Source: Archangium lipolyticum (GTDB lineage Bacteria > Myxococcota > Myxococcia > Myxococcales > Myxococcaceae). From it: a stretch of DNA of 64,000 nt. The stretch covers positions 310,001 through 374,000 of the forward strand of contig NZ_JANKBZ010000004.1 of assembly GCF_024623785.1 (NCBI RefSeq), in the 5' to 3' direction. Below are positions 1 through 64,000 of the stretch, piece after piece (the stretch's first letter is position 1; each line of letters starts with the position of its first letter). Both the position numbers and the translations under genes were made by a program. Below the pieces are notes generated by a model that did no database searches, was not told the DNA's origin, and saw only the letters and a list, made by a program, of their open reading frames with translations.

Positions 1-165
1 AAGGAGGGGCAGCTCACCGTGTTCCCGGTGGGCATCCAGCGAGTGCCCCGCAAGTGGAAGGCGACACACGCCGGTCCCTACGCACCCGCCTACGACCCGG
101 ACGACCCGAAGGCCACCGAGCCCGTCCTCATCGAGCCTCCGGTGCGCGTGCGACCCCGCCCCTGA
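1..165 (+). CDS. C-terminal fragment of an unidentified protein
   Basis: The window opens inside a gene read in frame 1 that runs to a TGA at 163-165, leaving 54 codons. The tail is proline- and charge-rich (for example PAYDPDDP and PPVRVRPRP) and shows no motif I can assign. The start and most of the protein lie before the window. It is followed by about 70 bases without a gene before the TonB-like gene. The function is unknown; the frame is supported by being open from base 1 and by its codon use. Confidence 0.55.
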   Translation, partial: KEGQLTVFPVGIQRVPRKWKATHAGPYAPAYDPDDPKATEPVLIEPPVRVRPRP

Positions 166-220
166 GACATGGGGCAGCACGGATTTCTCGGTGGGCCCGC
201 ACCACTTCAGCCGTTTTTGG

Positions 221-228
221 TGTAAAAT
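221..228 (+). promoter_or_regulatory. possible -10 element for the TonB-like gene
   Basis: TGTAAAAT stands out as AT-rich in a GC-rich region. It lies 7 bases before the ATG at 235, so a start point at the usual distance would fall at or next to the ATG and give a leaderless or near-leaderless mRNA. No clear Shine-Dalgarno sequence precedes the ATG, which fits. No convincing -35 box is visible. This is a guess from sequence alone. Confidence 0.3.
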
Positions 229-234
229 TACGGC

Positions 235-867
235 ATGACTGGCGCTTCCTTCTCCCTTCAGCCTCGCCTTGCCCTTGCCGTCCTGCTGACCGCGTGCGTG
301 GCCTTGGGTGGTACAGGGTGTGCCACCACCTCACGAGCTACCACCTCCGCACTTCCCGCGCCCGAGCCCGTGGCCCAGCCCACCTCGGCCCCCGCGCCCG
401 AACCAGCTCCGGCTCCGGCTCCGGCCCCCACCAAGGCGGAGCGCCCGAAGGCCGTGGCGAAGCGCTCCACCCCCAAGGCCGCCGCCGCGCCGGCTCCAGA
501 GGTGAGGACGTCCGTCGCGGCGAGGACGCTCGAGCCCAGGCGGCCCCAGCCGGAAGGGTTCGGCGCCGCGCCGTCCGAGCCCGTTCCGTTCGAGCCCTCG
601 GCCATGACGCGCCCGCAGCGGGTCAGCGGCAGGGAGCCCCGGCTCACCGAGGAGGCCCGCGCCGCGCGTGTGCGAGGCACCGCGCTGGTGCGCTGCGTGG
701 TGACGCGCGAGGGACAGGTGAAGGGCTGCAAGATGCTCAATGGCCTGCCCTACATGGATCAGGAGCTGCTCGAGACGGTGTCCACCTGGCGCGTCACGCC
801 CGTCACCCAGCAGGGCAGGCCGGTGGACGTGGAGTACACCTTCGTCGTGCGCATCCCCGCGAGTTGA
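235..867 (+). CDS. TonB-family C-terminal domain lipoprotein
   Basis: The 210-residue protein has an N-terminal hydrophobic signal ending in a cysteine (TGCATT, about residue 29), so it is probably a lipoprotein. Residues about 45-90 are a Pro/Ala-rich linker (PAPEPAPAPAPAPTKAE), as in TonB proteins that span the periplasm. Residues about 135-208 match a TonB C-terminal domain: a GTALVRCVVTREGQVKGC strand pair, then LLETVSTWRVTP and a final VEYTFVVRI strand. TonB proteins normally have an uncleaved TM anchor and work with ExbBD, and neither is seen here. It may therefore be one of the stand-alone TonB_C periplasmic proteins common in myxobacteria. The substrate is unknown. Confidence 0.8.
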   Translation: MTGASFSLQPRLALAVLLTACVALGGTGCATTSRATTSALPAPEPVAQPTSAPAPEPAPAPAPAPTKAERPKAVAKRSTPKAAAAPAPEVRTSVAARTLEPRRPQPEGFGAAPSEPVPFEPSAMTRPQRVSGREPRLTEEARAARVRGTALVRCVVTREGQVKGCKMLNGLPYMDQELLETVSTWRVTPVTQQGRPVDVEYTFVVRIPAS

Positions 868-898
868 GGCCAGGAGGGTCCGGCGTTAAACCCACCCC

Positions 899-1957
899 AT
901 GCCCAAGGGTTCCGTCTTCGGTGGGAAGGCCCAAGGCCTCCGCCTCGAGCGCATGCGCGCCTCTCCCCGTTTCCTCGAGGGGATCTTCAAGAACACCGCG
1001 GGGGTGGGCCCCGGGCTCAAGCCTGGCACCGCGCTCTCGACGATGGGCGAGTTCCTCCTCGGAGGACAGAACCGGACGCCGCCCGGGCCGCTGCCGCTCG
1101 AGAGCCCGCTCGCGACGTGGGCCCGGCCGGCGGACACCGGGCTGCGCGCGACGTGGCTCGGGCACTCGACGGTGCTGCTGGAGCTCGACGGACTGCGCGT
1201 CCTCACGGACCCCGTCTGGGGCGAGCGCGTGTCACCCTCGTCCTTCGCCGGGCCGAAGCGCTTCCATCCGGTGCCGGTGACGCTCGCGCAGCTGCCGCCG
1301 CTGGACGCGGTCATCGTCTCGCACGACCACTACGACCACCTCGACTACCCCACCATCCTCGAGCTGGCGCGCACGGACGTGCCCTTCTACACGTCGCTCG
1401 GCGTGGGCGCGCACCTGGAGGCCTGGGGGGTGCCGCCGGAGCGGATCACCGAGCTGGACTGGTGGGAGTCCGCCACCCTCCCCCGCGGCGAGCTGCGCAT
1501 CACCGCCGCGCCGTCGCAGCACTTCTCCGGCCGGGGCATGGGAGACCGCAACCGCACGCTCTGGTCGTCATTCGTCGTCGAGAGCCCCCGGCACAAGGTC
1601 TTCTTCAGCGGCGACACGGGGCTCACGCCGGAGTACGGAGAAATCCGCCAGCGGCTCGGTCCGTTCGACCTGGTGATGCTGGAGGTCGGCGCGTACCACC
1701 CGGCCTGGGGCGACATCCACCTGGGGCCGGAGAACGCGCTGAAGGCGCTAGAGCTGCTCGGTGGCGGCGCGTTCCTGCCCGTGCACTGGGGCACGTTCAA
1801 CCTCGCCATCCACGCGTGGGATGATCCGGCGGAGACGCTCCTGCGGCTCGGACAGGAGCAGCGGGTGCGGCTGGTGATGCCGAAGCCGGGCATGCCCGTG
1901 GAGCCGTCGCGGGTAGAGGGCGTGGAGCCCTGGTGGAAGCTGAAGCTGGCGGCCTGA
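899..1957 (+). CDS. MBL-fold metallo-hydrolase (RomA/NAPE-PLD-like)
   Basis: The 352-residue protein carries the metallo-beta-lactamase-fold metal motif HDHYDHLD after a hydrophobic strand (AVIVS), then the FFSGDTG strand-Asp motif and LPVHWGTF near the end with a further metal-binding His. The arrangement (N-terminal extension, ATWLGHSTVLLELDG, then a metal site of the HxHxDH type) resembles the UlaG/RomA/NAPE-PLD branch rather than beta-lactamases, which suggests hydrolysis of a phosphodiester or lactone. No signal peptide is visible, so it is probably cytoplasmic. It follows the TonB-like gene by 31 bases. The substrate cannot be told from sequence. Confidence 0.88.
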   Translation: MPKGSVFGGKAQGLRLERMRASPRFLEGIFKNTAGVGPGLKPGTALSTMGEFLLGGQNRTPPGPLPLESPLATWARPADTGLRATWLGHSTVLLELDGLRVLTDPVWGERVSPSSFAGPKRFHPVPVTLAQLPPLDAVIVSHDHYDHLDYPTILELARTDVPFYTSLGVGAHLEAWGVPPERITELDWWESATLPRGELRITAAPSQHFSGRGMGDRNRTLWSSFVVESPRHKVFFSGDTGLTPEYGEIRQRLGPFDLVMLEVGAYHPAWGDIHLGPENALKALELLGGGAFLPVHWGTFNLAIHAWDDPAETLLRLGQEQRVRLVMPKPGMPVEPSRVEGVEPWWKLKLAA

Positions 1958-1966
1958 GCCCGGCCT

Positions 1967-2416
1967 TCAATCCGGAGGCAGCGGCTTGTACGTGCCGCCC
2001 TGGGACTCCACGGCCTGCCGCACGGCCTGATCGAACTCCGCCCGCGTGGTGAAGATGCGGATGCCGCCCAGCTTGATGCCGGCCATCGTCACGCCCATCT
2101 CCACCAGGCTCGAGCCGATCAACACGCTGAGCGAGTTGATCCGCGGTGCGAGCCGCAGCCCCAGCTCCGTCAGCTCGGTCCGGGCGTCGGTGGTGTACAG
2201 CTCCATCGCCTCCCAGTCGTGGAAGATGTCCACCTTGCGCGAGGTGTCGGCGACGAACTCGTTGATGACCTCCACGGCGATCCTGGAGCGCTCGGCGTCG
2301 AACAAGCGCCCGCGGAATCTCAACACGAGGACATGAGGGGCGGGCAGCCAGCGACGCAGCTCTCCGTTGGGAGAGGGCCACGTCCTGGTTCCATTCACGA
2401 GCGGCTGGGTGGGCAT
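1967..2416 (-). CDS. small STAS-like hypothetical protein
   Basis: The 149-residue protein is read on the minus strand and converges on the MBL gene 9 bases away. I chose the ATG at 2416 (MPTQPLVNG); a longer frame runs into the neighbouring MocR gene. After a short tail it shows alternating strands and helices (VLVLRFRGRLFDAERSR, VDIFHDWEAMELY, RINSLSVLIGS, GGIRIFTTRAEFDQAV). These resemble the fold of STAS/SpoIIAA-like proteins common in myxobacteria. No catalytic motif is present. It may be the second gene of a transcript starting at the MocR gene, 34 bases upstream. The family call is tentative. Confidence 0.6.
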   Translation of the reverse strand: MPTQPLVNGTRTWPSPNGELRRWLPAPHVLVLRFRGRLFDAERSRIAVEVINEFVADTSRKVDIFHDWEAMELYTTDARTELTELGLRLAPRINSLSVLIGSSLVEMGVTMAGIKLGGIRIFTTRAEFDQAVRQAVESQGGTYKPLPPD

Positions 2417-2450
2417 GCGCGGACGGACAGTATGGCAGTGAGACCACACC

Positions 2451-3890
2451 TCATGCCATGTTGCGCGCGAGGCACCCCAGGGTAGCCAGTGCCCCCTCCA
2501 GGCGGGGTGACCACGGAAAACCACAGCTCAGACGGATGAAGTTCCCGTAGCGCTTCTGCGCCGAGAAGATGGGGCCGGGCGCGATGCTGATACCCGCCTC
2601 CAGCGCCCGCGCGTGCAGCACCAGCGCGTCCACCTTGCGCGGCAGCTCCACCCAGAGCAGCGAGCCGCCCTCGGGGCGCGTCGCGCGCGTGCCCTCCGGG
2701 AAGTGCTCGCCGACGGCCTCCACCACCTGCCGGACCTGCGCCTCGAGCCTCCGGCGCAACGTGCGCAGGTGTCTGTCATAGCCCCCATCCCGCAGGAAGG
2801 CGGCGATGGCGAGCTGCGGCAGCGTGGGCGTGGCCACCGTCTGTGCGAACTTGAGCAGCTCCACCTTCTCCCGGAAGCGCCCCGGCGCCACCCAGCCCAC
2901 CCGGTAGCCCGGCGCCAGCGTCTTGGAGAACGAGCCGCACAGCAGCACCAGGCCCTCCTTGTCGTGGGCCTTCGCCGGCCTCGGGCGCCGCGGGCCGAAG
3001 TGCAGGTCCCCGTAGATGTCGTCCTCGATGAGCGGAATGCCGCGCCCGGCGAGCATCTCCACCAGCCGCTGGCGGTTCTCCTCGGGCATGCAGCTGCCCA
3101 GCGGGTTGCTGAAGCTGGGCACCACCAGCACCGCGGCCACCTTGCGCTTCGTCAGCGCGGCCTCCAGCGCGTCCAGCTCCATGCCGTGGCGCGGGTGGCT
3201 GGGAATCTCCAGCGCGCGCAGCCCCTGGGCCTCGATGGCCTGCAGCGTGCCGTAGTAGGCGGGAGACTCGATGGCCACCGTGTCCCCGGGGCGCGCCACC
3301 GCGAACAGGCTCAGGTGCAACGCCTCCGAGGCCCCGCACGTCATCACGAAGTCCTCCGGCGCGAGCGGGCAGCCCCAGTCCAACGAGCGGCGCGCCACCT
3401 GCTGGCGCAACGCCAGGCACCCCGGCGGCATGTCGTACTCGATGGCCACCTCACCCGCCTCGCGGGCGATGGCGGCCAGCTCGCGGTTGAGGCGCCGCGT
3501 GGGCAGCAACGCCGACGAGGGGAGCGCCGCCCCGAGCGGGACGATGCGTGGGTCGTTCGCCGCGCGGTACACCCGGGCCACCAGCGCGCTCACGCTCACC
3601 GGCGTGGCCAGGGCCGCGGGCCGCGACACCTGGGGCTCGGCGGGCAGGGGGCGCTCGCGCTGGCGCACGTAGTGCCCGGACTGGGGCCGCGTCTCGATGA
3701 GCCCCAGCGACTCCAGGTGCAGGTAGGCCTGCAGCACCGTGGACACGCTCACCCGCTCGCTCGCGCTGAGCTGGCGCACCGAGGGCAGCCGGTCTCCCGC
3801 ACGCAGCGTGCCCGCGGCGATGGCCTCTCCGAGCCGCTCGGCCACCTGCTCGTACAGCGTGGAGTGGGGTGTCACACTCGCCTGCCTCAT
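2451..3890 (-). CDS. MocR-type transcriptional regulator (GntR wHTH + aminotransferase fold)
   Basis: The 479-residue protein has an N-terminal GntR winged helix (residues about 10-75: LYEQVAERLGEAIAAGTL, GDRLPSVRQLSASERVSVSTV, then YLHLESLGLIETRP). A fold-type I PLP aminotransferase domain follows (about 110-475). GSFSKTLAPGYRVGW contains the PLP-binding Lys, with a conserved SPAYYG motif and an EDDIYGDL Asp upstream. Family members bind PLP and usually regulate one nearby gene. Here the divergent DUF2917-EamA transporter, 197 bases away, is the obvious target. The start MRQASVTPHS leaves only a short tail before the HTH. The effector is unknown. Confidence 0.93.
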   Translation of the reverse strand: MRQASVTPHSTLYEQVAERLGEAIAAGTLRAGDRLPSVRQLSASERVSVSTVLQAYLHLESLGLIETRPQSGHYVRQRERPLPAEPQVSRPAALATPVSVSALVARVYRAANDPRIVPLGAALPSSALLPTRRLNRELAAIAREAGEVAIEYDMPPGCLALRQQVARRSLDWGCPLAPEDFVMTCGASEALHLSLFAVARPGDTVAIESPAYYGTLQAIEAQGLRALEIPSHPRHGMELDALEAALTKRKVAAVLVVPSFSNPLGSCMPEENRQRLVEMLAGRGIPLIEDDIYGDLHFGPRRPRPAKAHDKEGLVLLCGSFSKTLAPGYRVGWVAPGRFREKVELLKFAQTVATPTLPQLAIAAFLRDGGYDRHLRTLRRRLEAQVRQVVEAVGEHFPEGTRATRPEGGSLLWVELPRKVDALVLHARALEAGISIAPGPIFSAQKRYGNFIRLSCGFPWSPRLEGALATLGCLARNMA

Positions 3891-3952
3891 CGCGCCTCCC
3901 TGCAGGGCCCGAAGCCACCTCCTCCTCTAACGAGGAGCCGCCGCCCGGCCCA

Positions 3953-4006
3953 GGTACAGCTGACCCCCGCGAGGACCAGCACAGTTCGGGAAGAGTAAAC
4001 TGTACC
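3953..4006. promoter_or_regulatory. candidate MocR operator in the divergent intergenic region
   Basis: The divergent region contains three related half-sites: GGTACAGCT at 3953-3961, ACAGTT at 3981-3986, and AACTGTACC at 3998-4006, whose complement is GGTACAGTT. ACAGTT and AACTGT form a perfect inverted pair across 11 bases, and the outer GGTACAG/CTGTACC pair is also perfect. MocR regulators typically bind two or more half-sites between themselves and a divergent target gene. The sequence repeats are directly visible; their use by this regulator is inference. Confidence 0.5.
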
Positions 4007-4087
4007 GGTCACAAACGCGAGTCGCTGAATCTGTTCTGCTTTCCGCGCCGGACGCATGTTGTGCGTGGAAAAAGGAGGTGCAGAGAC

Positions 4088-5221
4088 ATGGCCACGACAA
4101 CACTCGGTGCTGGCGGAGAGCCGGTGGGACTGGCGCTCGCGCAGGGCGCGCTGTGGACGTACCTGCCACGCATGGGAGGGCTGAGGTTCTCCTGCCGCGA
4201 GGGCAGGGTGTGGCTCACCCGCGAGGGGGACGCGGAGGACCACGTGCTCGAGCCCGGAGACGTGCTCCAGATGGAGGGACACGGACGGGTGGTGGTGCAG
4301 GCGCTCCAGCCCGCCCGCCTGGACTTCGCGCTCACGCCGCCCTCCGAGACCGCGCGTGCGTGGGAAGGACTGCTGCTCGGCGCGCTCGGCGTGCTGGCCT
4401 TCAGCCTCACCCTGCCCGCCACCCGGGTGTCCGTGCCCGAGCTGGGCGGCACCGTGGTGGGGCTGGGGCGCGCGCTCATCGCCGCGGGCCTCGCGGGGCT
4501 GGTGCTGGCCGTGCGGCGCGAGCGGCTCCCCGAGCGCCGGCACTGGCCTCGCCTGGCGCTGGTGGCCGGGGGGGTGGTGGTGGGCTTCCCCCTCTTGTCC
4601 GCCCTGGCGCTGCGCCACATGCCCGCCTCGCACGGCGCGGTGCTGGTGGGCCTGCTGCCCGCCGCCACCGCCGTGGCCGCCGTGTTCCGCGCACGCGAGC
4701 GGCCCTCGTGGGGCTTCTGGCTGTCCGCGTTGGCGGGGCTCGGCTGCGTGGTGGGCTTCGCGCTGGCCCAGGGCGCGGGGCGGCCCACGAGCGGGGATGC
4801 GCTGGTGCTGCTCGCGGTGGCCGCGGGCGCGGTGGGCTACGCCGAGGGAGGAGTCCTGGCGCGCGAGCTGGGCAGCTGGCGCGTCATCTGCTGGGCCCTG
4901 GTGCTCTCCGCGCCCTTCCTCGCCCCCGTGGTGGCGCTCTCCCTGCGCCCCGAGATGCTCTCCGCCAGCCCGCGTGCATGGCTCGGCCTGGGCTACGTCT
5001 CGGTGGTGAGCATGTTCCTCGGCTTCTTCGCCTGGTACCGCGGCCTGGCGCTCGGCGGCGTGGCGCGCGTCAGCCAGCTCCAGCTCGTCCAGCCGCTGCT
5101 CACCCTGCTGTGGTGCGCGCTGCTGCTCGGCGAGCCCGTGGGACGCGGCACGCTCGGCGCCTCCGTGCTGGTGATGCTGTGCGTGCTCACCAGCGTGCGC
5201 AGCCGCGTGCGGCGTGCCTGA
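4088..5221 (+). CDS. DUF2917-EamA fusion, DMT-superfamily transporter
   Basis: The 377-residue protein starts at an ATG preceded by a strong AAAGGAGGTG site. Residues about 15-85 look like the small cupin-like DUF2917 domain (FSCREGRVWLTREGD, then LEPGDVLQM and a beta tail). From about residue 95 it is a ten-helix EamA/DMT membrane protein made of two repeats: LLLGALGVLAFSLTLPATR, then VGYAEGGVLARELG and SVVSMFLGFFAWYRGLALGG. It is probably an inner-membrane metabolite or amino-acid exporter. It is divergent from a MocR regulator, a common arrangement for EamA exporters. The soluble N-terminal domain fused to the transporter is the odd point; it could act as a ligand sensor. Confidence 0.87.
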   Translation: MATTTLGAGGEPVGLALAQGALWTYLPRMGGLRFSCREGRVWLTREGDAEDHVLEPGDVLQMEGHGRVVVQALQPARLDFALTPPSETARAWEGLLLGALGVLAFSLTLPATRVSVPELGGTVVGLGRALIAAGLAGLVLAVRRERLPERRHWPRLALVAGGVVVGFPLLSALALRHMPASHGAVLVGLLPAATAVAAVFRARERPSWGFWLSALAGLGCVVGFALAQGAGRPTSGDALVLLAVAAGAVGYAEGGVLARELGSWRVICWALVLSAPFLAPVVALSLRPEMLSASPRAWLGLGYVSVVSMFLGFFAWYRGLALGGVARVSQLQLVQPLLTLLWCALLLGEPVGRGTLGASVLVMLCVLTSVRSRVRRA

Positions 5222-5367
5222 CCAGGGGCTCCCTCATCCGGCAGCCCGTGAGCGGGCGCGCGACGCGCACGAGAGGGAGGGGAGCATCCCTGACACGGGG
5301 ACTATGGGGCTGGGAACGGGTGTCTTGAAGGGGAATCCGTTCTCGCCGCAGGGGGAGGAGAGCCGCC

Positions 5368-8300
5368 GTGAACCTCGAGATGCCTTGGCCCATGTCCTCG
5401 CCCACCACCCTGGCGGACATGCTGGAGGCCCGGCGGGAAGACATCATCCACCACTGGGTCGAGCGTCTGAGCGGAAGCCTGGCGCCTACTCCCCAGACGC
5501 GGTGCATGTTGGAGGACCACGCCGAGGGCTACCTCCACGAGCTGACCGAGGAGTTGCACCAGAGCGCCCCCGAGCTTCGAGCGCACGGTGGCCAACACCC
5601 CCGCCCCGGCGTGGACCTGCCGGCGCTGGTGCGGGAGTACGGCCTGCTGCACGAGTGCATCCTCGACTCGGTGGCGGAGACGGGCACGCATCTCTCCCTG
5701 GCGGAGGTCCGGACCCTGGCCTCCTTCATGATCCACGGCATCACCGAGGCGGTGGACGCGCTCTCCACGGAGCTCGCCGCGCACAGGGAAGCCGAGGCCC
5801 GGCTGCTGCGCGAGTCCGAGGAGCAATACGAGCGCATGGCCGCCCTCTTCCAGCAGGCCCCCTCCGCCATCGCCTTGATGCAGGGCCCCGAGCATGTCAT
5901 CACCCTGACCAACGATCTCTACGCCCAGCTCTTCGGCGCCCGGGACGTACTGGGCAAGCCCGCCCGCGAGGCCGTCCCGGAGGTCGAGGGCCAGGGCTAC
6001 TTCGAGCTGCTCGACCACGTCTACGGCACGGGCGAGCCCTACGTGGGCAACGAGGTGCCGTTGTGGTGGGACCGGCGGGGGGACGGCACGTTGGAGGAAG
6101 GCTTCTTCAACACCACCTACCACCCCATCACCGGGCGGGACGGACGCATCACCGGCATCTTCGCGCAGGGGGTGGAGGTGACGGAGCTGGTGCGCGCGCG
6201 CCGGCGGGCCGAGGAGGAACGGGCGCTGGTGGACATCCTGCTCACCAATGCCCCGGTGGGCCTGTGCTTCGTCGACAAGGACATGCGCTACGTGCGCATC
6301 AACCGGCTCCTGGCGGACATCACCGGTGTCTCCATGGAGGAGGCCCTGGGCCGCACCCTGTACGAGCTCGCTCCCGCCCTGGACGCCAGCCTGCCCATCC
6401 TGCACCAGTGGGTGCTGGACACGGGGCAGCCCCTTCTCGACTACGAGGTGACGGGGCGTCCCGCCGGAGAGGGTGGAAGGCTCCGCCACTACCTCGTCAG
6501 CCACTACCCGGTGCGCAACCCGGCCGGCGAGGTCTTCCTGGTGGGCACCTCGGTGCTGGACATCACGGATCGCAAGCGCGCGGAGGACGAGACCGAGGAG
6601 CGCTTCCGCCTGCTGGTGGAGGGCGCGGAGGACCACGCCATCCTCATGTTGGATCCCGAGGGCCGCGTGGCGAGCTGGAATCCCGGGGCGGAGCGCATCA
6701 AGGGCTGGAAGGCGGAGGAGGTGCTCGGCCGCTCCATCTCCCTCTTCTATCTCCCCGGGGACGTGCAGGCCGGGGTGCCCGAGGAGGCCCTGCGCATCGC
6801 CGCCACCGAGGGACACTACCGGACGGAGGCCCTGCTGCTGCGCAAGGATGGCCACCAATACTGGGCGGACATCCACCTCACCGCCCTGAGGGACGAGCGG
6901 GGCCACCTGCGAGGCTTCGCCAAGATGACCCGGGACATCACCGCGCGGCGGCGGGCCGAGGAGACCCTGCGCGCGACGACCCAACGGCTCCAGGCCATCC
7001 TGGAGACGGCGGCGGACGGCATCCTCACCCTCGACGAGCGGGGCCGCATCCAGAGCCTCAACCCGGCCACGGAGCGCATCTTCGGCCATCCGGCCGAGGA
7101 GCTCCTCGGCCGCGACATCCACCAGCTGGTGCCCGGGTTCCACCCGCGCACCAAACACAAGCCGGGGACGCGCGGCACCCGGCGCGAGGTGCGGGGCCGG
7201 CGCCAGGACGGGAGCCTCTTCCCCCTGGAGCTCTCCACGAGCGAGATGCGCCTGCCCCAGGGGCGCTTCTTCACCTGCATCACGCGCGACATCACCGCGC
7301 GCAAGTGCGCCGAGAAGGCACAGGCCCTGTTCGTCGAGCTGGGGACGCTGCTGTCCCAGTCCCTCGACGTCCCCACCACCCTGAGGAGCATCGCCTCGCT
7401 CGTGGTGACCCACCTGGCCGACAACTGCCTGGTGTACCTGGTGGGCGAGGACGGACACATCCACCGGCAGGAGATGGCGACGGGCGATCCGCGGCGGCAT
7501 GCCATCCTCCAACGCTTGAGGCTCCACTCACCGGGAACGGGCGAGTCCCACGCCTTCACCCGGCTCCTGGAGCGGGACGAGCCCCTGGCCGTGCCAGAAA
7601 TCACCCCCGAGTGGCTGGATGCCCACGCCTTCAACGCGGAGCACCGGGAGCTCCTGGAGCAGCTCGCCCCGAGGTCGTTGCTGCTCATGCCCCTGGTGGC
7701 CCGGGGCCGGAGGCTCGGCGTCATCAACTTCATCTGGAACCGGCCGCGCCCCACGTGCACCTCGTCGGATCTGGAGGTGGCCCGGGGCGTGGCGGATCGC
7801 GCGGCCATGGCGCTCGACAACGCGCGGCTCTACCAGGAGGCCCAGGAGTCCATCCGGGTGCGTGAGGACGTGGTGGCCATCGTCAGCCACGATCTGCGCA
7901 CGCCCCTCAACGCCATCGCCCTGTCGGCCACCACCCTGCTCGAGCGCGAGGACGTGGACGCGCGCACCACGAAGACGGCCCGCCGCATCCACGCGGCGGC
8001 GGACCGGGCCAGCCGGATGATCCGCGACCTGCTCGACTTCCACCAGGCGCGCACCCGGGGCCTGCCCGTCCACCGCGAGCCCATGGACTTCCACGAGCAC
8101 ATCCTGCGGGTGGTGAAGGAGGTGCGGCTCGCCTGGCCCGAGCGGCGCATCGTGTTCCACTCCAGCGGAGACGGCCGGGGAGAATGGGATGGGGACCGGC
8201 TGGCCCAGGTGGTGACCAACCTGGTGGGCAACGCGCTCCAGCACGGGCCGGGGGGCACGCCCGTGCGGGTGTCCACCCGGGGCGAGGACTCGAGCGTGCT

Positions 8301-8529
8301 GCTCGAGGTGCACAACGAGGGGCGCCCCATCCCCGCCGGGGTGTTGCCGGGCCTCTTCGAGCCGTACCGGCGGGGACCGGAGGCGGGGGCGCGCCAGGGA
8401 AGCCTCGGGCTGGGCCTCTTCATCACCCGGCGCATCGTCCTGGGCCACGGCGGCACGCTGGAGGTGCGCTCCACCGAGGCGGAGGGCACCACCTTCACCG
8501 TGCGCCTGCCACGGCTCAGGCCACGGTGA
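5368..8529 (+). CDS. multi-PAS/GAF sensor histidine kinase
   Basis: The 1053-residue protein starts at GTG 5368 with GGGGAGGAG 8 bases upstream. Predicted order: RsbRD-type helical sensor (about 17-135), four PAS domains (about 151-275, 285-410, 415-530, 535-650, three of them ending in DIT(D/A)R-type linkers), a GAF domain (about 655-825), HisKA with the phospho-acceptor His at residue 841 in IVSHDLRTPLN, and HATPase (N-box NLVGNALQHG, G-box GLGLFITRR). There is no membrane segment and no receiver, so it is a soluble orphan kinase sensing an internal signal. Its first PAS resembles one in the kinase at 29683-32262. Its 3' end overlaps the convergent map gene by 14 bases. Confidence 0.92.
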   Translation: MNLEMPWPMSSPTTLADMLEARREDIIHHWVERLSGSLAPTPQTRCMLEDHAEGYLHELTEELHQSAPELRAHGGQHPRPGVDLPALVREYGLLHECILDSVAETGTHLSLAEVRTLASFMIHGITEAVDALSTELAAHREAEARLLRESEEQYERMAALFQQAPSAIALMQGPEHVITLTNDLYAQLFGARDVLGKPAREAVPEVEGQGYFELLDHVYGTGEPYVGNEVPLWWDRRGDGTLEEGFFNTTYHPITGRDGRITGIFAQGVEVTELVRARRRAEEERALVDILLTNAPVGLCFVDKDMRYVRINRLLADITGVSMEEALGRTLYELAPALDASLPILHQWVLDTGQPLLDYEVTGRPAGEGGRLRHYLVSHYPVRNPAGEVFLVGTSVLDITDRKRAEDETEERFRLLVEGAEDHAILMLDPEGRVASWNPGAERIKGWKAEEVLGRSISLFYLPGDVQAGVPEEALRIAATEGHYRTEALLLRKDGHQYWADIHLTALRDERGHLRGFAKMTRDITARRRAEETLRATTQRLQAILETAADGILTLDERGRIQSLNPATERIFGHPAEELLGRDIHQLVPGFHPRTKHKPGTRGTRREVRGRRQDGSLFPLELSTSEMRLPQGRFFTCITRDITARKCAEKAQALFVELGTLLSQSLDVPTTLRSIASLVVTHLADNCLVYLVGEDGHIHRQEMATGDPRRHAILQRLRLHSPGTGESHAFTRLLERDEPLAVPEITPEWLDAHAFNAEHRELLEQLAPRSLLLMPLVARGRRLGVINFIWNRPRPTCTSSDLEVARGVADRAAMALDNARLYQEAQESIRVREDVVAIVSHDLRTPLNAIALSATTLLEREDVDARTTKTARRIHAAADRASRMIRDLLDFHQARTRGLPVHREPMDFHEHILRVVKEVRLAWPERRIVFHSSGDGRGEWDGDRLAQVVTNLVGNALQHGPGGTPVRVSTRGEDSSVLLEVHNEGRPIPAGVLPGLFEPYRRGPEAGARQGSLGLGLFITRRIVLGHGGTLEVRSTEAEGTTFTVRLPRLRPR

Positions 8530-9514
8530 GGATTTCCACGCCCGTGTCCGTCACCAGGATGGTGTGCTCGAACTGGGCCGTGCGGCAGCCATCCGCCGTC
8601 ACCGCCGTCCAGCCATCGTCCCACACCCGGTGGTGCCAGTGGCCGAGCGTGATCATCGGCTCGACGGTGAAGATCATCCCGGGCTCCATGATCGTCTTGG
8701 CCTCGGGGTCGTAGTGGTGGGGAATCTGGAGCGAGGTGTGGAAGCGCTCGCCGATACCGTGGCCGCAGTAGGCGCGCACCACGCCCATGCCGTGCTGGGT
8801 GGCGTGGGCCTCGATGGCCTTGCCGATGTCGCTGATGGGCCGGCCCGGCTTGATGGCCTCGATGCCGAGCATCATGCACTCGCGGGTGACGCGCACCAGA
8901 CGCTCGCTCTCGGGGTCCACCGTGCCCACGAAGTAGGTGGCCGAGCAGTCCCCATGCACCCCATCCAGGAAGATGGTGATGTCGAGGTTGACGATGTCCC
9001 CGTCCTCGAGCGGCCGGTCATCGGGGATGCCGTGACAGATGACCTCGTTGATGGAGGTGCAGAGGGACTTGGGATAGCCGTGGTAGTTGAGGGTGCTGGG
9101 GTAGCCGCCACGCTTGATGTACTCCTCGTGCGTGATGGCATCGATTTCATCGGTGGTGATGCCGGGGCGCACATGGGCGGCCGCGGCGTTGAGCACCTCG
9201 GCGGCGGCCTTACAGGCGCGGCGCATGCGGGCGATGACGTCGGCGCTGTTCACCTCGGAGGGAGGGAAGAAGCGGCCGGGCCGCCCGGAGACCGCGTAAT
9301 CGGGGCGCTTGATGTGGGCGGGGACGGTGCGGATGGGGCTGATGACGCCCGGCCGGATGCCCCGCGAGCGGGCCTCGGGCCCTCGCTTGCGTGCCTCGAC
9401 GGAGTCCGCGCCCCGATGGCACTTCTTGTACTTGGTGCCACTGCCGCACCAGCACGGGTCATTGGGTTTTGGCAACACTGCGGGTGCGACCCGCGCGGTG
9501 GAGACGTCGGTCAT
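8516..9514 (-). CDS. map: type I methionine aminopeptidase with N-terminal SEC-C zinc motif
   Basis: The 332-residue protein removes N-terminal Met from new proteins. The N-terminus (about 14-40) carries a SEC-C motif, PCWCGSGTKYKKCH, like those on SecA and some MetAPs; it probably binds zinc and may help ribosome docking. After a linker rich in Arg and Pro, the pita-bread domain shows the five metal ligands: the Asp pair around NLDITIFLDG and GDCSATYF, His in CGHGIGERFHT, Glu in FTVEPMI, and Glu in AQFEHTIL. It is longer than the usual MetAP (about 250-265) because of the extension. It converges with, and overlaps, the sensor-kinase gene. Confidence 0.96.
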   Translation of the reverse strand: MTDVSTARVAPAVLPKPNDPCWCGSGTKYKKCHRGADSVEARKRGPEARSRGIRPGVISPIRTVPAHIKRPDYAVSGRPGRFFPPSEVNSADVIARMRRACKAAAEVLNAAAAHVRPGITTDEIDAITHEEYIKRGGYPSTLNYHGYPKSLCTSINEVICHGIPDDRPLEDGDIVNLDITIFLDGVHGDCSATYFVGTVDPESERLVRVTRECMMLGIEAIKPGRPISDIGKAIEAHATQHGMGVVRAYCGHGIGERFHTSLQIPHHYDPEAKTIMEPGMIFTVEPMITLGHWHHRVWDDGWTAVTADGCRTAQFEHTILVTDTGVEILTVA

Positions 9515-9663
9515 ACCCTGGACCTATAGCCTCTGGGGCCGCACCGCGCACGCCTTCTCGGCCGCCTGCCCCTTGGGTTTGCCGTCCTGGGTACACCGTG
9601 GTGGGTTGTCTGGCCACCAACCTGCGGATTTCCCGGCCCTTCGGCTAGGCTGCGTGTCTGCCC

Positions 9664-12600
9664 ATGGCCGCACCTACCTCGTCGAATTTCCAGTTCCTCT
9701 CCGCTCACGACACGTTGCTGGTGGCCCTCGGCGCCCAGGCCGAGCGCTACTTCGTGGAGGACCCCAATACCAGCTTGATGAAGCTGCGGCAGTTCGGCGA
9801 GCGGTTGGCACAGCGGGCAGCGGCCCACCTGGGCATCCGATGGGACAACCTCCGGCAGTTCGAGCTCATCGAGAAGCTCGCCTCGCCCCCGTACAATGCG
9901 CTCTCGGCCGAGGTGCGGAGCATGCTCCACGAGCTGCGCAAGGGCGGCAACGACGCCGTTCATGACTTCACCGCCAGCCACGAAGAGGCGCTCCAACTCC
10001 TCAAGCTGGCCCGGCAGCTCGCCATCTGGTTCCACGGCACTTTTGGCAAGGTGTCAGGATTCAACCCCGGCCCCTTCATCCCCCCGCCGGACCCCGCCCA
10101 GGAGAACCGGGCCCTCGCCACCGAGTTGGAGCGCCTGCGCGGCGCGCTCAACGCCGCCCAACTCGATGCGGAGACGGCCCGCTCGGCCGCCGAGGCCGAG
10201 GCCCGCCGCCGGCTCGACGCCGAGGAGCGCGCCCGGCGGGATGCCGAGGATTGTGCTGTCTGGCAGCAACTCGCCGAGGAGGCCGAGAAGCGGCTCGTCG
10301 AGGAATTGAATACCCTCCAGACCCAAGCCGCCGCCCAGCCGCCGGAGGCCCTCAAGCTGCTGGCCGCCGCGTCCTACCAGGCGGGCGAGAAGCTGGAGCT
10401 GGACGAGGCCGAGACCCGCCGCCTCATCGATGCCCAGTTGCGCGAGGCCGGTTGGGAGGTGGACTCGGAGCGCCTCACCCACGAGAGCGGTGCCCGTCCC
10501 GTGGCTGGCCGCAACCTGGCCATTTCCGAGTGGCCCACCGGCAACGGCCGCGCCGATTACGTCCTCTTCGCCGGACTCCAGGCCGTGGCCGTGGTGGAGG
10601 CCAAGCGCTGGCGCACGGATGTCTCCGGTGCCTTGCCGCAGGCCCGCCGCTACGCCGAGTCCTTCGCCCCCACGGGGGACGCGACGCTCCCGGGTGGGCC
10701 CTGGGGCACCAGCCAACTGCCCTTCCTCTTCGCCACCAACGGGCGCCCCTACCTCAAGCAGTTGGAGACCAAGAGCGGCATCTGGTTCCACGACGTGCGC
10801 CGCCCAGCCAACCTGCCTCGTGCCCTCCCCGGCTGGTACTCGCCCCAGGGCCTGATGGATCTGCTGAAGCAGGACATCGAGGCGGCGGAGAAGCAGCTGC
10901 GCGAGCAGCCCGTGGATCTGCCCTCGCTGCGCCTGCGCGACTACCAGAAGAGCGCCATCCAGGCCATCGAGGACGCGCTCGCAACGGGCCGCCGCGCCTG
11001 CCTCGTGGCCATGGCCACCGGCACTGGCAAGACTCGCACCTGCCTGGGACTCGTCTACCGGCTGGTGAAGTCCAACCGCTTCCGCCGCATCCTCTTCGTC
11101 GTGGACCGCAGCGCCCTGGGCGACCAGGCCTCGGACACCTTCAAGACGGAGCTCATCGACGGCCACCAGACCTTCGCTACCATCTACGGCCTCAAGGAGA
11201 TGAAGGACATCTCCCCCGACGAGACCACCCGGCTGCACGTCGCCACGGTCCAGGGCCTGCTCAAGCGCGTCCTCTCCCCGTCCGAGGGGGAGCCGCCTCC
11301 CGCCGTCTCCCAGTACGACTGCATCGTCGTGGACGAGTGCCACCGCGGCTACACGCTCGACCGGGAGATGTCCGACGGGGAGCTCACCTTCCGTGACCAG
11401 GACGACTACCTCAGCAAGTACCGCCGTGTGCTGGAGTACTTCGACGCGGTGAAGATCGGCCTCACCGCCACCCCAGCCCTGCACACCCAGGAGATCTTCG
11501 GCTCCCCGGTGTTCCAGTACGGCTACCGGCAGGCCGTCATCGACGGATGGCTGGTGGACCACGAGCCCCCCATCCGCATCTCCACCGAGCGCAGCGAGGC
11601 TGGCATCACCTTCAAGGCTGGCGAGGAGGTGCCCACGCTCGTCACGGGTACCCAGTTGGAGCTGTTCCGCCTGCCGGATGAGATCAACTTCGAGGTGGAG
11701 GACTTCAACCGGAGCGTCATCACCGAGCCCTTCAACCGCGTGGTGGCCGGTGTGGTGGCCCAGTACGTGGACCCCCGGCTGGAAGGCAAGACGCTCGTCT
11801 TCTGCGTGAACGAGCAGCACGCGAACCTGATGGTGAAGGTGCTCCAGGAGGCGCTCGCGGCCCGCTATGGAGAGGTGGACAGCAACGCGGTGATGAAGAT
11901 CACCGGGAAGACGGACCGGGTGGACGAGCAGATCCGCCGGTACAAGAACGAGCGCCAGCCCTCCATCGCCGTGACGGTGGACCTGCTGACGACGGGCATC
12001 GACGTGCCCTCCATCTGCAACCTCGTCTTCGTGCGCCGGGTGAAGAGCCGCATCCTCTACGAGCAGATGCTGGGCCGCGCCACGCGGCTGTACGACTTCA
12101 AGACGGAAGGTACGGTCAAGGAGAGCTTCCGCATCTTCGACGCGGTGGACCTATACGAAACACTCCAGCCGTACTCCGCGATGAAGCCGGTGGTGGTGCA
12201 ACCGCACATCCCCTTCGCCCAGCTCGCGCAGGAGCTCCAGGGGCAGGCGGATGACGCGTGGAAGCGCGTGGTCCTGGACCAGCTCCTGGCGAAGCTCCAA
12301 CGCAAGAAGAAGGCGCTGCGTGAGCGTCACGCGGAGCTGTTCGAGGCCGCCGCGGGCGCGCCGGTCGACGAGGTGCTCGAGACGCTGAAGGCGGCCTCGC
12401 CCCGGGAGGCGGCGGAGTGGTTCACCGCGCACTCCCAGGTGGCGGAGCTGTTGGACCGGACCACGGGCAACGGAGACCAATCACGCGTCTACATCTCCGA
12501 GCACGCGGACGCGCTGAAGTCCCTGACCCGGGGCTATGGCGAGGGCCGTGAGCGCCCCGAGGACTACCTGGAGGGCTTCGGGCGGTTCGTGAAGGAGAAC

Positions 12601-13062
12601 GCGAACAAGCTGCCAGCGCTGCTGGTGGTGACACAACGCCCGCGCGAGCTGACGCGCGATGCACTCAAGGAGCTGAAGCTGGCGTTGGACACGGCGGGCT
12701 ACACCGAGCCGCAGCTCCAATCCGCGTGGCGGGAAGTGAAGAACGAGGACATCGCCGCCACCATCATCGGCTTCGTGCGGCAGCAGGCACTGGGCGAGCC
12801 GCTGGTGCCCTACGCGGAGCGGGTGGAGAGGGCGATGAAGAAGGTGCTGGCGAGCCGGCAGTGGGAACCACCGCAGAAGCAGTGGCTGCGGCGCATTGGC
12901 CAGCAACTGACGGCGAACGTGGTGCTGGACCGGCAGATCTTCGATTCAGCGCCGGCCTTCAAGGACCACGGAGGCTGGGCCGCGCTGGACAAGGTGATGG
13001 AAGGCAAGCTGGAGCAGGTGCTCGGAGAGCTGGCGGACAACGTCTGGAGCCCAGCTGCCTGA
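9664..13062 (+). CDS. hsdR: type I restriction enzyme R subunit
   Basis: The 1132-residue protein is the motor/nuclease subunit of a type I R-M complex. N-terminal region: DUF4145-like helices (about 20-125), then a long Ala/Glu/Arg coiled coil (about 145-225). The HSDR_N nuclease follows, with the PD-(D/E)XK core in ADYVLFAGLQAVAVVEAK. The SF2 helicase has Walker A MATGTGKTRT near residue 452, DEAD-box-type DECH near 555, TATPA, and a C-terminal helicase domain ending in MLGRATRLYD. The tail is helical and contacts M/S. It is first in an hsdR-hsdM-hsdS order. The 211-base gap to hsdM is unusually long and holds a repeat and a gene scrap. Confidence 0.96.
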   Translation: MAAPTSSNFQFLSAHDTLLVALGAQAERYFVEDPNTSLMKLRQFGERLAQRAAAHLGIRWDNLRQFELIEKLASPPYNALSAEVRSMLHELRKGGNDAVHDFTASHEEALQLLKLARQLAIWFHGTFGKVSGFNPGPFIPPPDPAQENRALATELERLRGALNAAQLDAETARSAAEAEARRRLDAEERARRDAEDCAVWQQLAEEAEKRLVEELNTLQTQAAAQPPEALKLLAAASYQAGEKLELDEAETRRLIDAQLREAGWEVDSERLTHESGARPVAGRNLAISEWPTGNGRADYVLFAGLQAVAVVEAKRWRTDVSGALPQARRYAESFAPTGDATLPGGPWGTSQLPFLFATNGRPYLKQLETKSGIWFHDVRRPANLPRALPGWYSPQGLMDLLKQDIEAAEKQLREQPVDLPSLRLRDYQKSAIQAIEDALATGRRACLVAMATGTGKTRTCLGLVYRLVKSNRFRRILFVVDRSALGDQASDTFKTELIDGHQTFATIYGLKEMKDISPDETTRLHVATVQGLLKRVLSPSEGEPPPAVSQYDCIVVDECHRGYTLDREMSDGELTFRDQDDYLSKYRRVLEYFDAVKIGLTATPALHTQEIFGSPVFQYGYRQAVIDGWLVDHEPPIRISTERSEAGITFKAGEEVPTLVTGTQLELFRLPDEINFEVEDFNRSVITEPFNRVVAGVVAQYVDPRLEGKTLVFCVNEQHANLMVKVLQEALAARYGEVDSNAVMKITGKTDRVDEQIRRYKNERQPSIAVTVDLLTTGIDVPSICNLVFVRRVKSRILYEQMLGRATRLYDFKTEGTVKESFRIFDAVDLYETLQPYSAMKPVVVQPHIPFAQLAQELQGQADDAWKRVVLDQLLAKLQRKKKALRERHAELFEAAAGAPVDEVLETLKAASPREAAEWFTAHSQVAELLDRTTGNGDQSRVYISEHADALKSLTRGYGEGRERPEDYLEGFGRFVKENANKLPALLVVTQRPRELTRDALKELKLALDTAGYTEPQLQSAWREVKNEDIAATIIGFVRQQALGEPLVPYAERVERAMKKVLASRQWEPPQKQWLRRIGQQLTANVVLDRQIFDSAPAFKDHGGWAALDKVMEGKLEQVLGELADNVWSPAA

Positions 13063-13064
13063 CC

Positions 13065-13099
13065 ACCCTCTCCCTCTGGGAGAGGGCCGGGGTGAGGGT
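13065..13099. repeat. REP-like palindromic element, copy 1
   Basis: CCCTCTCCCTCTGGGAGAGGG is followed by CCGGGGTGAGGG. The inner part is a near-perfect inverted repeat that can fold as a GC hairpin. It begins three bases after the hsdR stop and may act as a transcript stabiliser or weak terminator. Six copies occur in the window, all at gene ends or starts. Confidence 0.8.
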
Positions 13100-13104
13100 T
13101 TTGT

Positions 13105-13177
13105 CCTTGTTCGTCAACAACCCGGATGCGGTGTGAGTGCTCTCCTTGTAGCTGCCTTCCGCGTACCCGGAAGAGCA
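13105..13177 (+). pseudogene. remnant of a DUF3396 immunity gene in the hsdR-hsdM spacer
   Basis: These 73 bases align almost without gaps to 16933-17005 inside the intact DUF3396 gene. Both share the frame for LFVxNPDAV, followed by matching bases for LPSEYLEE. In this copy the frame ends at a TGA after NPDAV and further changes follow, so it cannot be functional. Only this central scrap remains; I see no homology beyond it on either side. It shows that immunity-type sequence once lay within, or was pasted into, the R-M operon. Confidence 0.75.
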
Positions 13178-13273
13178 TGAGGAGGGCCATGCGAGCGAGC
13201 CCGCCTCGGTTCACGCGGTGGCGCTTGGGAGACCCGCTTCCCTGGGGTACGAAGGGCTTCCGGAGAGAGGCCC

Positions 13274-14707
13274 ATGCAGACGACGAACGACATCGTCCAG
13301 AAGCTGTGGAACCTGTGCTCGCTGTTGCGCGAGGACGGCGTCACCTACCACCAGTACGTCACCGAGCTGACCTACCTGCTCTTCCTCAAGATGCTGAAGG
13401 AGACGGGGCGCGAGGACGTGCTGCCCAAGGGCCAGCGCTGGGATGACCTCGCCGGGAAGAGCGGCATGGAGCAGCTCGACTTCTACAAGCGCCTGCTGCT
13501 CAACCTGAGTGCCCTGGGCTCGCCGCGCGTGCGCGACATCTACACGGATGCCTCCACCACGCTGCGCCAGCCCAAGACGCTCACCGAGCTGGTCAGGCAC
13601 ATCGACGGGTTGCAGTGGTACAGCGAGACCCGCGAGCACATGGGCGACCTCTACGAGGGCCTGCTGGAGAAGAACGCCACCGAGGTGAAGAGCGGCGCGG
13701 GCCAGTACTTCACCCCCCGGCCCCTGGTGGAGTCCATGGTGGCGCTGGTGAAACCCCAGCCCGGCGAGCGCGTGCAGGACCCGGCGGCGGGTACCGGCGG
13801 CTTCCTCATCGCCGCGGACCGGTACGTGAAGGACCAGACGGACGACCTCTTCACCCTCCCAGAGAAGCAGCAGCGCTTTCAGAAGCACGAGGCCTTCTAC
13901 GGCATGGAGTTGGTGCCGGACACGCGCAAGCTGGCGCTGATGAATTTGATGCTCCACGACATCGAGGGTGACCTGCGACTGGGCGACACGCTCTCCCCAC
14001 AAGGAGCGGCGCTGCCTCCGGCGGACGTCATCCTCACCAACCCGCCGTTCGGGACGAAAAAGGGCGGCGGACGGCCCACGCGCGACGACTTCACCTTTCC
14101 CACCTCGAACAAGCAGCTGGCGTTTCTGGAGCACATTTATCGGGGACTGAAACCGGGCGGTCGGGCGGCGGTGGTGGTGCCGGACAACGTCCTTTTCGAG
14201 GACAACGTGGGCGCGGCCATCCGGGCGGACCTGATGGACAAGTGCGACCTGCACACTGTGCTGCGGCTACCCACGGGTATCTTCTACGCGCAAGGAGTGA
14301 AGACGAACGTGCTGTTCTTCACGCGCGGGCAGACGGACAAGGGGAACACGAAGGCGGTGTGGTTCTACGACCTGCGCGCCAACATGCCATCGTTCGGCAA
14401 GCGCACGCCGCTGACCCGCAAGCACTTCCGGGAGTTCGAGGAGGCATTCGGCGAGAACCCCCATGGGAAGAGCAAGCGAAAAGATCAGGGAGAGGAGGGA
14501 CGGCTCCGGAAATACACTCGCGATTATATTCGGGATCGCGGCGACAATCTGGATATTTCCTGGCTACGCGATGAGAGCCAGGGGAGCGCGAATGACCTGC
14601 CCCAGCCGGAGGTGATTGCAGTGGAACTTCGGGAACAGTTGCAGGTGGCCCTTGCGGAGATTGATGCACTCAGTGCACTGCTGGGACGTGAGGATGTCGG
14701 AACATGA
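13274..14707 (+). CDS. hsdM: type I DNA methyltransferase M subunit
   Basis: The 477-residue adenine methyltransferase modifies the sites chosen by HsdS. It has the N-terminal helical HsdM_N domain (TNDIVQKLWNLCSLLREDG, YLLFLKMLKE). The N6_Mtase domain follows, with the SAM site DPAAGTGGF near residue 170 and the catalytic NPPF near 256. A GQYFTPRPLVE motif precedes it, typical of the family. SD GGAGAGAGG lies 4 bases before the ATG. It overlaps hsdS by ATGA, so M and S are translationally coupled while R has its own distance. Full length for the family. Confidence 0.96.
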   Translation: MQTTNDIVQKLWNLCSLLREDGVTYHQYVTELTYLLFLKMLKETGREDVLPKGQRWDDLAGKSGMEQLDFYKRLLLNLSALGSPRVRDIYTDASTTLRQPKTLTELVRHIDGLQWYSETREHMGDLYEGLLEKNATEVKSGAGQYFTPRPLVESMVALVKPQPGERVQDPAAGTGGFLIAADRYVKDQTDDLFTLPEKQQRFQKHEAFYGMELVPDTRKLALMNLMLHDIEGDLRLGDTLSPQGAALPPADVILTNPPFGTKKGGGRPTRDDFTFPTSNKQLAFLEHIYRGLKPGGRAAVVVPDNVLFEDNVGAAIRADLMDKCDLHTVLRLPTGIFYAQGVKTNVLFFTRGQTDKGNTKAVWFYDLRANMPSFGKRTPLTRKHFREFEEAFGENPHGKSKRKDQGEEGRLRKYTRDYIRDRGDNLDISWLRDESQGSANDLPQPEVIAVELREQLQVALAEIDALSALLGREDVGT

Positions 14708-16212
14708 AAAGCAGTTACATCCCGCCCGGCTGGAGCGAAGCCCCTATCAGCGACCTTTGTCATCTCATCAATGGGCGAGCATTCAAACCCACCGAATGGG
14801 CAAAATCAGGGTTACCCATCGTCCGTATCCAAAACCTCAATGAGCCAGACAGCTCATTCAACTATTGCGACAAAGAGGTCGAAGAAAAATTCATCATTGA
14901 TGCTGGCGAGCTTTTGTTTGCTTGGTCCGGCACACCGGGCACCTCATTCGGAGCACACATCTGGAAGGGACCGAGGGCTGTACTCAATCAGCACATTTTC
15001 CGGGTCCACATAGAGGAGCGCCATCTCAACAAAGAGTTCTTCCGCCTTGCTCTCAATCAGCGTCTCAACACCTTCATTGAAAAAGCCCATGGCGGGGTCG
15101 GGTTGGGGCACATCACCAAGGGCAAGTTCGAAGACACGACTCTCTATATTCCACCTCTTAACGAGCAGCGCCGCATCGTCGCCAAGCTTGAATCTCTGCT
15201 GGCCCGAAGCCACCGCGCCAAAGAAGCTCTGGACGCCATCCCGACTCTGCTAGAACGATTCCGGCAGTCGGTGCTCGCAGCAGCTTTCCGTGGCGACCTC
15301 ACTGCGGACTGGCGCGCGAAACATCCTGACATCGAGCCCGCGTCCAAATTGCTGGAGCGCATCCGCGCCGAGCGCCGCCGCAATTGGGAAGAAGCAGAGT
15401 TGAAGAAGATGCAGTCAAAGGGGAAAGCCCCAAGAGATGATGCATGGAAAGACAAGTACGAGGAACCAAGCACACCAGACACCCGCCTACTGCCCGAGAT
15501 ACCTCAAGGATGGTCATGGGTAAGGCTGCCTGAGCTTGGAGAGGTGGCTCGTGGGAAATCCAAGCACCGGCCCAGAAACGACCCACGGCTATTCGATGGC
15601 CCATATCCATTCATCCAAACGGGAGATGTTGCCCAATCGAACGGTCGTATCGACTCGGCATCACAAAGCTACAGCGAACTTGGCTTAGCTCAAAGCCGTC
15701 TATTCCCCAAGGGAACTGTGTGCATCACCATCGCAGCCAACATTGCTGACACAGCAGTGCTTGGCATTGACGCCTGTTTTCCGGATAGCGTCGTTGGCGT
15801 CATTACTGAAAGCAGGCTCGTGTCCCCAGAATATCTTGAGCTTTTCATTCGAACCATCAAGTCGGACCTCGCCGATTTTGCACCGGCAACGGCACAAAAG
15901 AACATCAATCTGGAGGTTCTATCCGAAGTAGCCATTCCAATTCCTCCACCAGAAGAAAGAGTCGAGATAGAAGGGCTCCTAAACTCCGCACTAGGGCACA
16001 TCAACGCACTCGAAAGGACTCACACATACGCAGTGCGCATGATGTCATCACTGGAAAGCTCTATGCTCAGTAAGGCGTTTCGCGGCGAACTCGTCCCGCA
16101 GGACCCGAACGACGAGCCCGCCTCGGTTCTCTTGGAGCGCATTCGCGCCGAGCGCGAAGCCACCGCCAGCTCCGTGCCCAAGCGGTCCCGGGGCCGCCGT
16201 CCCGCCGCGTAA
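14704..16212 (+). CDS. hsdS: type I restriction-modification specificity subunit
   Basis: The 502-residue protein has two target-recognition domains separated by helical spacers. TRD1 lies about 5-165 and ends in IYIPPLNEQRRIVAKLESLL. TRD2 lies about 265-440 and ends in IPIPPPEERVEIEGLL. Each spacer ends with the same motif, (S/A)xLLERIRAER, at about residues 214-224 and 474-484, as expected for a pseudo-dimeric S subunit. The gene is visibly AT-richer than its neighbours, especially in the TRDs, a usual sign of exchanged specificity domains. ATGA overlap with hsdM. The recognition sequence cannot be predicted. Confidence 0.95.
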   Translation: MKSSYIPPGWSEAPISDLCHLINGRAFKPTEWAKSGLPIVRIQNLNEPDSSFNYCDKEVEEKFIIDAGELLFAWSGTPGTSFGAHIWKGPRAVLNQHIFRVHIEERHLNKEFFRLALNQRLNTFIEKAHGGVGLGHITKGKFEDTTLYIPPLNEQRRIVAKLESLLARSHRAKEALDAIPTLLERFRQSVLAAAFRGDLTADWRAKHPDIEPASKLLERIRAERRRNWEEAELKKMQSKGKAPRDDAWKDKYEEPSTPDTRLLPEIPQGWSWVRLPELGEVARGKSKHRPRNDPRLFDGPYPFIQTGDVAQSNGRIDSASQSYSELGLAQSRLFPKGTVCITIAANIADTAVLGIDACFPDSVVGVITESRLVSPEYLELFIRTIKSDLADFAPATAQKNINLEVLSEVAIPIPPPEERVEIEGLLNSALGHINALERTHTYAVRMMSSLESSMLSKAFRGELVPQDPNDEPASVLLERIRAEREATASSVPKRSRGRRPAA

Positions 16213-16243
16213 GCCCCACCTCCTCTCCTCACCGAGCCTGGAC

Positions 16244-16543
16244 ATGAGCAAGCAGGATTGGCGCCCTCAACTGACCACCATCGAGGATCCCATCGCCGAG
16301 GACCGCTGGTCCTACACCGCGAGCGATGGGAGTACGAAGGTTTCGAGAATCCTCGTCGGACGCCCTCAGCCACTCCCCGGAGAGGAAGACCGGGCCTGGT
16401 ACTGTCCTCTCGCCATCGAGGGATATCTCCCCGGCATCAAGTGCGTCATGGGGGTTGGGCCCGTCGATGCCCTCATGAACGCCATGTCGCTCGTGAGAAG
16501 GTTGTTCGAGGAGCAGTCCAACGTCACCCCTCATGAAGGGTGA
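16244..16543 (+). CDS. small DUF6968-like hypothetical protein
   Basis: The 99-residue protein lies 31 bases after hsdS. It is compact and acidic, with the pattern of small proteins seen beside polymorphic toxins: an RILVGRPQP strand, WYCPLAIEGYLPGIKC, and a C-terminal helix GVGPVDALMNAMSLVRRLFEE. I assign it to the DUF6968 type with moderate confidence. The same C-terminal piece recurs as a decayed copy at 17563-17629 before the VRR-Nuc-like toxin gene, which ties it to that cassette. A third role in the toxin/immunity system is likely but unproven. Confidence 0.65.
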   Translation: MSKQDWRPQLTTIEDPIAEDRWSYTASDGSTKVSRILVGRPQPLPGEEDRAWYCPLAIEGYLPGIKCVMGVGPVDALMNAMSLVRRLFEEQSNVTPHEG

Positions 16544-16557
16544 ACAATACGCGCCTG

Positions 16558-16623
16558 AAGGTAGGGCCCAACCTCGTGGCCCCCATATGGAAGATCATCC
16601 GATGGTTCGCATCCCCCAGATAA
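16558..16623 (+). pseudogene. 3' remnant of a VRR-Nuc-like toxin gene
   Basis: Read from 16558, 21 codons (KVGPNLVAPIWKIIRWFASP and an Arg, then TAA at 16621) match the last residues of the intact toxin at 17630-18460 (EVAPNIVTPIRGIIRWLASL and a final Glu). As in the intact cassette, the DUF3396 ATG lies inside this tail, with the same ATCATCCGATGG context. The rest of the toxin is gone; a DUF6968-like gene sits just upstream. Confidence 0.75.
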
Positions 16624-17492
16624 GGCTCCACGCGGAGCATGGCGCGCTCGTGGTGCGCGAGGGCTTCAGCATCTGCTTCTACATACGCCGCTCCCACAGG
16701 GAGATTGCCCCGGCGGTCATGCACTCACTGGATACGTACCTGCACGCGGTGGGTCCGCGGGCGCTCGGCTGGTACGTGGACCCAGAGGGAGACTGGCAGG
16801 AGCTCGATGCCACGGGTTGGACACACGTCCGCGACAAGCTTCACAAGAGCAGCCCCATCCTCAAGTTGAGGGATACTCCGAGCGGCGCTGGCCAGTACGA
16901 GCTCAATTACCACGGCAAGTCACTCGACGCGCCCTTGTTCGTCGACAACCCGGATGCGGTGTGTGCTCTCTCCTTCTGGCTGCCTTCCGAGTACCTGGAA
17001 GAGCACGGACCCGCGCACGTTCGTGAGCTGGCGCTGGAGCTGGCCGCACCACTGCCCATCAACTCCGGGCACGCGGGCCCCGCCTTCAACTTCCTGTTCA
17101 TGCCCCCGGAGTTCCGTTCGTTGTGCTTCCGCTACCCGGGAATGGACGTCTGCTCGCCGATGGATGTGTCCTGGAGCATCGGCACGCGCGTACGAGGACC
17201 CCATTGGCTGACCTTCCTGGGTCAGCCGGTGCTCGGTGAGGTGGGGGGCTCGGCTGGCCTGCGCACCCGCCTTTCCTCTCCGGGCATCACCGTCCAGGAG
17301 ATGGATGGCGAGCGAGCCGTCGTCACCCTGGGGGAATCGCCCGAGGCGGGTGACACCGAACAGGGCCGGGACCTGCCCCTCCACCGTGAACTGGCACGCG
17401 TCCTGGAGCCCTGGCTCTACCAGCAACGAATCCCCTGGAGTGGCTTCACCCAGGAGGACATGCGCAGGTGGGAGCGCCGCTTTCTCGACTGA
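16602..17492 (+). CDS. DUF3396 (type VI immunity-like) protein, toxin-less copy
   Basis: The 296-residue protein starts at MVRIPQIRL, the same position as its paralogue at 18439. DUF3396 proteins such as Salmonella TsiV3 bind and block VRR-Nuc toxins. Features: SICFYIRRSHREIAPAV, a tryptophan-rich WYVDPEGDWQELD stretch, FWLPSEYLEEHGP followed by VRELALELAAPLP, and a C-terminal third (TFLGQPVLGEVGG onward) identical to the paralogue. The N-terminal two-thirds differ from that paralogue. The partner toxin has been reduced to the 21-codon remnant it overlaps. It is therefore probably an orphan immunity protein giving protection against a toxin this strain no longer makes. Confidence 0.87.
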   Translation: MVRIPQIRLHAEHGALVVREGFSICFYIRRSHREIAPAVMHSLDTYLHAVGPRALGWYVDPEGDWQELDATGWTHVRDKLHKSSPILKLRDTPSGAGQYELNYHGKSLDAPLFVDNPDAVCALSFWLPSEYLEEHGPAHVRELALELAAPLPINSGHAGPAFNFLFMPPEFRSLCFRYPGMDVCSPMDVSWSIGTRVRGPHWLTFLGQPVLGEVGGSAGLRTRLSSPGITVQEMDGERAVVTLGESPEAGDTEQGRDLPLHRELARVLEPWLYQQRIPWSGFTQEDMRRWERRFLD

Positions 17493-17563
17493 GACCCATC
17501 CTGTGAGGGCACCGGTGACCAGCACATCGGGCCCCGGCATTGCACAGCGCCAGGGGCATGCTG
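17205..17563. repeat. 359-bp direct repeat, copy 1
   Basis: Read by eye this segment is identical to 19057-19415 (offset 1852). It covers the C-terminal coding third of the DUF3396 gene plus about 71 bases past its stop, ending at GGGGCATGCTG. Both edges are sharp: upstream the genes diverge at once, downstream one copy continues into a DUF6968 scrap and the other into the Uma2 gene. Confidence 0.92.
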
Positions 17564-17629
17564 GTTGGACCCGTCGATCCCCTCATGAGAAGGGTAAACG
17601 ATCTGCGCCGTCGATTGTATGAGAACTCC
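17563..17629 (+). pseudogene. 3' remnant of the DUF6968-like gene
   Basis: The frame here reads VGPVDPLMRRVNDLRRRLYENS. It matches VGPVDALMNAMSLVRRLFEEQS at the end of the intact gene at 16244-16543. It lacks any upstream coding part and abuts the end of the 359-bp repeat. It runs directly into the ATG of the toxin at 17630, so I exclude it from that CDS. Confidence 0.65.
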
Positions 17630-18460
17630 ATGACATCACCCGTAAACAACCTGCTGCGACAAGCGGTGCTCACCGCAAGTTCCCTGCTCACGGCCTGCGG
17701 CTCGGCGGCCTACACCATCGACTCCGCCACGAGCGCCTGCCGCCAGAACCCGGCCTACTGTGCCCACGTAGCGGGTGAGGAGACCATCGTCCCCACCCTC
17801 CGGAGCGCCGCCCAGGAGACCGTGGTGTCCACCGTCAAAGGGGGCACGGAGGCAGCCTCCGTGGTGGCCACGCTCAAAGTGCTCTTCGCCAAGAAGCAAC
17901 CTGACATAGAGAAAGCCCTGGTGGAGTGCGTCGATTGGGCGGACACAGCGGTCAACCGCAAGCGTTTCGGAGGCAACGACCCCACACGAACCCAATGCCA
18001 GGAAGAGGTGGAGAAGGACCCTTGTGGGAAGCCGGTGACCCGGGCCATGCAACTGGGCACCGAAAAGCACCGTCTGGCCATCCAGTGCACGAAGGAGAAG
18101 CTGGACGCATTGATTCCGGGGCGCTTCAGCCTGGAACAACGCTACCGCTACGATGAGCAGACGGGACAGAAGCAACTGGTCAGCCCCGAGGAGGAACGCG
18201 CTCTCAAGCAGCAGGGATGCAGTGGCGCACTCGAAGGCACACTCGTTCCCGATGTCGTCATCCACTCGGGAAATCCGCTCCAAGCCCTGGCCGTCTACGA
18301 CTTCAAGTTTCCCTGCCCCATTACCAATCGACCCAGGTGGAAACCCTACCCCCACCTGGGCGTGAATCAGGGAGATATGTACCGCAAGCTCCTCGAGGTA
18401 GCGCCCAATATCGTGACACCCATACGGGGCATCATCCGATGGCTCGCATCCCTCGAATAA
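17630..18460 (+). CDS. lipoprotein with C-terminal VRR-Nuc-like nuclease, SitA-like toxin candidate
   Basis: The 276-residue protein has a type II signal with lipobox LTAC (Cys23). A Cys-containing helical middle follows (SACRQNPAYC, VECVDWAD, IQCTKEKL). The C-terminal domain (about 165-265) has PD-(D/E)XK features of the VRR-Nuc type: PDVVI with D208, VYDFKF with D224 and K226, and QGDMY with Q247. The homologue at 42210-43022 shares the whole architecture. The immunity gene begins 22 bases before its stop. Lipidation plus nuclease plus immunity is the SitA/SitI layout used in outer-membrane exchange. The start at 17630 excludes the upstream DUF6968 scrap. Nuclease activity is inferred, not proven. 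Confidence 0.78.
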   Translation: MTSPVNNLLRQAVLTASSLLTACGSAAYTIDSATSACRQNPAYCAHVAGEETIVPTLRSAAQETVVSTVKGGTEAASVVATLKVLFAKKQPDIEKALVECVDWADTAVNRKRFGGNDPTRTQCQEEVEKDPCGKPVTRAMQLGTEKHRLAIQCTKEKLDALIPGRFSLEQRYRYDEQTGQKQLVSPEEERALKQQGCSGALEGTLVPDVVIHSGNPLQALAVYDFKFPCPITNRPRWKPYPHLGVNQGDMYRKLLEVAPNIVTPIRGIIRWLASLE

Positions 18461-19344
18461 GGCTCTACGCCAAGAATGATGTGCTCCTGGCTCGTGAGGC
18501 CCTGAGCATCTGCTTCTACATGCGCCGCTCTCATCGTGAGATCGCACAGGCAGTGCTGTGCTCATTGGAGGTGTACCTACGAGCGGTGGGTCCACAAGCG
18601 CTCTGCTGGTATGGAGACGACCAGGGCGATTGGCAGGAGTTGGATACCGCGGGCTGGGCCCACACCCGGCACGAGCTGCGCGAGAGCCCCGGTCTCATCG
18701 TCGAGTTGGCGGATACACCGAGTGGTGCGGGCCAATACGCCTTCGAGTATTACGGCAAGCCGCTCGACTCTCCCTTGTTCAGCAACGACCCGGGCGCGGT
18801 GTGCGCGGTCTCGTTCTGGTTGCCTCCCGAGTACCTGGAGAAGCACGGTCCCGCGCACGTTCGTGAGCTGGCGTTGGAGCTGGCCGCGCCGCTGCCCTTC
18901 AACTCCGGCCATGCCAGCCTCGCCATCAATGCCCTGACGCAACTCGTGGGAGTGTCAGCGGAGCTCCGGCACGGGTGCTTCCGCCACCCGGGAATGGACA
19001 TGCCCGGTCTCGGAGACCTCTCGATGAACCTCGGCACGCGAGTGAAGGGAGCCTACTGGCTGACCTTCCTGGGTCAGCCGGTGCTCGGTGAGGTGGGGGG
19101 CTCGGCTGGCCTGCGCACCCGCCTTTCCTCTCCGGGCATCACCGTCCAGGAGATGGATGGCGAGCGAGCCGTCGTCACCCTGGGGGAATCGCCCGAGGCG
19201 GGTGACACCGAACAGGGCCGGGACCTGCCCCTCCACCGTGAACTGGCACGCGTCCTGGAGCCCTGGCTCTACCAGCAACGAATCCCCTGGAGTGGCTTCA
19301 CCCAGGAGGACATGCGCAGGTGGGAGCGCCGCTTTCTCGACTGA
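18439..19344 (+). CDS. DUF3396 (type VI immunity-like) protein paired with the upstream toxin
   Basis: The 301-residue protein starts at MARIPRIRL inside the toxin 3' end, so the two are translationally coupled. Same features as the other DUF3396 copies: SICFYMRRSHREIAQAV, WYGDDQGDWQELD, FWLPPEYLEKHGP, then VRELALELAAPLP. Residues about 208-301 are encoded by the 359-bp repeat and are identical to the copy at 16602. The divergent N-terminal part is the likely determinant of toxin specificity. Predicted role: cytoplasmic antitoxin that binds the VRR-Nuc-like domain of its partner. Confidence 0.87.
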   Translation: MARIPRIRLYAKNDVLLAREALSICFYMRRSHREIAQAVLCSLEVYLRAVGPQALCWYGDDQGDWQELDTAGWAHTRHELRESPGLIVELADTPSGAGQYAFEYYGKPLDSPLFSNDPGAVCAVSFWLPPEYLEKHGPAHVRELALELAAPLPFNSGHASLAINALTQLVGVSAELRHGCFRHPGMDMPGLGDLSMNLGTRVKGAYWLTFLGQPVLGEVGGSAGLRTRLSSPGITVQEMDGERAVVTLGESPEAGDTEQGRDLPLHRELARVLEPWLYQQRIPWSGFTQEDMRRWERRFLD

Positions 19345-19415
19345 GACCCATCCTGTGAGGGCACCGGTGACCAGCACATCGGGCCCCGGCATTGCACAGC
19401 GCCAGGGGCATGCTG
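19057..19415. repeat. 359-bp direct repeat, copy 2
   Basis: Identical by eye to 17205-17563. It includes the DUF3396 stop and the noncoding tail ending GGGGCATGCTG, after which sequence changes to the Uma2 upstream region. The lack of any visible difference, even in the noncoding part, points to a recent duplication or gene conversion. Confidence 0.92.
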
Positions 19416-19427
19416 AAATCTTCCCTC

Positions 19428-20033
19428 ATGACCTCCCGTCGCCCTCCCGGCAATGAGTCCACCGAGCGAAACGCCCCATCCGTCGAGGCGGCCTTCCAGG
19501 CGGTTCCGCCTGAGATGGTGGCGGAGATCCTCGACGGGGAGCTGCACGTCAGTCCCCGCCCGGCCCGCCCCCATGCCAACGTGGCGTCGAACCTGGGCGG
19601 CATTCTCCTGGCGCCCTTCAAGTTCGGCACGAGAGGTCCGGGAGGCTGGGTCATCATCAATGAGCCGGAGCTCCACCTCGGTCCCCGCCCGGACAAGCTC
19701 GTGCCGGATCTCGCCGGGTGGAGGCGCGAGCGTCTGCCTCGCGCTGTTGGAGGGGACGATGCTCCGGCGCATTACGACCTCGCCCCGGACTGGGTCTGCG
19801 AGGTCCTCTCCGAACGTACGCGAAGCAGGGACAAGGGACAGAAGATGCGCATCTACGCCCGCGAAGGCGTCCGGCACGTGTGGCACGTGGACCCGCTCGC
19901 GCGCACGCTCGACATCTTCCGGCTCATGGAAGGCCAGTGGCTCCTCGTCCATTCCTTCGCCGGAGAGGAGACGGTCCGCGCCGAGCCCTTCGACGCCATC
20001 GACCTCGAGCTGGCCCTCGTCTGGTCCGAATAG
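19428..20033 (+). CDS. Uma2-family (DUF820) nuclease-fold protein
   Basis: The 201-residue protein is a member of the Uma2 group, with a PD-(D/E)XK nuclease fold found in many copies in cyanobacteria and myxobacteria. Visible elements: EILDGELHVSPRPARPH, GWVIINEPELHLG, LVPDLAGWR with the motif Asp, WVCEVLSERTRSRDKGQKM with the Glu and basic residues in the active-site region, and YAREGVRHVWHVDP. Starts at 19392 or 19410 are also open, but 19392 would begin inside the 359-bp repeat, so I prefer ATG 19428. It lies between two toxin cassettes; its role there is unknown. Confidence 0.83.
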   Translation: MTSRRPPGNESTERNAPSVEAAFQAVPPEMVAEILDGELHVSPRPARPHANVASNLGGILLAPFKFGTRGPGGWVIINEPELHLGPRPDKLVPDLAGWRRERLPRAVGGDDAPAHYDLAPDWVCEVLSERTRSRDKGQKMRIYAREGVRHVWHVDPLARTLDIFRLMEGQWLLVHSFAGEETVRAEPFDAIDLELALVWSE

Positions 20034-20171
20034 TCAGCGCGCAGTGCAGTGCCGGGAGAGGCAGCGGCACCATCAAGAGAAGGCACGAGGATTCAGGGCT
20101 GTGCCCCTAACAGGTTGGCCATCCAGCAACCTATCCTTCAGGGTTGTCGCACCTGGGGAAAGGCCAGCGTC

Positions 20172-21995
20172 ATGGCGAAGGAGTACTGGAGTCCTGGGAC
20201 GGGGGAGGGCGGCGGTACGCAGTTCGAGACACGGCGGAACTCGCGCGACCGGCCCTGGTGGGCCTCCGGAGTGCTGGCGCTGGTGATTCTCGGGCTGCAG
20301 GCGGCGTGTGCCTCGGGCTACCCCATGGGAGGGACGCTGGCAGGCACCGCGCGCCACTGGGGAAGTGCTCAGCGGGTGAGTCCAGGTGAGGAGGAGCGCG
20401 TTGACGGAGCCCTGGTGGTGGCCGTGGCGAGGCCCAACGCGCCCAGCGAGGACGTAGAGGTTGCTGACGTCGGCGCGGAGGACCGCGAAGGTACTGGGGT
20501 GGAGGAAGTGAGCGCGGCCGAAAGCGACAAGGCGGCGAGGCGGCCTCGGTACCTGTCCAGCCGCGTGAGCAGGGTGGAAGAGGAGGAGGTACTGGAGAGG
20601 GAGGGCGTTGGATGGCCGGATGGAGTGGGCGACGGGAGACCGTTCGAGGTGCCTATGAGCCTCGACTACTTCCAGGGCTTCCTCGTGCAGGCCGGGGTGC
20701 CCAGCACCGCAGTGCCCAGGGACGGGCGCACGCTGTCGCCCCAACAGGCGTTGGAGCTGGTGCCGTACCTGCTCGCCACACCGGTGACGTTGGGCAGTTT
20801 CGGGCCGCGCCGCATGGCGGCGCACGTGCTCATGGAAGTGGCCACGGGTGGGGAGTTGGTGACGCGGGACGAGCTCCACGCGCGCATGCGGCGCTTCTCG
20901 CGGCTGCTGGTGCTGCGACCTGACGGCTATCTGGTGAAGGTCACCTCGGGGGAGGCAGTCCAGAAGGCCGGGCAGGTGGTGCTCGCCGAGGATGGGACGC
21001 TACGGGCTGGCCGGTTCGAGGTGGGTCCCTTCTACGCCATCGACGGCGAGCGCCTCTTTCCGGTGGATGAAAAGCTCGAGGTGCCGAAGGGAGCCCGCCC
21101 CACGGGCATCTACGAGCCGGACGACAACCCCGGGCTCGCGGTGGCCGAGGGCGCAGTGCTGGCGATGGTGGACATGGTGGAAGGCCTCTACCGGCTCGTC
21201 TTCTACACGGGCGAGACGCTCGAGGGGCTGGCCCAGCTCCCAGGCGCGGTGAGGCAGCTCTACGAGAGCTCGCCACAGCTGTGGGAGGAGTTCCGCCACA
21301 AGCCCCATGCGGAGAAGGTGCGGACCGTCTCCCGGCTCGTGACGGGCATGGTCCTGACGGTGGGCACCTCGGGAGCGGGTGCCGCGAAGGCAGCATCGTG
21401 GGGAGGGAAGCTCGGGAGCGTGGCCGTGCCGCTGCTTTCGCTTTCGGGGGAAGGACTCCTGGCGGTGCGCCTGGTGGCGGTCCCCGTGGGTGGAGCCGTC
21501 GCAGTGGCGGGCAACGCGCTGAGTGCCACCTACGTCCTGCACATGGCCAACACGAGTGCTCAGGGGGCAGGAGGAGGTGGTGGGTGGCCTCCGGTAGGAG
21601 GGCCCGGGCAGTGGGTGGAGGACACCTCCAGCATGTCCGAGCAGGCCCGGGACTATCAGGCCCAGGTGACGGGCGCCCCCAAGCGGTGGGCCTACAAGGT
21701 CTGTCGGGACGGTGAGTGCGTGAACTACGACGGTTACGAGCCAAAGACGGGCACCCTGCTCGAGGCCAAGGCGCGCGAATATGCGAAGTGGTTCGACGAG
21801 AAGCTCGACCCTAGATTCAACTACGAGGGACTGGAAGACATGGTCGCGCAAGCAGAGCGGCAGCTTCGGGTGGCTGGCGGGAGACCGCTTCGCTGGCACG
21901 TCGCGGAGCCGCGTATGGTGGCCGTGCTCAGGAAGTGGTTCGACTTGAATGACCTTCAGGCAGTCGAAGTTGTCTACACGCAGCCCATACGGTGA
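20172..21995 (+). CDS. lipoprotein polymorphic toxin with Tox-REase-5 domain
   Basis: The 607-residue protein has a hydrophobic signal (about 30-45) ending at LQAAC (Cys46), so it is a predicted lipoprotein. A long middle region follows, with an acidic Glu-rich stretch (about 75-150) and Gly/Ala/Val-rich hydrophobic segments (about 390-480). The C-terminal about 100 residues fit the Tox-REase-5 restriction-fold toxin: YDGYEPKTGTLLEAKAREY gives D520 and E531-x-K533, then QAERQL and LRWHVAEP. The next gene, 12 bases on, encodes Imm52, the immunity family known to accompany Tox-REase-5. It is a good SitA-type candidate, with delivery by outer-membrane exchange inferred from the lipoprotein signal. 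Confidence 0.85.
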   Translation: MAKEYWSPGTGEGGGTQFETRRNSRDRPWWASGVLALVILGLQAACASGYPMGGTLAGTARHWGSAQRVSPGEEERVDGALVVAVARPNAPSEDVEVADVGAEDREGTGVEEVSAAESDKAARRPRYLSSRVSRVEEEEVLEREGVGWPDGVGDGRPFEVPMSLDYFQGFLVQAGVPSTAVPRDGRTLSPQQALELVPYLLATPVTLGSFGPRRMAAHVLMEVATGGELVTRDELHARMRRFSRLLVLRPDGYLVKVTSGEAVQKAGQVVLAEDGTLRAGRFEVGPFYAIDGERLFPVDEKLEVPKGARPTGIYEPDDNPGLAVAEGAVLAMVDMVEGLYRLVFYTGETLEGLAQLPGAVRQLYESSPQLWEEFRHKPHAEKVRTVSRLVTGMVLTVGTSGAGAAKAASWGGKLGSVAVPLLSLSGEGLLAVRLVAVPVGGAVAVAGNALSATYVLHMANTSAQGAGGGGGWPPVGGPGQWVEDTSSMSEQARDYQAQVTGAPKRWAYKVCRDGECVNYDGYEPKTGTLLEAKAREYAKWFDEKLDPRFNYEGLEDMVAQAERQLRVAGGRPLRWHVAEPRMVAVLRKWFDLNDLQAVEVVYTQPIR

Positions 21996-22007
21996 GGGTC
22001 ACCGCGC

Positions 22008-22742
22008 ATGAGTGAATCCTATGGAGCTGGAGCCTATTGGGGGCGGCGTCCGGAGGGAGCTGAGGCGTGCGCTCGACGCGCGGAGACATTCTTCCACCTC
22101 CTCGCGGAGTGTCACCCGAGCTATGCCCGGTGGTACGAGAAGAACAACTCCACGCGCAAGGCGCTGCAACTCGGCTTTGAACCCACCCGAGAGACCTTCG
22201 AGCGCTTCTTTGGACGAGAGAAGTACCAGAGCGGAAATGACGGGTTCCGCTTCAGTGCCTGGACAGGGCACGTCGAGCAGGACCAGGGCGGCGCGGTCTC
22301 GGTCCGTTGTGGGTCGAAGGCCGAGTTTTCGTCCAATGTGGTGCGCGTGCAATTCCCGCATGAGGAATCCGGTCACGAGCGCATGCTCACGATGCCGGTG
22401 CTCGCGGGCATCATGCGCGCCATGGCCGTGGCCTGGGAGCCGGACTGGGCTCTCGCGACAGCGGATGGACTGTGGGAGCAACTCTCCGGAGGCAGTCGGA
22501 TCGGCTGCTTCCTCGGGTGGATGACGTACTTCTCGCGCGAGCGTGGGGAGGTGCCCCCCCTGCCCGAGCCAGTGCGTGTGGAGCCGGTAGGCGACAAGGG
22601 TACGCTCGTCATTTTGACTCCCGAGCGGCTCATGCCGAGCAATCCCGAGCATGTGGCGCTCGCCTGGCGCGTTCAGAGGCTGCTCGAGGAACGAGGGCTG
22701 CTCAGACGGGTGGTCGAGCCGCCCCCTGTGGCGCGTCCATGA
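22008..22742 (+). CDS. Imm52-family immunity protein
   Basis: The 244-residue protein follows the toxin by 12 bases. The N-terminal signature fits Imm52: AYWGRRPEGAEACARRAETF, then FHLLAECHPSYARWYEKN. It continues with VRCGSKAEFSSNVVRVQFP and AVAWEPDWALATADGLW, and ends in a Pro/Arg tail. No signal peptide, so it is cytoplasmic, where it would neutralise the partner nuclease. Pairing with Tox-REase-5 is established for this family; the match of these two genes rests on adjacency. Confidence 0.86.
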   Translation: MSESYGAGAYWGRRPEGAEACARRAETFFHLLAECHPSYARWYEKNNSTRKALQLGFEPTRETFERFFGREKYQSGNDGFRFSAWTGHVEQDQGGAVSVRCGSKAEFSSNVVRVQFPHEESGHERMLTMPVLAGIMRAMAVAWEPDWALATADGLWEQLSGGSRIGCFLGWMTYFSRERGEVPPLPEPVRVEPVGDKGTLVILTPERLMPSNPEHVALAWRVQRLLEERGLLRRVVEPPPVARP

Positions 22743-22758
22743 GAGAGCGCGTGCTCAG

Positions 22759-23409
22759 TCAGCGCCAGTCCGGCGGCGCCAGATTGATGCGCGGCACGTA
22801 GTAGCCCTCGGGCCCCTGCAACACCGTCTCGAAGCGCGGATCATTGAGCACCACGCTGCCGGGGCTCTTGTCCACCCGGGCCGGATCCACCTTCGTGCCC
22901 GGAATGGGAAACTTCGCGTACGTCGCGATGCCGTACTGATGCAGATCATCCACGGCCACGCCGCAGATGGGCATCGAGGTGCCGTCCGGAAGGTAGAGGC
23001 GATCGAACTGCATGTAGACGCGGTGGGGCGTCGTCACCGCTTCACCCGTGATCTTCAGGTACAGTTCCTGGCCCTTCATGTCGACGTACATGGAGGCGGT
23101 GACGGGGCCCGGCTTCAGATTGAGCGCGCCTCCATCCTCGATGGATTCGTCCGAGACGGCGGTCCCCGTCTCCAGGAAGGAACCCTGCTCGTCGGGCTTG
23201 ATGCCCAGCTTGACCGGAGTGGCGCGCGCCTCGGGAGAGCAGCGGGCGAGGTAGCCGATGGGATCCGGCCGCACGGGAGCGGTGGCGCATCCCACGAGCT
23301 GCGCGACGGACACGCTCAGCAGGCTCGTGAGCAGCGCACACCAACGGGAGGGGGACGGCTCGGAGGCGGAGATGCCGATGGGCGCTTCGATAGAGGAAGA
23401 GGAGGACAC
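22759..23409 (-). CDS. hypothetical lipoprotein of the kinase operon
   Basis: The 216-residue protein starts at GTG 23409, three bases after the kinase gene stop on the same strand. It has a hydrophobic segment ending in QLVGC (about residue 41), a likely lipobox. The mature part is beta-rich (ASMYVDMKGQELYLKITGEA, VYMQFDRLYLPDGTSMPICG) without a motif I know. Its place as third gene in a DUF2381-kinase-lipoprotein operon suggests an envelope partner of the kinase. It is convergent with the Imm52 gene, with 16 bases between. Confidence 0.72.
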   Translation of the reverse strand: MSSSSSIEAPIGISASEPSPSRWCALLTSLLSVSVAQLVGCATAPVRPDPIGYLARCSPEARATPVKLGIKPDEQGSFLETGTAVSDESIEDGGALNLKPGPVTASMYVDMKGQELYLKITGEAVTTPHRVYMQFDRLYLPDGTSMPICGVAVDDLHQYGIATYAKFPIPGTKVDPARVDKSPGSVVLNDPRFETVLQGPEGYYVPRINLAPPDWR

Positions 23410-23412
23410 GGA

Positions 23413-24648
23413 CTACGTTCCTTTCGCGGATGGCGCCGGAGAGACCGACGCGGTGGGCTCCGCGCGCAAGCCATCCTCCCCAGGAGGGACACACGCCACG
23501 CGGAGGAGCATCCACCCTACCCCGAGCAGCCCCAGCATGAACGGAAGAGCCATCAGTCGCCGCGGCCACTGTCCCACCCTGGCCGCGAACCGGGGGGAAC
23601 GGGTCGTTCCGGCGGAGGTCGGAGGAGAAGGTGGAGACTCCGGCTCCGGTGGCTCCTCCTTCACCTCCTCCAGGATGTCCACGTCCGGGAATGACGCCTG
23701 GAGCCGCGCGCACTGGGCTGGCCATTTCGCCGGGGCCTGCCAGGAGGCGGTGAGTCCCTCTTCCGCGCGCATCCGCTCCAGTTCCTCGCGCACGATGCGG
23801 GCACTCACGGGGCGTTTGCCGGGCTCCTTCTCCAACAGCCACATGGCCATCGCACACAGGGACTCGGGAAGTCCGGGATCGAGCAGCCGGGGATGAGGCG
23901 GAGACGTGGAGGCGATGGCCACCAGCAACCGCTCCAGCGGCAGCCGTGTGCTGAAGGGACGGCAGTTGGTGAGTGTCTCGTACAGCAGCACGCCAAAGGC
24001 ATACAGGTCCGCGACGGGCCGGGCCTCCAGGCGCGCACCCGGGCGCAAAGCCTCGGAAACCAGGAAGGTGACGACCTCGGGAGGCTGGCAATGGATCGTG
24101 CCCGGCGCCAGCCCCTCCGTCAGCGTACGAGCCCAGGGCAGGTGCACCGAGCCGAAGTCGATGAGGAAGGGTTTGTCATCTCCCCGTCGCACCAGGAGGT
24201 TGTCCGCCTTGATGTCCCGGTGGCACACGCCGCGCTCATGGAGCACCTCCAGGAGCTTCAATCCCTCGCACAGCACGCCCACGCAGCGGTAGAGCGTCGC
24301 GCGCTCGCGCCAGCGCCACGCGTGGAAGGTGCTCCCGGAGACGTAGGGGGTGACGAAATAGGCGTAGCCCGTCTCCGAATCGGGCCACCGCCCCCACTCA
24401 ATGACCGGCAGCAAGTTGGGATGTTCCAGATGCCCCAGCGAAGCCACCTCGCGACGCATCCAGGCATCCACTTGGTCCTCATCCACCTTCGAAGCAGGCC
24501 GGACCGCCATCTTCAGCGACGAGCGACGGCCCGCGCGCTCCACCAGGAACACGAACGCGAAGCCCCCGACGCCCAACCGGCGCACGATGCGGAAGTCCCG
24601 CACCATGTCTCCCGGGCGAAGTTGATTGGGGTGCAGCGGCGAATTCAT
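23413..24648 (-). CDS. Ser/Thr protein kinase with C-terminal membrane anchor
   Basis: The 411-residue protein starts at ATG 24648, four bases into the end of the DUF2381 gene (ATGA overlap). The kinase domain (about 17-285) shows the glycine loop GVGGFAFVF, Lys in SLKMAV, catalytic HRDIKADN, DFG as LIDFGSVH, and a degenerate APE (QPPE). GYAYFVTPYVSGSTF marks the hinge. A Pro/Glu-rich linker and one TM segment (MALPFMLGLLGVGWMLL, about 365-382) follow, with a short tail. It is a Hanks-type kinase common in myxobacteria, facing the cytoplasm. Unusual points are the FVF in the loop and the short tail without PASTA or TPR sensors. Confidence 0.92.
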   Translation of the reverse strand: MNSPLHPNQLRPGDMVRDFRIVRRLGVGGFAFVFLVERAGRRSSLKMAVRPASKVDEDQVDAWMRREVASLGHLEHPNLLPVIEWGRWPDSETGYAYFVTPYVSGSTFHAWRWRERATLYRCVGVLCEGLKLLEVLHERGVCHRDIKADNLLVRRGDDKPFLIDFGSVHLPWARTLTEGLAPGTIHCQPPEVVTFLVSEALRPGARLEARPVADLYAFGVLLYETLTNCRPFSTRLPLERLLVAIASTSPPHPRLLDPGLPESLCAMAMWLLEKEPGKRPVSARIVREELERMRAEEGLTASWQAPAKWPAQCARLQASFPDVDILEEVKEEPPEPESPPSPPTSAGTTRSPRFAARVGQWPRRLMALPFMLGLLGVGWMLLRVACVPPGEDGLRAEPTASVSPAPSAKGT

Positions 24649-25490
24649 GGGCGAGACGAACCCGCTTCCAGCCGCAGCGGTTGGAAGTTCCCTGGCGAAT
24701 CCTCCCCATCCAGTGCCAGCTCCAGACCAAGGGCTCCCTCTGGGAGCAGCCCGGTCAGGACGTGACGCTGGCGTATGGCGTTCGCCACACCTGACAGCAC
24801 ATGCGCTGGCCACTCCAGGAGGACACCGTCCGCGAATGACACCCGCAGCCGCCCCTGCACCAACCTCCACGCGGGAGACCCCTTCTTGCGGCTCCTCACG
24901 CCCACGGTGACGAAGAAGCGCCGACCCAGCCACAGCACGGACTCGACCCGTCCTCGCGAGTCATGTGGATTGCGCTCCACCACCTCCTGCGGCACGGCCA
25001 GCGTGGCACGAGCATCCGGCGCATCGAGGAGGCTCCTGGCCATCAGCTCCGCACCGTCCTCATCGGCGGAAGCCGGAGCGCGCACCACGCGCACCCACAG
25101 GTCAACAGCGTCACGCTTCGTCACGAGTGAAAAGCGGATCGGCTCGGCGCCGTCCTCGGCACTCACCGTCAGGAGCACCGGCTCATCCGGGAGCACCGCA
25201 GCGGTTGCGATGAGGACCAAGGCCCTCTCGTTCAGACGGCCGATCTGAACGGGCCCATCCTCACAGGCTGGCTGAACGACCTCGGCCCGCAGGGGCGGTT
25301 CAAGCTCGACGACCGTGGCCACGCCCGGCGCCAGATGCAGCTCCAGCGGTAGCACCTGCCCGGGACTGGAAGGGAGAACAAGTGTGCGTCGCTGGTGCTC
25401 TGGCCTTCCCACACCACCCCATCCGGAGCTGCCGAAGCCAGGGAGGGAGACGAGGAGAGGCAGGAGCAGCCAGGCACCAGGACGCACCAC
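24645..25490 (-). CDS. DUF2381-family secreted protein
   Basis: The 281-residue protein belongs to a Myxococcus-specific paralogous family (DUF2381). It starts at GTG 25490 with a signal peptide (PGAWLLLPLLVSLPGFGSSG). Family traits: VLPLELHLAPGVATVVEL, an acidic middle with ADEDGAELMARSLLD, and a C-terminal WPAHVLSGVANAIRQRHVLT, then ELALDGEDSPGNFQPL. Members are often encoded directly before a Ser/Thr kinase, as here with a 4-base overlap. It may form a periplasmic sensor or partner of the kinase. The biochemical role is unknown. Confidence 0.85.
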   Translation of the reverse strand: MVRPGAWLLLPLLVSLPGFGSSGWGGVGRPEHQRRTLVLPSSPGQVLPLELHLAPGVATVVELEPPLRAEVVQPACEDGPVQIGRLNERALVLIATAAVLPDEPVLLTVSAEDGAEPIRFSLVTKRDAVDLWVRVVRAPASADEDGAELMARSLLDAPDARATLAVPQEVVERNPHDSRGRVESVLWLGRRFFVTVGVRSRKKGSPAWRLVQGRLRVSFADGVLLEWPAHVLSGVANAIRQRHVLTGLLPEGALGLELALDGEDSPGNFQPLRLEAGSSRP

Positions 25491-25672
25491 TCATCCATAG
25501 GAGGAACCGGCTCCCGTGGCAAGCAAAAAACCACTTTTGCCGTCACCTCGAACGGGGTGACTTCTGCGATGGTGTCCTCACACAGTCCCAACCCTGGACG
25601 CCGACCGCGTTGACGCGCCACCTGGAACTTCCGGATGATCAGCGGACACGCAGAACTTCCAGGGGGTGTTCC

Positions 25673-25924
25673 ATGCGCGCCGATTCCACGGACTCTCGAC
25701 CTGTCGTCATCAGGAGGCGCCGCGGAGCACGGGCTCTCGGCATGGCGCTCCTGCTACTGCTCGGGGGATGCGCCACGAGCGCTCCGCTCCCGGGACTGCT
25801 GCCGGGTTCCCACCGGCGTCCCGCCCTCCGGCCTCCCCAGGTCGCCTCTCCCGCCCCCTCCTCCGGGCAGACAACCCCAGCCTCCGGCGGTGGCTTCAAC
25901 ACGCCCTACACGCCCTACCAGTGA
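25673..25924 (+). CDS. small proline-rich lipoprotein
   Basis: The 83-residue product has an Arg-rich n-region, a hydrophobic core and the lipobox LLGGC (MALLLLLGGCATS, Cys about 32). A short Pro/Ser-rich tail follows, ending in FNTPYTPYQ. SD AGGGGGTG lies 5 bases before the ATG. There is no domain. The 182 bases upstream, back to the DUF2381 gene, contain no other gene; two promoters probably diverge there. Small size makes this less certain. Confidence 0.6.
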   Translation: MRADSTDSRPVVIRRRRGARALGMALLLLLGGCATSAPLPGLLPGSHRRPALRPPQVASPAPSSGQTTPASGGGFNTPYTPYQ

Positions 25925-25943
25925 CACTCCGCACGCGGGTGGA

Positions 25944-26285
25944 TCAGCGCTCCACCTGCTCGCTGCACGTCATGCAGTGACGCGCCTCGGGAATGGCCCG
26001 CAGCCGGTGCCTCCCGATGGCCCCGCCGCACCGCGCGCAGTGCCCGAACCCGCCCTGCTCGATGCGCACCAGCGCGTCGTCGATGTCCCTCAGCTCTCGC
26101 CGCTCCCGCTCCGACAGCCGCTCCAGCACCGCCTCCACGCTCTCCTCCGCGGCCTCGTCCGCCGGGTCGGACGGCCGCCCGTCCCTGAGCTCCTCGGCCT
26201 CCGCATGGTTGTCACGCAACAGGCCACGCAGGCTGCTCCGCCGCTGCAGCAAGGCCTCCCGTGCCTGGTTCATCAACGTGTGCAT
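25944..26285 (-). CDS. DksA/TraR-type C4 zinc-finger protein
   Basis: The 113-residue protein has an N-terminal coiled coil (about 5-75) and a C-terminal zinc finger GHCARCGGAIGRHRLRAIPE followed by CMTCSEQ, giving four Cys ligands. DksA-family proteins enter the RNA polymerase secondary channel and act with ppGpp. The coil here is shorter than in DksA (151 residues) and the acidic tip is not clear, so it may be one of the shorter TraR-like regulators. It converges with the small lipoprotein gene. The 265 bases upstream, to the YwiC-like gene, show no gene. Confidence 0.9.
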   Translation of the reverse strand: MHTLMNQAREALLQRRSSLRGLLRDNHAEAEELRDGRPSDPADEAAEESVEAVLERLSERERRELRDIDDALVRIEQGGFGHCARCGGAIGRHRLRAIPEARHCMTCSEQVER

Positions 26286-26550
26286 GATGGCTTCCCCACT
26301 TCGCGCGGCGAGCCTCGTGGGCCACCGAGGTATGAGTCGCGCCGGTCCATTTCAGGAACCGTGCCTCGCACCGCCTTCCTCTGGACGGCCCCTCCCGCGC
26401 GCAAGGTTTGCGGCTCTCTCCAGGCCCCTTGTGCACCCCTTGCGCACGGCCCCCTCTCCTCCTCCCACACGCACGCTGGAACACGCCTTGCTCCGGGTGT
26501 TGGCGGCCACCCTCCCGGTGTCCAGACTCCCTTGGATCGAGGTCGCTCGC

Positions 26551-27366
26551 ATGATGTCCTCCCCCTCCGCGTCCACCCCTCCCCGCCCGCTCCTCCAGGG
26601 ACTCCTCCCCCGCGAGCATGGGGCGTACTTCCAGCTCGGCCTCCCGCTGGCCACCGCCCTCCTCGTCTCCGGCGCGCCCCCCGCGGCCCGCTGGCTCTCC
26701 GGGGCCGCCATCGCCTGCCTGCTCGCCCACGAGCCCCTCCTCCTCCTGCTCGGCCACCGGGGCGCCCGCCGCGGTGAGCGTGATGGGGGCCGTGCCCGCT
26801 CATGGGGTGTCGCCGTGGGGCTCCTCGGCGCGCTGTGCTTCGTGCTCGGCACCCTCTCCCTGCCCGCCGGGGTGTGGCCCTTCCTCGCGCTGCCCCTCAT
26901 CCTCGGCGGCGAGGTGCTGCTGCTCGCCTGGAACCATCAGGAGCGCACCCTCGCGGGCGAGGTGCTCGCCGCGCTCGCGCTCGCGGCCTGGGCCGTGCCC
27001 ATCGCCATGGCCGGCGGTCTTCCCGCCTCCACCGCGATGACGCTCTGGGGTACCTATGGACTGGCCTTCGGGCTGGCCACCCTGGCCGTGCGCACCGTCA
27101 TCGCCAGCCACCGCCCCCGCGCCCACCGCGAGCGGCTGCGCTGCTCGGGCGCCGCCCTGGTGGCCGCCTTCCTCCTGGCGGCCGTGGCGTGGGCGCTGCA
27201 GGCCGGGCTGTCCCCGTTGTGCGTGGCGGCGCTGCTGCCCGTGGGCCTCGTGGCGCTCGGGCTGTGCGTGGCCCTGCCCTCGCCCCGGCGGCTCAAGTCC
27301 ATCGGCTGGACGCTGGGCGCGGCGGGCACCCTCACGTCGGTGCTGCTCGGCGTGGGCCTGTCCTGA
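26551..27366 (+). CDS. YwiC-like integral membrane protein
   Basis: The 271-residue protein opens with the family hallmark LPREHGAYFQLGLPLATALL. About eight further hydrophobic helices follow, including LSGAAIACLLAHEPLLLLLG, WGVAVGLLGALCFVLGTL, and a conserved AWNHQERTLAGE loop. YwiC-like proteins are found in many bacteria near nitrate or respiratory genes, but the transport or enzymatic role is not known. The ATG at 26551 is chosen because the family N-terminus follows closely. No partner gene is seen; the convergent START-domain gene ends 19 bases away. Confidence 0.85.
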   Translation: MMSSPSASTPPRPLLQGLLPREHGAYFQLGLPLATALLVSGAPPAARWLSGAAIACLLAHEPLLLLLGHRGARRGERDGGRARSWGVAVGLLGALCFVLGTLSLPAGVWPFLALPLILGGEVLLLAWNHQERTLAGEVLAALALAAWAVPIAMAGGLPASTAMTLWGTYGLAFGLATLAVRTVIASHRPRAHRERLRCSGAALVAAFLLAAVAWALQAGLSPLCVAALLPVGLVALGLCVALPSPRRLKSIGWTLGAAGTLTSVLLGVGLS

Positions 27367-27385
27367 ACGGGGACGGCCCGCGCGT

Positions 27386-28024
27386 CTAGCGTACCGAAGC
27401 CCGCTCCGTGGCCAGCTTGCGCGCCCGCTTCTCCACCGCGCGCACCGTGTCCATCACCGCGTCCTTCTGGCCCACTCCGGCCAGGAAGCCGGGGATGGAG
27501 CCCCCGGGCTCCACGGTGAAGCGGTAGACGAAGCGCACCCGGCTCTCACCGGCCGGGGTGAAGTGCCAGCTGCCCTCGTTGTGGTACAGCCGCACCACGC
27601 CCGTCCGCTCCGGCAGCGCCTTGCCCTGGGAGAACCACCGCTGGCGGAACTGCCCCGTACCGTCCGCGGCCAGCAGCTCCTCGTCCACCACGCGCAGCAC
27701 GTAGTCCCGGTTGGAGATGATGGGGAAATCCAGTTGCGTGTACGTCACGCGCCCGTCCGGCTCGTGGGACACCACCTTGGACTCCGTCACGTACGGCATC
27801 CAGTGCCGGAAGCTCTCGTGGTCCCTCAGCGCGGACTGCACGTCCTGGATGCTGACGTCCAGGTGCCCCTCGGCCCAGACCTCCCGGCCACCGGGGATGT
27901 CCGCACGCTTGCGGGCCTTGATGGCCACATCCCCCCCGGCGACCTTCTCCCATTCCTCCGCCGCCCCAGCACCACTCATCGTCAGGACCACGAACAGGGC
28001 CGTCAGGCCCGGCAGGCTCCGCAT
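27386..28024 (-). CDS. START-domain (SRPBCC fold) periplasmic protein
   Basis: The 212-residue protein has a cleavable signal (MRSLPGLTALFVVLTMSGAGAAEE). A START/Bet v1-like fold follows: HLDVSIQDVQSALRDHESF, HWMPYVTESKVV, FPIISNRDYVLRVVDEE, VRLYHNEGSWHFTPA, and a long C-terminal helix. The pattern is that of bacterial START proteins, which bind lipids or other hydrophobic ligands. Predicted location is the periplasm. The ligand is unknown. It converges with the YwiC-like gene. Confidence 0.86.
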   Translation of the reverse strand: MRSLPGLTALFVVLTMSGAGAAEEWEKVAGGDVAIKARKRADIPGGREVWAEGHLDVSIQDVQSALRDHESFRHWMPYVTESKVVSHEPDGRVTYTQLDFPIISNRDYVLRVVDEELLAADGTGQFRQRWFSQGKALPERTGVVRLYHNEGSWHFTPAGESRVRFVYRFTVEPGGSIPGFLAGVGQKDAVMDTVRAVEKRARKLATERASVR

Positions 28025-28137
28025 GTTCGACTCCCCTCACTTCGAGGCGGGTCACCGGCCGGTTTCCCGCCATCCACCAACACCGCCACCACCAGAATCA
28101 TCGACTTTTGGTACCGGCCAGGGCACGAAGGTAGACC

Positions 28138-29643
28138 ATGACCGGCCACCTGCCAGCCCCCCCACCCGAGCGAGGACTTTTCTGCAATCGCACCCTCAAC
28201 ATGAGGGCCATCAAAGCCATCGGTTATGACATGGATTACACGCTCATTCACTACAAAGTGGAGGCGTGGGAACAGCGGGCCTATGAGCATATGAGAAACC
28301 GGCTCGTGGCCCAGGGTTGGCCCGTGGGCCACCTGACGTTCGATCCGATGCTGGCCATGCGCGGCCTCATCATCGACACGGAGAAGGGAAACCTCCTCAA
28401 GGCCAACCGCTTCGGCTTCGTGAAGAAGGCGCTCCATGGCACCCGGCCCATGGACTTCGAGGCCCAGCGCCGCGAGTACTCCGGCACCATCATCGACCTG
28501 GCCGACCGGCGCTGGGTGTTCCTCAATACGCTTTTCTCACTTTCCGAGGCGTGCCTCTACGCGCAGGTGGTGGACCTGCTGGATGACGGCAAGCTGCCCG
28601 GCCCCATGGGCCCCATGGGCTACGGCGACGTCTACGAGCTGGTGCGCCGCAGCCTGGATGCCACGCACATGGAGGGCGCGCTCAAGGCGGAGATCATCGC
28701 CGACCCGGGGCGCTACGTGCTGGCCGAGCCGGACACGGCGCTCGCGCTGCTGGACCAGAAGAACGCGGGCAAGAAGCTGCTGCTCATCACCAACAGCGAG
28801 TGGGCCTACACGCTGCCGATGATGCACGCGGCGTTCGATCCGTATCTCCCGCCGGGGATGACGTGGCGGGAGCTGTTCGACGTGGTCATCGTCAGCGCCC
28901 GCAAGCCCGAGTTCTTCACCACGCGCTCCTCGCTCTTCGAGGTGGTGACGGCACCGGGCCACGAGGGCCTGCTGCGTCCGCACTCGGGGCCGCTCAAGCC
29001 GAGGACGCCCTACTTCGGGGGCAGCGCCACCGAGGTGGAGCGCTTCCTGGGCATGAGCGGGGATGAAATCCTCTACGTGGGCGACCACATGTTCGGCGAC
29101 GTGCACGTGACGAAGAACGTGCTGCGCTGGCGCACCGCCCTCATCCTGCGCGAGCTGGAGGATGAGATCCGCGCCATCAGCGCCTTCCGGGGCACCGAGG
29201 CGCGGCTCGCCGAGCGGATGCAGCACAAGGAGCGTCTGGAGGCCGAGTCCTGCCAGGTGCGGCTGGAGCTGCAGCGGCGGCGGCTGGGCTATGGCCCGCG
29301 CGAGCCCTCGCCGTCCGACGAGCAGCTGCACGCCCGCGCGCTCGAGCTGCGCACCCAACTGGAAGCGCTCGACACGGAGATCGGCCCGATGGCCCGTGCC
29401 GCCAGCGAGCTGGCCAACCCCATCTGGGGCCTGCTGACGCGGGCGGGCAACGACAAGAGCCACCTGGCGCGCCAGGTGGAGCGCTACGCGGACATCTACA
29501 CGTCGCGGGTGAGCAACTTCCTCTTCGCCACGCCCTTCGTCTACCTGCGCAGCCCGCGCGGCAGCCTCCCGCACGACCCGACCACGCCCGGCGGCACGCC
29601 CGTGTTCCCCGCCAGCGCCACCGGGGACACGAGCGCTCCCTGA
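28138..29643 (+). CDS. HAD-IG family 5'-nucleotidase
   Basis: The 501-residue protein matches the HAD subfamily IG cytosolic 5'-nucleotidases related to human cN-II. GLFCNRTLN then AIGYDMDYTLIHY carries the nucleophile Asp and acid Asp (DMDYT). LLLITNSEWAY is motif II, and GDEILYVGDHMFGDV is motif III with the metal-binding Asp pair. A coiled-coil insertion (about 345-420) and a Ser/Thr/Pro-rich tail follow. It dephosphorylates purine nucleotides such as IMP or GMP in this family. The start at 28138 is kept because the NRTLN segment is conserved. Confidence 0.94.
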   Translation: MTGHLPAPPPERGLFCNRTLNMRAIKAIGYDMDYTLIHYKVEAWEQRAYEHMRNRLVAQGWPVGHLTFDPMLAMRGLIIDTEKGNLLKANRFGFVKKALHGTRPMDFEAQRREYSGTIIDLADRRWVFLNTLFSLSEACLYAQVVDLLDDGKLPGPMGPMGYGDVYELVRRSLDATHMEGALKAEIIADPGRYVLAEPDTALALLDQKNAGKKLLLITNSEWAYTLPMMHAAFDPYLPPGMTWRELFDVVIVSARKPEFFTTRSSLFEVVTAPGHEGLLRPHSGPLKPRTPYFGGSATEVERFLGMSGDEILYVGDHMFGDVHVTKNVLRWRTALILRELEDEIRAISAFRGTEARLAERMQHKERLEAESCQVRLELQRRRLGYGPREPSPSDEQLHARALELRTQLEALDTEIGPMARAASELANPIWGLLTRAGNDKSHLARQVERYADIYTSRVSNFLFATPFVYLRSPRGSLPHDPTTPGGTPVFPASATGDTSAP

Positions 29644-29682
29644 GCCCCGGGGCCGCTGGGACTCCCCCAGCGGCCCCGCCCG

Positions 29683-32262
29683 TCACCCGTTGGAAGGCCG
29701 TCCCGCGAGGGCGTCCATCATCCGGTCCAGCACGCTCTCGAGCTGGGAGAGCTCATAGGGCTTCGGCAGCAGCACGGCGCCCGGCACCGTGTTGCCCGCC
29801 GCGCCGCCGTAGCCGGAGGCGATGATGACCTGGAGACCGGGCCGCTGGCGGACGGCCTCGCGGGCCAGCTCCACCCCCGACATGCCGGGCAGGCTCACGT
29901 CCGTGAACAGCACGTCGATGCCGCCGGAGGCGAGCACCTTCTGGGCCTCCTCCGCGCTCGGCACGGCGAGCACGCGGTGCCCGAGGACATCCAACAGCTC
30001 GCAGACGGAGGAGCGGATGGACTCGTCATCTTCCACGAGGAGGATGCGCAGTTCCTTGGGTGCGGGCGCGGGCGCGGGCGCGGGCGTGGGCGCCGTCCGC
30101 GCGGCCATCCGCTGCTGGCGGTTGCGCAGCAGCTGGCGGAGCTTCCGGGCCAGGTCCTCCCGGCGATAGGGCTTGCTCAACAGGCTGACACCGGGATCCA
30201 ACCGGCCGCCGTGGACGATGGCGTTCTCCGTGTAGCCCGACGTGAAGAGCACCTCGAGGTCCGGCAGGAGCGCCTTGGCCTGCCTGGCGAGCTCCGGGCT
30301 GCGCACCGGGCCGGGCATCACCACGTCGGTGAACAGCAGGTCCACCGGCACGCCGCTCTGGATGACCGCCAGGGCGCTCTGCCCGTCGGTGGCCTTGAGC
30401 ACGCGGTAGCCGAGCTCGCTCAGCAGCTCCACCACCGTGGCACGCACCTCGGCGTCGTCCTCGACCACCAGGATGGTCTCGTTCCCCCCCTCGATGGGGC
30501 CCGAGACGACCTCGGTGCGCTGCACCTCCGCCTGGAACGAGCGCGGCAGGTAGATCTTGATGGTCGTCCCGTGTCCGACCTCGCTGTAGATCTTGATGTG
30601 GCCGCCGGTCTGCTTGACGAAGCCGTACACCATGCTCAGCCCCAGCCCCGTGCCTTGGCCCTCGGGCTTGGTCGTGAAGAAGGGCTCGAAGACCCGCTCC
30701 ATGATCTCCGGCGACATGCCACAGCCGGTGTCGGAGACCGCCAGCATCACGTACTGGCCGGGGGTGACCTCCGAGTGGAGCTGGGCGTAGTGGTCGTCGA
30801 GCATGGCGTTGCCGGCCTCGATGGTCAGCTTGCCCTCGCCCTCCATCGCGTCGCGGGCGTTGATGGCCAGGTTCAGGATGACGTTCTCGAGCTGGTTGGG
30901 ATCGGCGAACGTGTTCCAGAGGCCCCCGGCGATGACCGTCTCGAGCGCGATGTCCTCGCCCAGGGCGCGCCGCAGCAGGTCGTCCATGGCACGCACCAGC
31001 CGCCCCACGTTGAGGGCCATGGGCTCGAGCGGCTGCCGCCGCGCGAACGCGAGCAGCTGGGAGGCGAGTCTGGCACCGCGCTCGACGGCGCCGACGGCGG
31101 TCTGCAGGCGCCGCTGCGCCTGCTCGCTCCCGGAGATCTCCCGCTGCAGGAGCTGGAGATTGCCGCCGATGACCTGCAGCAGGTTGTTGAAGTCGTGCGC
31201 CACCCCGCCCGTGAGCTTGCCCACCGCCTCCATCTTCTGGGCCTGCCGCAGCGCGGCCTCGGTCTGCCGCCGCTCGGCCTCGCTCTCCTCGAGGGCGCGG
31301 GTGCGCTCGCGGACCAGCTCCTCGAGGTGCTCGCGGTATTTGAGCAGCTCGTCCTGGGCGCGCTTCTGCGCGGTGACGTCGTTCCCCTGAGCGAAGATGC
31401 CCGAGATCGTCCCATCCGGTTCGATGATGGGCTGGTACACGAAATCGACATACGCCGCCGTGAGCGTCGAGCCCGGCTCCCGCTGCACGAGGAGCCGCTG
31501 TCCCCGGCCGACGATCGGCTCGCCCGTCGTGAACACCTGGTCGAGCATTTCGAAGAAGCCCTGCCCCTCGACTTCGGGAAGGGCTTCCCGAGCCGGCTTG
31601 CCCAGGAGCTCCCGATGGCCGACGAGCTGGTAGTAGGAGGGGTTGACCAGTTCGAAGACATGCTCCCGGCCCCGGAGGAAGGCCACGAACCCGGGCGCCT
31701 GTTCGAACAGCCGGCGGAGATGACGGCGCTCGGCGTCGAGGTTCCTGTTGGCCTCCTGGACGAGCCGCGCGCGCTGAAGGACCCCCGCCTCCATCTGTTC
31801 CATGGGAGGGGCCTCCTCCCGGGCGAGCTCCGCGGCCCTCACGGCCTGCTTGAGCCGTTGCAGCTCCGTCACGTCCACGGTGTGCTGGAGGATGAAGGCC
31901 ACCTCGCCCCGGTCATCGAGGAGCGGCGTATGGGTGGCACTCCAGTAGCGGTCCTCGACGACCACGCCCCCGGGGGTCTGGCGGGGGACCCGATAGGGGA
32001 TCAGCGCCAGGGTGTCCGGTACGCGCCCCTTCAGGACCCGCTCGAACGACTCCCGCAGCTGGCGCGCGCTGCTGTTGTTGGGGTCGTTCGGATCATGGGG
32101 GAACGCCTCGAAGACGCTCCGCCCCAGGATGTCCTCGGCCCGGCTCGCGGTCACCCGCAGGTAGGCCTCGTTGGCCGCGACGTACCGCAGCTCCCGGTCC
32201 AACACCATGTAGGGATTGGGCGAGCGGTCGAAGAGCGTCTCGAAGTCGATGGTGTGGGGCAT
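29683..32262 (-). CDS. PAS hybrid sensor histidine kinase with two receiver domains
   Basis: The 859-residue protein (start chosen at MPHTIDFETLF; ATGs at 32325 and 32346 are also in frame) has PAS1 about 8-130, then PAS2 about 180-300. A coiled coil leads to HisKA with His356 in GGVAHDFNNLLQ (the HisKA_2-like H-D-F-NNLL type), then HATPase (NLAINARDAM, GTGLGLSMVYGF). Two receivers follow: ILVVEDDAEVR with LLFTDVVMPG, and ILLVEDDESIR with VLFTDVSLPG. They are joined by an Ala-Pro linker encoded by a GGGCGC run near 30060-30098. It has no TM segment. Two receivers downstream of one kinase suggest phosphorelay. It converges with the 5'-nucleotidase gene. Confidence 0.93.
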   Translation of the reverse strand: MPHTIDFETLFDRSPNPYMVLDRELRYVAANEAYLRVTASRAEDILGRSVFEAFPHDPNDPNNSSARQLRESFERVLKGRVPDTLALIPYRVPRQTPGGVVVEDRYWSATHTPLLDDRGEVAFILQHTVDVTELQRLKQAVRAAELAREEAPPMEQMEAGVLQRARLVQEANRNLDAERRHLRRLFEQAPGFVAFLRGREHVFELVNPSYYQLVGHRELLGKPAREALPEVEGQGFFEMLDQVFTTGEPIVGRGQRLLVQREPGSTLTAAYVDFVYQPIIEPDGTISGIFAQGNDVTAQKRAQDELLKYREHLEELVRERTRALEESEAERRQTEAALRQAQKMEAVGKLTGGVAHDFNNLLQVIGGNLQLLQREISGSEQAQRRLQTAVGAVERGARLASQLLAFARRQPLEPMALNVGRLVRAMDDLLRRALGEDIALETVIAGGLWNTFADPNQLENVILNLAINARDAMEGEGKLTIEAGNAMLDDHYAQLHSEVTPGQYVMLAVSDTGCGMSPEIMERVFEPFFTTKPEGQGTGLGLSMVYGFVKQTGGHIKIYSEVGHGTTIKIYLPRSFQAEVQRTEVVSGPIEGGNETILVVEDDAEVRATVVELLSELGYRVLKATDGQSALAVIQSGVPVDLLFTDVVMPGPVRSPELARQAKALLPDLEVLFTSGYTENAIVHGGRLDPGVSLLSKPYRREDLARKLRQLLRNRQQRMAARTAPTPAPAPAPAPKELRILLVEDDESIRSSVCELLDVLGHRVLAVPSAEEAQKVLASGGIDVLFTDVSLPGMSGVELAREAVRQRPGLQVIIASGYGGAAGNTVPGAVLLPKPYELSQLESVLDRMMDALAGRPSNG

Positions 32263-32413
32263 TGTTGAAGGCGGGCCGAAGCCCCTCCGCTCTCTTGCCT
32301 GGCTGCGAGTCCCTGGAGGGCTCATGCTTTCCAGGTACACAAACAATCGAGAGGAGGCGACACCAAATCCCGCCCCGGGCCCTCTCGGAGACCATCGCCT
32401 GACACAACCCGGC

Positions 32414-32869
32414 CTACTGCGTGCGGCGCCAGAGGTCCCGCAGGTCGGGCGACAGGTTGCTCTCGACGTCCTCGGCCTCGCCCTCCGAGATGTGCTCGCG
32501 CAGCCCCTGGAAGACGGCGCGCACCAGGGGCTCCACCTCGGACACGTCCTTGCGCAGGTCCTCCGCCACCACCCTCAGGAAGTCGTCCCGGTTCTTGCCA
32601 AAAGCGCGCACCGGCTTGTCCTCACCCTCCTGGGGCAGGAACTCCACCAGCTTGCGCGGCAACTGCGCCTTCAGGTCCTTCGCCTCGCCGGGCTGGATGC
32701 GGTGCAGCAGGGCATTGACGACCGACACCGCCGCACATTCCGCCACCCCGGGTTCCAACTTCCCTACCTCGCACAGGTGTTTGATGAAGGCGGCGTAGGT
32801 AGAGCCGACACGGGACAGGTGCCGCTTCTCGCTCCGGCTCAGGGGGGTTTCCTCTGGAATATCAGCCAT
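32414..32869 (-). CDS. DUF2267 protein
   Basis: The 151-residue protein starts at ATG 32869 with GAGGAGCG upstream. It is all helical, with a DUF2267 core (about 20-145): FIKHLCEVGKLEPGVAECAA, LHRIQPGEAKDLKAQLPRKL, FLRVVAEDLRKDVSEVEPLV, then VFQGLREHISEGEAEDVESN. The pattern of two repeated four-helix units (DLKAQLP..L and DVESNLS..L) is typical. DUF2267 proteins are soluble and of unknown function, often in stress-induced operons. It is next to the hybrid kinase, 151 bases upstream on the same strand. Confidence 0.87.
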   Translation of the reverse strand: MADIPEETPLSRSEKRHLSRVGSTYAAFIKHLCEVGKLEPGVAECAAVSVVNALLHRIQPGEAKDLKAQLPRKLVEFLPQEGEDKPVRAFGKNRDDFLRVVAEDLRKDVSEVEPLVRAVFQGLREHISEGEAEDVESNLSPDLRDLWRRTQ

Positions 32870-33013
32870 TTCGCGCTCCTCGGTGTCGTCTCCTGAAAGG
32901 TGGACATGCCCTGGCGGGAGGGGAGATGGGCTGATCGGAGGGCGGGCGGTGGAGACCGGGGCGGGGGTGGAACGCCTGGAGAGCGAGCGGGCGACCTGGG
33001 CGATCAGCAAGGA

Positions 33014-33556
33014 ATGTCAGACCCCTCTAGTATCAGTGGTGCCGTGAGCCATTCGACCACCAACGGCGCGTTGCGAGTCCTGGAGCAGGGCAATCTTCTC
33101 GACGGGGCGTACCTGGTGCCTGGCCTGAACGGAACCGGAGACAAGAAGCGGGCCCGCAAGAAGAAAGCGGCGCCCAAACCGGGCTTCGTCACGGCGCTGG
33201 CGCTGGCGGTGCAGCAGGGGCGGCAGCTCGCGAAGGAAGTGGGCAAGACGGCGCTGTCGCGCTGCCCGCGCTGTGGACACGTGGGGCCGACGCAGCGGGA
33301 CTTCGGCACGCGCATCATCCGGGGCGAGCGCCGGCCGCAGTCCTGGTGCCGCAACTGCCGGAAGACGAACCTGCCGCCGCTCAAGGCCCTGCCGGATGCC
33401 TCGGGCCGGGACGTGAAGGCCGCGCACGGGGAAAAGGCCCAGGAGAAGCACGAGAAGTCCCGCCGCGCCCCGGTCCGCGAGGTTCGCCAGGCCCGTGAGG
33501 ACGGCTGGCTGTTCCCGCCAGAGATGCTGGGCGGCGGCAAGCGCCGCGACTCCTGA
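33014..33556 (+). CDS. basic zinc-ribbon-like hypothetical protein
   Basis: The 180-residue protein starts at ATG 33014 with AAGGA 2 bases upstream. It has a KKRARKKKAAPK basic patch (about 43-55), a four-Cys zinc-ribbon-like part CPRCGHVGPTQRDFG and WCRNCRK (about 83-115), then a Lys/Arg/Glu-rich tail (about 125-180). Cysteine spacing fits a zinc ribbon. It could bind nucleic acid. No named family is recognised. It opens a run of small basic proteins to 35.6 kb. Confidence 0.7.
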   Translation: MSDPSSISGAVSHSTTNGALRVLEQGNLLDGAYLVPGLNGTGDKKRARKKKAAPKPGFVTALALAVQQGRQLAKEVGKTALSRCPRCGHVGPTQRDFGTRIIRGERRPQSWCRNCRKTNLPPLKALPDASGRDVKAAHGEKAQEKHEKSRRAPVREVRQAREDGWLFPPEMLGGGKRRDS

Positions 33557-33652
33557 GGCCCGGGCAACCGTCCGGGGCCTCCGTCCGCTCCCCCTGGGGA
33601 TGACGGCACCGCCGTGCGCACTCATTCCTCACGAGGCAAGGAAGGAGAGCAC

Positions 33653-33919
33653 ATGGCGGTTCGAACGGACACAGTGGGTATCAAGAACCTGCGTCAGGCG
33701 GACGTGCACGCGGCACAGTCCGGCCAGCAGGCCAGCAAAGGTCGGCCCATTCCCTTTCAGGACGAGCTCCCGGCGCTGAAGCGCGAGCGGCTGCTGGCCC
33801 GGGCCCGGCTGGGCCCGGCCGCGGAACTCCACCTGCCGAAGATTCCCCGGACGGTGGCCCCCGTGCGCGGGCGCAAGAAGCCCCCCAGTCAGATGCACAT
33901 CAAACGCAACGGCGGGTGA
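33653..33919 (+). CDS. small basic protein, MAVRT family
   Basis: The 88-residue, Lys/Arg-rich protein starts at ATG 33653 with AAGGAGAG upstream. It begins MAVRTDTVGIKN and ends GRKKPPSQMHIKRNGG. The N-terminus resembles the protein at 34725 (MAVRTREAGTKNK) and the C-terminus resembles the one at 35104 (GRKKAPSEMDITHSGG). This points to a small paralogous group. No cysteine, no TM, probably disordered. I do not recognise a function; nucleic-acid or cell-surface binding is possible. Confidence 0.65.
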   Translation: MAVRTDTVGIKNLRQADVHAAQSGQQASKGRPIPFQDELPALKRERLLARARLGPAAELHLPKIPRTVAPVRGRKKPPSQMHIKRNGG

Positions 33920-33972
33920 GCCCGGCAACAAAACGGGGACAGGCGCGATGGGCGGTCTATGCTGGGACCGAA

Positions 33973-34641
33973 ATGAGTGACGCGCTGTTCTCCTCGGAAG
34001 TGGAACCGGCCGACACGCGGTACCTGTGGCGGCTGTGGTTCGCGGACGTGCTGGACCTGGCCACCTCGGCATGGGTGGGCTGGGGAGTCCTGCGCATGGT
34101 GGACGTGGAGCGCACGGGGGGCTCGCTCGTGGTGGCCGGCGTGGTGACGTGGCTCCTGCTGTCGCTGGCGAGCGGGCTGAGCGGGTGGACGCTCTGGCGG
34201 GGCCTGGTGGGCCTGCGGCTGGTGGCGGATGGGAGCGCGCCGGGCGTGGCGCGGGGGCTCGGCCGGGCCTTCGTGGTGCCGGTGGACCTGGCCATCTCCC
34301 CCTTCCTCCAGCGGCGGTATCTCGACCGCCTCCTGAAGGTGCAGCCCGAGGCCGTGGCGCTGCTGTCCAAGCGCTGGCAGCGCGGCCTGGGCTGGCAGGT
34401 CTTCTGGCTGGTGATGGTGCTCGGCGCGGTGTGGTTCATCGTCATGCCCACCCGGCGCGAGGCCGTCACCTACCTCAAGCGGCTGGACGGGTGGCGCTGC
34501 TGCCACGCGAAGACACCCCCCTCGGCCTTCAAGTGCTCGACCTCGCTGTGGCGCGCGCGCGGTGCCGCCGAGAGCGGAGACGCCCAGGCCCAGGCCATCA
34601 TGGCGGACTGTCCACGCGCCTCGGGCACGCTGGAGCCCTGA
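33973..34641 (+). CDS. RDD-like membrane protein
   Basis: The 222-residue protein starts at MSDALFSSE. After an N-terminal part it has RYLWRLWFADVLDLATSAWVG, with the Arg and Asp pattern of RDD domains, then hydrophobic segments at VVAGVVTWLLLSLASGLSG and VFWLVMVLGAVWFIV. A soluble C-terminal stretch of about 45 residues has CC and C residues and a short Ala-rich helix. RDD proteins are membrane proteins of unclear, perhaps transport, function. It lies between small basic-protein genes but seems to have its own leader. Confidence 0.7.
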   Translation: MSDALFSSEVEPADTRYLWRLWFADVLDLATSAWVGWGVLRMVDVERTGGSLVVAGVVTWLLLSLASGLSGWTLWRGLVGLRLVADGSAPGVARGLGRAFVVPVDLAISPFLQRRYLDRLLKVQPEAVALLSKRWQRGLGWQVFWLVMVLGAVWFIVMPTRREAVTYLKRLDGWRCCHAKTPPSAFKCSTSLWRARGAAESGDAQAQAIMADCPRASGTLEP

Positions 34642-34724
34642 GCCGCGCGAGACCGGCACCCGAGCGAGCGGGGGGATGGAAAAACCGCCCGGGCGTCCTT
34701 ACCTCCGAGTCAGGAGGCCAACAC

Positions 34725-35003
34725 ATGGCGGTCAGGACGCGGGAAGCAGGTACCAAGAACAAGAGGCGGGTGACGAGCGTCGACGAGACGCAGCCCAACC
34801 GGCAGGCCCAGGGGCTCAGCAAGGGACGCAAGACCGTGCCGCGAGACCAGGCCGCGGCCCTGCGCCGCCAGAAGCTGATGCGCAAGGCCACGCCCGGCCC
34901 CGCCATGACGGAGCCCGTCGGACTCGGGCCCGCCACCACCGAGGTGAAGCCCGGAAAGAAGACCCTCACCCGGCGCAAGGCGAAGCGCGGCAACCTCGTG
35001 TAG
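34725..35003 (+). CDS. small basic protein, MAVRT family
   Basis: The 92-residue protein has SD AGGAGG upstream of ATG 34725 and starts MAVRTREAGTKNKRR. It is dense in Lys/Arg and ends TRRKAKRGNLV. The upstream context (..AGGAGGCCAACACATGGCGG) is close to that of the gene at 33653 (..AAGGAGAGCACATGGCGG). No domain is known. A predicted pI far above neutral suggests interaction with an acidic polymer. Confidence 0.65.
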   Translation: MAVRTREAGTKNKRRVTSVDETQPNRQAQGLSKGRKTVPRDQAAALRRQKLMRKATPGPAMTEPVGLGPATTEVKPGKKTLTRRKAKRGNLV

Positions 35004-35103
35004 CGCTCACGCCCCAACCCCCATTCCCATCCATCCGACAGAGATGGACCGGCCCCCCTGGTCAATCGGGCCGGCCATCCCTACCTCACGCTGGGGAGGT
35101 CCC

Positions 35104-35607
35104 ATGCCAGAGAAGACCAAGCAGTTGCGCGCCAAACGCGCCAAGGCGAAGGGCACGACCATGACGGTGATGGCCTCGGACACCGGCGACGTTCCCGCCG
35201 GCAAGAGCGCCCACGCCCTCAAGAAGAGCCGAAGCATCGTCGGCCGCACCCGCACCACCGAGCGGTCCGTCAGCCGCCGCCGTCCTCCCGGCGAGGGCAA
35301 GACGGCCCAGAGCCTCAAGCTGCCCATCCCGGAGACCGGAAGCTCCACCTCGCGCCGCAAGACGATTCCAGACGAGGCCGCCGCACAGTACCGCCACGGG
35401 ACACGCCGCAAGACGGTCGCCACCGAGGCCGCCGCCGCCTACCGCCGCGAGGAGCGGCCCAAGAATCCTCGCAACGAGGCCAAGCAGCGCCAGGAAGCTC
35501 GCAGCAAGCGCGGCTCGCCCGTGCAGGGCCGCAAGAAGGCCCCCAGCGAGATGGACATCACCCACAGCGGTGGCCCGCGCAAGCGCCTGCCCCTCCACGG
35601 CGGCTGA
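35104..35607 (+). CDS. Arg/Lys-rich repetitive hypothetical protein
   Basis: The 167-residue protein is almost entirely polar and basic, with recurring RRKT motifs (STSRRKTIPDEAAAQYRHG then TRRKTVATEAAAAYRREE, an obvious internal duplication near residues 82-118). It ends GRKKAPSEMDITHSGG plus a short tail, shared with the protein at 33653. SD GGGGAGG precedes the ATG. Its last 50 bases overlap the convergent protease gene. The repeated RRKT-EAAA-YR units could be DNA- or wall-binding. Function unknown. Confidence 0.65.
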   Translation: MPEKTKQLRAKRAKAKGTTMTVMASDTGDVPAGKSAHALKKSRSIVGRTRTTERSVSRRRPPGEGKTAQSLKLPIPETGSSTSRRKTIPDEAAAQYRHGTRRKTVATEAAAAYRREERPKNPRNEAKQRQEARSKRGSPVQGRKKAPSEMDITHSGGPRKRLPLHGG

Positions 35608-36778
35608 GCCACACGCCCCACACGAGCCACGCCAGCGCCCCTGGGCCTGGCGCTCCCGTACAGCCCCGCGCCTCCTCCGGCGCGGTCGGCTGTGTCCGTC
35701 CGCATGGGGTGAAGCACCGGCACGCCTCTTCCCCCTCGGGCTCCAGGCGCGCGCACACGCTCCCCGCTCCACAGTGGGCATCCTCGGTGCAGAGAGCTCC
35801 ATAGTCGCCTTCCCGGAGCGCGGGCTGGAGGCATCGGCCCGGTCCGTCCTCCGTCACGGGGACGCAGGTGAGACCCGAGGGACACTCGGCGTCCCGTGTG
35901 CACGCGTCCGTGCAGAGGGTGTCGGGCGCCAGCACCGGGCCCGGAGGCGGGAGGCTCTCGGCGAGGAAGGGGTGGATGAAGGACTCGAGCAGCGCGTCCA
36001 CCCGGACGTTGAAGGCGTCCTTCCGGCACGCCACGTCCCCGCTCGCCGTGAGGCCCACGAGCACCTCGCGCCCGTCCGAGCCACGCACCAGCACCGGCCC
36101 TCCGCTGTCTCCCACGCAGCTCATCGCCGGCGAGGGCCCTGCGTGGAACGCTCCCGGCTCCACGGAGGTCACCCGCAGGGTGCCCTGTCTCCGCTGGCCC
36201 GAGGGTGCGTTCGCGTCCTTCGTGTCGCCGAAGCCCACCACTCGCGCTTCCTGGCCGGTCTCCAGCTCGCCCCACCCGGGCTCGGGCAGGGGGAACGGTC
36301 GCGCATCCAGGGGTTTCGCGAGACGCAGCAGCGCCGCGTCGAAGGTATGTGTGGCCGCGTCGTAGTCCCAGTGTCTCACCGCCCTCGCCACCCGGGCGAA
36401 CTGGCCTCGCGGCTCGGGCTCGGGCAGGAGCTGGGTGCCCAGGAAGATTTCGTACGCTCCCTCCGTCCCGAAGATGTCCAGGCAGTGCGCCGCCGTCAGC
36501 ACCACGTCCGGCGCGATCAGCGCCCCCGTGCACAGCAGCGTCAGCGGTTCTCCCGTGCAGCGCGCTCGGCGCGACAGCAACGCCACCACCGCCGCGTCAT
36601 CCGGCGCCGCGGTTCCTCCCACGATGGGGGACTCCTGGGTGGATGGAGCCGGAGACGCTGGAGTGGTGGGTGCGCAGGCGCACAGCGTCAACAGTGTGAG
36701 AAGGGGGACGGTGACTCCGTGAAGACCCTCACCCCAGCCCTCTCCCAGAGGGAGAGGGTGATCGCAACCCGGGTTCAT
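35558..36778 (-). CDS. secreted trypsin-like serine protease with MYXO-CTERM-like tail
   Basis: The protein is 406 residues from ATG 36778. The catalytic triad of an S1 protease is clear: LTAAHC, DAALLRL and GDSGGPV, after the mature N-terminus IVGGTA. A Cys-rich region follows (CTDACTRDAECPSGLTC and similar). The end is a tripartite tail (Cys near RGCTG, TM-like ALAWLVWGVWL, then SRRGG), which fits MYXO-CTERM surface anchoring. The hydrophobic signal (VPLLTLLTLCAC) starts about residue 24. The first about 20 codons come from a REP-like element, and no ATG/GTG lies closer, so the true start is uncertain (TTG is possible). Confidence 0.87.
   Translation of the reverse strand: MNPGCDHPLPLGEGWGEGLHGVTVPLLTLLTLCACAPTTPASPAPSTQESPIVGGTAAPDDAAVVALLSRRARCTGEPLTLLCTGALIAPDVVLTAAHCLDIFGTEGAYEIFLGTQLLPEPEPRGQFARVARAVRHWDYDAATHTFDAALLRLAKPLDARPFPLPEPGWGELETGQEARVVGFGDTKDANAPSGQRRQGTLRVTSVEPGAFHAGPSPAMSCVGDSGGPVLVRGSDGREVLVGLTASGDVACRKDAFNVRVDALLESFIHPFLAESLPPPGPVLAPDTLCTDACTRDAECPSGLTCVPVTEDGPGRCLQPALREGDYGALCTEDAHCGAGSVCARLEPEGEEACRCFTPCGRTQPTAPEEARGCTGAPGPGALAWLVWGVWLSRRGGAGACAGHRCG
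36725..36761. repeat. REP-like palindromic element, copy 2
   Basis: It reads as the complement of the copy at 13065. It lies inside the apparent 5' end of the protease gene, coding PLPLGEGWGEG in that frame. It pairs with copy 3, 23 bases away in the same orientation. Confidence 0.75.
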
Positions 36779-36783
36779 CCGAT

Positions 36784-36818
36784 ACCCTCACCCCGTCCCT
36801 CTCCCGAAGGGAGAGGGG
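36784..36818. repeat. REP-like palindromic element, copy 3
   Basis: It matches the family core with the palindrome loop changed to GAA. It sits between the protease start and the end of the next minus-strand gene at 36828, where a hairpin could separate the two messages. Confidence 0.75.
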
Positions 36819-36827
36819 TTGTCGCGC

Positions 36828-37397
36828 TCACTGGACCCGCGCCTGCTCCTCTTTTCGCGCTGCTTCCTCCAACGCCACTGTTTCTTCTCTCAGCTTTCCC
36901 AGCCTCGCCCGGTGGCGGGTGAGTTGCACCTCCAGCCTCCTCGCCTCCGCTTCGTCCCCTCGCGTCCGCGCCGCCGCGCGCTCCTGCTCCAGCCGCTCCA
37001 CGTCCCGCCCCAACAGCTCCGTGATGCGCACCATCTTCTCGTGCCGCCATGCCGCCGTCTGCGGCTTCTCCGGCTCGATTGGATCGTTCTCCTGCGGCAG
37101 CGGATTCTCCACCTCCGGCTCCGGCACCACATCCCCGGGTCCGATCGGCACCACCGTCGCCCGGAGCCCCTCCGCTGCCTGCTCGGGCGCCTCGGGCTTC
37201 ACCGGCTCGGGCTTCGCTGGCCCCGTGATGGGCGACACGCGCGCGGGCTCGGGCGCCTTGGACACCTCCACGGGCGGAGCCTTCCGCTTCGAGGTGCCGG
37301 TGGCTTCCGGCACGGGCCAGAGGAAGCGCAGCGCCAGCGCGGTCCCCAGCAGCAGACCCGCGGCAAGCGGTGGAACCCATCGGGAACGGTTGTTCAT
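36828..37397 (-). CDS. single-TM protein with proline-rich linker and coiled coil
   Basis: The 189-residue protein starts at MNNRSRW (37397). It has one N-terminal TM helix (LAAGLLLGTALALRFLW, about 10-26). A Pro/Glu/Lys-rich linker (about 35-110; KPEPVKPEAPEQAAEG and similar) comes next, then a charged coiled coil (about 115-185; MVRITELLGRDVERLEQERA, LRVQ end). It would be anchored in the inner membrane with a periplasm-spanning linker. No family is recognised. It is the last gene of a minus-strand run from 38735. Confidence 0.65.
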   Translation of the reverse strand: MNNRSRWVPPLAAGLLLGTALALRFLWPVPEATGTSKRKAPPVEVSKAPEPARVSPITGPAKPEPVKPEAPEQAAEGLRATVVPIGPGDVVPEPEVENPLPQENDPIEPEKPQTAAWRHEKMVRITELLGRDVERLEQERAAARTRGDEAEARRLEVQLTRHRARLGKLREETVALEEAARKEEQARVQ

Positions 37398-37440
37398 CGC
37401 GCGTCCATTCTCTCCCAACAGGGGCCCACCGCGCCTTCAC

Positions 37441-37830
37441 TCACAGGCGCAGCTTCCAGCCCTCCGGGTACTCCTCCACCCGTAGGAGCATCGGCTGCTC
37501 GCGGACCCGCCCGTTCCTCGCCACCCGCGCGCGCACCATCACCGCGCTCGAGTCCCGCCCGTCCACCTTCGCGTCCAGCACCTCCACCAGGGAGACGCCG
37601 TGCTCGTTCAGCTCGTCCACCGTCGCCCGGCAGGTGTCCGGCCCCTTGCCCACCAGCAACGGGCCGAGCACCGCGCAGTCCCCCGCCGGCAGCGCCTCGA
37701 AGAAGCGCCGCACCGTGGCCCGCGCGGCCTCGGTCTTCCCCGTCTCCGAGGGTCTACAGGCGAGGGCGGCCAGCAGGCCCAGCCACACCGCGGCGCGCGG
37801 CACCGCCCTCATCAGCACGAAGCGTGTCAT
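37441..37830 (-). CDS. small lipoprotein
   Basis: The 129-residue protein starts at ATG 37830, which shares one base with the stop of the upstream gene (TGATG). A signal peptide ends with the lipobox LAALAC (about residue 25). The mature part (VRRFFEALPAGDCAVLGPLL, TVDELNEHGVSLVEVLDAKV, VMVRARVARNGRV, then LLRVEEYPEGWKL) looks like an NTF2/SnoaL-like fold without catalytic residues. Function unknown. It is probably translated together with the Cys-rich lipoprotein. Confidence 0.7.
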   Translation of the reverse strand: MTRFVLMRAVPRAAVWLGLLAALACRPSETGKTEAARATVRRFFEALPAGDCAVLGPLLVGKGPDTCRATVDELNEHGVSLVEVLDAKVDGRDSSAVMVRARVARNGRVREQPMLLRVEEYPEGWKLRL

Positions 37831-38735
37831 CAGTAGCAGTTGGGCGCGTACAGCTCGTCGTCGCTCGCGGAGGCGAACTGGTCGTCGCAGTAGGCGCTCG
37901 CCAGCGCGTGGCCGTTGCGCACGCAGCCGTCGTGGTTGGTGGCGTCCAACGTGTACTGGGTGTCGCCTCCGCAACCCCCGCCGCAGCGGCCGAAGCAGAT
38001 GCCCTGCACCTTCGGACGGCTCCAGTGGTCCGGCTCGCCGCACACCCAGGAGCCGCCGCTCAGGTAGTACTCGTCACCGCTGCACGTGGCGTGGTTGCCC
38101 AGCTGGGCGATCTGCTGGTTGATGGTGGCGTCGAAGCCGCCATGCTGGCAGTCGTGCTTCGCGTACGAGTACCAGTTGAAGCTGCCACCGCAGCTGCCCG
38201 TGTAGCTGCCGTTGCACTTCGCGTAGCTGCACAGCATCGTGTAGCCGCGCCCCTGCTCGCCCATCACCGTGCGCTGCAGCTCCACGGTGCCCGGGTGCTC
38301 GGCCCACAGGCCCACCGCGCGCCGCAGGTACTTCGCCTCGGGCGACGCCGCGTCACTGGCCGGCAGCTGCGCGTTGAGCGCCGCGTACAGGCCCGTCAGC
38401 AGCTCCCGGTCCCCGTCCAGCATCTGCGTGTCCAGGCCGCTCTCCTCCGCGAACCCGTCCAGCGATGACACGCCGTTGGCCGCGTCCACCAGGCCCGTCA
38501 GCGTCATGCCGTTCTGCCGCAGCTCGATGCGGTAGACGCCCTCCTCCACCGAACGCGAGGAGAAGCCCACCTCGAGGCCCCCCTGCACGTAGCGGCCAGA
38601 CACCACCCCGGCCTCCTGCGTCAGCTCCAGCCCGTCCGCGGCCTTCAGCTCTTCGTCCGTGCGCGTCGGCTCGCTGCCCTGCCCACCGCAACCCCACAGC
38701 ATCATCGCCGCGACTGCTCCGAGTACCTTCCGCAT
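37830..38735 (-). CDS. Cys-rich secreted lipoprotein with PLA2-like HDxC motif
   Basis: The 301-residue protein starts at MRKVLGAV (38735) with lipobox LWGCGG (Cys about 16). The middle is polar. The last about 130 residues hold many cysteines (CSYAKCNGSYTGSCGG, CQHGGFD, ICFGRCGGGCGG). Near the end, TNHDGCVRNGHAL is followed by SAYCDDQF and DDELYAPNC. HD-x-C-V-R-N plus a downstream C-x-D resembles secreted phospholipase A2-type or related disulfide-rich folds. I cannot name the family. It is probably outer-membrane or surface. Confidence 0.68.
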   Translation of the reverse strand: MRKVLGAVAAMMLWGCGGQGSEPTRTDEELKAADGLELTQEAGVVSGRYVQGGLEVGFSSRSVEEGVYRIELRQNGMTLTGLVDAANGVSSLDGFAEESGLDTQMLDGDRELLTGLYAALNAQLPASDAASPEAKYLRRAVGLWAEHPGTVELQRTVMGEQGRGYTMLCSYAKCNGSYTGSCGGSFNWYSYAKHDCQHGGFDATINQQIAQLGNHATCSGDEYYLSGGSWVCGEPDHWSRPKVQGICFGRCGGGCGGDTQYTLDATNHDGCVRNGHALASAYCDDQFASASDDELYAPNCY

Positions 38736-38845
38736 AGGCGCGTATCCCCTCCTGCCTCGATTCCTGCCTCGATATTCCCAAAAGCAGAGAAAATAAGAGG
38801 ATTCGGCTTTAACGGACCTGTTGCCTTCCAGCAAGTCGTGGCGCG

Positions 38846-39673
38846 TCAAGCCGGCGGGGCCTCACGGCGGAACAAGGGGAGCGCCCCGGCGGCGCGGGCG
38901 AGGCCCGTGGCCCCCTCGGGGAGGGACTCGTGGGCGCCAATGGCGAGCAGCCCCCCGGGCTCCAACCGCTCCAGGAGGCGCGCCAGCACCTCGCGCTGCA
39001 CGGGCGGCGCGAAGTAGGTGAAGGCCACATTGCGGCAGAGCACCAGGTGGAAGGGGCCCTCGGGCATGCGCTGGCGCAGGTCCTCCAGGCGGAAGTCGAG
39101 CCCCTCGCGGTACTCGGGCCGCAGGCACAGCAACTCCTCCCGGGGCGTGAAGGCCCGGTCCACCCACCCGGAGGGCAGCTCCCGCAGCGTGGCGCGCCGG
39201 TAGCAGCCCTGACGCGCACGCTCCAGGAGCGAGGCGTCCGCGTCGGTGGCCACCAGCTCCAGGCGGAAGTCGGGGAAGCGCGGCCACAGGCCCAGCCGGA
39301 AGAGGACGGCGACGGTGTAGGGCTCCTCGCCCGAGGCACACCCGGCGCTCCACACGCGCAGCAGGGAGCCGCCCCGGGCCCGCTCGGCCTCCAGCACCTC
39401 GGGGAGCAGCGGCTCGCGCAGCGCGTCGAAGACACCCTGGTCCCGGTAGAAGCGGGAGATGGTGACGCGGCACAACGCATCGAGCACGGCGCGCTCGGCC
39501 GCGTCCCCCTCCAACCGCTCGAGGTAGGCGGCCAGCCCCGGCACTCCGAGCGCCTTCATCCGCCGGCCGACGCGCTTGCACACCTGCCCGCGCACGCGGC
39601 GGAACCCCTCGTAGCGCAGGCCCAGGCGAGGCGCGGCCCACCGCAGCAACTCCAGGCACTCGGCATCCGTCAC
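38846..39673 (-). CDS. cheR: CheR-type protein-glutamate methyltransferase
   Basis: The 275-residue protein starts at GTG 39673, 6 bases after GGGGGAGG; an upstream ATG at 39694 is open but would put that site inside the gene. An N-terminal helical domain (about 1-75) is followed by the SAM domain: TISRFYRDQGVFDAL, WSAGCASGEEPYT (motif I), LVATDADASLLERARQG, and LCRNVAFTYF. That last is the CheR catalytic-site motif with Tyr-Phe. CheR adds methyl groups to receptor Glu residues. No other chemotaxis gene is in the window, so it is an orphan or part of a dispersed system. Confidence 0.92.
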   Translation of the reverse strand: MTDAECLELLRWAAPRLGLRYEGFRRVRGQVCKRVGRRMKALGVPGLAAYLERLEGDAAERAVLDALCRVTISRFYRDQGVFDALREPLLPEVLEAERARGGSLLRVWSAGCASGEEPYTVAVLFRLGLWPRFPDFRLELVATDADASLLERARQGCYRRATLRELPSGWVDRAFTPREELLCLRPEYREGLDFRLEDLRQRMPEGPFHLVLCRNVAFTYFAPPVQREVLARLLERLEPGGLLAIGAHESLPEGATGLARAAGALPLFRREAPPA

Positions 39674-39907
39674 GCGGCACCTCCCCCGTGTCATCCCGTC
39701 TCCGGGCCGGTCGGAGCGGGACCGACAGGAGAGCAGGTCCCCCGAGTCCGGAAACCACCAGTCGCGGAGGGCTGTTCAGGGTCCGACGTGAGCACCGTAC
39801 ACCCGGGCAGGAGCTTTACACCTGCGTCTGCCTTCACTGTTGAGACCTCGGCGGGCAACCCCCACCCAGGCCCGACGGGAGCCGGCGCAGGCCGGATGGA
39901 GGCAGTC

Positions 39908-41287
39908 ATGGTTGGAGGCGGCAAGCGGGCATGCGGGCGTCTGTGTCTCGTCTTCGTGGTGTCCGTGCTCACGGCCTGCGGTCCGGACGGTGGGCACGAA
40001 GACCCCAACACGGAGTGCCGTGAGGGCCCGAGGACCGGCAGGCAGCACTCCCCCGGGGGTGAGACGCAGTGGGTGCGCACGGTACGGAGCGAGGGAGGGA
40101 GCGACGTTCCGGTAGCCGTCACGCACGACCGGCAGGACAACGTCATCACCGTGAGCAATCACCTCACGCCCATCGACTTCGGACACGGCCCCCTGGGCAC
40201 GCCCTCGGGGGCATACGTCCTCGTCGTGTCGAAGTACTCGCCACGCGGCGAGTTGCTGTGGGTCCGCTTGCTCGAGGCTCCCGCGCGCACCGGGGTGAGG
40301 CCCTACGTGCGAGCCCAGGCGCTCACGGCCGACAGGCACGGGAACCTCTTCCTCACGGGCCAGCAGAGCGGCGGATTGGACCTTGGAGGAGGACCGCTGC
40401 CGGCTGGCGCGTTCCTCGCGCGGTTGGATCCGGAGGGACATCCGCGCCAGGCCCGAGCCCTGCCCATCAGCGCCACGGAGCTGGCCGTGAACACGTGGGG
40501 CGACATCACCCTCTCGGGCGTCCTGTCGGGACAGGTGGACTTCGGCCAGGGGCCGGTCACGGGCAATGGCAATGCCTATCTCGTCCAGTATGGACCCGAG
40601 GGCGGGTTGCGCTGGGTCTACGTCGACTCCGCGCGCGGCGTTCCGATGGACCTCGCGCAGGATGAGGCGGGAGACCTCTACCTGGCGGGCGGCCAGTTCC
40701 TCCCCCCCTCTCCGTTCCCCACGCCCTTCCTCACCCGCATCACCTCCGAGGGCAGGCACCAGTGGACGCGGCGGCTCCAGGGAGCATCGGGACTGGCCAT
40801 GAGCGTGGCGGCCCGGGGCGGCCAGGTGGTGGTGTCCGGCCACTTCACGGGGAGCTTCGCCTTCCGTCAGCAGACGTTCTCCGCGCCCGCGACCCGTGGC
40901 CTGGTGCTCGCCTACGAGCGCGAGGGGAAGGAGCGCTGGGGCTACCTGCTCGGCAGCACCTGGGGACTGGTGGCGGTGGACCAGGGCCAGGGCGTGGTGG
41001 TGGCCGGCCGCTACACGGGATGCGAGGACTTCGGCCTCGGACTCGGAGGGCTCGAGGGCTACCCGGGCGCGACCAACCTGTACGTGCTGCGGCTCCAACG
41101 CCCCACGGGGAAGCTCCAGTGGTTCCACGGCTACCCCTCCACCGGGACACTGCCACAGGACCTCTCCGTGACACGCCAGGGAGAGGCGACCCTCGTGGGC
41201 ACCTTCCGGGACCCGGTGGACCTCGGCACCGGCCCGCTGGCTCCGGGCCCGGGCTCCAACACCTTCGTCCTCCAGTTGGAGCGCTGA
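39908..41287 (+). CDS. beta-propeller-like lipoprotein
   Basis: The 459-residue protein starts at MVGGGKRACG with GGAGG 5 bases upstream of ATG 39908; an ATG at 39896 is also in frame. Lipobox VLTAC (about residue 24). Six to seven similar units follow, each with G-N-x-(F/Y)-L-(T/A)-G-x-(F/Y/Q) and D(F/L)G-G motifs: HGNLFLTGQQSGGLDLGGG, WGDITLSGVLSGQVDFGQG, GDLYLAGGQF, and QGVVVAGRYTG. This is the SBBP/NHL-like pattern of secreted propellers in myxobacteria. It is probably surface exposed; its ligand is unknown. Confidence 0.8.
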   Translation: MVGGGKRACGRLCLVFVVSVLTACGPDGGHEDPNTECREGPRTGRQHSPGGETQWVRTVRSEGGSDVPVAVTHDRQDNVITVSNHLTPIDFGHGPLGTPSGAYVLVVSKYSPRGELLWVRLLEAPARTGVRPYVRAQALTADRHGNLFLTGQQSGGLDLGGGPLPAGAFLARLDPEGHPRQARALPISATELAVNTWGDITLSGVLSGQVDFGQGPVTGNGNAYLVQYGPEGGLRWVYVDSARGVPMDLAQDEAGDLYLAGGQFLPPSPFPTPFLTRITSEGRHQWTRRLQGASGLAMSVAARGGQVVVSGHFTGSFAFRQQTFSAPATRGLVLAYEREGKERWGYLLGSTWGLVAVDQGQGVVVAGRYTGCEDFGLGLGGLEGYPGATNLYVLRLQRPTGKLQWFHGYPSTGTLPQDLSVTRQGEATLVGTFRDPVDLGTGPLAPGPGSNTFVLQLER

Positions 41288-41301
41288 AGACGGAGCGGAG
41301 G

Positions 41302-42213
41302 TCAGTCGAGGAACCGGCGCTCCCAGCGGCGCCTGTCCTCCGGGCGGAATCGGCTCTCGGGGAGGGGCCCCTCGTAGAACCAGGGCTCCAGCACGCGCGC
41401 CAGCTCGCGGTAGGCGGGCAGCGTACGGCCCTGCTCGGTATCACCCGCGTCCGGCCACTCCCCGAGCGTCACCAGCACCCGGTCGCCGTCCAACTCCTGC
41501 ACCATGGTGCCCGGTGAGCGCAGCCGCGCGCGCAATGCCGCCGCGCCGCCCAGCTCTCCCAACACCGGCTGGCCCAGGAACGTCAGCCACGAGGGGCCGC
41601 GCACCCGCGTGCCGATGTTGTACGAGTAGAGCGCCACGTCGGGGAGATCCATGCCCGGGTAGCGGAAGCACAGGTCCTGGATCTCCTTCGTTACCCCCAC
41701 CACATCGTTCGGACCCAGGAAGGCCATGCCCCCGTTACCGGAGCAGAAAGGCAGAGGGGCCGCCAGCTCCAGCGCCAGTGCTCGCACCCGCTCGGGTCCC
41801 TGCTCCTCCAGGTACTCCGTGGGCAACCAGAACGACGCCACGCAGGCGTGCTCCTTCGCCCCCCTCCACTCGGGGTTGTCGAGGTGCCTGCCGTAGTATT
41901 CGAAGTGGAACCTCTCCGGACCGCCCGTTCTGACGTCTTCCAGGATGACGCGAGGCCAGGGGTCCTCCAACAGATTGCGCCGGTTGAGCGCCCAGCCTGC
42001 CTCATCGAGAACCTGATCATCGCCTTCATCGTCTACATAAAAGCCAAGATTCTCCATCCCTACCGCGTCCAGGTAGGTGTCCATCGAGCGCATCACCGCC
42101 CGCGCCATCTGCGTGTGTGGCCGGCGCATGTAGAAGTCCAGCCGCAAGCCCTCATATATCCAGTATCCGCGGGACTCTGTACGGAGGCGGATTCTCGGGT
42201 AACGCTCACTCAC
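41302..42213 (-). CDS. DUF3396 (type VI immunity-like) protein of the second toxin cassette
   Basis: The 303-residue protein starts at GTG 42213, overlapping the toxin stop by GTGA. It shares the signature of the other two copies: LDFYMRRPHTQMARAVMRSM, YVDDEGDDQVLDEAGW, FWLPTEYLEEQGP, then VRALALELAAPLP, and ends DRRRWERRFLD, near-identical to the others. Sequence is clearly more distant than the other pair. Predicted to neutralise the VRR-Nuc-like domain of the gene just upstream. It lies about 22 kb from the related copies. Confidence 0.87.
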   Translation of the reverse strand: MSERYPRIRLRTESRGYWIYEGLRLDFYMRRPHTQMARAVMRSMDTYLDAVGMENLGFYVDDEGDDQVLDEAGWALNRRNLLEDPWPRVILEDVRTGGPERFHFEYYGRHLDNPEWRGAKEHACVASFWLPTEYLEEQGPERVRALALELAAPLPFCSGNGGMAFLGPNDVVGVTKEIQDLCFRYPGMDLPDVALYSYNIGTRVRGPSWLTFLGQPVLGELGGAAALRARLRSPGTMVQELDGDRVLVTLGEWPDAGDTEQGRTLPAYRELARVLEPWFYEGPLPESRFRPEDRRRWERRFLD

Positions 42214-43022
42214 CAGAAGGCTCCTTTTCGAGGGCCGATGAGCTCGACCTCGGGTCCGAAGGCCTCCTTATAGATATCGCCCTGCGATCTACCCGCATAA
42301 CGGTGTCCCGGAGGATACGTCCTCCATCTGGGCCGCTCATCGAAGTTCACACAACGGAACTTGAAGTCATAGACGGCCCGCACCTGGAGCGGGTCTCCGG
42401 TGTGGATGACCACATCGGGTTCCAACGTTCCCTTCAGCGCCTCGCCTCCCTGACGCAGCAGCGCCTCCTTCTCCGAAGGACTGACGAGCGACTTCTCTCC
42501 CGTCTCCCTTTTGAACCGGTAGCGCTGCTTGAAGCTGAACTTCAGGCCCATTTCCCTCAGCTTCACCTCGGCGCACTTCATGGCCACCTCGTGCATCTCC
42601 AGCCCGAGCCGCATGGCCCACGTCACGCTCCTCCCCTTCGTGTCCACGGTCATCTTGTTGCACTCTCCCGCGTTGGGCACCGGCCCCTCGAAGGTCCCCG
42701 TGTGACTCAGCAGTACCTCCGTGCGAGCCAGGTCCGCGCATTGTTCCAACGCGCTCTGGATGGAGCTTTGCGTCACATCGCCCTGAGCAGATGCCACCAC
42801 GCCCGCGGAAGCCACGACCGTGCCCACCGTCTGCACCGGTTCGGTGGCGACCTCCCTTCCCGTCGCGGTGGCGCAGTAGACGGGATTCACCCTGCACCGG
42901 GCACTCAGTGAATCCTGGGCGTAGTGACTCGGAACACCTCGGACAGGCGTGCTCGCACAGGCTCCGAGCAGCAGACAGCCAGCAAGCAACCATCCCAGTC
43001 GATGCATGAGCCGGTCCGGCAT
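42210..43022 (-). CDS. lipoprotein with C-terminal VRR-Nuc-like nuclease, SitA-like toxin candidate
   Basis: The 270-residue protein starts at ATG 43022 with GGAGGGGAG directly before. Lipobox LLGAC (Cys22). The architecture matches the toxin at 17630: SARCRVNPVYC, LEQCADLAR, WAMRLGLEMHEVAMKCAEVK, FSFKQRYRFKRETGEKSLVS. The C-terminal site has EPDVVI with D203, VYDFKF with D219 and K221, and QGDIY with Q247. The two toxins align over their whole length, but the last about 25 residues differ. The GTGA overlap couples it to the DUF3396 gene. Best read as a polymorphic lipoprotein nuclease toxin. Confidence 0.8.
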   Translation of the reverse strand: MPDRLMHRLGWLLAGCLLLGACASTPVRGVPSHYAQDSLSARCRVNPVYCATATGREVATEPVQTVGTVVASAGVVASAQGDVTQSSIQSALEQCADLARTEVLLSHTGTFEGPVPNAGECNKMTVDTKGRSVTWAMRLGLEMHEVAMKCAEVKLREMGLKFSFKQRYRFKRETGEKSLVSPSEKEALLRQGGEALKGTLEPDVVIHTGDPLQVRAVYDFKFRCVNFDERPRWRTYPPGHRYAGRSQGDIYKEAFGPEVELIGPRKGAFW

Positions 43023-43294
43023 CTCCCCTCCCTTTCGCCGCCACAGGAGGGGCAGCAGCATCAGTCTACGCCGCGACGGACCACGCACGCGCATTCCCCA
43101 CCGTGACGCGTGGCATACCGCACCCGGGACACACGGCATCCCTCCCATGCCGTGCACCTTCCCACGCATCCGAAAGGTCCCCGACACCAGCTCGTCCTCC
43201 CATCGGAGCGCTCCGTATTCAGTCCAACGAGAAACGGATTGGTTGAAAACTTGCTCCGGACCCCGCCCGAGCCCCCGTGAGGAGGAGGTCCGAC

Positions 43295-45004
43295 GTGAAC
43301 AAGGTGGACTCACGCGGCTGGCGAATGGCGCTGGCAGGCACGGCCTGCGCACTGTTGCTCGCCAGCTGTACCCGGAAAGAACCGCGCGCCAACGAGGAGC
43401 CCCCCAACCCCGCGGACTCCCAGACGGATCAGACGCCCCCGGAGTGCCAGGGGCCGAGAGACCCCGGCCGCGTCACCCTGCACCGGCTCAACCGCGCCGA
43501 GTACGACAACACCGTGAGGGATCTGCTCGGGGACACCACGCGCCCGGCGCGAGACTTTCCCGCGGACGACCACGGCTACGGCTTCGACAACAACGCGGAC
43601 GTGCTCAGCCTCGGGCCACTGCTGATGGAGAAGTACTCGGCCGCGGCGGAGAAGCTGGTGGAGGCCACCTGGAAGCAGGATGCCACCCGCGACCCGCCAT
43701 TGGTGCGAGTCTGCGCGCCGGACCCGGCGGACCCGCTCCCCTGCGGACGACAGATATTGGAGCGCTTCACCCGCCGAGCCTGGCGCCGACCCGTCACCTC
43801 CACCGAGGTGGACCGGCTCATGGGCTTCCTCTCGCTGGCCAGCGAGCACGGGGACAGCTTCGACGCGGGCATGAAGCTGGCGCTGCGAGCGGTGCTCCTC
43901 TCGCCGCACTTCCTCTACCGCGTGGAGCTGGATCCCAACCCCGCCTCGACGGAGCCGCACCGACTCAACGACTACGAGCTGGCCAGCCGGCTCTCCTACT
44001 TCCTGTGGAGCAGCATGCCAGACGAGGCGCTCCTGGCGGCGGCCGGCACGGGCACGCTGCACACACCGGAGCAACTGGAGCGGCAGGTGCGCCGGATGCT
44101 GGCGGATCCGAAGGCGGAGGCGCTGGTGGACAACTTCGCCGGGCAATGGCTGTACACGCGCGCGCTCGACTCCTTCCACCCGGATCCACTCCTCTACCCG
44201 TTCGACGACGGGCTGCGCGAGGCCATGCGCCAGGAGACCCGGCTCGTCTTCCGCGAGTTCCTCCTCGGCAACCGCCCCGCGCGCGACCTGATGGACGCGG
44301 ACTTCACCTATGTGAATGACCGGCTCGCCCAGCACTACGGCCTTCCCGGGCCGGGCACCCAGGAGATGCGGCGCGTGAGCCTCGCCGGACACCCGGAGCG
44401 CTCGGGTCTGCTGGGCCAGGGCTCCATCCTCGCCGTCACCTCGCATCCGGACCGGACCTCACCCGTGAAGCGCGGGCTCTGGGTGCTGGAACAGCTCATG
44501 TGCGAGGCACCGCCGCCCCCACCTCCCAACGTGGAGGGCCTGCCGCCCGCGGTGGATCCGAAGATGAGCATCAAGCAGCGCATGGCGCGGCACCGCAGCG
44601 ACCCGACGTGCGCTGGGTGCCACACGCTGATGGATCCCATCGGCTACGGAATGGAGAACTTCAACGTGGTGGGCGCGTGGCGGCTGAAGGAAGAGGTGAG
44701 CGGCGCCGAGGTGGACCCGAGCGGCGATCTGCCCGGAGACGTCCACTTCAAGGACGGCGTGGAGCTGCGCGCCATCCTCAAGGCGGACCCGGAGTTGGAC
44801 ATCTGCATCGCCCAGCACCTGCTCGCCTACGGACTGGGGCGCGGGCCGGTGAACGCGGACGCCTGCACGCTGCGAGACGTCTCCAAGCAGGCCGAGGCAC
44901 GCGGGGGCAGATTGTCGGACCTCATCCTCGCCATCACCCAGAGCGAGGCCTTCACCTGGCGGCGCGGTGAGGCGGAGGGCACGAACGAGGGGGGAGCGCC
45001 ATGA
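43295..45004 (+). CDS. DUF1592-type PSD/cytochrome-like lipoprotein
   Basis: The 569-residue protein starts at GTG 43295 with GGAGGAGG 6 bases upstream (a GTG at 43277 is open but lacks a site). Lipobox LLASC. It has the DUF1587-DUF1592-DUF1588-DUF1585 set of planctomycete and myxobacterial proteins: LHRLNRAEYDNTVRDLLGD, then LSYFLWSSMPDEALL, SHPDRTSPVKRGLWVLEQLM, and a heme-like CAGCHTLMDPIGYGMENF (CxxCH). Proteins of this kind pair with DUF1552 proteins. Predicted to act in the envelope, perhaps in redox chemistry on polymers. The function is not established. Confidence 0.88.
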   Translation: MNKVDSRGWRMALAGTACALLLASCTRKEPRANEEPPNPADSQTDQTPPECQGPRDPGRVTLHRLNRAEYDNTVRDLLGDTTRPARDFPADDHGYGFDNNADVLSLGPLLMEKYSAAAEKLVEATWKQDATRDPPLVRVCAPDPADPLPCGRQILERFTRRAWRRPVTSTEVDRLMGFLSLASEHGDSFDAGMKLALRAVLLSPHFLYRVELDPNPASTEPHRLNDYELASRLSYFLWSSMPDEALLAAAGTGTLHTPEQLERQVRRMLADPKAEALVDNFAGQWLYTRALDSFHPDPLLYPFDDGLREAMRQETRLVFREFLLGNRPARDLMDADFTYVNDRLAQHYGLPGPGTQEMRRVSLAGHPERSGLLGQGSILAVTSHPDRTSPVKRGLWVLEQLMCEAPPPPPPNVEGLPPAVDPKMSIKQRMARHRSDPTCAGCHTLMDPIGYGMENFNVVGAWRLKEEVSGAEVDPSGDLPGDVHFKDGVELRAILKADPELDICIAQHLLAYGLGRGPVNADACTLRDVSKQAEARGGRLSDLILAITQSEAFTWRRGEAEGTNEGGAP

Positions 45005-46335
45005 AGGACTTCAAGCTGTCACGGCGGACGTTGCTCCGGGGCATGGGCACGCTGATGGCGCTGCCCGTGCTGGAGCAGATGGTGCCCTCGGTGGCGCGGG
45101 CGGCCGGGCCCGGAGCCGCGCCCCGCCGCCTGGCCGTCTTCTATGTGCCCTGCGGCATCTACATGCCCAACTGGACACCGAAGGGCACGGGGCGCGACTG
45201 GACGTTGTCGCCCACGCTGCAACCCCTGGCACCGGTGAAGGACGACGTGCTGGTGCTCTCCGGGCTGTCGCACGAGCCGGGGCGGCCGGACCAGTTCGGC
45301 CACCACGCGGCCGGCACGGGCGCCTTCCTCTCGTGCGTGAAGATCCACAAAACGGACGAGGAGGAGGACGTGCGCGCCGGCGTCTCCATGGACCAGCTCG
45401 CCGCCAGGGCCCTGCGGCCCTACACGCGCCTGCCCTCGCTGGAGCTGGGCAACGATGGAGGCGATGGAACGGGCTCGTGCGACGCCAGCTTCAGCTGCGC
45501 GTACGCGCGCAACATCGCCTGGGCCGCGCCCACCTCGCCCGTGGCCAAGGACACGAACCCGCGCTCGGTGTTCGACCGGCTCTTCGCGGGCTTCGACCCG
45601 GACGCCACCCGGGCGCAGATCGAGAAGCGCAAGGCCTACGAGCAGAGCATCCTGGACTTCGTGCGCGAGGACGCCCAGGGCCTGAAGCAGAAGCTGGGGA
45701 CGAGGGACCGGCGGAAGCTGGACGAGTACTTCACCAGCGTGCGCGAGCTGGAGCTGCGCGTGGCGGCGCTCGACCAGCAGGCCCCCACGTGCTCCAAGGG
45801 CCCCCGGCCCGGGAACACGGAGGACGTGCGCGAGAAGACGAAGGTGATGTGCGACCTGATGGTGCTCGCCTTCCAGTGCGACCTGACCCGGGTGGCGACC
45901 TTCATGCTGGGCAACGGGCGCAGCGACCGGGTGTACGACTTCCTCGGACTGACGAGCGGGCACCACACGTACTCGCACCACCAACACGTCCCGGAGAACC
46001 ACGCGGCGCTGGCGAAGATCGACCGGTGGGAGATGGAGCAGTTCTCCTACCTGTTGCAGCGGATGAAGTCCGTGCAGGAGGGAGACGCGACGCTGCTGGA
46101 CAACGCGCTGGTGTACTTCGGCAGCGAGGTGGCGGACGGCAACTCGCACGGGCACTCGGACATGCCGGTGCTGCTCGCGGGGCGGGGCGGGGGCACGGTG
46201 ACTCCAGGACGGCACGTGCGCTACGGGGGCAAGCCGGTCGCCAACCTGTTCATCTCGATGCTGCAATCCGTGGGCGTGAACGTGAGCAGCTTCGGTGACG
46301 ACGGCTCGGGCCCCCTCTCCCACTTGAAGGAGTGA
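45001..46335 (+). CDS. DUF1552 protein with Tat signal
   Basis: The 444-residue protein overlaps the DUF1592 gene by ATGA, so the two are made together. It begins with a twin-arginine signal: LSRRTLLRGMGTLMALPVLE. The body has the DUF1552 pattern, with RRLAVFYVPCGIYMPNW, DDVLVLSGLSHEPG, GHHAAGTGAFLSC, FDRLFAGFDPDATR, and LGTRDRRKLDEYFTSV, then GHHTYSHHQHVPEN. Tat export suggests a cofactor or folded metal site, and the several His-rich stretches fit a metal centre. The partner gene carries a CxxCH motif. Confidence 0.9.
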   Translation: MKDFKLSRRTLLRGMGTLMALPVLEQMVPSVARAAGPGAAPRRLAVFYVPCGIYMPNWTPKGTGRDWTLSPTLQPLAPVKDDVLVLSGLSHEPGRPDQFGHHAAGTGAFLSCVKIHKTDEEEDVRAGVSMDQLAARALRPYTRLPSLELGNDGGDGTGSCDASFSCAYARNIAWAAPTSPVAKDTNPRSVFDRLFAGFDPDATRAQIEKRKAYEQSILDFVREDAQGLKQKLGTRDRRKLDEYFTSVRELELRVAALDQQAPTCSKGPRPGNTEDVREKTKVMCDLMVLAFQCDLTRVATFMLGNGRSDRVYDFLGLTSGHHTYSHHQHVPENHAALAKIDRWEMEQFSYLLQRMKSVQEGDATLLDNALVYFGSEVADGNSHGHSDMPVLLAGRGGGTVTPGRHVRYGGKPVANLFISMLQSVGVNVSSFGDDGSGPLSHLKE

Positions 46336-46356
46336 AGCCCCGAGCTCCAGCGGGCC

Positions 46357-47304
46357 TCAGCCCCGCGCCGAGAGCACCTCCAACAACAGGCGGGCGGCGA
46401 GCTTGGCGGTGCGCTGGTTCTCGTCGTGGGGCGGAGACAGCTCCATCAGGTCCGCGCCGATGAGCCGCGGGTCGGCGGACACGGTGCGGATGATGTCGAT
46501 CATCTCGCGCGAGGACAGACCTCCCACGCCCACGGCGCTGACACCCGGGGCCACGGCGGCATCGGCGGCGTCGATGTCGACGCTGAGGTAGAGGGCATCC
46601 GCGTCGCGCATGACCTGGGACAGGGCCTCGCGCGCGATGGCGGCGGCACCGCGCTCGGCCACGTCCTCGACGGAGTAGACGTGGACGCCCTGCTCGCGGA
46701 CCCAGGAGAGGTAGTACCGGGAGTTGGCGAAGCGGCGGATGCCGAGCATCGCGGTGCGCGAGCCGGTGAGGATGGAGGTCTCCAGGGCGCGGCGGAAGGG
46801 CGTGCCGCTGGAGAGCGAGGCGGCGTCATCATACTCGCGGACATCCAGGTGGGCATCGAGCGTGACGAGCGCGAGACGCAAACCCGGACGAGCGGCGGCG
46901 AGCCCGCGAAGAAGAGAGCCGGTGATGCCATGGTCGCCGCCGACGAAGAACGGGCGGGCGCCGGTGGAGAAGAGATTCCGGGAGGCCTCCTCGATGCGGG
47001 CATGGGCCTTGGAGGCGTTCATGGAGGCGAGCGCGAGGTCTCCCATGTCCACGATGTCGGCGAGCTCGCGCTGCCCATCGAAGGAGCCATAGGAGGAGAG
47101 GGCCTCGCGGAGGGCCTTGGGGCCGAAGCGGGCACCGGGACGAGACGGAATGCCGCCGTCATAGGGCAGACCGAGGACGACGGTGCGGTCGCGGAGCGGG
47201 ACACCGGGCTCGAAGGGGCGCAGGAGGGAGGAGGCGCGGGGGTCGCGGGAATCGGCGGCCGGGCGGAGGCCGGCGAGAGGGTCATGAGGAGTATCCACGG
47301 TCAT
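46357..47304 (-). CDS. agmatinase/arginase-family (ureohydrolase) enzyme
   Basis: The 315-residue protein starts at MTVDTPHDP (47304). It has the manganese-site motifs of ureohydrolases: GGDHGITGSLL, TLDAHLDVRE, and SVDIDAADAAVAPGVS. GVGGLSSREMIDIIR and DLMELSPPHDEN complete the fold. Typical substrates are agmatine, arginine or formiminoglutamate, with urea or formamide release. The exact substrate is unclear because the specificity loops are not diagnostic to me. It converges with the DUF1552 gene. A REP-like element sits just upstream of its start. Confidence 0.88.
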   Translation of the reverse strand: MTVDTPHDPLAGLRPAADSRDPRASSLLRPFEPGVPLRDRTVVLGLPYDGGIPSRPGARFGPKALREALSSYGSFDGQRELADIVDMGDLALASMNASKAHARIEEASRNLFSTGARPFFVGGDHGITGSLLRGLAAARPGLRLALVTLDAHLDVREYDDAASLSSGTPFRRALETSILTGSRTAMLGIRRFANSRYYLSWVREQGVHVYSVEDVAERGAAAIAREALSQVMRDADALYLSVDIDAADAAVAPGVSAVGVGGLSSREMIDIIRTVSADPRLIGADLMELSPPHDENQRTAKLAARLLLEVLSARG

Positions 47305-47315
47305 CTCCGTGTCTA

Positions 47316-47356
47316 TATCCCCTCTCCCTCCGGGAGAGGGTAAGGGTGAGGGTATC
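47316..47356. repeat. REP-like palindromic element, copy 4
   Basis: CCCCTCTCCCTCCGGGAGAGGG is followed by TAAGGGTGAGGG. It lies between the agmatinase-like gene start and the divergent CAP gene, where it could also affect leader folding. Confidence 0.75.
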
Positions 47357-47427
47357 GAGAGCCTCGGGTCGCATCCTTGCCACGAATCGAACCCGTATCG
47401 AAGAGTTGGGAGCAAGAGGAGCCAACC

Positions 47428-48003
47428 ATGAACACGAGCAAGTTCCGCCTGCTCGCCCTGTCGCTGACCTGCCTGGCGGCGGGAGGGGTGGGGAGCGGGA
47501 GCAGCGAAGCGGCCACGAAGACCGGGAAGAACAGCGGCACGAACGCCCAGTTGGCGGCGGACATGGTGTCAGCGCACAACGAGGCGAGGGCGAGCGCGAA
47601 GCCGGCGCCGAAGCCCGAGCTGCCCCCGCTGATCTGGTCGGAGGACGCGGCGAAGGTGGCGCGGGCGTGGGCGAGCCAGTGCAAGTTCCAGCACAACCCG
47701 AACCGGGGCAGGCACGGGGAGAACCTGGCCGCCGCGGCGCCGCCGGGTTCGAAGACGAACAAGGAAGCGGTGAGGGACTGGGTGTCGGAGGCGGCGGACT
47801 ACACGTACGCGAGCAACAAGTGCGCGCCGGGCAAGATGTGCGGCCACTACACGCAGGTGGTGTGGCGCAACACGACGCAGGTGGGGTGCGCGACGGTCAC
47901 CTGCACGAAGAATTCGCCCTTCGGCGCGCAGTTCCCCAAGTGGCAGCTCTGGGTGTGCAACTACGCGCCGCCGGGCAATGTCGTGGGGCAGAAGCCGTAC
48001 TGA
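47428..48003 (+). CDS. CAP-domain (PR-1-like) secreted protein
   Basis: The 191-residue protein starts at MNTSKFRLL with AAGAGGAG upstream. It has a signal peptide and a CAP/SCP domain (about 50-190): MVSAHNEARASAKP, LIWSEDAAKVARAWASQCKF, and HGENLAAAA. GHYTQVVWRNTTQVGCA and WVCNYAPPGNVVGQKPY complete it. CAP-site His and Glu are present (GENL and CGHYTQ). Secreted CAP proteins have binding roles in bacteria; the ligand is unknown. Confidence 0.92.
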   Translation: MNTSKFRLLALSLTCLAAGGVGSGSSEAATKTGKNSGTNAQLAADMVSAHNEARASAKPAPKPELPPLIWSEDAAKVARAWASQCKFQHNPNRGRHGENLAAAAPPGSKTNKEAVRDWVSEAADYTYASNKCAPGKMCGHYTQVVWRNTTQVGCATVTCTKNSPFGAQFPKWQLWVCNYAPPGNVVGQKPY

Positions 48004-48016
48004 CCCACGCGCGGGC

Positions 48017-48865
48017 TCACGGCTTCAGGTGCTCGGCGAGGAAGCCCTTCACCTGCTCCCAGGCGGCGGCCGCGGCCTCGGGGTTGTACCGGTCCGGCGA
48101 GGAGGGGTTCGCGAAGGCGTGGGGCGCGTCGTACTTCAGGATGCGGTGGGTCACCCCGGCGTCCGACAGCGCCTTGTCGAACTCCTCCACGAGCTCATTG
48201 GGGATGGACGCGTCCTGGGTGCCGAAGACGCCCAGCAGTGGCGCCTTGATGGACTTGAGCTCGTCCACGTTCGTCACCGGGCGCCCGTAGTACATGACGA
48301 CCGCGCTCAGCTCCGGGATGCTCATGCCCGCCTGGAGCGACCACGCCCCGCCGAAGCACCAGCCCATGACGCCCGTGCGGCTGGACTGTATCCGGCTGTC
48401 GGTCATCAGGAACTGGTGCGCCGCCTGGAGGACCTCCCGCGCGCGCTTCGGGTCCACCTGCTTCATCGCGGCCATCGCCTCCTCGCGCGTGGTGAGCACC
48501 TTGCCGCCGTACAGGTCCACCGCCAGCGCCGCGTAGCCCTGCGCGGCCAGCCGGTCCGCCCAGTGCATGATGTGCTCGTTGAGTCCCCAGAACTCGTGGA
48601 TGACGAGCACGCCCGGCACCGGCGCCCGGGCGTTCTCCGGCAGGCTCAGATAGGCCCGCTCGCCCGCCACTTGAATCATCTGCCCCTTGCGAGGCGGCGC
48701 GGCCTCGGACTTGAGCTGGTGCAGCTCCTGGAACTGCGTCTCCGTCAGCCCGCCCAGCTCCTCGCGCCGCTCCTCCGAGGCCCCCTTCTCCGCGCCCTGC
48801 TTCGTCGCACAACCAGACAGGGCGAGCACCACCACCGCGACTCCCCACATCTTCCGTAGACCCAT
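48017..48865 (-). CDS. dienelactone hydrolase-family lipoprotein
   Basis: The 282-residue protein starts at ATG 48865 with GGAGGAATC upstream and has lipobox LALSGC (Cys19). An alpha/beta-hydrolase of the DLH type follows: PGVLVIHEFWGLNEHIMHWADRL, the nucleophile motif GWCFGG with Cys, FGTQDASIPNELVEEF with the Asp, and YDAPHAFANPSS with the His. Cys-His-Asp is the DLH triad. It is probably a periplasmic or outer-membrane esterase or lactonase. It converges with the CAP gene. Confidence 0.92.
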   Translation of the reverse strand: MGLRKMWGVAVVVLALSGCATKQGAEKGASEERREELGGLTETQFQELHQLKSEAAPPRKGQMIQVAGERAYLSLPENARAPVPGVLVIHEFWGLNEHIMHWADRLAAQGYAALAVDLYGGKVLTTREEAMAAMKQVDPKRAREVLQAAHQFLMTDSRIQSSRTGVMGWCFGGAWSLQAGMSIPELSAVVMYYGRPVTNVDELKSIKAPLLGVFGTQDASIPNELVEEFDKALSDAGVTHRILKYDAPHAFANPSSPDRYNPEAAAAAWEQVKGFLAEHLKP

Positions 48866-49018
48866 GATTCCTCCCGTGGGCCCTCGCGTAGCGCGACCCC
48901 ACCGCCCCTTCCAGGGGCCTTCGCCGTCGAATGGAGGAAAGACGACGGGCCATCCGGCGCTCCGCCCCGGCGGGGGGTGGAACCGGATGGCCCGTGAAGG
49001 ACGACCTGGCCCGCGGGA

Positions 49019-49813
49019 CTACTTCTTGGCGGGCTGGCCCTGCTGCTGGCCACCCTGCGGCTGACCACCCTGCTGCTGGCCCGGGGCACCCGGAGCGCCC
49101 GGAGCGCCTTCGGGCATCGGGGGCGGCTCGTTCTTCTGCACCTCGAGCAGCTCCACCTCGAAGATGAGCGCGGAGCCGCCCGGGATGCCCGGGGTGCCGC
49201 GATCGCCGTAGGCGAGGTCGGACGGGCACACCAGCTTGGCCTTGCCGCCGGCCTTCATCTTCTGGAGACCCTCGGTCCAGCACTTGATGACACCGTTGAG
49301 CGGGAACTGGGCCGGCTCATTGCGCTTGTACGAGCTGTCGAACTCCTTGCCGTCGGGCAGGGTGCCCCGGTAGTTCACCTTCACCACGTCGGTGGGGCCG
49401 GGCTGCGCGCCGGTGCCCTCCTGCAGCGACTTGAAGATGAGGCCCGACTCGGTCTTCGTCGCGCCCTGCTCCTTGGCGGCCTCTTCCAGGAAGGCCTTGG
49501 ACTTCACCTTCTCCTTCTCCGCGCGGGCGGTGGCGCGCGTGCGAGCCAGCTCGGGCAGCTTCGGCCCGAAGGCCTGGATGTCCACGATGGGCTCCTTGCC
49601 CTGCACGGACGCCGTGATGCCCGCCTTCACGTACTCCAGCTCCTCGGGCGTCATGTCGAACACCTGGATCTGCCGGCCCAGGGAGAGTCCGAGCGCGTAG
49701 AAGGTCTTCTGCTCGTCCGTCTGCGGGTTGGCTCCGGCACCTTCCTTGGGGCCACCCTGCTGCTGACAGCCCGCCACGGCGAGCATCACCGCCACCACGA
49801 GAAACTTCCGCAT
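49019..49813 (-). CDS. FKBP-type peptidyl-prolyl isomerase lipoprotein
   Basis: The 264-residue protein starts at MRKFLVV (49813) with lipobox AVAGC (Cys16). A Mip-like helical N-terminal dimer domain (about 30-125) has YALGLSLGRQIQVFDMT and then a Lys/Glu/Ala-rich helix. The FKBP domain (about 130-225) has VKVNYRGTLPDGKEFDSSY, GVIKCWTEGLQKMKAGGKAK, DLAYGDRGTPGIPGG, and LIFEVELLEV. The tail is low-complexity Gly/Pro/Gln. It is an envelope foldase. The 153-base region to the next minus-strand neighbour and the 170 bases upstream hold no gene. Confidence 0.94.
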   Translation of the reverse strand: MRKFLVVAVMLAVAGCQQQGGPKEGAGANPQTDEQKTFYALGLSLGRQIQVFDMTPEELEYVKAGITASVQGKEPIVDIQAFGPKLPELARTRATARAEKEKVKSKAFLEEAAKEQGATKTESGLIFKSLQEGTGAQPGPTDVVKVNYRGTLPDGKEFDSSYKRNEPAQFPLNGVIKCWTEGLQKMKAGGKAKLVCPSDLAYGDRGTPGIPGGSALIFEVELLEVQKNEPPPMPEGAPGAPGAPGQQQGGQPQGGQQQGQPAKK

Positions 49814-49983
49814 GTGTCTGTCCTGCCTTTCGATGACCAGGGCAGCGACCGCTGCCCGCGCCGCGCCCTTATACAAAAGAACCGGGCGGCCCGGCGCGTG
49901 AGCGGGGTGTCCTTATCTTTTTCCGGAGTCCACCGTCGGCGAGCCCGTCCCCGGCGGGGCGACGACCCGGGAGGCATCCAGGC

Positions 49984-52407
49984 ATGGAGATGGACGTGCG
50001 GCGCGTGCTGGACTCCTTGGGGGACCCATTACTGGCGGTGGACCGCTCGGCCTGTATCCTCCACTCCAACGCGGGGTTGAAGGAGCTGCTGGGTTGGTCT
50101 CGCCTGGAGCTGATCGGCCGTCCGATCTCCACGGTGATTCCGGCCGGGCTGCCAGGGGTGCCCCGGATGGGCCCGGACGTCCCTCCCTGGAGTCGGAGAC
50201 CCGCGCCCCCCCCAACCCGCCAGCTCCTGCGGGTGCGCGCCCTGCGGCGCCATGGGGACGTCCGGGAGGTGGAGGTGCGGCTCTCCCCGTGGCCCGGGAG
50301 CGGGGCCGAGGGGTTGCTCGTCGTCTCCTTCCACGATCTGGAAGCCCAGGTGGAGTTGGAGCGGCAACTGCGGCTGTGCAAGCGGTTGAACGTGCTGGAC
50401 GCGGCGCTCACGCAGGTGCTCGCGCTGACATCGGACGAGGAGGAGGCGGCCCATTCCCTCCTCCAGGTCTGCGGGGAGACCGAGGGCTGGGCGATGGGCA
50501 CCTACTGGCGGCTGGAGCGCGAGGAGGAGGTGCTGGTGCCGGCCACCGTGTGGACGTCGTCCTTCGAGCTGGCCAACTTCGCGAATGTCACCCTGCGGCG
50601 CACCTTCGCGCCCCCCGAGGGACTGCCGGGCCAGACGTGGTCCCGCCGGGAGCCGGTGTGGGTCCAGGACGTGACCCTGGAGGCGAGCTTCCTCCGCGCG
50701 GACGTGGCGGCGAAGCAAGGCCTGCGCGGAGGACTCTTCGCCCCAGTGGTGGGCAGCGGCCGGGTGTACGGGGTGCTGGAGCTGTTCAGCCACGAGCCCC
50801 GGCAGAACCAGCTGGAGGACGAAGCCATCGCGACCACGCTCGGCCAACGGTTCGGGCAGTTCCTGGATCAGCACGACCTGAGCGAGGCGGAGCTGACGCG
50901 CGCGAGCACCTCGTGGCGCATCTGGGACTCGGACCTGATGGGGTTGTTCGTCAGCAACAGCCATGGCCGGCTGCTGGACGCCAACGCCACCCTGCTGCGG
51001 ATGCTGGGCTACTCGCGCAGGGACCTGAGAGAAGAGCGCCTCACGTGGACCGTCCTGACGCCGCCGAGCCAACGCCTCACCCTGGAGGGGGCCCTGCGGC
51101 GGCTGCGCTCCGAGGGTGTCTTCCACTCCATGGAGGGGGAGCTGCTGCGCAAGGATGGCGGCGGCGTGCCGGTGCTGCTGGGCTCGGCGAACCTGGACGA
51201 GGGCCGCGTGGCGACGTTCGTGGTGGACCTGTCGGACTGGAAGCGGGCGGAGAGCGGTTCGCACGCCCAGGTGCAGACCCGGCTCCAGTCCCTCATCTCC
51301 CACGCCCCCGTGGTGCTCTTCGCGCTGGACCGCGATGGGGTCTTCACCCTCTCCGAGGGTCAGGCGCTCGGGGCCCTGGGATGGAAGCCCGGGCAGGTGG
51401 TGGGCATGTCCGTGTTCGAGGTCTACCGCGCCGAGCCGGCCGTGCTGACCCACGTGCGGCGGGCGCTCTCCGGGGAGGACTTCTTCTCGGTGGAGATGCT
51501 GACCTCCGGGCTGCTGTACGAGACGCACTGGACGCCGCTGAGGGATCCGGACGGACGGCTGGCGGGCACCCTGGGGCTGGCGGTGGACGTCTCCCAGCGG
51601 GAGCGCGAGGCACGCTGGCGGGCGCAGCTGCTCGCGGAGGCGGAGGAGGCGCGCCTGGCGGCGGAGCGCGCGGTGAGGGTGCGCGACGACTTCCTGAGCG
51701 TCGCCTCGCACGAGCTGAAGACGCCGCTCACCTCCTTGAGCCTGCAACTGCACGCGCTGCTGAAGCGGGCGCGGCAGACCCAGCGGCCGGAGGACACCGA
51801 GCAGGTGGAGCGGCTGGAGAAGGCCCAGCGGCACCTCCAGAAGCTGGCGCGGATGATGGACGACCTGCTGGACGCCTCACGGGTGGCGGAGGGGCAGCTG
51901 CGGCTGGACCTGGGCGATGTGGACCTGGTGCGGCTGGTGCGCGAGGCCTTGGAGCGCTTCCAGGAGGAGGCGCAGCGGACGGGAACACACCTGGAGCTGA
52001 GGGGAGATGACGCGGTGGTGGGCCGGTGGGACCGCGCGCGGCTGGAGCAGGTGGTCACCAACCTGGTGTCCAACGCGTTGAAGTACGGGGCGGGGTCACC
52101 GGTGGAGCTCCACGTGCGCTCCAGTGGGACCCTGGCGCTGCTGGAGGTGACGGACCACGGCATCGGCATCTCGCCGGAAGACCTGGCGCGCATCTTCGAG
52201 AAGTTCGAGCGCGCAGTGCCAGTGCGAAAGTACGGTGGGTTTGGATTGGGGCTCTACATCGTGCGCCAGTTGGTGGAGGCGATGGGGGGAGCGGTGGACG
52301 CGGAGAGCACTCCCGGAAAGGGCACCACCTTCCACATCGCGCTGCCGCTGGCGGGGCCCGGCACACATCCGATGCCCCCCGCGCCCACGCAGACGGGCCT
52401 GCATTGA
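49984..52407 (+). CDS. PAS/GAF sensor histidine kinase
   Basis: The 807-residue protein has PAS (about 6-100), GAF (about 135-300), two further PAS domains (about 310-430, 435-545), then HisKA with His576 in VASHELKTPLTSLSL, and HATPase (NLVSNALKYG, GFGLGLYIVRQL). No TM segment. It is followed after 57 bases by a receiver-kinase hybrid with a similar catalytic core, and the two probably belong to one pathway. The TGA comes after an Ala/Pro tail. Confidence 0.92.
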   Translation: MEMDVRRVLDSLGDPLLAVDRSACILHSNAGLKELLGWSRLELIGRPISTVIPAGLPGVPRMGPDVPPWSRRPAPPPTRQLLRVRALRRHGDVREVEVRLSPWPGSGAEGLLVVSFHDLEAQVELERQLRLCKRLNVLDAALTQVLALTSDEEEAAHSLLQVCGETEGWAMGTYWRLEREEEVLVPATVWTSSFELANFANVTLRRTFAPPEGLPGQTWSRREPVWVQDVTLEASFLRADVAAKQGLRGGLFAPVVGSGRVYGVLELFSHEPRQNQLEDEAIATTLGQRFGQFLDQHDLSEAELTRASTSWRIWDSDLMGLFVSNSHGRLLDANATLLRMLGYSRRDLREERLTWTVLTPPSQRLTLEGALRRLRSEGVFHSMEGELLRKDGGGVPVLLGSANLDEGRVATFVVDLSDWKRAESGSHAQVQTRLQSLISHAPVVLFALDRDGVFTLSEGQALGALGWKPGQVVGMSVFEVYRAEPAVLTHVRRALSGEDFFSVEMLTSGLLYETHWTPLRDPDGRLAGTLGLAVDVSQREREARWRAQLLAEAEEARLAAERAVRVRDDFLSVASHELKTPLTSLSLQLHALLKRARQTQRPEDTEQVERLEKAQRHLQKLARMMDDLLDASRVAEGQLRLDLGDVDLVRLVREALERFQEEAQRTGTHLELRGDDAVVGRWDRARLEQVVTNLVSNALKYGAGSPVELHVRSSGTLALLEVTDHGIGISPEDLARIFEKFERAVPVRKYGGFGLGLYIVRQLVEAMGGAVDAESTPGKGTTFHIALPLAGPGTHPMPPAPTQTGLH

Positions 52408-52464
52408 GCCGCGAGCCGGAAGAACGGGTAGCATGGTGGCGGTACACCAGGGTTCGGAGGAATC

Positions 52465-54063
52465 TTGCAAGCAGCGCAAGCGCCACGCACCAGCGTGCTG
52501 CTGGTGGATGACCAGCCCTCGGATCTCCTCGCGCTCGAGCGCCATCTGAGTCCCTTCGAGCTGCACCTGGTGACGGCCCGCTCCGGAGAGGAGGCGCTCG
52601 ACCGCGTCAAGGACGAGGACTTCGCCCTGGTGCTCATGGACGTGAGGATGCCGGGCCTGGATGGCCTGGAGACGGCGCGGCTCTTGCGCGAGCACGAGCC
52701 GAAGCGGCGGAGCGTACCGCTCATCTTCCTCACGGGCGCCTCGCGCGAGGAGATGTCCGTCGCGCACGGGTATTCGACGGGAGCGGTGGACTGGCTGCGC
52801 AAGCCGGTGGAGCCGGAGACGCTGCGCGCCAAGGTGCGCGTCTTCGTGGACCTGCACCGCGAGCGCGAGGCGCTGCGGCGCCAGCAGGCCGAGCTGCACG
52901 AGCGGGAGCGGGAGATGCTCGAGGAGTCGCGCCGGCGGGCGGAGGAGGCGCTGCGCGAGAGCCAGCGCACCCTGTCGACGCTGATGGACAACCTGCCCGG
53001 CATGGTCTTCCGCCGCCATCCGGACCAGACGTTCGCGCTCGTCAGCGAGGGATGCCTGTGGCTCACCGGGTATTCCGCCCCCGAGTTCGTCCAGGGCACC
53101 CTCCGCTGGACGGACCTGCTGCACCCGGAGGACCTCGGCCGGGTGGAGCTGGCGGCGGCGGAGGCCTTCGCGGCCGGGCGGCAGCTGACGGTGACGTACC
53201 GCATCCAGACGCGGGAGGGGGGCGTGAAGTGGGTGTGGGAGCGCGCGGTGGGCGTCTACCATCCCGAGGGGACGCTGCGCTTCATCGAGGGCTTCGCCGC
53301 GGACATCTCGGAGCGCAAGGCGGCGGAGGTGGAGCGCGAGCGGCTGGTGACGGAGCTGCGCGAGGCGGTGCGCCTGCGCGAGGAGTTCCTCTCCGTGGCC
53401 AGCCACGAGATGAGGACGCCCCTCACGCCGCTGGCGCTGCGGTTGCAGCTGCTACAGCAGGCGATGAAGGAGAAGGGCCCGGGACTGGAGCCCCTGAACA
53501 GGCACGTGGAGGCGGCGCGCGGACAGGTGCGGCGGCTGACTTCACTGGCGGACAGCCTGCTGGACGCCACGCGCATCTCCAGCGGACGGCTCACGCTGCG
53601 GCTCGAGGAGGACGTCGACCTGGCGGCGCTCGTGAGGAACGTGGCCACCGACTTCGAGACGCAGGCGGCGCGGGTGGACTGCCCGTTGGTGGTGGAGGCC
53701 GCTGGCCGCATCCCGGGCCGCTGGGACGTGCTGAGGCTGGAGCAGGTGGTGACGAACCTGCTGTCCAACGCGCTCAAGTTCGGGGCGGGCCGGGCCGTGC
53801 ACCTGCGCGTGGAGGAGCGGGAGGGGTGGGCGCGGCTGACGGTGCGCGACGAGGGCATCGGCATGGACGAGAGCGTGCGCACGCGCGTCTTCGGTCGCTT
53901 CGAGCGGGGCGTGTCGGAGCGGCACTACGGAGGCCTGGGCCTGGGGCTCTACATCACCCGGGAGGTGGTGGAGACGCTGGGGGGCCGCATCCACGTGGAG
54001 AGCGAGCCGGGACGAGGCGCCACCTTCACCGTCGAGCTGCCGTGCACGCCGCCGCTGCAGTAG
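52465..54063 (+). CDS. receiver-PAS-histidine kinase hybrid
   Basis: The 532-residue protein starts at TTG 52465, 4 bases after GGAGG, a rare start choice; no ATG/GTG lies earlier in frame near it. Order: receiver (about 10-125, phospho-acceptor D59 in LVLMDVRMPG), coiled coil, PAS (about 170-290), HisKA with His314 in VASHEMRTPL, HATPase (NLLSNALKFG, GLGLGLYITREV). A receiver placed before the kinase suggests it receives phosphate from another kinase, plausibly the gene just upstream. Confidence 0.92.
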   Translation: MQAAQAPRTSVLLVDDQPSDLLALERHLSPFELHLVTARSGEEALDRVKDEDFALVLMDVRMPGLDGLETARLLREHEPKRRSVPLIFLTGASREEMSVAHGYSTGAVDWLRKPVEPETLRAKVRVFVDLHREREALRRQQAELHEREREMLEESRRRAEEALRESQRTLSTLMDNLPGMVFRRHPDQTFALVSEGCLWLTGYSAPEFVQGTLRWTDLLHPEDLGRVELAAAEAFAAGRQLTVTYRIQTREGGVKWVWERAVGVYHPEGTLRFIEGFAADISERKAAEVERERLVTELREAVRLREEFLSVASHEMRTPLTPLALRLQLLQQAMKEKGPGLEPLNRHVEAARGQVRRLTSLADSLLDATRISSGRLTLRLEEDVDLAALVRNVATDFETQAARVDCPLVVEAAGRIPGRWDVLRLEQVVTNLLSNALKFGAGRAVHLRVEEREGWARLTVRDEGIGMDESVRTRVFGRFERGVSERHYGGLGLGLYITREVVETLGGRIHVESEPGRGATFTVELPCTPPLQ

Positions 54064-54101
54064 GCGCGGGAGTCCCACGAGCGATTGGAGAGGAGCACGG
54101 A

Positions 54102-54596
54102 ATGACGCAGACCGGAATCGGAGTGGGGGTGGCGAGGACGGAGGTGGAGGTGACGGTGGGAGCGCCGAGGGAGCGGGTGTGGAGGGCGCTGGTGGAGGAG
54201 ACGGGCCGGTGGTGGCCGCGGGAGTTCTACGTGGGCCGGGAGCCGAAGGGCTTCGTCATCGAAGCGCGCCCGGGAGGGCGGGTGTACGAGGATTGGGGCA
54301 ACGAGGCGGGGGCGCTCTGGTACACGGTACTGGTGGTGGAGCCACCGGGGGTGCTGGAGCTGGCGGGGCACCTGACGCCGGCGTTCGGAGGGCCGGCGAC
54401 GACGACGGCGCGCCTGACGTTGAAGGAGGAGGGAGAGCGGACGGTGGTGCGGGTGGAGGACGCGATCTTCGGCCGGGTGGACGAGCACACGGTCCCGAGG
54501 CTGCGGGAAGGCTGGCGTGCGCTGCTCGGAAGTGGAGGGCTCAAGACCTACGTGGAGACCCCCACCCCCTCTCCCTCTGGGAGAGGGCCGGGGTGA
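54102..54596 (+). CDS. SRPBCC (AHSA1-like) protein
   Basis: The 164-residue protein starts 38 bases after the hybrid kinase, with GGAGAGGAG near the ATG. It has the AHSA1/SRPBCC fold: TVGAPRERVWRALVEETGRW, REPKGFVIEARPGGRVYEDW, YTVLVVEPPGVLELAG, TARLTLKEEGERTVVRVED, and a C-terminal helix. The last about 12 residues (TPTPSPSGRGPG) come from a REP-like element that supplies the stop codon. It probably binds a small hydrophobic ligand; the ligand is unknown. Confidence 0.88.
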   Translation: MTQTGIGVGVARTEVEVTVGAPRERVWRALVEETGRWWPREFYVGREPKGFVIEARPGGRVYEDWGNEAGALWYTVLVVEPPGVLELAGHLTPAFGGPATTTARLTLKEEGERTVVRVEDAIFGRVDEHTVPRLREGWRALLGSGGLKTYVETPTPSPSGRGPG

Positions 54597-54600
54597 GGGT
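54564..54600. repeat. REP-like palindromic element, copy 5
   Basis: ACCCCCTCTCCCTCTGGGAGAGGG, then CCGGGGTGAGGG. It gives the SRPBCC gene its last codons and stop (GGTGA). It may act as the terminator hairpin between that gene and the convergent ASH-repeat lipoprotein gene. Confidence 0.78.
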
Positions 54601-54623
54601 CTCTCGTTCCCCGGGTCCTCAGC

Positions 54624-55838
54624 TCACGGGTCCACACCTGTACCTGAGAGGTTCAAGCCCGCGGACCGCGTGCCCCCCGTGCCATTGAGGAAGTTGAGGG
54701 AGAGCGCGAAGTGTCTCGGGCCCAGGGTGGTCGGAGCGAACGTCACGACCAGCGTGCAGCTCGCACCGCTCTGGAGCGAGGTGTCACAGGTGCCGCCCGT
54801 ACCGGGATACGCTCCGCCCTTGAAGGAGAAGGGCTCCGCGCGGAAGTCCGACCGCAGCTGGGTGGCGGCCGTGCCACCCACGTTGGTGACCGTGAAGGTG
54901 TGCTCCACGACCGTTCCGACGGTGACGGCGCCGAAGTCGAACGGATCCGCGTCCGAGAAGCGGAGATACGCGGAGGACACGGCCGAACCGCTGAGGACGA
55001 GTGGAAGGCTCCGGAAGGAGACGCCGTCCTCATAGGAGATGGACAGCGTGGTCCTCGCCTCACCCACGTCGAAGGGACTGAAGCCCAGGACGAGGGTGCA
55101 GCTCTCTCCAGCCGCGAGGGTGATCCAGCACGTGCCCTCCGTTCCGGGCTGGTAGCCCCCCTTGAAGGAGAAGGGCTGCGGGGGGTTGCGCGCCGAGAGC
55201 TGGTGCGCGTCCACGTCGCCGATGTTCGTCAGGGTCACGGTGCGCCAGGAAGTCGAGGACGAGAGCACGACCACGCTCCCGAAGTCCACGCTCGCGGGCT
55301 CGACGCGCACGAGCGCGGGGGCGAGCCCCTTGCCCGCCAGGGTCCGGGCGATGACAGCGTCCACGGGCCCATTGCCGAAGTGGACCGTGAGCGTCCCATT
55401 CACGGCGCCACGCGCGGTGGGAGCGAAGGCCACCGCGACCTGGCACGAGGCCCCGGCGGCGAGCTCGCTCCCGCACGTGCCTCCGGCGCCCGGGAAGGTG
55501 CCGCCCGCGAACGCGAAGGAGGAACCCGCCAGCGTCACCTCCAACTGCGTCGCGGTGTCCGTGCCGCGGTTGCGCAGGACGAAGCGATGCTCGGCCGTGG
55601 TCCCGATGAGGGTCGAACCGTAGTCGAAACCAGCGGCGTTGGAGACCTCGAGCGCCGCCAGCCCCGACGAGGTGCCCGCGTCCCCGCCCGTGCCCGAGCC
55701 CGCATCCGCGAGCACACCCGAGTTCTCGCCGTCACCCTTGTCGAGCCCGGTGTCGGACCCTGACTGCGTTCCGCCGCACCCGGCGCTCGCCACGGCGCAC
55801 ACCAGACCCAGAACCAATCGTTTGAAAAACACACCCAT
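54624..55838 (-). CDS. ASH/choice-of-anchor D repeat lipoprotein
   Basis: The 404-residue protein starts at MGVFFKRLV (55838) and has lipobox ASAGC (Cys about 21). A Gly/Asp/Ser-rich linker precedes three repeats of about 100 residues: FDYGSTLIGTTAEHRFVLRN, VDFGSVVVLSSSTSWRTVTL, and FDFGAVTVGTVVEHTFTVTN. Each is followed by a C-Gly stretch (GAGGTCGSELAAGASCQV and similar). They fit the ASH (ASPM-SPD2-Hydin) type beta domain found in bacterial surface proteins. It is likely surface exposed. A TAATAA -10-like sequence lies about 20 bases upstream on the minus strand. Confidence 0.87.
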   Translation of the reverse strand: MGVFFKRLVLGLVCAVASAGCGGTQSGSDTGLDKGDGENSGVLADAGSGTGGDAGTSSGLAALEVSNAAGFDYGSTLIGTTAEHRFVLRNRGTDTATQLEVTLAGSSFAFAGGTFPGAGGTCGSELAAGASCQVAVAFAPTARGAVNGTLTVHFGNGPVDAVIARTLAGKGLAPALVRVEPASVDFGSVVVLSSSTSWRTVTLTNIGDVDAHQLSARNPPQPFSFKGGYQPGTEGTCWITLAAGESCTLVLGFSPFDVGEARTTLSISYEDGVSFRSLPLVLSGSAVSSAYLRFSDADPFDFGAVTVGTVVEHTFTVTNVGGTAATQLRSDFRAEPFSFKGGAYPGTGGTCDTSLQSGASCTLVVTFAPTTLGPRHFALSLNFLNGTGGTRSAGLNLSGTGVDP

Positions 55839-55987
55839 GTCTCTTGTTTCCCCTCTTTTATTACCCCCCGGGCCCCTGGCCCATGCGGGGACGCGCGTTC
55901 TACCCGACCTCGCCGCGCCAGGTGAAAACCAATCGAAGCCGCATGAGCGCCGTGACGCACCACGGCGGGGAGGGCGCGATTTGCGGT

Positions 55988-56009
55988 TTGAACCTTGAGT
56001 ATGTTTCAA
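55988..56009 (+). promoter_or_regulatory. possible operator/promoter before the lanthipeptide precursor
   Basis: TTGAAC and GTTTCAA form an imperfect inverted pair across 9 bases, about 87 bases before the precursor ATG, in the only AT-rich stretch of the 257-base gap. A TTGCGG at 55981 could serve as -35. No experimental support; the gap holds no gene. Confidence 0.35.
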
Positions 56010-56095
56010 TTCACATCACGTCGGGGCATGCCTGCGCTCACGTGGGCGGCTCTCGACGCATGACGTGCTTCTCACGCTGCAATGGAGAGTCCCCC

Positions 56096-56296
56096 ATGAA
56101 GATGACTGATGCCCATGTCGAGGAGATTCTGTCGGGTTGGCTGTCGGGTTCCGAGACGTCGCTCGGAATGGTCAACCCCGCGGGCCCGCTGTACGTGGGC
56201 GGTTCGGCCACCGAGAGCGCGCTGACGGACGCATCTGACGCGCTGCTCACCGGCTGCAGCTCGTGCACCGGCTCGCGCAACAGCTACTGCTGCTGA
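56096..56296 (+). CDS. lanA: type 2 lanthipeptide precursor peptide
   Basis: The 66-residue peptide lies 118 bases before a LanM gene. The leader (about 1-36) has an acidic/hydrophobic start (MKMTDAHVEEILSGWLSGSE) and ends in a VGG double-Gly site. The following about 30 residues hold 11 Ser/Thr and four Cys, including LLTGCSSCTGSRNSYCC at the end. LanM would dehydrate Ser/Thr and close thioether rings to these cysteines. Cleavage after Gly36 or after the later Gly53 cannot be told apart. The gene is short, but position, leader and Cys pattern make it convincing. Confidence 0.85.
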   Translation: MKMTDAHVEEILSGWLSGSETSLGMVNPAGPLYVGGSATESALTDASDALLTGCSSCTGSRNSYCC

Positions 56297-56414
56297 TCCG
56301 CGGTTGAAGTGACGTCGTCGAGAGCCCCGCGGCACCCGGCGCTGCGCCGGATGTGCCGTGGGGTGCTCTCCGCGCGGCGAGAAGCCCCTTCGGACAAGTC
56401 ACGAGGAACAGACA

Positions 56415-59270
56415 ATGGCTGAGAGCCCCGAGTCGGAATGGCTCGTGCGCCCGGTAGTCGCGCTGATTCAACCGTTCCTGGGGAAGCTCACCGAGCGATT
56501 CGGCCAGTTGAAGGGCCTGGGTGAAGCCGAGCATGCCCTGCTGCTCGAGGCCGCCCGGACGCACCTGCGCAATGGAGCCCAGGCCCGGGTCAGCCGGGTG
56601 TTGCTGTTGGAGCTGCACGCCGCCTCCCTGACGGGGAAGCTCGACGCGGCGGATGAGACGCAGCGGTGGGAGCAGTTCATCGCCCTGGCCTGCACGGAGC
56701 CGTTCAGCGAGCACCTGCGCCGCCGCTACCCCACGCTGCACGAGCGGCTCGCCACCTTCTGCCAGCTCCAGATGGACGCGGTGCTCACCCTGGTGGAGCG
56801 CTTCATCGCGGATCGGGAGGCACTTGGCACGTTGCCGGGCGGTCCCGGGGGCGAGCTGCGCGCCATCTCCCTGGGCGCCGGGGACTCCCACCGGGGCGGC
56901 CACACCGTGGCGCGCCTGGATTTCGAGCGGGGCTCGGTGATGTACAAGCCGAGGGACGTCCAGGTGGACATCGCCCTGGAGGCGTTCCTGGAGCGCGTGC
57001 TGGCGGACCGTCCACCCCAGGAGCGGATCCGCGTGCCCAAGGTGCTCGCGCGCGAGGGCTACGGCTGGGCGGAGTTCGTCGAACATCGCTACTGCGAGGG
57101 CGAGGCCGAGTTCATCTGCTTCTACCGGAACCTCGGTCACTGGCTCGCGGTGATGCGCCTGGTGGGTGGCACGGACCTGCACTCGGAGAACCTCGTCGCA
57201 CAGGGCCCGGTGCCCGTGGTGGTGGACGTCGAGAGCCTGTTCGCTCCGGACACACCGGCCAGCCCCTCCGGGCGGGGCCAGGCGGTGGACATCGCCGCGG
57301 AGACCATCCGCACCACCGTGCTGCGCACGGGCCTGCTGCCGCTGCGCGCCACCGGCCTCGCCCTGGCCGGCGTGGACATCTCGGCGGCGGGGGCACTGCC
57401 GGGACAGCAGCCAAAGATTCCCACGCCCACCATCATCGGGGGCGGCACGGACTCCGCGCGTCTGGGAATGACCGTGATGGAGCTTCCTCCCACGAAGAAC
57501 CATCCCAGTCCCAAGCCGGTCCTCTTCCAGTATTGGGATCAGATCGTCACCGGCTTCCGCGACCTCACCGCTCGCTTCCGGGAGCTGGACGCGGCGCGGG
57601 ACATCACAGGACTGCTCCGACACTTCTCCGGCTGCGAGGTGCGGCGGATCCTCCGGCCGACCCAGGCGTACGCGGAGATCGGCCGGATGCTGTGGCATCC
57701 CGCATCGATGCATGACGCGCCCAAGGCGCTCGCACGCGCCCGGGACGTGCTGCGCCGCAACGCCGAGGCCTCACCGGGTGCGCCGACCGACCCCGCCGTC
57801 ATCGACCGGGAGATCGACGACCTGCTCGTGGGGGATGTGCCCGTCTTCACCGTCCGGGTGGATGACGCGCTCATCGAGAAGATCGTCGCCGGGTGGCGTT
57901 CGGCCGACCTCGCCCTGGAGGAGATGACCATCCAGGGGGCACTCGTCAGCGCCTATCTCAACGACCGGGTGCTCCCGCCCCGCATGCAGGATCCGCTGAA
58001 GCAACCACGCGGGGAGCGGCTGGACGCCCGCCGCAGGACCCTGGCCGCCGCGATGGTGCGGCAGATGCTCGATGCGGGCATCCGGGGCTCGGACGGCACC
58101 GTCACGTGGATCAGCCCGGTGCTCACCGAGGTGGGCTGGGTCATCCGCCCGCTGACCGCCGACGTCTACAGCGGACAGGGCGGAGTCGCGCTCGCGCTCG
58201 CCGAGTACCTGCACGAGATGAAGCAGGGACGGGTCGAGGAGGTGGAGGGCCTTGCGGCGGCGGTGAGGGGAACGCTGGAGGTGCTCCGGGCGACCGAGGA
58301 GAAGGTACCCACCCAGCACATCGGCGCCTTCCTGGGCGTGGCGTCGCAGGTGTGGACCTGGAGCTCGCTGCACGACCTGATGGGCGAGCCGTGGATGCTG
58401 GAGCGCGCCCGCGCCCGGGCCGAGGTGCTCGAGAAGCGGATGGACGAGGAGGACCGGCTGCTGGAGGTGCTCGGAGGAGCGGCCGGCGTCATCGTGCCGA
58501 TGCTCAACCTGTCCGAGCAGACGGGGGAGGCGCGGTGGCTGGAGCTGGCCGCCCGGGCGGGCCGGAAGTTGGAGGACACGGCGACGCGCGACGCGATGGG
58601 AGCTCGGTGGTCCACCTCGATGTTCCCCGAGGCGATCGGAGGCTTCGCGCACGGCGCGACGGGAATCGGCTGGGCCCTGGCGCGGCTGGGGCTGAGCGCC
58701 GCCGGGACGGAGGCGGACCGCCGGCGGTGGCTGGAGCTGGCCGACCAGGCCTTCGCCTTCGAGGAGTCGCTGTACCGCCCGGAGAAGGGAGTCTGGGCGG
58801 ACGTGCGGCGCGGCAGTGCCGTCGAGTACGTCAACGCGTGGTGCCACGGGAGTACGGGCATCGGGCTGGCGGCGTGCGACCTCTATGTCCGCACTGGAGA
58901 GACACGGCACCTGGACGTGGCCCGGAGGGCCCGGGCCGCGGGCCTGAACGAGGGCTTCGGCTGGAGCCACACGCTCTGCCACGGTGACCTGGGCTTGTGG
59001 GAGCTGCTGGACACCGAGCGGAGCATCGACCCGGAGTCCACGGGTCCCGACCGGGAGTGGATGGACACGCAGCTCCTGTCCAGCCTGGAGGAACGGGGGC
59101 CGGTGGGCGGACTGGCGCGGGAGGCGTTCTCTCCGGGATTGATGCCGGGACTCGGCGGTGTCATCCACCTGCTGCTCCGGATGCACCCCGAGCAGTCCCT
59201 GGCCACGCCGCTGCTGCTCGGCAGGTACGGACAATCGCTCCGGCAGGTGCGCGCCGCGCGCGAGCGGTAA
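56415..59270 (+). CDS. lanM: type 2 lanthipeptide synthetase (LanM)
   Basis: The 951-residue bifunctional enzyme starts at MAESPESEW. The N-terminal dehydratase domain (DUF4135 type, about 100-600) shows GDSHRGGHTVARLDF, MYKPRDVQVD, LVGGTDLHSENL and PVVVDVESLF. The C-terminal LanC-like cyclase (about 610-945) has GFAHGATGIGWALARLG, and zinc ligands C810 (WCHGSTGIG), C855 and H856 (LCHGD). All expected catalytic elements are present. No LanT exporter or leader protease gene is next to it; a beta-barrel gene follows instead. Confidence 0.95.
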   Translation: MAESPESEWLVRPVVALIQPFLGKLTERFGQLKGLGEAEHALLLEAARTHLRNGAQARVSRVLLLELHAASLTGKLDAADETQRWEQFIALACTEPFSEHLRRRYPTLHERLATFCQLQMDAVLTLVERFIADREALGTLPGGPGGELRAISLGAGDSHRGGHTVARLDFERGSVMYKPRDVQVDIALEAFLERVLADRPPQERIRVPKVLAREGYGWAEFVEHRYCEGEAEFICFYRNLGHWLAVMRLVGGTDLHSENLVAQGPVPVVVDVESLFAPDTPASPSGRGQAVDIAAETIRTTVLRTGLLPLRATGLALAGVDISAAGALPGQQPKIPTPTIIGGGTDSARLGMTVMELPPTKNHPSPKPVLFQYWDQIVTGFRDLTARFRELDAARDITGLLRHFSGCEVRRILRPTQAYAEIGRMLWHPASMHDAPKALARARDVLRRNAEASPGAPTDPAVIDREIDDLLVGDVPVFTVRVDDALIEKIVAGWRSADLALEEMTIQGALVSAYLNDRVLPPRMQDPLKQPRGERLDARRRTLAAAMVRQMLDAGIRGSDGTVTWISPVLTEVGWVIRPLTADVYSGQGGVALALAEYLHEMKQGRVEEVEGLAAAVRGTLEVLRATEEKVPTQHIGAFLGVASQVWTWSSLHDLMGEPWMLERARARAEVLEKRMDEEDRLLEVLGGAAGVIVPMLNLSEQTGEARWLELAARAGRKLEDTATRDAMGARWSTSMFPEAIGGFAHGATGIGWALARLGLSAAGTEADRRRWLELADQAFAFEESLYRPEKGVWADVRRGSAVEYVNAWCHGSTGIGLAACDLYVRTGETRHLDVARRARAAGLNEGFGWSHTLCHGDLGLWELLDTERSIDPESTGPDREWMDTQLLSSLEERGPVGGLAREAFSPGLMPGLGGVIHLLLRMHPEQSLATPLLLGRYGQSLRQVRAARER

Positions 59271-59403
59271 CCAGGCGACCGAGCCCCTCCCTGGCGCCTC
59301 GGGCCCCATGGCATCCCATGGCCCGAGTGCCCACCGTGCCCCGAGTGGGTACCGCGTGTCGCGCACGAGGCCTCCCCGGGAGGCCTCCACGGTGGAGGGG
59401 ACG

Positions 59404-60132
59404 ATGAAGGCACGGGGTGGAGTCGGTGCGCTGCTGCTTCTCGCGGGGCTGGTAGCGGGAGCGGAAGCAAGGGCCGAGGAGAAACAGGGCCACGGCTGGG
59501 ACATCACGGTGGAAGCCAACACGGACTTCCCGCTGTCGGTGGGCGGCCGGGTAGGAGTCGAATCACCGTGGCGGCTGCGCCTGTCGACGTCCCTGGGCTA
59601 TCTGCCAGCGGCGTATGTGCGAGCGGTGAACGACGTAGCGGTGGAGCTGGGCGCCTACGAGCGGGACCGCGCGACACTCATCGAGGAGGCGCTGCAAAGC
59701 TCCCTGGTGTGGAGGACACACGTGGGTTGGCGGCCCTTCCCGAGCGCGGGCTTCTACGTGGAGGGTGGCTACGGGCTGGTGGCGCTCGGCGGCGAGACGA
59801 ACCCGGAGGATGTGCTGGTGGCGCTGACGGGCGTGGAACCACCGGTGGGCGAGTCCGTGCTCAACCGGGAGTACCGCGTGCGCTCCGTGCTGCACATGGT
59901 GGACGTGGAGCTGGGCTGGCGGTGGGGACTGGGCTCGGGCTGGACGATGCGCACGGCGCTGGGCGCGGCCTTCACACTCGACTCCAACAGCCGCGTGGAG
60001 CCCCAGTTCGAGCCGAGTCAGCCGCTGCTCGTCACCGCCTTCTCCCGCTTCGCCGAGGGCTACCTGGACAGGACCTTCGAGGAGTACGTGCACTTCCCCG
60101 TGCTCTCCCTGTCCCTCGGCTACGCCTTTTGA
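59404..60132 (+). CDS. outer-membrane beta-barrel protein
   Basis: The 242-residue protein has a signal peptide (LLLLAGLVAGAEARAEE). Alternating strands follow, with aromatic belts and a C-terminal Phe (LSLSLGYAF), as in eight-stranded outer-membrane barrels. Segments: WDITVEANTDFPLSVGGRVG, RTHVGWRPFPSAGFYVEGGY, VDVELGWRWGLGSGW, then MRTALGAAFTLDS. It lies 133 bases after lanM with an SD of GGTGGAGGGG. It could be the export channel for the lanthipeptide locus or an unrelated surface protein; context alone cannot decide. Confidence 0.8.
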   Translation: MKARGGVGALLLLAGLVAGAEARAEEKQGHGWDITVEANTDFPLSVGGRVGVESPWRLRLSTSLGYLPAAYVRAVNDVAVELGAYERDRATLIEEALQSSLVWRTHVGWRPFPSAGFYVEGGYGLVALGGETNPEDVLVALTGVEPPVGESVLNREYRVRSVLHMVDVELGWRWGLGSGWTMRTALGAAFTLDSNSRVEPQFEPSQPLLVTAFSRFAEGYLDRTFEEYVHFPVLSLSLGYAF

Positions 60133-60153
60133 CACCCCATATCCATTCGTGGC

Positions 60154-60177
60154 CCAATCAGGCTCAAACCTGATTGG
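60154..60177. terminator. strong hairpin after the beta-barrel gene
   Basis: CCAATCAGG-CTCAAA-CCTGATTGG is a perfect 9-bp inverted repeat with a six-base loop. It lies 21 bases after the barrel gene stop and 19 bases before the GTG of the next gene. No T-run follows, so it may be a Rho-assisted terminator, an mRNA end stabiliser, or a protein site. Confidence 0.6.
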
Positions 60178-60196
60178 CTTCAATGGGGGGTGGACC

Positions 60197-60709
60197 GTGA
60201 GCATCTGGAAGCTCCTACTCAGCGGGTGTGCGCTGCTGTGCACCATCGGCTGTGGCCATGGAGAAGCCGCGCGACGGGAGGAGCCCGGAGAAGGCCTGCG
60301 GGTGGCGTGTGCCCAGGGAATCGAAGGGGCATGCGGGGCTGAGGAGCTCGAGGAGGTCACGCGCACCAAGGGAGGCACGATCTCGGCACGTATCTGGGCG
60401 CTCATTGCCCAGGGCGAGTTCGCGCAAGCGGAGGCGCTGATCGCCGAGTCGGCGGCGGTGGGGATCATCGAGCAGCAGCAGGCGGCGCGAATGATGGAAC
60501 GCATCGCGCTGCTCAGCACGCGATTGGGACAGATCCCCGCCACTCTGCAACGAGTACGCGACTTCCCGTCACAACTGCGCGACCACACCCTCTTCCAGAT
60601 CAAACAGATGTTGGAGCGCAAGGACTTCACCCTGGCGACACAGTCGCGGCTGAAGCTGGCCGAGAAGCTCATCGAGCAGCAGGACCGGTTGATGGAGAAG
60701 GTGCAATGA
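60197..60709 (+). CDS. hypothetical lipoprotein
   Basis: The 170-residue protein starts at GTG 60197 with GGGGGGTGG upstream; a start at 60149 would run through the hairpin, so I reject it. Lipobox TIGC (VSIWKLLLSGCALLCTIGCG). The rest is helical: ISARIWALIAQGEFAQAEAL, ESAAVGIIEQQQAARMMERI, FQIKQMLERKDFTLATQSRL. It overlaps the next gene by ATGA. Unknown function. Confidence 0.7.
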   Translation: MSIWKLLLSGCALLCTIGCGHGEAARREEPGEGLRVACAQGIEGACGAEELEEVTRTKGGTISARIWALIAQGEFAQAEALIAESAAVGIIEQQQAARMMERIALLSTRLGQIPATLQRVRDFPSQLRDHTLFQIKQMLERKDFTLATQSRLKLAEKLIEQQDRLMEKVQ

Positions 60710-61251
60710 CGAAGAGGACCTTGCACCCGGGAGTGGAAGAGCTGGCGGAGCGGCTCCGGGAGGCGCGGCGTGCGGGCGCACCGGGAGACGCGAAGCGGCT
60801 GCGGCTGCACCGAGAGCTGGCGTCGGAGCACCCCACGTACACGCCCAACCTGTTGGAGCTCGCGAGACAGTTGCAGGTAGCGGACGAGCCTGGCCGGGAC
60901 GCGGAGGAGACCTTCGAGGAGGCGCAGAGGTTGCTGGAGGAGGCGGTGGTGGGGTCGGAGCGGAGCGCACCGGCGGTGGTGGAGCTGGGGTACTTCCTGG
61001 ACACGGTGCGCAACGCTCCGGAGAAGGCGCTGCCGCTATACGAGGAGGGCGCGGCGAAGGCGCTGGAGACCCTGGAGGACGCGTGGGCGGGGCTGCTGCG
61101 CGGCTGGGTGCACGAGAGGACGAAGGAGTCGCTGGAGAAGGCGCTGAGGCTGAGCGAGCAGGCGGAGAAACTCTTCCCGAGCTCGGGCCGGATCCAGGGA
61201 GTGGTGCAAGACGCGAGACGAGCCGCGGCCCTGGAGGGCCTGCTGAAATAA
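60706..61251 (+). CDS. helical repeat (TPR-like) hypothetical protein
   Basis: The 181-residue soluble protein overlaps the lipoprotein gene by ATGA. It has TPR-like helical pairs (LARQLQVADEPGRDAEETFE, AVVELGYFLDTVRNAPEKAL, AWAGLLRGWVHERTKESLEK). No catalytic motif. A cytoplasmic partner of the lipoprotein is a plausible guess. A REP-like element follows the stop by a few bases. Confidence 0.7.
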   Translation: MTKRTLHPGVEELAERLREARRAGAPGDAKRLRLHRELASEHPTYTPNLLELARQLQVADEPGRDAEETFEEAQRLLEEAVVGSERSAPAVVELGYFLDTVRNAPEKALPLYEEGAAKALETLEDAWAGLLRGWVHERTKESLEKALRLSEQAEKLFPSSGRIQGVVQDARRAAALEGLLK

Positions 61252-61253
61252 CA

Positions 61254-61289
61254 ACCCCTCTCCCTCTGGGAGAGGGACGGGGTGAGGGT
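61254..61289. repeat. REP-like palindromic element, copy 6
   Basis: ACCCCTCTCCCTCTGGGAGAGGG then ACGGGGTGAGGG, three bases after the TPR-like gene stop. Same family as the other five copies. Confidence 0.8.
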
Positions 61290-61348
61290 ATACGCCCCCC
61301 CGGGTTGCCACCGTTCGCCCCCCACTCGCCTAAACTGTGGGGCACCCC

Positions 61349-62455
61349 ATGAGCGACCTGCGCCGAGCGAACCGTGAAGACAACGCCCGACTGCTCGATC
61401 TCTTCGGCTCGGTGCCGATGCAGGGCGAACTGGTCCTGACGACGCAGCGCTCGCCGGACTTCTTCAGCCTCTACGACATGCAACGGGGAGACACGGAGCT
61501 CTGGGTGCACGAGGTGGAGGACGGGCTGGATGGGATGGGCACCATCCTGGTGAGGGACGGCTGGCTGGAGGGCCGGCCGTGCCGGGTGGGGTACCTGGGG
61601 GATCTGCGCACGCGCTTCTCCGCGAGACGCAGCCGGAGCGTGGCGCGCTTCTACGGGCCGGTGCTGGAGGAAACGGCGGAGCGGCTGGGGGTGGAGGCCT
61701 TCCTCACCTCGGTGATGGCGAGCAACGCCGCGGCCCTGCAGGCACTCGTGAAGCGCAAGGCGAACCGGGTGAACCAGCCGCACTACACGCTGCTGCGCCG
61801 CTTCTCCGCGGTGTCCGTGCACTTCACCCGCCGCCGGAAACCGGGCCGTGGCCCCATCCACGTGCGGCGCGCCACACCGGGGGACGTGCCGGCCATGAGC
61901 GCGCTGTTGGACGCGGACCACCGGGCACGCCCCTTCGGCTACCGCTACGACCAGGGGGAGCTGCAACACCGGCTGGAGCGCTGGCCGGGGCTGAGCGTGG
62001 AGGGCAGCTACCTGGCCTTCGACAGAAGCGGAAAGCTGGTGGGGTGCACCTCGGTATGGGACCCGGAGGCGGTGAAGCGCTACCGGGTGCTGGCGTACCG
62101 GGGCTCGATGCAGTGGGTGAAGTGGGGCTACGACGCCATGGCCACGGTGCTGCGCGCGCCGCGGTTGCCGGAGCCGGGACACGACTTCCGCTACTTCTAC
62201 CTGTGCAACACCAGCATCACGGGGGAGGACCCGGCCATCCTGCGCGCCCTGGTGGAGCACGTGTACGCGGACCACCACGGCAAGGGGTACCACTTCTTCT
62301 CGCTGTACATGGATCAGGACGACCCGCACGAGGGGGCGCTGAAGGGCTTCTTCCAGCGCAGGCTGGACTTCCACCTCTACGCGGTGACGCCCGCGGGCCT
62401 CGCGCGCGAGCACTTCCCCGAGGGGCGCACCGGCTTCGAGATGGCGCTGGCCTGA
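61349..62455 (+). CDS. GNAT-like N-acetyltransferase
   Basis: The 368-residue protein starts at ATG 61349 (a GTG at 61337 is also open). Two weak GNAT halves are visible: RRANREDNARLLDLFGSVPM with GRPCRVGYLGDLRTRFSARR, and IHVRRATPGDVPAMSALLDA with SGKLVGCTSVWDPEAVKRY. The double arrangement fits fused GNAT proteins. The Q/R-x-x-G-x-G/A loop is not sharp. The substrate is unknown. A second GNAT gene lies opposite, with 13 bases between the stops. Confidence 0.82.
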   Translation: MSDLRRANREDNARLLDLFGSVPMQGELVLTTQRSPDFFSLYDMQRGDTELWVHEVEDGLDGMGTILVRDGWLEGRPCRVGYLGDLRTRFSARRSRSVARFYGPVLEETAERLGVEAFLTSVMASNAAALQALVKRKANRVNQPHYTLLRRFSAVSVHFTRRRKPGRGPIHVRRATPGDVPAMSALLDADHRARPFGYRYDQGELQHRLERWPGLSVEGSYLAFDRSGKLVGCTSVWDPEAVKRYRVLAYRGSMQWVKWGYDAMATVLRAPRLPEPGHDFRYFYLCNTSITGEDPAILRALVEHVYADHHGKGYHFFSLYMDQDDPHEGALKGFFQRRLDFHLYAVTPAGLAREHFPEGRTGFEMALA

Positions 62456-62468
62456 AGCCCGCTCGCGC

Positions 62469-63290
62469 TCAGCCCCAGCCCCACGGAGAGAGCTGCCGCA
62501 CCATGACGAGCTTCGGGTACGCGCAGCGGAAGCCCGCCCGCTCGTAGTTGCGCTGCGAGGCCGTCAGGGGCTCCGTCGAGGCGGTCACCACGTCGCAGCC
62601 CCGCTCCGCCGCCCAGGCCATCCGCGCGTGGATGAGCGCGAGTTGGAGCCTCCGCCCCCGGAACGCCGGCACCACACCATCCGCCGACAGCAGGGCCACG
62701 CCGCCCGTCGCGGAGACCACGCCCACGCCCCGGGCCTCTCCCTCCTGGAGCGCCAGGAAGCAGGTGTTCCCCTCGGTGCGGAAGATGCCCAGCCCTCCGG
62801 CCAGCTCCACCTCGGACGCCGTGGGCCGCCCCACGAAGCAGAGGAAGAAGAGCTCGGACCAGAGCCGCTCCTCGCCGGGGCGCACGGGGCGGACCTCGAC
62901 GCCCGGAACGGGCGGTGGCACGGGCACCGGAGACCGCCACCACACCTGGAGGAAGCGCTCCACCCGGTAGCCGCGCGCGGCCAGCTTCGCCGAGAGCGAG
63001 GGCTCGCAGAACGGATTCAGCTCGATGCGGACGGCGCCGCCCCCCGCGCCCAGGTGGGACTCGATGCGCTCGAGGTCCTCCATTCCCACCAATCCCTCGA
63101 GCCCCACGCCAATGGCCACCGAGTAGGGCGAGCGCGGCCCGAGGAAGATGGCGCGCCCTCCCGCGACCCGGAGTGCGGGCTTGCCCTGCCGCGAGGGGAA
63201 CGGCGTCCGATCGACCTGCTCCGCCTGGGCGTTCTCGATGCGCAGCGCCAGAAGGCGGGGATCCAGGTGGGGAAGAGAAACGGCTGTCAT
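62469..63290 (-). CDS. GNAT-family N-acetyltransferase
   Basis: The 273-residue protein starts at MTAVSLPHLDP (63290). The C-terminal GNAT domain (about 140-270) has VRPVRPGEERLWSELFF, CFLALQEGEARGVGVVSATG, and FRGRRLQLALIHARMAWAAE (acetyl-CoA loop R-G-R-R-L), then SQRNYERAGFRCAY. An N-terminal half (about 1-130) may be a decayed GNAT copy. It converges with the other GNAT gene. Confidence 0.85.
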   Translation of the reverse strand: MTAVSLPHLDPRLLALRIENAQAEQVDRTPFPSRQGKPALRVAGGRAIFLGPRSPYSVAIGVGLEGLVGMEDLERIESHLGAGGGAVRIELNPFCEPSLSAKLAARGYRVERFLQVWWRSPVPVPPPVPGVEVRPVRPGEERLWSELFFLCFVGRPTASEVELAGGLGIFRTEGNTCFLALQEGEARGVGVVSATGGVALLSADGVVPAFRGRRLQLALIHARMAWAAERGCDVVTASTEPLTASQRNYERAGFRCAYPKLVMVRQLSPWGWG

Positions 63291-63378
63291 GCGTGCCTCC
63301 GGGCCCGAGTTTGAAGGGGAGCGGCCAGCCGGTCGAGCACGCTTGCGAGGTATACGTCGTCCACTCCATGCTTCGTGG

Positions 63379-64000
63379 ATGAAAAGACTCCGACTCCTGG
63401 GAGTCCTGGGAACGGGACTCCTCCTCGGCACCGGCTGCGCCACCCGCCACGCCTCCACGGCACCGGCCAGCGCTCCGGCGGACACCGACGAGGCGCGGCT
63501 GGAGCGGGCGGCCCTGGGGCTTCGAGGACCGGAGCGCGAGGCCTCGCTCGCGGACCTGGAGAAGCTCTCGCGCCAGCTGGAGGCCCGCGTCGGGAAGAGC
63601 CCCCAGGATGCCCGGCTCCATGCACTGCTGGCGCGGGTGGAGTTCCTCCTCCACAGGGGAGACTGGGGCCTCGAGGAGGCCGAGCGGGCCCTGGCGCTCG
63701 CGCCGGAGCTCGCCGAGCCGCACTACATCAAGGCCTTCCTGCGCGGCGGAGGGGACCAGCCCGAGGCCGCGCTCGCCGACGCCCTCCGGGCCACCGAGCT
63801 GGAGCCCCAGCGGAGCCGGTACTGGCATCTGCTGGGCACGCTGTACCTGCAGCTCGATCGGCCGGCGGAGGCGCGGACGGCCATCGACCGGACACTCGCG
63901 CTGGAGCCGCGCAACGCGCAGGCGCTCTTCCTCCTGGGCCTGCTGCACATGGACCAGGGCAAGCCCCAGGAGGCGCTGGAGGCCTACGAGAAGGCGCGCG
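63379..64000 (+). CDS. TPR-repeat lipoprotein, truncated by the window end
   Basis: From ATG 63379 an open frame runs to the last base with no stop. The first 20 residues form a type II signal with lipobox GTGC (MKRLRLLGVLGTGLLLGTGC). At least four TPR-like units follow, including ARLHALLARVEFLLHRGDWG, YWHLLGTLYLQLDRPAEART and ALFLLGLLHMDQGKPQEALE. The ending is outside the window. It is a typical myxobacterial outer-membrane TPR lipoprotein with unknown partner. Confidence 0.85.
   Translation, partial: MKRLRLLGVLGTGLLLGTGCATRHASTAPASAPADTDEARLERAALGLRGPEREASLADLEKLSRQLEARVGKSPQDARLHALLARVEFLLHRGDWGLEEAERALALAPELAEPHYIKAFLRGGGDQPEAALADALRATELEPQRSRYWHLLGTLYLQLDRPAEARTAIDRTLALEPRNAQALFLLGLLHMDQGKPQEALEAYEKAR

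What the first reader, a model, noticed from the sequence alone, without database searches (positions are those of the whole stretch)
20172..22742. Lipoprotein Tox-REase-5 toxin with Imm52 partner next to the VRR-Nuc cassettes
The toxin has a LQAAC lipobox, a 450-residue carrier region and a C-terminal restriction-fold nuclease (E531-x-K533). The next gene matches Imm52, the expected partner. This makes three nuclease-toxin loci in 26 kb, all with lipoprotein signals and none with type VI or two-partner carrier domains. It supports a shared delivery route such as outer-membrane exchange. The carrier region is quite different from that of the VRR-Nuc toxins, so two carrier families may use one route.
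Basis: partly seen in the sequence, partly recalled or inferred. Interest (0 to 1): 0.7.

Follow-up and report, generated by a model that had tools for sequence, protein, structure and literature searches.

The report
SitA3-like lipoprotein nuclease toxin with immunity
This gene pair is a myxobacterial self/non-self weapon: an outer-membrane lipoprotein carrying a DNA-cutting tip, plus the protein that protects its owner, and it belongs to a divergent branch of a toxin family (SitA3) already known to pass between neighbouring cells when their outer membranes fuse.

Summary
Window 20172-21995 encodes a 607-residue protein with a lipidation cysteine (C46), a carrier (about 149-462) and a Tox-REase-5 nuclease tip. 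Imm52 follows 12 bases later. The genome holds 16 Imm52 matches and about 20 carrier matches. Paralogous carriers are 82-90% identical, while toxins and immunity proteins diverge together to about 50%. Related carriers also bear other nucleases (WHH/colicin-DNase, LHH).

The carrier is homologous (37% identity, E=4e-47) to the escort domain of a protein with the anatomy published for SitA3-Mx. Published SitA3-Mf1 bears this same toxin fold and kills in a traA-dependent way without SitB. The genome encodes TraA and TraB. In this bacterial family, TraB occurs in 62 of 64 carrier-positive genomes and 0 of 32 others; this is one clade, so not independent events.

It is therefore most likely an outer-membrane-exchange toxin of the SitA3 kind. 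Its lineage lies outside the published 51.8% divergence of SitA3 escort domains, so it may enter cells by another route. Delivery and killing are untested. That the VRR-Nuc neighbours share this route is not shown. A leader cassette is shared by toxins with unrelated carriers.

The parts
20113..20171 (+). Conserved upstream DNA of the leader cassette, with ribosome site GGGGAAAGG
   Evidence: DNA homology to other toxin genes starts at 20113; alignment of 13 leaders
20172..21995 (+). Toxin gene, 607 aa, SitA3-type lipoprotein toxin
20172..20306 (+). Leader: extended n-region (SPGTGEGGGTQ), hydrophobic stretch, lipobox up to residue 45
   Evidence: hydrophobic segment 29-52; codons 2-14 nearly invariant among own-genome copies
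20307..20309 (+). Lipidation cysteine C46; +2 is A and +7 is M, so the published rule for outer-membrane lipoproteins (no K at +2, no A at +7) is satisfied
   Evidence: rule quoted in PMC5562445
20310..20615 (+). Variable acidic linker, residues 47-148
   Evidence: only 31-76% identical between paralogues whose carriers are 82-90% identical
20616..21557 (+). Carrier / escort domain, residues 149-462
   Evidence: homologous to SitA3 escort domain
21420..21527 (+). Hydrophobic stretch at the end of the carrier, residues 417-452
21648..21911 (+). Tox-REase-5 nuclease domain, residues 493-580; [E/D]531-x-K533 conserved in paralogues
22008..22742 (+). Imm52 immunity gene, 244 aa, 12 bases after the toxin stop

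Best explanation
The pair is a sitAI-type kin-discrimination cassette. The toxin is exported, lipidated at C46 and sorted to the outer membrane (inferred from the signal and the published sorting rule). When two cells with matching TraA receptors touch, TraAB fuse their outer membranes and the lipoprotein moves across with other cargo (inferred from homology to SitA3 and the presence of traAB). In the recipient the carrier acts as an escort domain: after release from the lipid anchor it takes the tip through the inner membrane using a host protein. The Tox-REase-5 tip then cuts nucleic acid in the cytoplasm unless Imm52 is there to bind it. Shown here: anatomy, escort-domain homology, carrier re-use with other nucleases, joint divergence of toxin and immunity, and TraAB in the same genome. 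Inferred: lipidation, transfer, entry and killing. The carrier branch is more divergent than published SitA3 escorts, so its entry protein is probably different.
For: Domains at both ends. TseT fold. The carrier is homologous to the escort domain of L121, which has the published SitA3-Mx anatomy: an upstream 500-aa ORF with a type I signal (SitB-like), a lipobox, and carrier plus CdiA_C tRNase in one ORF. BLASTP gives E=4e-47. The escort of L121 is 52.0% identical over 369 aa to Tox-REase-5 homologue L123a, matching the published 51.8% over about 375 aa for SitA3-Mx against SitA3-Mf1. PMC8546572 gives SitA3-Mf1 a PF15648 tip; PMC5562445 shows that sitAI3-Mf1, without sitB, outcompetes in a traA-dependent way. 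TraA 1100 bits (cut-off 750) and TraB 977 bits (cut-off 700) lie in one overlapping operon on the same contig. Carrier in 64 of 96 family genomes; TraB orthologue in 62 of those 64 and 0 of 32 others. Carrier 82-90% against toxin 46-69% and Imm52 49-76% between closest paralogues. Related carriers bear colicin-DNase/WHH and LHH tips. No carrier hit in phages, plasmids or viral contigs.
Against: No experiment. The lipobox has Q at -3. The carrier is only 34-37% identical to proven SitA3 escorts, and the tree puts it in a separate lineage. The carrier/TraB match follows one bacterial clade and could be shared ancestry. G023 has the carrier but neither TraA nor TraB was found (draft of 800 contigs). 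The genomes holding L121 and L123a are unnamed, so their identity with the published proteins rests on anatomy and the identity figure.
Confidence: 0.85

Rival explanations
1. The toxin is delivered by a type VI secretion system, as its tip and immunity relatives TseT/TsiT are in Pseudomonas.
For: Tox-REase-5 with Imm52 is a known type VI effector pair (7dym). Myxobacteria use type VI secretion in kin discrimination (PMC12077131).
Against: N-terminal lipoprotein signal; no PAAR, MIX or other type VI domain in the protein and none in the neighbouring genes scanned. The carrier is homologous to an OME escort domain, not to type VI carriers.
Confidence: 0.06
2. The protein sits in the outer membrane but is released in vesicles or shown on the surface, and reaches targets by contact without TraAB.
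For: Lipoproteins can leave in vesicles (general knowledge). Rhs surface toxins act in myxobacteria independently of OME and type VI (PMC10433427).
Against: Proven SitA3 relatives need TraA in both partners (PMC5562445). The only carrier homologue found outside the family, in a MAG record, has no lipobox, and the one out-of-family genome with a carrier has no TraA.
Confidence: 0.06
3. The locus is a decaying or resident toxin-antitoxin pair with no cell-to-cell role.
For: Truncated and frameshifted copies of leader and carrier exist elsewhere in the genome (L029, L034, L037, L143).
Against: This copy is intact. The paralogue pattern (constant carrier, toxin and immunity diverging together) is that of delivered polymorphic toxins. 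An export signal makes no sense for a resident toxin.
Confidence: 0.03

Closest known systems
SitA3 family (SitA3-Mx = MXAN_1899; SitA3-Mf1 of Myxococcus fulvus HW-1), Vassallo et al. 2017 and 2021
   Same: Lipoprotein, homologous escort domain, modular C-terminal nucleases including Tox-REase-5 (PF15648 in SitA3-Mf1), immunity gene directly downstream, genome with traAB
   Different: Escort only 34-37% identical (published SitA3 escorts are at least 51.8% alike); separate lineage in the tree; longer acidic linker; leader cassette with GEGGGTQ; no sitB next door (as also in sitAI3-Mf1)
TseT-TsiT of Pseudomonas aeruginosa (type VI effector and immunity, PDB 7dym, 9oz0)
   Same: Tox-REase-5 nuclease fold and Imm52 partner
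   Different: No lipoprotein signal or escort domain in TseT (established knowledge); different delivery machine
MXAN_0050/MXAN_0049 type VI nuclease pair
   Same: Nuclease toxin and immunity used in kin discrimination
   Different: AHH nuclease with Imm11 and a PAAR carrier gene (PMC12077181); different domain families

Membership tests
SitA3 (OME-delivered lipoprotein toxins) | N-terminal escort domain homologous to SitA3-Mx and SitA3-Mf1 | tested here: met
   37% identity over 313 aa, E=4e-47 to L121, which has the SitA3-Mx anatomy; carrier matrix 34-38%.
SitA3 (OME-delivered lipoprotein toxins) | Type II (lipoprotein) signal without K at +2 or A at +7 | tested here: met
   C46 invariant in paralogues; +2 A, +7 M. 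Q at -3 is unusual.
SitA3 (OME-delivered lipoprotein toxins) | C-terminal nuclease, exchangeable between family members | tested here: met
   Tox-REase-5 here; colicin-DNase/WHH and LHH on paralogous carriers; CdiA_C on L121
SitA3 (OME-delivered lipoprotein toxins) | Immunity gene directly downstream | tested here: met
   Imm52, 12 bases downstream
SitA3 (OME-delivered lipoprotein toxins) | Genome carries traA and traB | tested here: met
   NF033759 1100 bits, NF033763 977 bits
SitA3 (OME-delivered lipoprotein toxins) | TraA-dependent transfer and killing | not testable with these tools
   Needs mixed cultures
Tox-REase-5 / Imm52 toxin-immunity pair | Scores over curated cut-offs in both genes, with catalytic D...[E/D]-x-K | tested here: met
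   66.6 and 242.8 bits against 25; D520 and E531-x-K533; TseT fold
Type VI effector | PAAR, MIX or another type VI carrier or adaptor in the protein or next to it | tested here: not met
   Pfam and NCBIfam scans of the protein and the nearest genes show none

The most novel reading that the evidence does not exclude
The carrier lineage of this toxin (Archangium/Cystobacter type, 34-37% identical to SitA3) is in function a separate OME escort family that enters cells through its own inner-membrane protein. Toxins with unrelated escorts draw on one shared leader cassette (about 60 bases upstream plus the signal), conserved at codon level, so leader, escort and tip are three separately exchanged modules.
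Probability: 0.35. Interest if true: 0.5.

Novelty: new member of a known kind. Interest (0 to 1): 0.36.

Why it matters
SitA escorts that differ by 48% already use different entry routes (PMC8546572). A related lineage differing by about 65% is a ready set of natural variants for finding what an escort recognises in the inner membrane, which is an open question. The genome carries about 20 such carriers, so it also shows how one delivery module is kept constant while toxin and immunity diverge.

Tried and rejected
SitA7 was my first guess, because it is described as a non-modular DNase; rejected, as the carrier matches SitA3 and is modular here. MXAN_0050/0049 as the closest relative: rejected, it is AHH with Imm11. 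TraA by the Pfam PA14 model: four hits, none TraA; found through its own Cys-rich repeat model instead. Phage, plasmid and viral collections: no carrier. PDB matches all fall on the toxin, so nothing can be said on the escort fold. The second model, without an alignment, failed (pLDDT 39.5). RNA structure in the leader: no signal above shuffles. Promoter scan: nothing useful. Vassallo and Wall 2019, which defines the six families, is not in the library, so I could not check whether this lineage is already listed there.

Full report
Observation. The toxin ORF starts at ATG 20172, behind a clear ribosome site, and ends at 21995. Pfam finds Tox-REase-5 at residues 493-580 (E=3.1e-18) and Imm52 over the whole next gene, 22008-22742 (E=4.7e-72). 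E531 and K533 are as stated. The predicted toxin domain superposes on the solved TseT nuclease (7dym_A, Z 16.5, rmsd 2.2 over 127 residues), and the TseT partner TsiT is itself annotated as Imm52. The lipobox cysteine is C46. The residue at -3 is Q, which usual patterns do not favour, but the cysteine is invariant across paralogues, some of which have canonical boxes.

The genome. The window is C4:310001-374000 of a 12.6 Mb genome. Its nearest named relatives in the collection are Archangium violaceum and A. lansinium. It has 16 Imm52 matches and 30 places that match some part of the toxin; the carrier profile alone finds 20. The closest five paralogues share 82-90% of the carrier but only 46-69% of the toxin, and their Imm52 proteins differ to the same degree (49-76%). 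One tandem pair (L023) has carriers identical in DNA with toxins only 61% identical. A carrier 75% identical to this one bears a colicin-DNase/WHH tip, and a more distant one an LHH tip with a SUKH immunity protein. This is the pattern of delivered polymorphic toxins.

The SitA test. The published facts are: SitA3-Mx (MXAN_1899) has a sitB gene upstream, a lipobox and a CdiA-type tRNase tip (PF18451). SitA3-Mf1 has a PF15648 tip, lacks sitB and outcompetes M. xanthus in a traA-dependent way. Their escorts are 51.8% identical over about 375 residues and enter cells by different routes (PMC5562445, PMC8546572). A profile of the own-genome carriers found, in two 9.2-9.3 Mb genomes, one ORF holding both the carrier and PF18451. 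In L121 this ORF has a lipobox and an upstream 500-residue ORF with a type I signal. Its escort is 52.0% identical over 369 residues to that of L123a, a homologue with a Tox-REase-5 tip. The window's carrier aligns with L121 at 37% identity, E=4e-47. So the carrier is of the SitA3 kind. In the tree it falls in a supported lineage (99/97) apart from the clade with both SitA3 forms (100/99); the own genome also holds members of that classical clade (C14, C59) and of a third small lineage (C23).

Machinery. TraA (1100 bits, cut-off 750) and TraB (977 bits, cut-off 700) overlap by four bases in one operon on the same contig, as in M. xanthus (PMC3325183). Among 96 genomes of the family, 64 have the carrier. 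A TraB orthologue is in 62 of these and in none of the other 32. The two exceptions are fragmented drafts; one of them has a partial TraA. These genera form one group, so this is consistency, not independent proof. In the rest of the phylum one genome has a carrier, and it has no TraA. A carrier homologue in a groundwater MAG record (L069, perhaps the same organism) starts without a lipobox.

Mechanism. Most likely: lipidation and outer-membrane sorting, transfer by TraAB-driven exchange, escort-led passage through the inner membrane (a hydrophobic stretch at residues 417-452 may take part), then cutting of nucleic acid unless Imm52 is present. Only the anatomy, homology and genome context are shown. 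The rivals (type VI delivery, TraAB-free delivery, a resident pair) have little support.

Neighbours. Their carriers are unrelated to this one, Pfam does not call VRR-Nuc in them, and no evidence here links them to outer-membrane exchange.

Leader cassette. From 20113 to about 20360 the DNA is 76-85% identical to that in front of toxins with unrelated escorts, including two with DUF6310 tips. Among the own-genome copies, codons 2-14 are almost always the same codon where the residue is the same (two variable positions excepted), against 0.64 in the carrier. The 20-base core occurs 12 times in the genome with at most two mismatches, and 0 times reversed. No RNA fold stands out. Its purpose is unknown; a module for expression and export that recombines as a unit is the simplest reading.

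Verdict. A sound, largely correct finding of a known kind, with an escort lineage beyond the published range of SitA3.

Noticed in passing
window 20113-20360; L033, L036, L038, L039, L143, L149: A leader cassette (about 60 bases upstream plus signal) is shared at DNA level by toxin genes with unrelated carriers; codons 2-14 are nearly invariant at synonymous sites. Twelve copies of the 20-base core in the genome.
   Followed up: partly
window 16533-17492 and 18436-19344 (+): Two TsiV immunity genes flank the lipoprotein nuclease gene at about 17630-18460; the last roughly 90 residues of the two are identical, which points to recent duplication or gene conversion.
   Followed up: no
window 42210-43022 (-) with 41302-42213 (-): Second short lipoprotein with a PD...D-x-K motif and TsiV partner; the genome has 12 places matching the first one, mostly over the same region, so this family does not look modular.
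   Followed up: partly
window 9664-16212: Genes with the look of a type I restriction-modification system (helicase-type subunit, methyltransferase, specificity subunit, read from translations) directly upstream of the toxin loci.
   Followed up: no
L023 (G000:C15:52000-64000): Tandem toxin-immunity cassettes with DNA-identical carriers but toxins 61% and immunity proteins 73% identical; a similar tandem in L123.
   Followed up: yes
L069, 3674-5299 (+): A carrier homologue in a Deltaproteobacteria groundwater MAG has no lipoprotein signal; the one out-of-family genome found with a carrier (G192) has no TraA. Possibly an older, non-exchanged form.
   Followed up: partly
L033 1134-2986 (-): DUF6310 lipoprotein followed by a DUF5953 gene: a likely unnamed toxin-immunity pair using the same leader.
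   Followed up: partly
L030, L031: Tox-REase-5 plus Imm52 on a lipoprotein with an unrelated N-terminal carrier, so this tip is used by at least two lipoprotein carriers in one genome.
   Followed up: partly
L029, L034, L037: Truncated or frameshifted leftovers of leader and carrier, signs of turnover of this toxin family.
   Followed up: no

Follow-up and report, generated by a model that had tools for sequence, protein, structure and literature searches.

A short locus in the genome of Archangium lipolyticum raises the question of what a peptide gene and a modification gene produce together when no dedicated exporter or protease gene stands beside them, and whether the outer-membrane barrel gene that follows them has any part in the process. 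The locus lies in a stretch of 64,000 nucleotides (contig NZ_JANKBZ010000004.1, positions 310,001 to 374,000), referred to here as the window, and all coordinates are those of the window. A first-pass annotation, made from the letters of the DNA, had described a minimal class II lanthipeptide locus, consisting of a precursor and a LanM and devoid of LanT and LanP, and our analysis supports this description. Very probably, the two genes form a class II lanthipeptide unit of the DUF6229 (rhodanocin-related) family, subtype A, with a product that is predicted.

The precursor and its synthetase

The two genes and the motifs of the precursor are as follows.

56096..56296, + strand: LanA precursor, 66 amino acids, DUF6229 family, core subtype A4 (CSSC[ST]xSxxxCC); PF19740 match and 30 distinct A4 precursors
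56174..56203, + strand: NPAGPLYVGG motif, residues 27-36, a conserved family signature that includes the VGG site of the first-pass annotation; alignment of 17 precursors
56255..56293, + strand: Cys-rich core end, CSSCTGSRNSYCC; sequence and family conservation
56415..59270, + strand: LanM bifunctional lanthipeptide synthetase, 951 amino acids; TIGR03897, PF13575, PF05147, similarity to LicM2 and CylM

The precursor reading frame extends from the ATG at 56096 to the stop at 56296 and encodes 66 residues (MKMTDAHVEEILSGWLSGSETSLGMVNPAGPLYVGGSATESALTDASDALLTGCSSCTGSRNSYCC), with four cysteines, all within the last 13 residues, exactly as had been claimed. In profile searches, residues 6-66 match PF19740 (DUF6229) with an E value of 1.2e-25 and a score of 89.6 bits (cutoff 25), and thus the precursor is not a chance reading frame. 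It carries the NPAGP..(V/I)GG motif of the DUF6229 precursors, of which NPAGP, GG and a downstream glutamate, E40, are invariant in 17 of 17 aligned precursors. The LanM gene starts 118 bases from the end of the precursor gene, confirming the order originally proposed, and the locus therefore has what is expected of class II, a linked precursor with a leader and a Ser/Thr/Cys-rich C-terminus, and a LanM combining DUF4135 dehydratase and LanC-like cyclase domains.

The synthetase scores 535.7 bits with TIGR03897 (cutoff 304), 337 bits with PF13575 and 124 bits with PF05147, and it is similar to LicM2 (E 1.1e-60) and CylM (E 1.5e-28). When it is aligned with these two enzymes, all three zinc ligands are found to be kept (CylM C875 in WCHG, C911 and H912 in LCHG), in agreement with the earlier view of a complete LanM, and so are the dehydratase residues, by CylM numbering, D252 and H254 (GDSH), K274 (YKPR), D347, H349 and N352 (TDLHSEN), D364 (VVVD), and R506 and T512 (VRRILRPT), the roles of the catalytic and the zinc residues being taken from the work on CylM (PMC4550811). 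The dN/dS values of the LanM against two other genomes of the genus, 0.26 (G065) and 0.32 (G064), place the enzyme under purifying selection. For the precursor, dN/dS is 0.22 against G064, and dN and dS are about equal against G065 (0.079 and 0.062), a comparison over only 66 codons that is uninformative. Intact catalytic residues, purifying selection and a two-gene layout shared by two phyla all speak against a decayed or silent locus that has lost its exporter, an explanation that we regard as very unlikely, even if the lack of a linked exporter and a location that varies among genomes would fit it.

A family with two types of loci

Relatives were sought in two surveys. Among 195 genomes of the phylum, 29 encode DUF6229 above the profile cutoff, and these belong to three genera, all of the same family. 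When 84,980 named species were scanned for DUF6229, 75 loci were obtained, chiefly from Streptomyces, the other hosts being further Actinomycetota, Corallococcus, Myxococcus/Pyxidicoccus, Lysobacter, Luteimonas, and Burkholderiales. The 75 loci, along with regions from the phylum genomes, make up a set of 97 precursors, some genomes being represented twice, that spans Myxococcota, Actinomycetota, and Pseudomonadota. By tblastn, a LanM gene follows the precursor on the same strand, at a distance of no more than about 420 bases, in 91 of the 97 loci, and the remaining six are at contig ends, which makes the linkage complete (91/91) wherever the contig continues.

Sorted by core, the 86 distinct precursors fall into three main subtypes, eight of them standing outside. 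Subtype A4 (CS[SAI]C.......CC, n = 30), which includes the A. lipolyticum precursor, has invariant cysteines at positions -13, -10, -2, and -1. Subtype A3 (CSSP.......CC, n = 34) is from Actinomycetota. Subtype B (CGTxC.......CC, n = 14) is from Myxococcus/Pyxidicoccus, Pseudomonadota, and one Kutzneria. A LanM tree, built by a quick method and with SH-aLRT support only, unites the type A enzymes of the Archangium genus, Corallococcus, and two Myxococcus-group genomes in a supported group of 16, with the Streptomyces A4 and A3 enzymes beside it and the type B enzymes apart. The A. lipolyticum genome encodes three more full-length LanMs, which are far from the type A group.

The types also differ in what surrounds the pair. 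Most type B loci (Myxococcus/Pyxidicoccus, one Luteimonas, Kutzneria, and a record titled Comamonas) have, directly after the LanM gene, a gene for an ABC exporter of approximately 600 amino acids (PF00005) that has no C39 match, and most of the exporter-bearing loci also encode a berberine-bridge-like FAD oxidase (PF01565, PF08031), this arrangement being absent from one Burkholderiales type B locus (L140). As to type A, by heuristic gene calls and within flanks that extend only 6 kb in the named-species genomes, no neighbour cluster besides the precursor and the LanM recurs in more than three of the 55 actinobacterial loci. The Corallococcus loci do have recurrent neighbours, an MFS transporter, a metallophosphatase, a C25-like peptidase, a DEAD helicase, and Spo0M; these look like shared chromosomal context, and the peptidase and the MFS gene may be helpers. 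The family thus divides into two types: in type A (Streptomyces, Corallococcus, the Archangium genus) the pair stands on its own, a missing exporter and protease being normal there, and in type B it is mostly accompanied by an FAD oxidase and an ABC exporter devoid of C39.

A predicted ring

Comparison within the family also bears on the structure of the product. All 30 A4 cores have both the threonine at -15 (T52) and the cysteine at -10 (C57), and none of the 34 A3 cores has either. One Streptacidiphilus locus (L087) has an A3 core, yet its LanM is placed among the A4 Streptomyces enzymes, a mismatch suggesting that there was probably more than one joint change of the two residues. In one Wenjunlia precursor (L130), the cysteine at -13 is lost, and both T(-15) and C(-10) are retained. 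As these residues are retained or lost jointly across the family, we infer that one ring joins Thr52 to Cys57, from a co-occurrence that is confounded by descent. This ring is a testable prediction arising from the family comparison.

The barrel gene as a resident neighbour

In the first-pass annotation, the locus ended at 60132, which is the stop of a beta-barrel gene, and the barrel was thought to be there instead of a transporter. Three further features are relevant.

54600..59394, no strand: segment of 4.8 kb, carrying the pair and a choice-of-anchor-D gene, which three collinear genomes of the genus lack; comparison with G061, G062, and G064
54624..55841, - strand: choice-of-anchor-D / ASH-domain protein, inside the segment; NF012200, E 3.6e-37
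59404..60132, + strand: small outer-membrane barrel protein, 242 amino acids, a resident neighbour outside the lanthipeptide unit; genus-wide presence, empty sites, structural model

That a beta-barrel gene follows the LanM is borne out. The protein has a signal-like N-terminus, and its predicted structure (pLDDT 71.7) has about eight strands and an N-terminal helix, the best PDB matches being CarO, the N-domain of OprF and similar small outer-membrane barrels, with low query-normalised TM-scores of only 0.3-0.5. It is the role given to the barrel that has to be abandoned. A three-gene unit in which the barrel exports the lanthipeptide could be imagined from the position of its gene, on the same strand as the LanM and 133 bases past the LanM stop, and from the recurrence of this order in G065, where the pair is found at the same place. 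However, each of the six genomes of the genus has the barrel gene, as have two others, whereas only three of the six have DUF6229, and G061, G062, and G063 have the barrel and are devoid of the precursor. From about 47.5 kb of the window onward, G061, G062, and G064 have collinear flanks, but only 125-203 bases stand where the window has the sequence from about 54.56-54.60 kb to 59.39 kb (135 in G064, corresponding to window positions 54556 to 59394, about 125 in G062, about 203 in G061), so that the barrel gene adjoins an empty site. In G064, the precursor-LanM pair is 0.57 Mb from that genome's own barrel gene, and neither there nor in the Corallococcus, Myxococcus, or Streptomyces loci is a barrel seen adjacent to the pair. 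Finally, a small barrel of this kind would offer nothing for the crossing of the inner membrane. We therefore consider export by the barrel extremely improbable, and remove it as a false lead.

The choice-of-anchor-D gene is not part of the unit either, since it is absent beside the pair in G065. From these comparisons, the pair was either inserted beside a resident barrel gene or, in the other genomes, lost from beside it, and thus its adjacency to the barrel is uninformative on function.

A dispersed palindromic repeat (54555-54603) occupies the left border of the segment. It proves nothing about a means of movement, since it has at least 53 matches in the genome, and G062 and G061 also carry a copy at their empty sites.

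Export and leader removal

If the barrel is set aside, the question becomes how type A peptides get cut and leave the cell. Profile searches recognized neither LanT nor LanP near the pair among the neighbours scanned, and no C39 domain on the 619-kb contig, consistent with the absence of both that had been noted at first. A C39 LanT or a LanP is common in class II loci, but the class is not defined by it. A check of the genome for a stand-alone C39 protease, also suggested at that time, gave nine C39 matches, two of them beside other LanMs and several on contigs without a linked LanM. Since two other LanM loci of this genome carry their own LanT, the loss of an exporter at this locus is also conceivable. 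Type A loci of two phyla carry neither function, and because of this leader removal and export are better placed with enzymes encoded elsewhere in the genome.

One candidate for such enzymes is a C39 peptidase-transporter of the same genome, cutting the peptide at GG36 and exporting it in trans, and the C39 matches on contigs without a linked LanM would allow for this. Three observations make it a doubtful proposal. First, the leader end NPAGPLYVGG is atypical of C39-processed double-glycine peptides, no C39 gene being linked, and differs from the pattern at the double glycine of the two LanT-adjacent precursors of the genome (ELTDGDLEGVAGG and ELDEAELGGIAGG). Second, in type A the residues E40 and L43, downstream of the GG, vary little or not at all and are as conserved as those before the GG, suggesting a conserved recognition part that extends beyond it. 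Third, the Dyella DUF6229 peptide, in spite of a possible double glycine, was left uncut by the tolerant C39 protease LahT150 (PMC9576775). The VGG sequence pointed out originally is thus real, forming part of NPAGPLxVGG, but with the LahT150 result and the conservation past the GG it is doubtful as a cleavage site. A homologue of the type B exporter was also tried as a dedicated exporter and rejected: the best match (C4:188869) is only 34% identical and is one of 108, and is therefore uninformative.

Alternatively, the peptide may not be actively exported at all, or may be released by lysis, acting inside or on the producer. The consistent lack of a linked exporter and protease in type A loci of Streptomyces and myxobacteria, against the ABC exporter kept by most type B loci, would agree with this, but unlinked exporters are common, the type B ABC protein having 108 matches in this genome alone, and we view such a fate as improbable. 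Comparably improbable is the proposition that type A DUF6229 lanthipeptides form a conserved system, common to Streptomyces and fruiting myxobacteria, in which the core is almost fixed and neither an exporter nor a protease is dedicated to the peptide, which would serve in development or in the envelope and not as a secreted antibiotic.

The preferred reading remains a two-gene unit served by enzymes encoded elsewhere. By homology, the LanM would bind the N-terminal, NPAGP-containing part of the precursor and phosphorylate serines and threonines of the C-terminal part, elimination of the phosphate leading to Dha and Dhb. The zinc cyclase domain would then add cysteine thiols to these, forming up to four (methyl)lanthionine rings within the last 15-20 residues, and the leader would be removed and the product exported by the unlinked enzymes. 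As to the role of the product, a modest antimicrobial or signalling activity would be our default guess, by analogy with rhodanocin.

Comparison with known systems

The DUF6229 precursors have been recognized as class II lanthipeptide precursors and named rhodanocins, the family comprising at least two lanthipeptide groups with different ring patterns (PMC9576775), and the A. lipolyticum locus is now placed in a lanthipeptide family with a characterised member. That member is LanII of Dyella sp. 333MFSha, which, when refactored with its own LanM, underwent four dehydrations and formed three rings (PMC9576775). Like the A. lipolyticum precursor, it is a PF19740 peptide, modified by a LanM and with a possible double glycine, a likeness at the level of the family. 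In Lysobacter, 21 of 27 unique class II precursors are DUF6229 (PMC11451712). These clusters also combine a DUF6229 precursor with a LanM and have uncharacterised products, but the cores are different (CSLCTGSMRINCCA in L132, VCTGCGTIHCC in L143), and the LanMs belong to the type B part of the tree. Other class II lanthipeptides from myxobacteria differ as well: LanII-2B of Archangium violaceum has three cysteines and is cut by LahT150 (PMC9576775), and the LanT-associated clusters were discovered via LanT (PMC3951391).

The expectation of new chemistry from a myxobacterium is weakened by the family being known and by the Streptomyces cores being nearly alike. A literature search limited to open papers revealed no characterised subtype A product, and in this narrow sense the structure may still be new. 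The Corallococcus A4 pairs share with A. lipolyticum the two-gene layout, mostly the core TGCSSC[ST]AS....CC, and a LanM about 62-64% identical, but they lack the conserved serine at -4 and have a chromosomal context of their own. The Streptomyces A4 pairs, such as those of S. wedmorensis (L073) and S. gardneri (L080), belong to another phylum and have a LanM about 58% identical to that of A. lipolyticum, yet they have the same two-gene layout, a precursor 64-67% identical, and a core, TGCSSCTGSWHSYCC, that differs from the A. lipolyticum core, TGCSSCTGSRNSYCC, at only 2 of 15 positions.

Precursors at the Subtype Boundaries and Other DUF6229 Loci

The precursor cores of two loci, from Streptacidiphilus (L087) and Wenjunlia (L130), violate the subtype boundaries, the former pairing a CSSP core with a LanM of the A4 side and the latter possessing an LSPC core, and both bear on the proposed Thr52-Cys57 ring of the window precursor. 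Further DUF6229 precursors are represented by a Spongiactinospora locus, in which the precursor and LanM are found on a record titled as a plasmid (L133), and by a Sphaerisporangium locus, in which two DUF6229 precursors precede a single LanM (L136).

Most type B DUF6229 operons include an ABC exporter devoid of the C39 domain and a berberine-bridge-like FAD oxidase, the latter a possible tailoring enzyme for type B lanthipeptides.

L059 13146-16375: type B exporter/oxidase region, with equivalents in L057, L060, L061, L063-L065, L137 and L145

One type B locus, L145, lies on a record whose title gives Comamonas sp. KCTC 72670. Its LanM falls within the Myxococcus group; either the locus was transferred recently, or the record is contaminated or carries the wrong label.

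Dispersed Repeat and Other Loci of the Source Genome

A palindromic repeat, CCCTCTCCCTNNGGGAGAGGG, is dispersed over the window (at 13066, 36738, 36797, 47320, 54567 and 61256), with 12 strand matches versus 0.04 expected, and a 76-base query gives at least 53 hits genome-wide. Some copies form close pairs, and the segment that carries the lanthipeptide pair has one copy at its left border.

The source genome also contains a fifth DUF4135 match, partial in extent (53 bits, covering profile positions 15-182), and two further class II loci, both encoding canonical double-Gly precursors and C39 LanT exporters; the precursor of L068 ends in SCCTYSTAATACCPSST.

L005 1501-2112 (G000:C2:18312-18923): partial DUF4135 match, within a 674-aa open frame
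L068 4463-4753 and 4836-8114: class II locus, canonical double-Gly precursor, C39 LanT
L066 8663-8965 and 4967-8200: class II locus, canonical double-Gly precursor, C39 LanT
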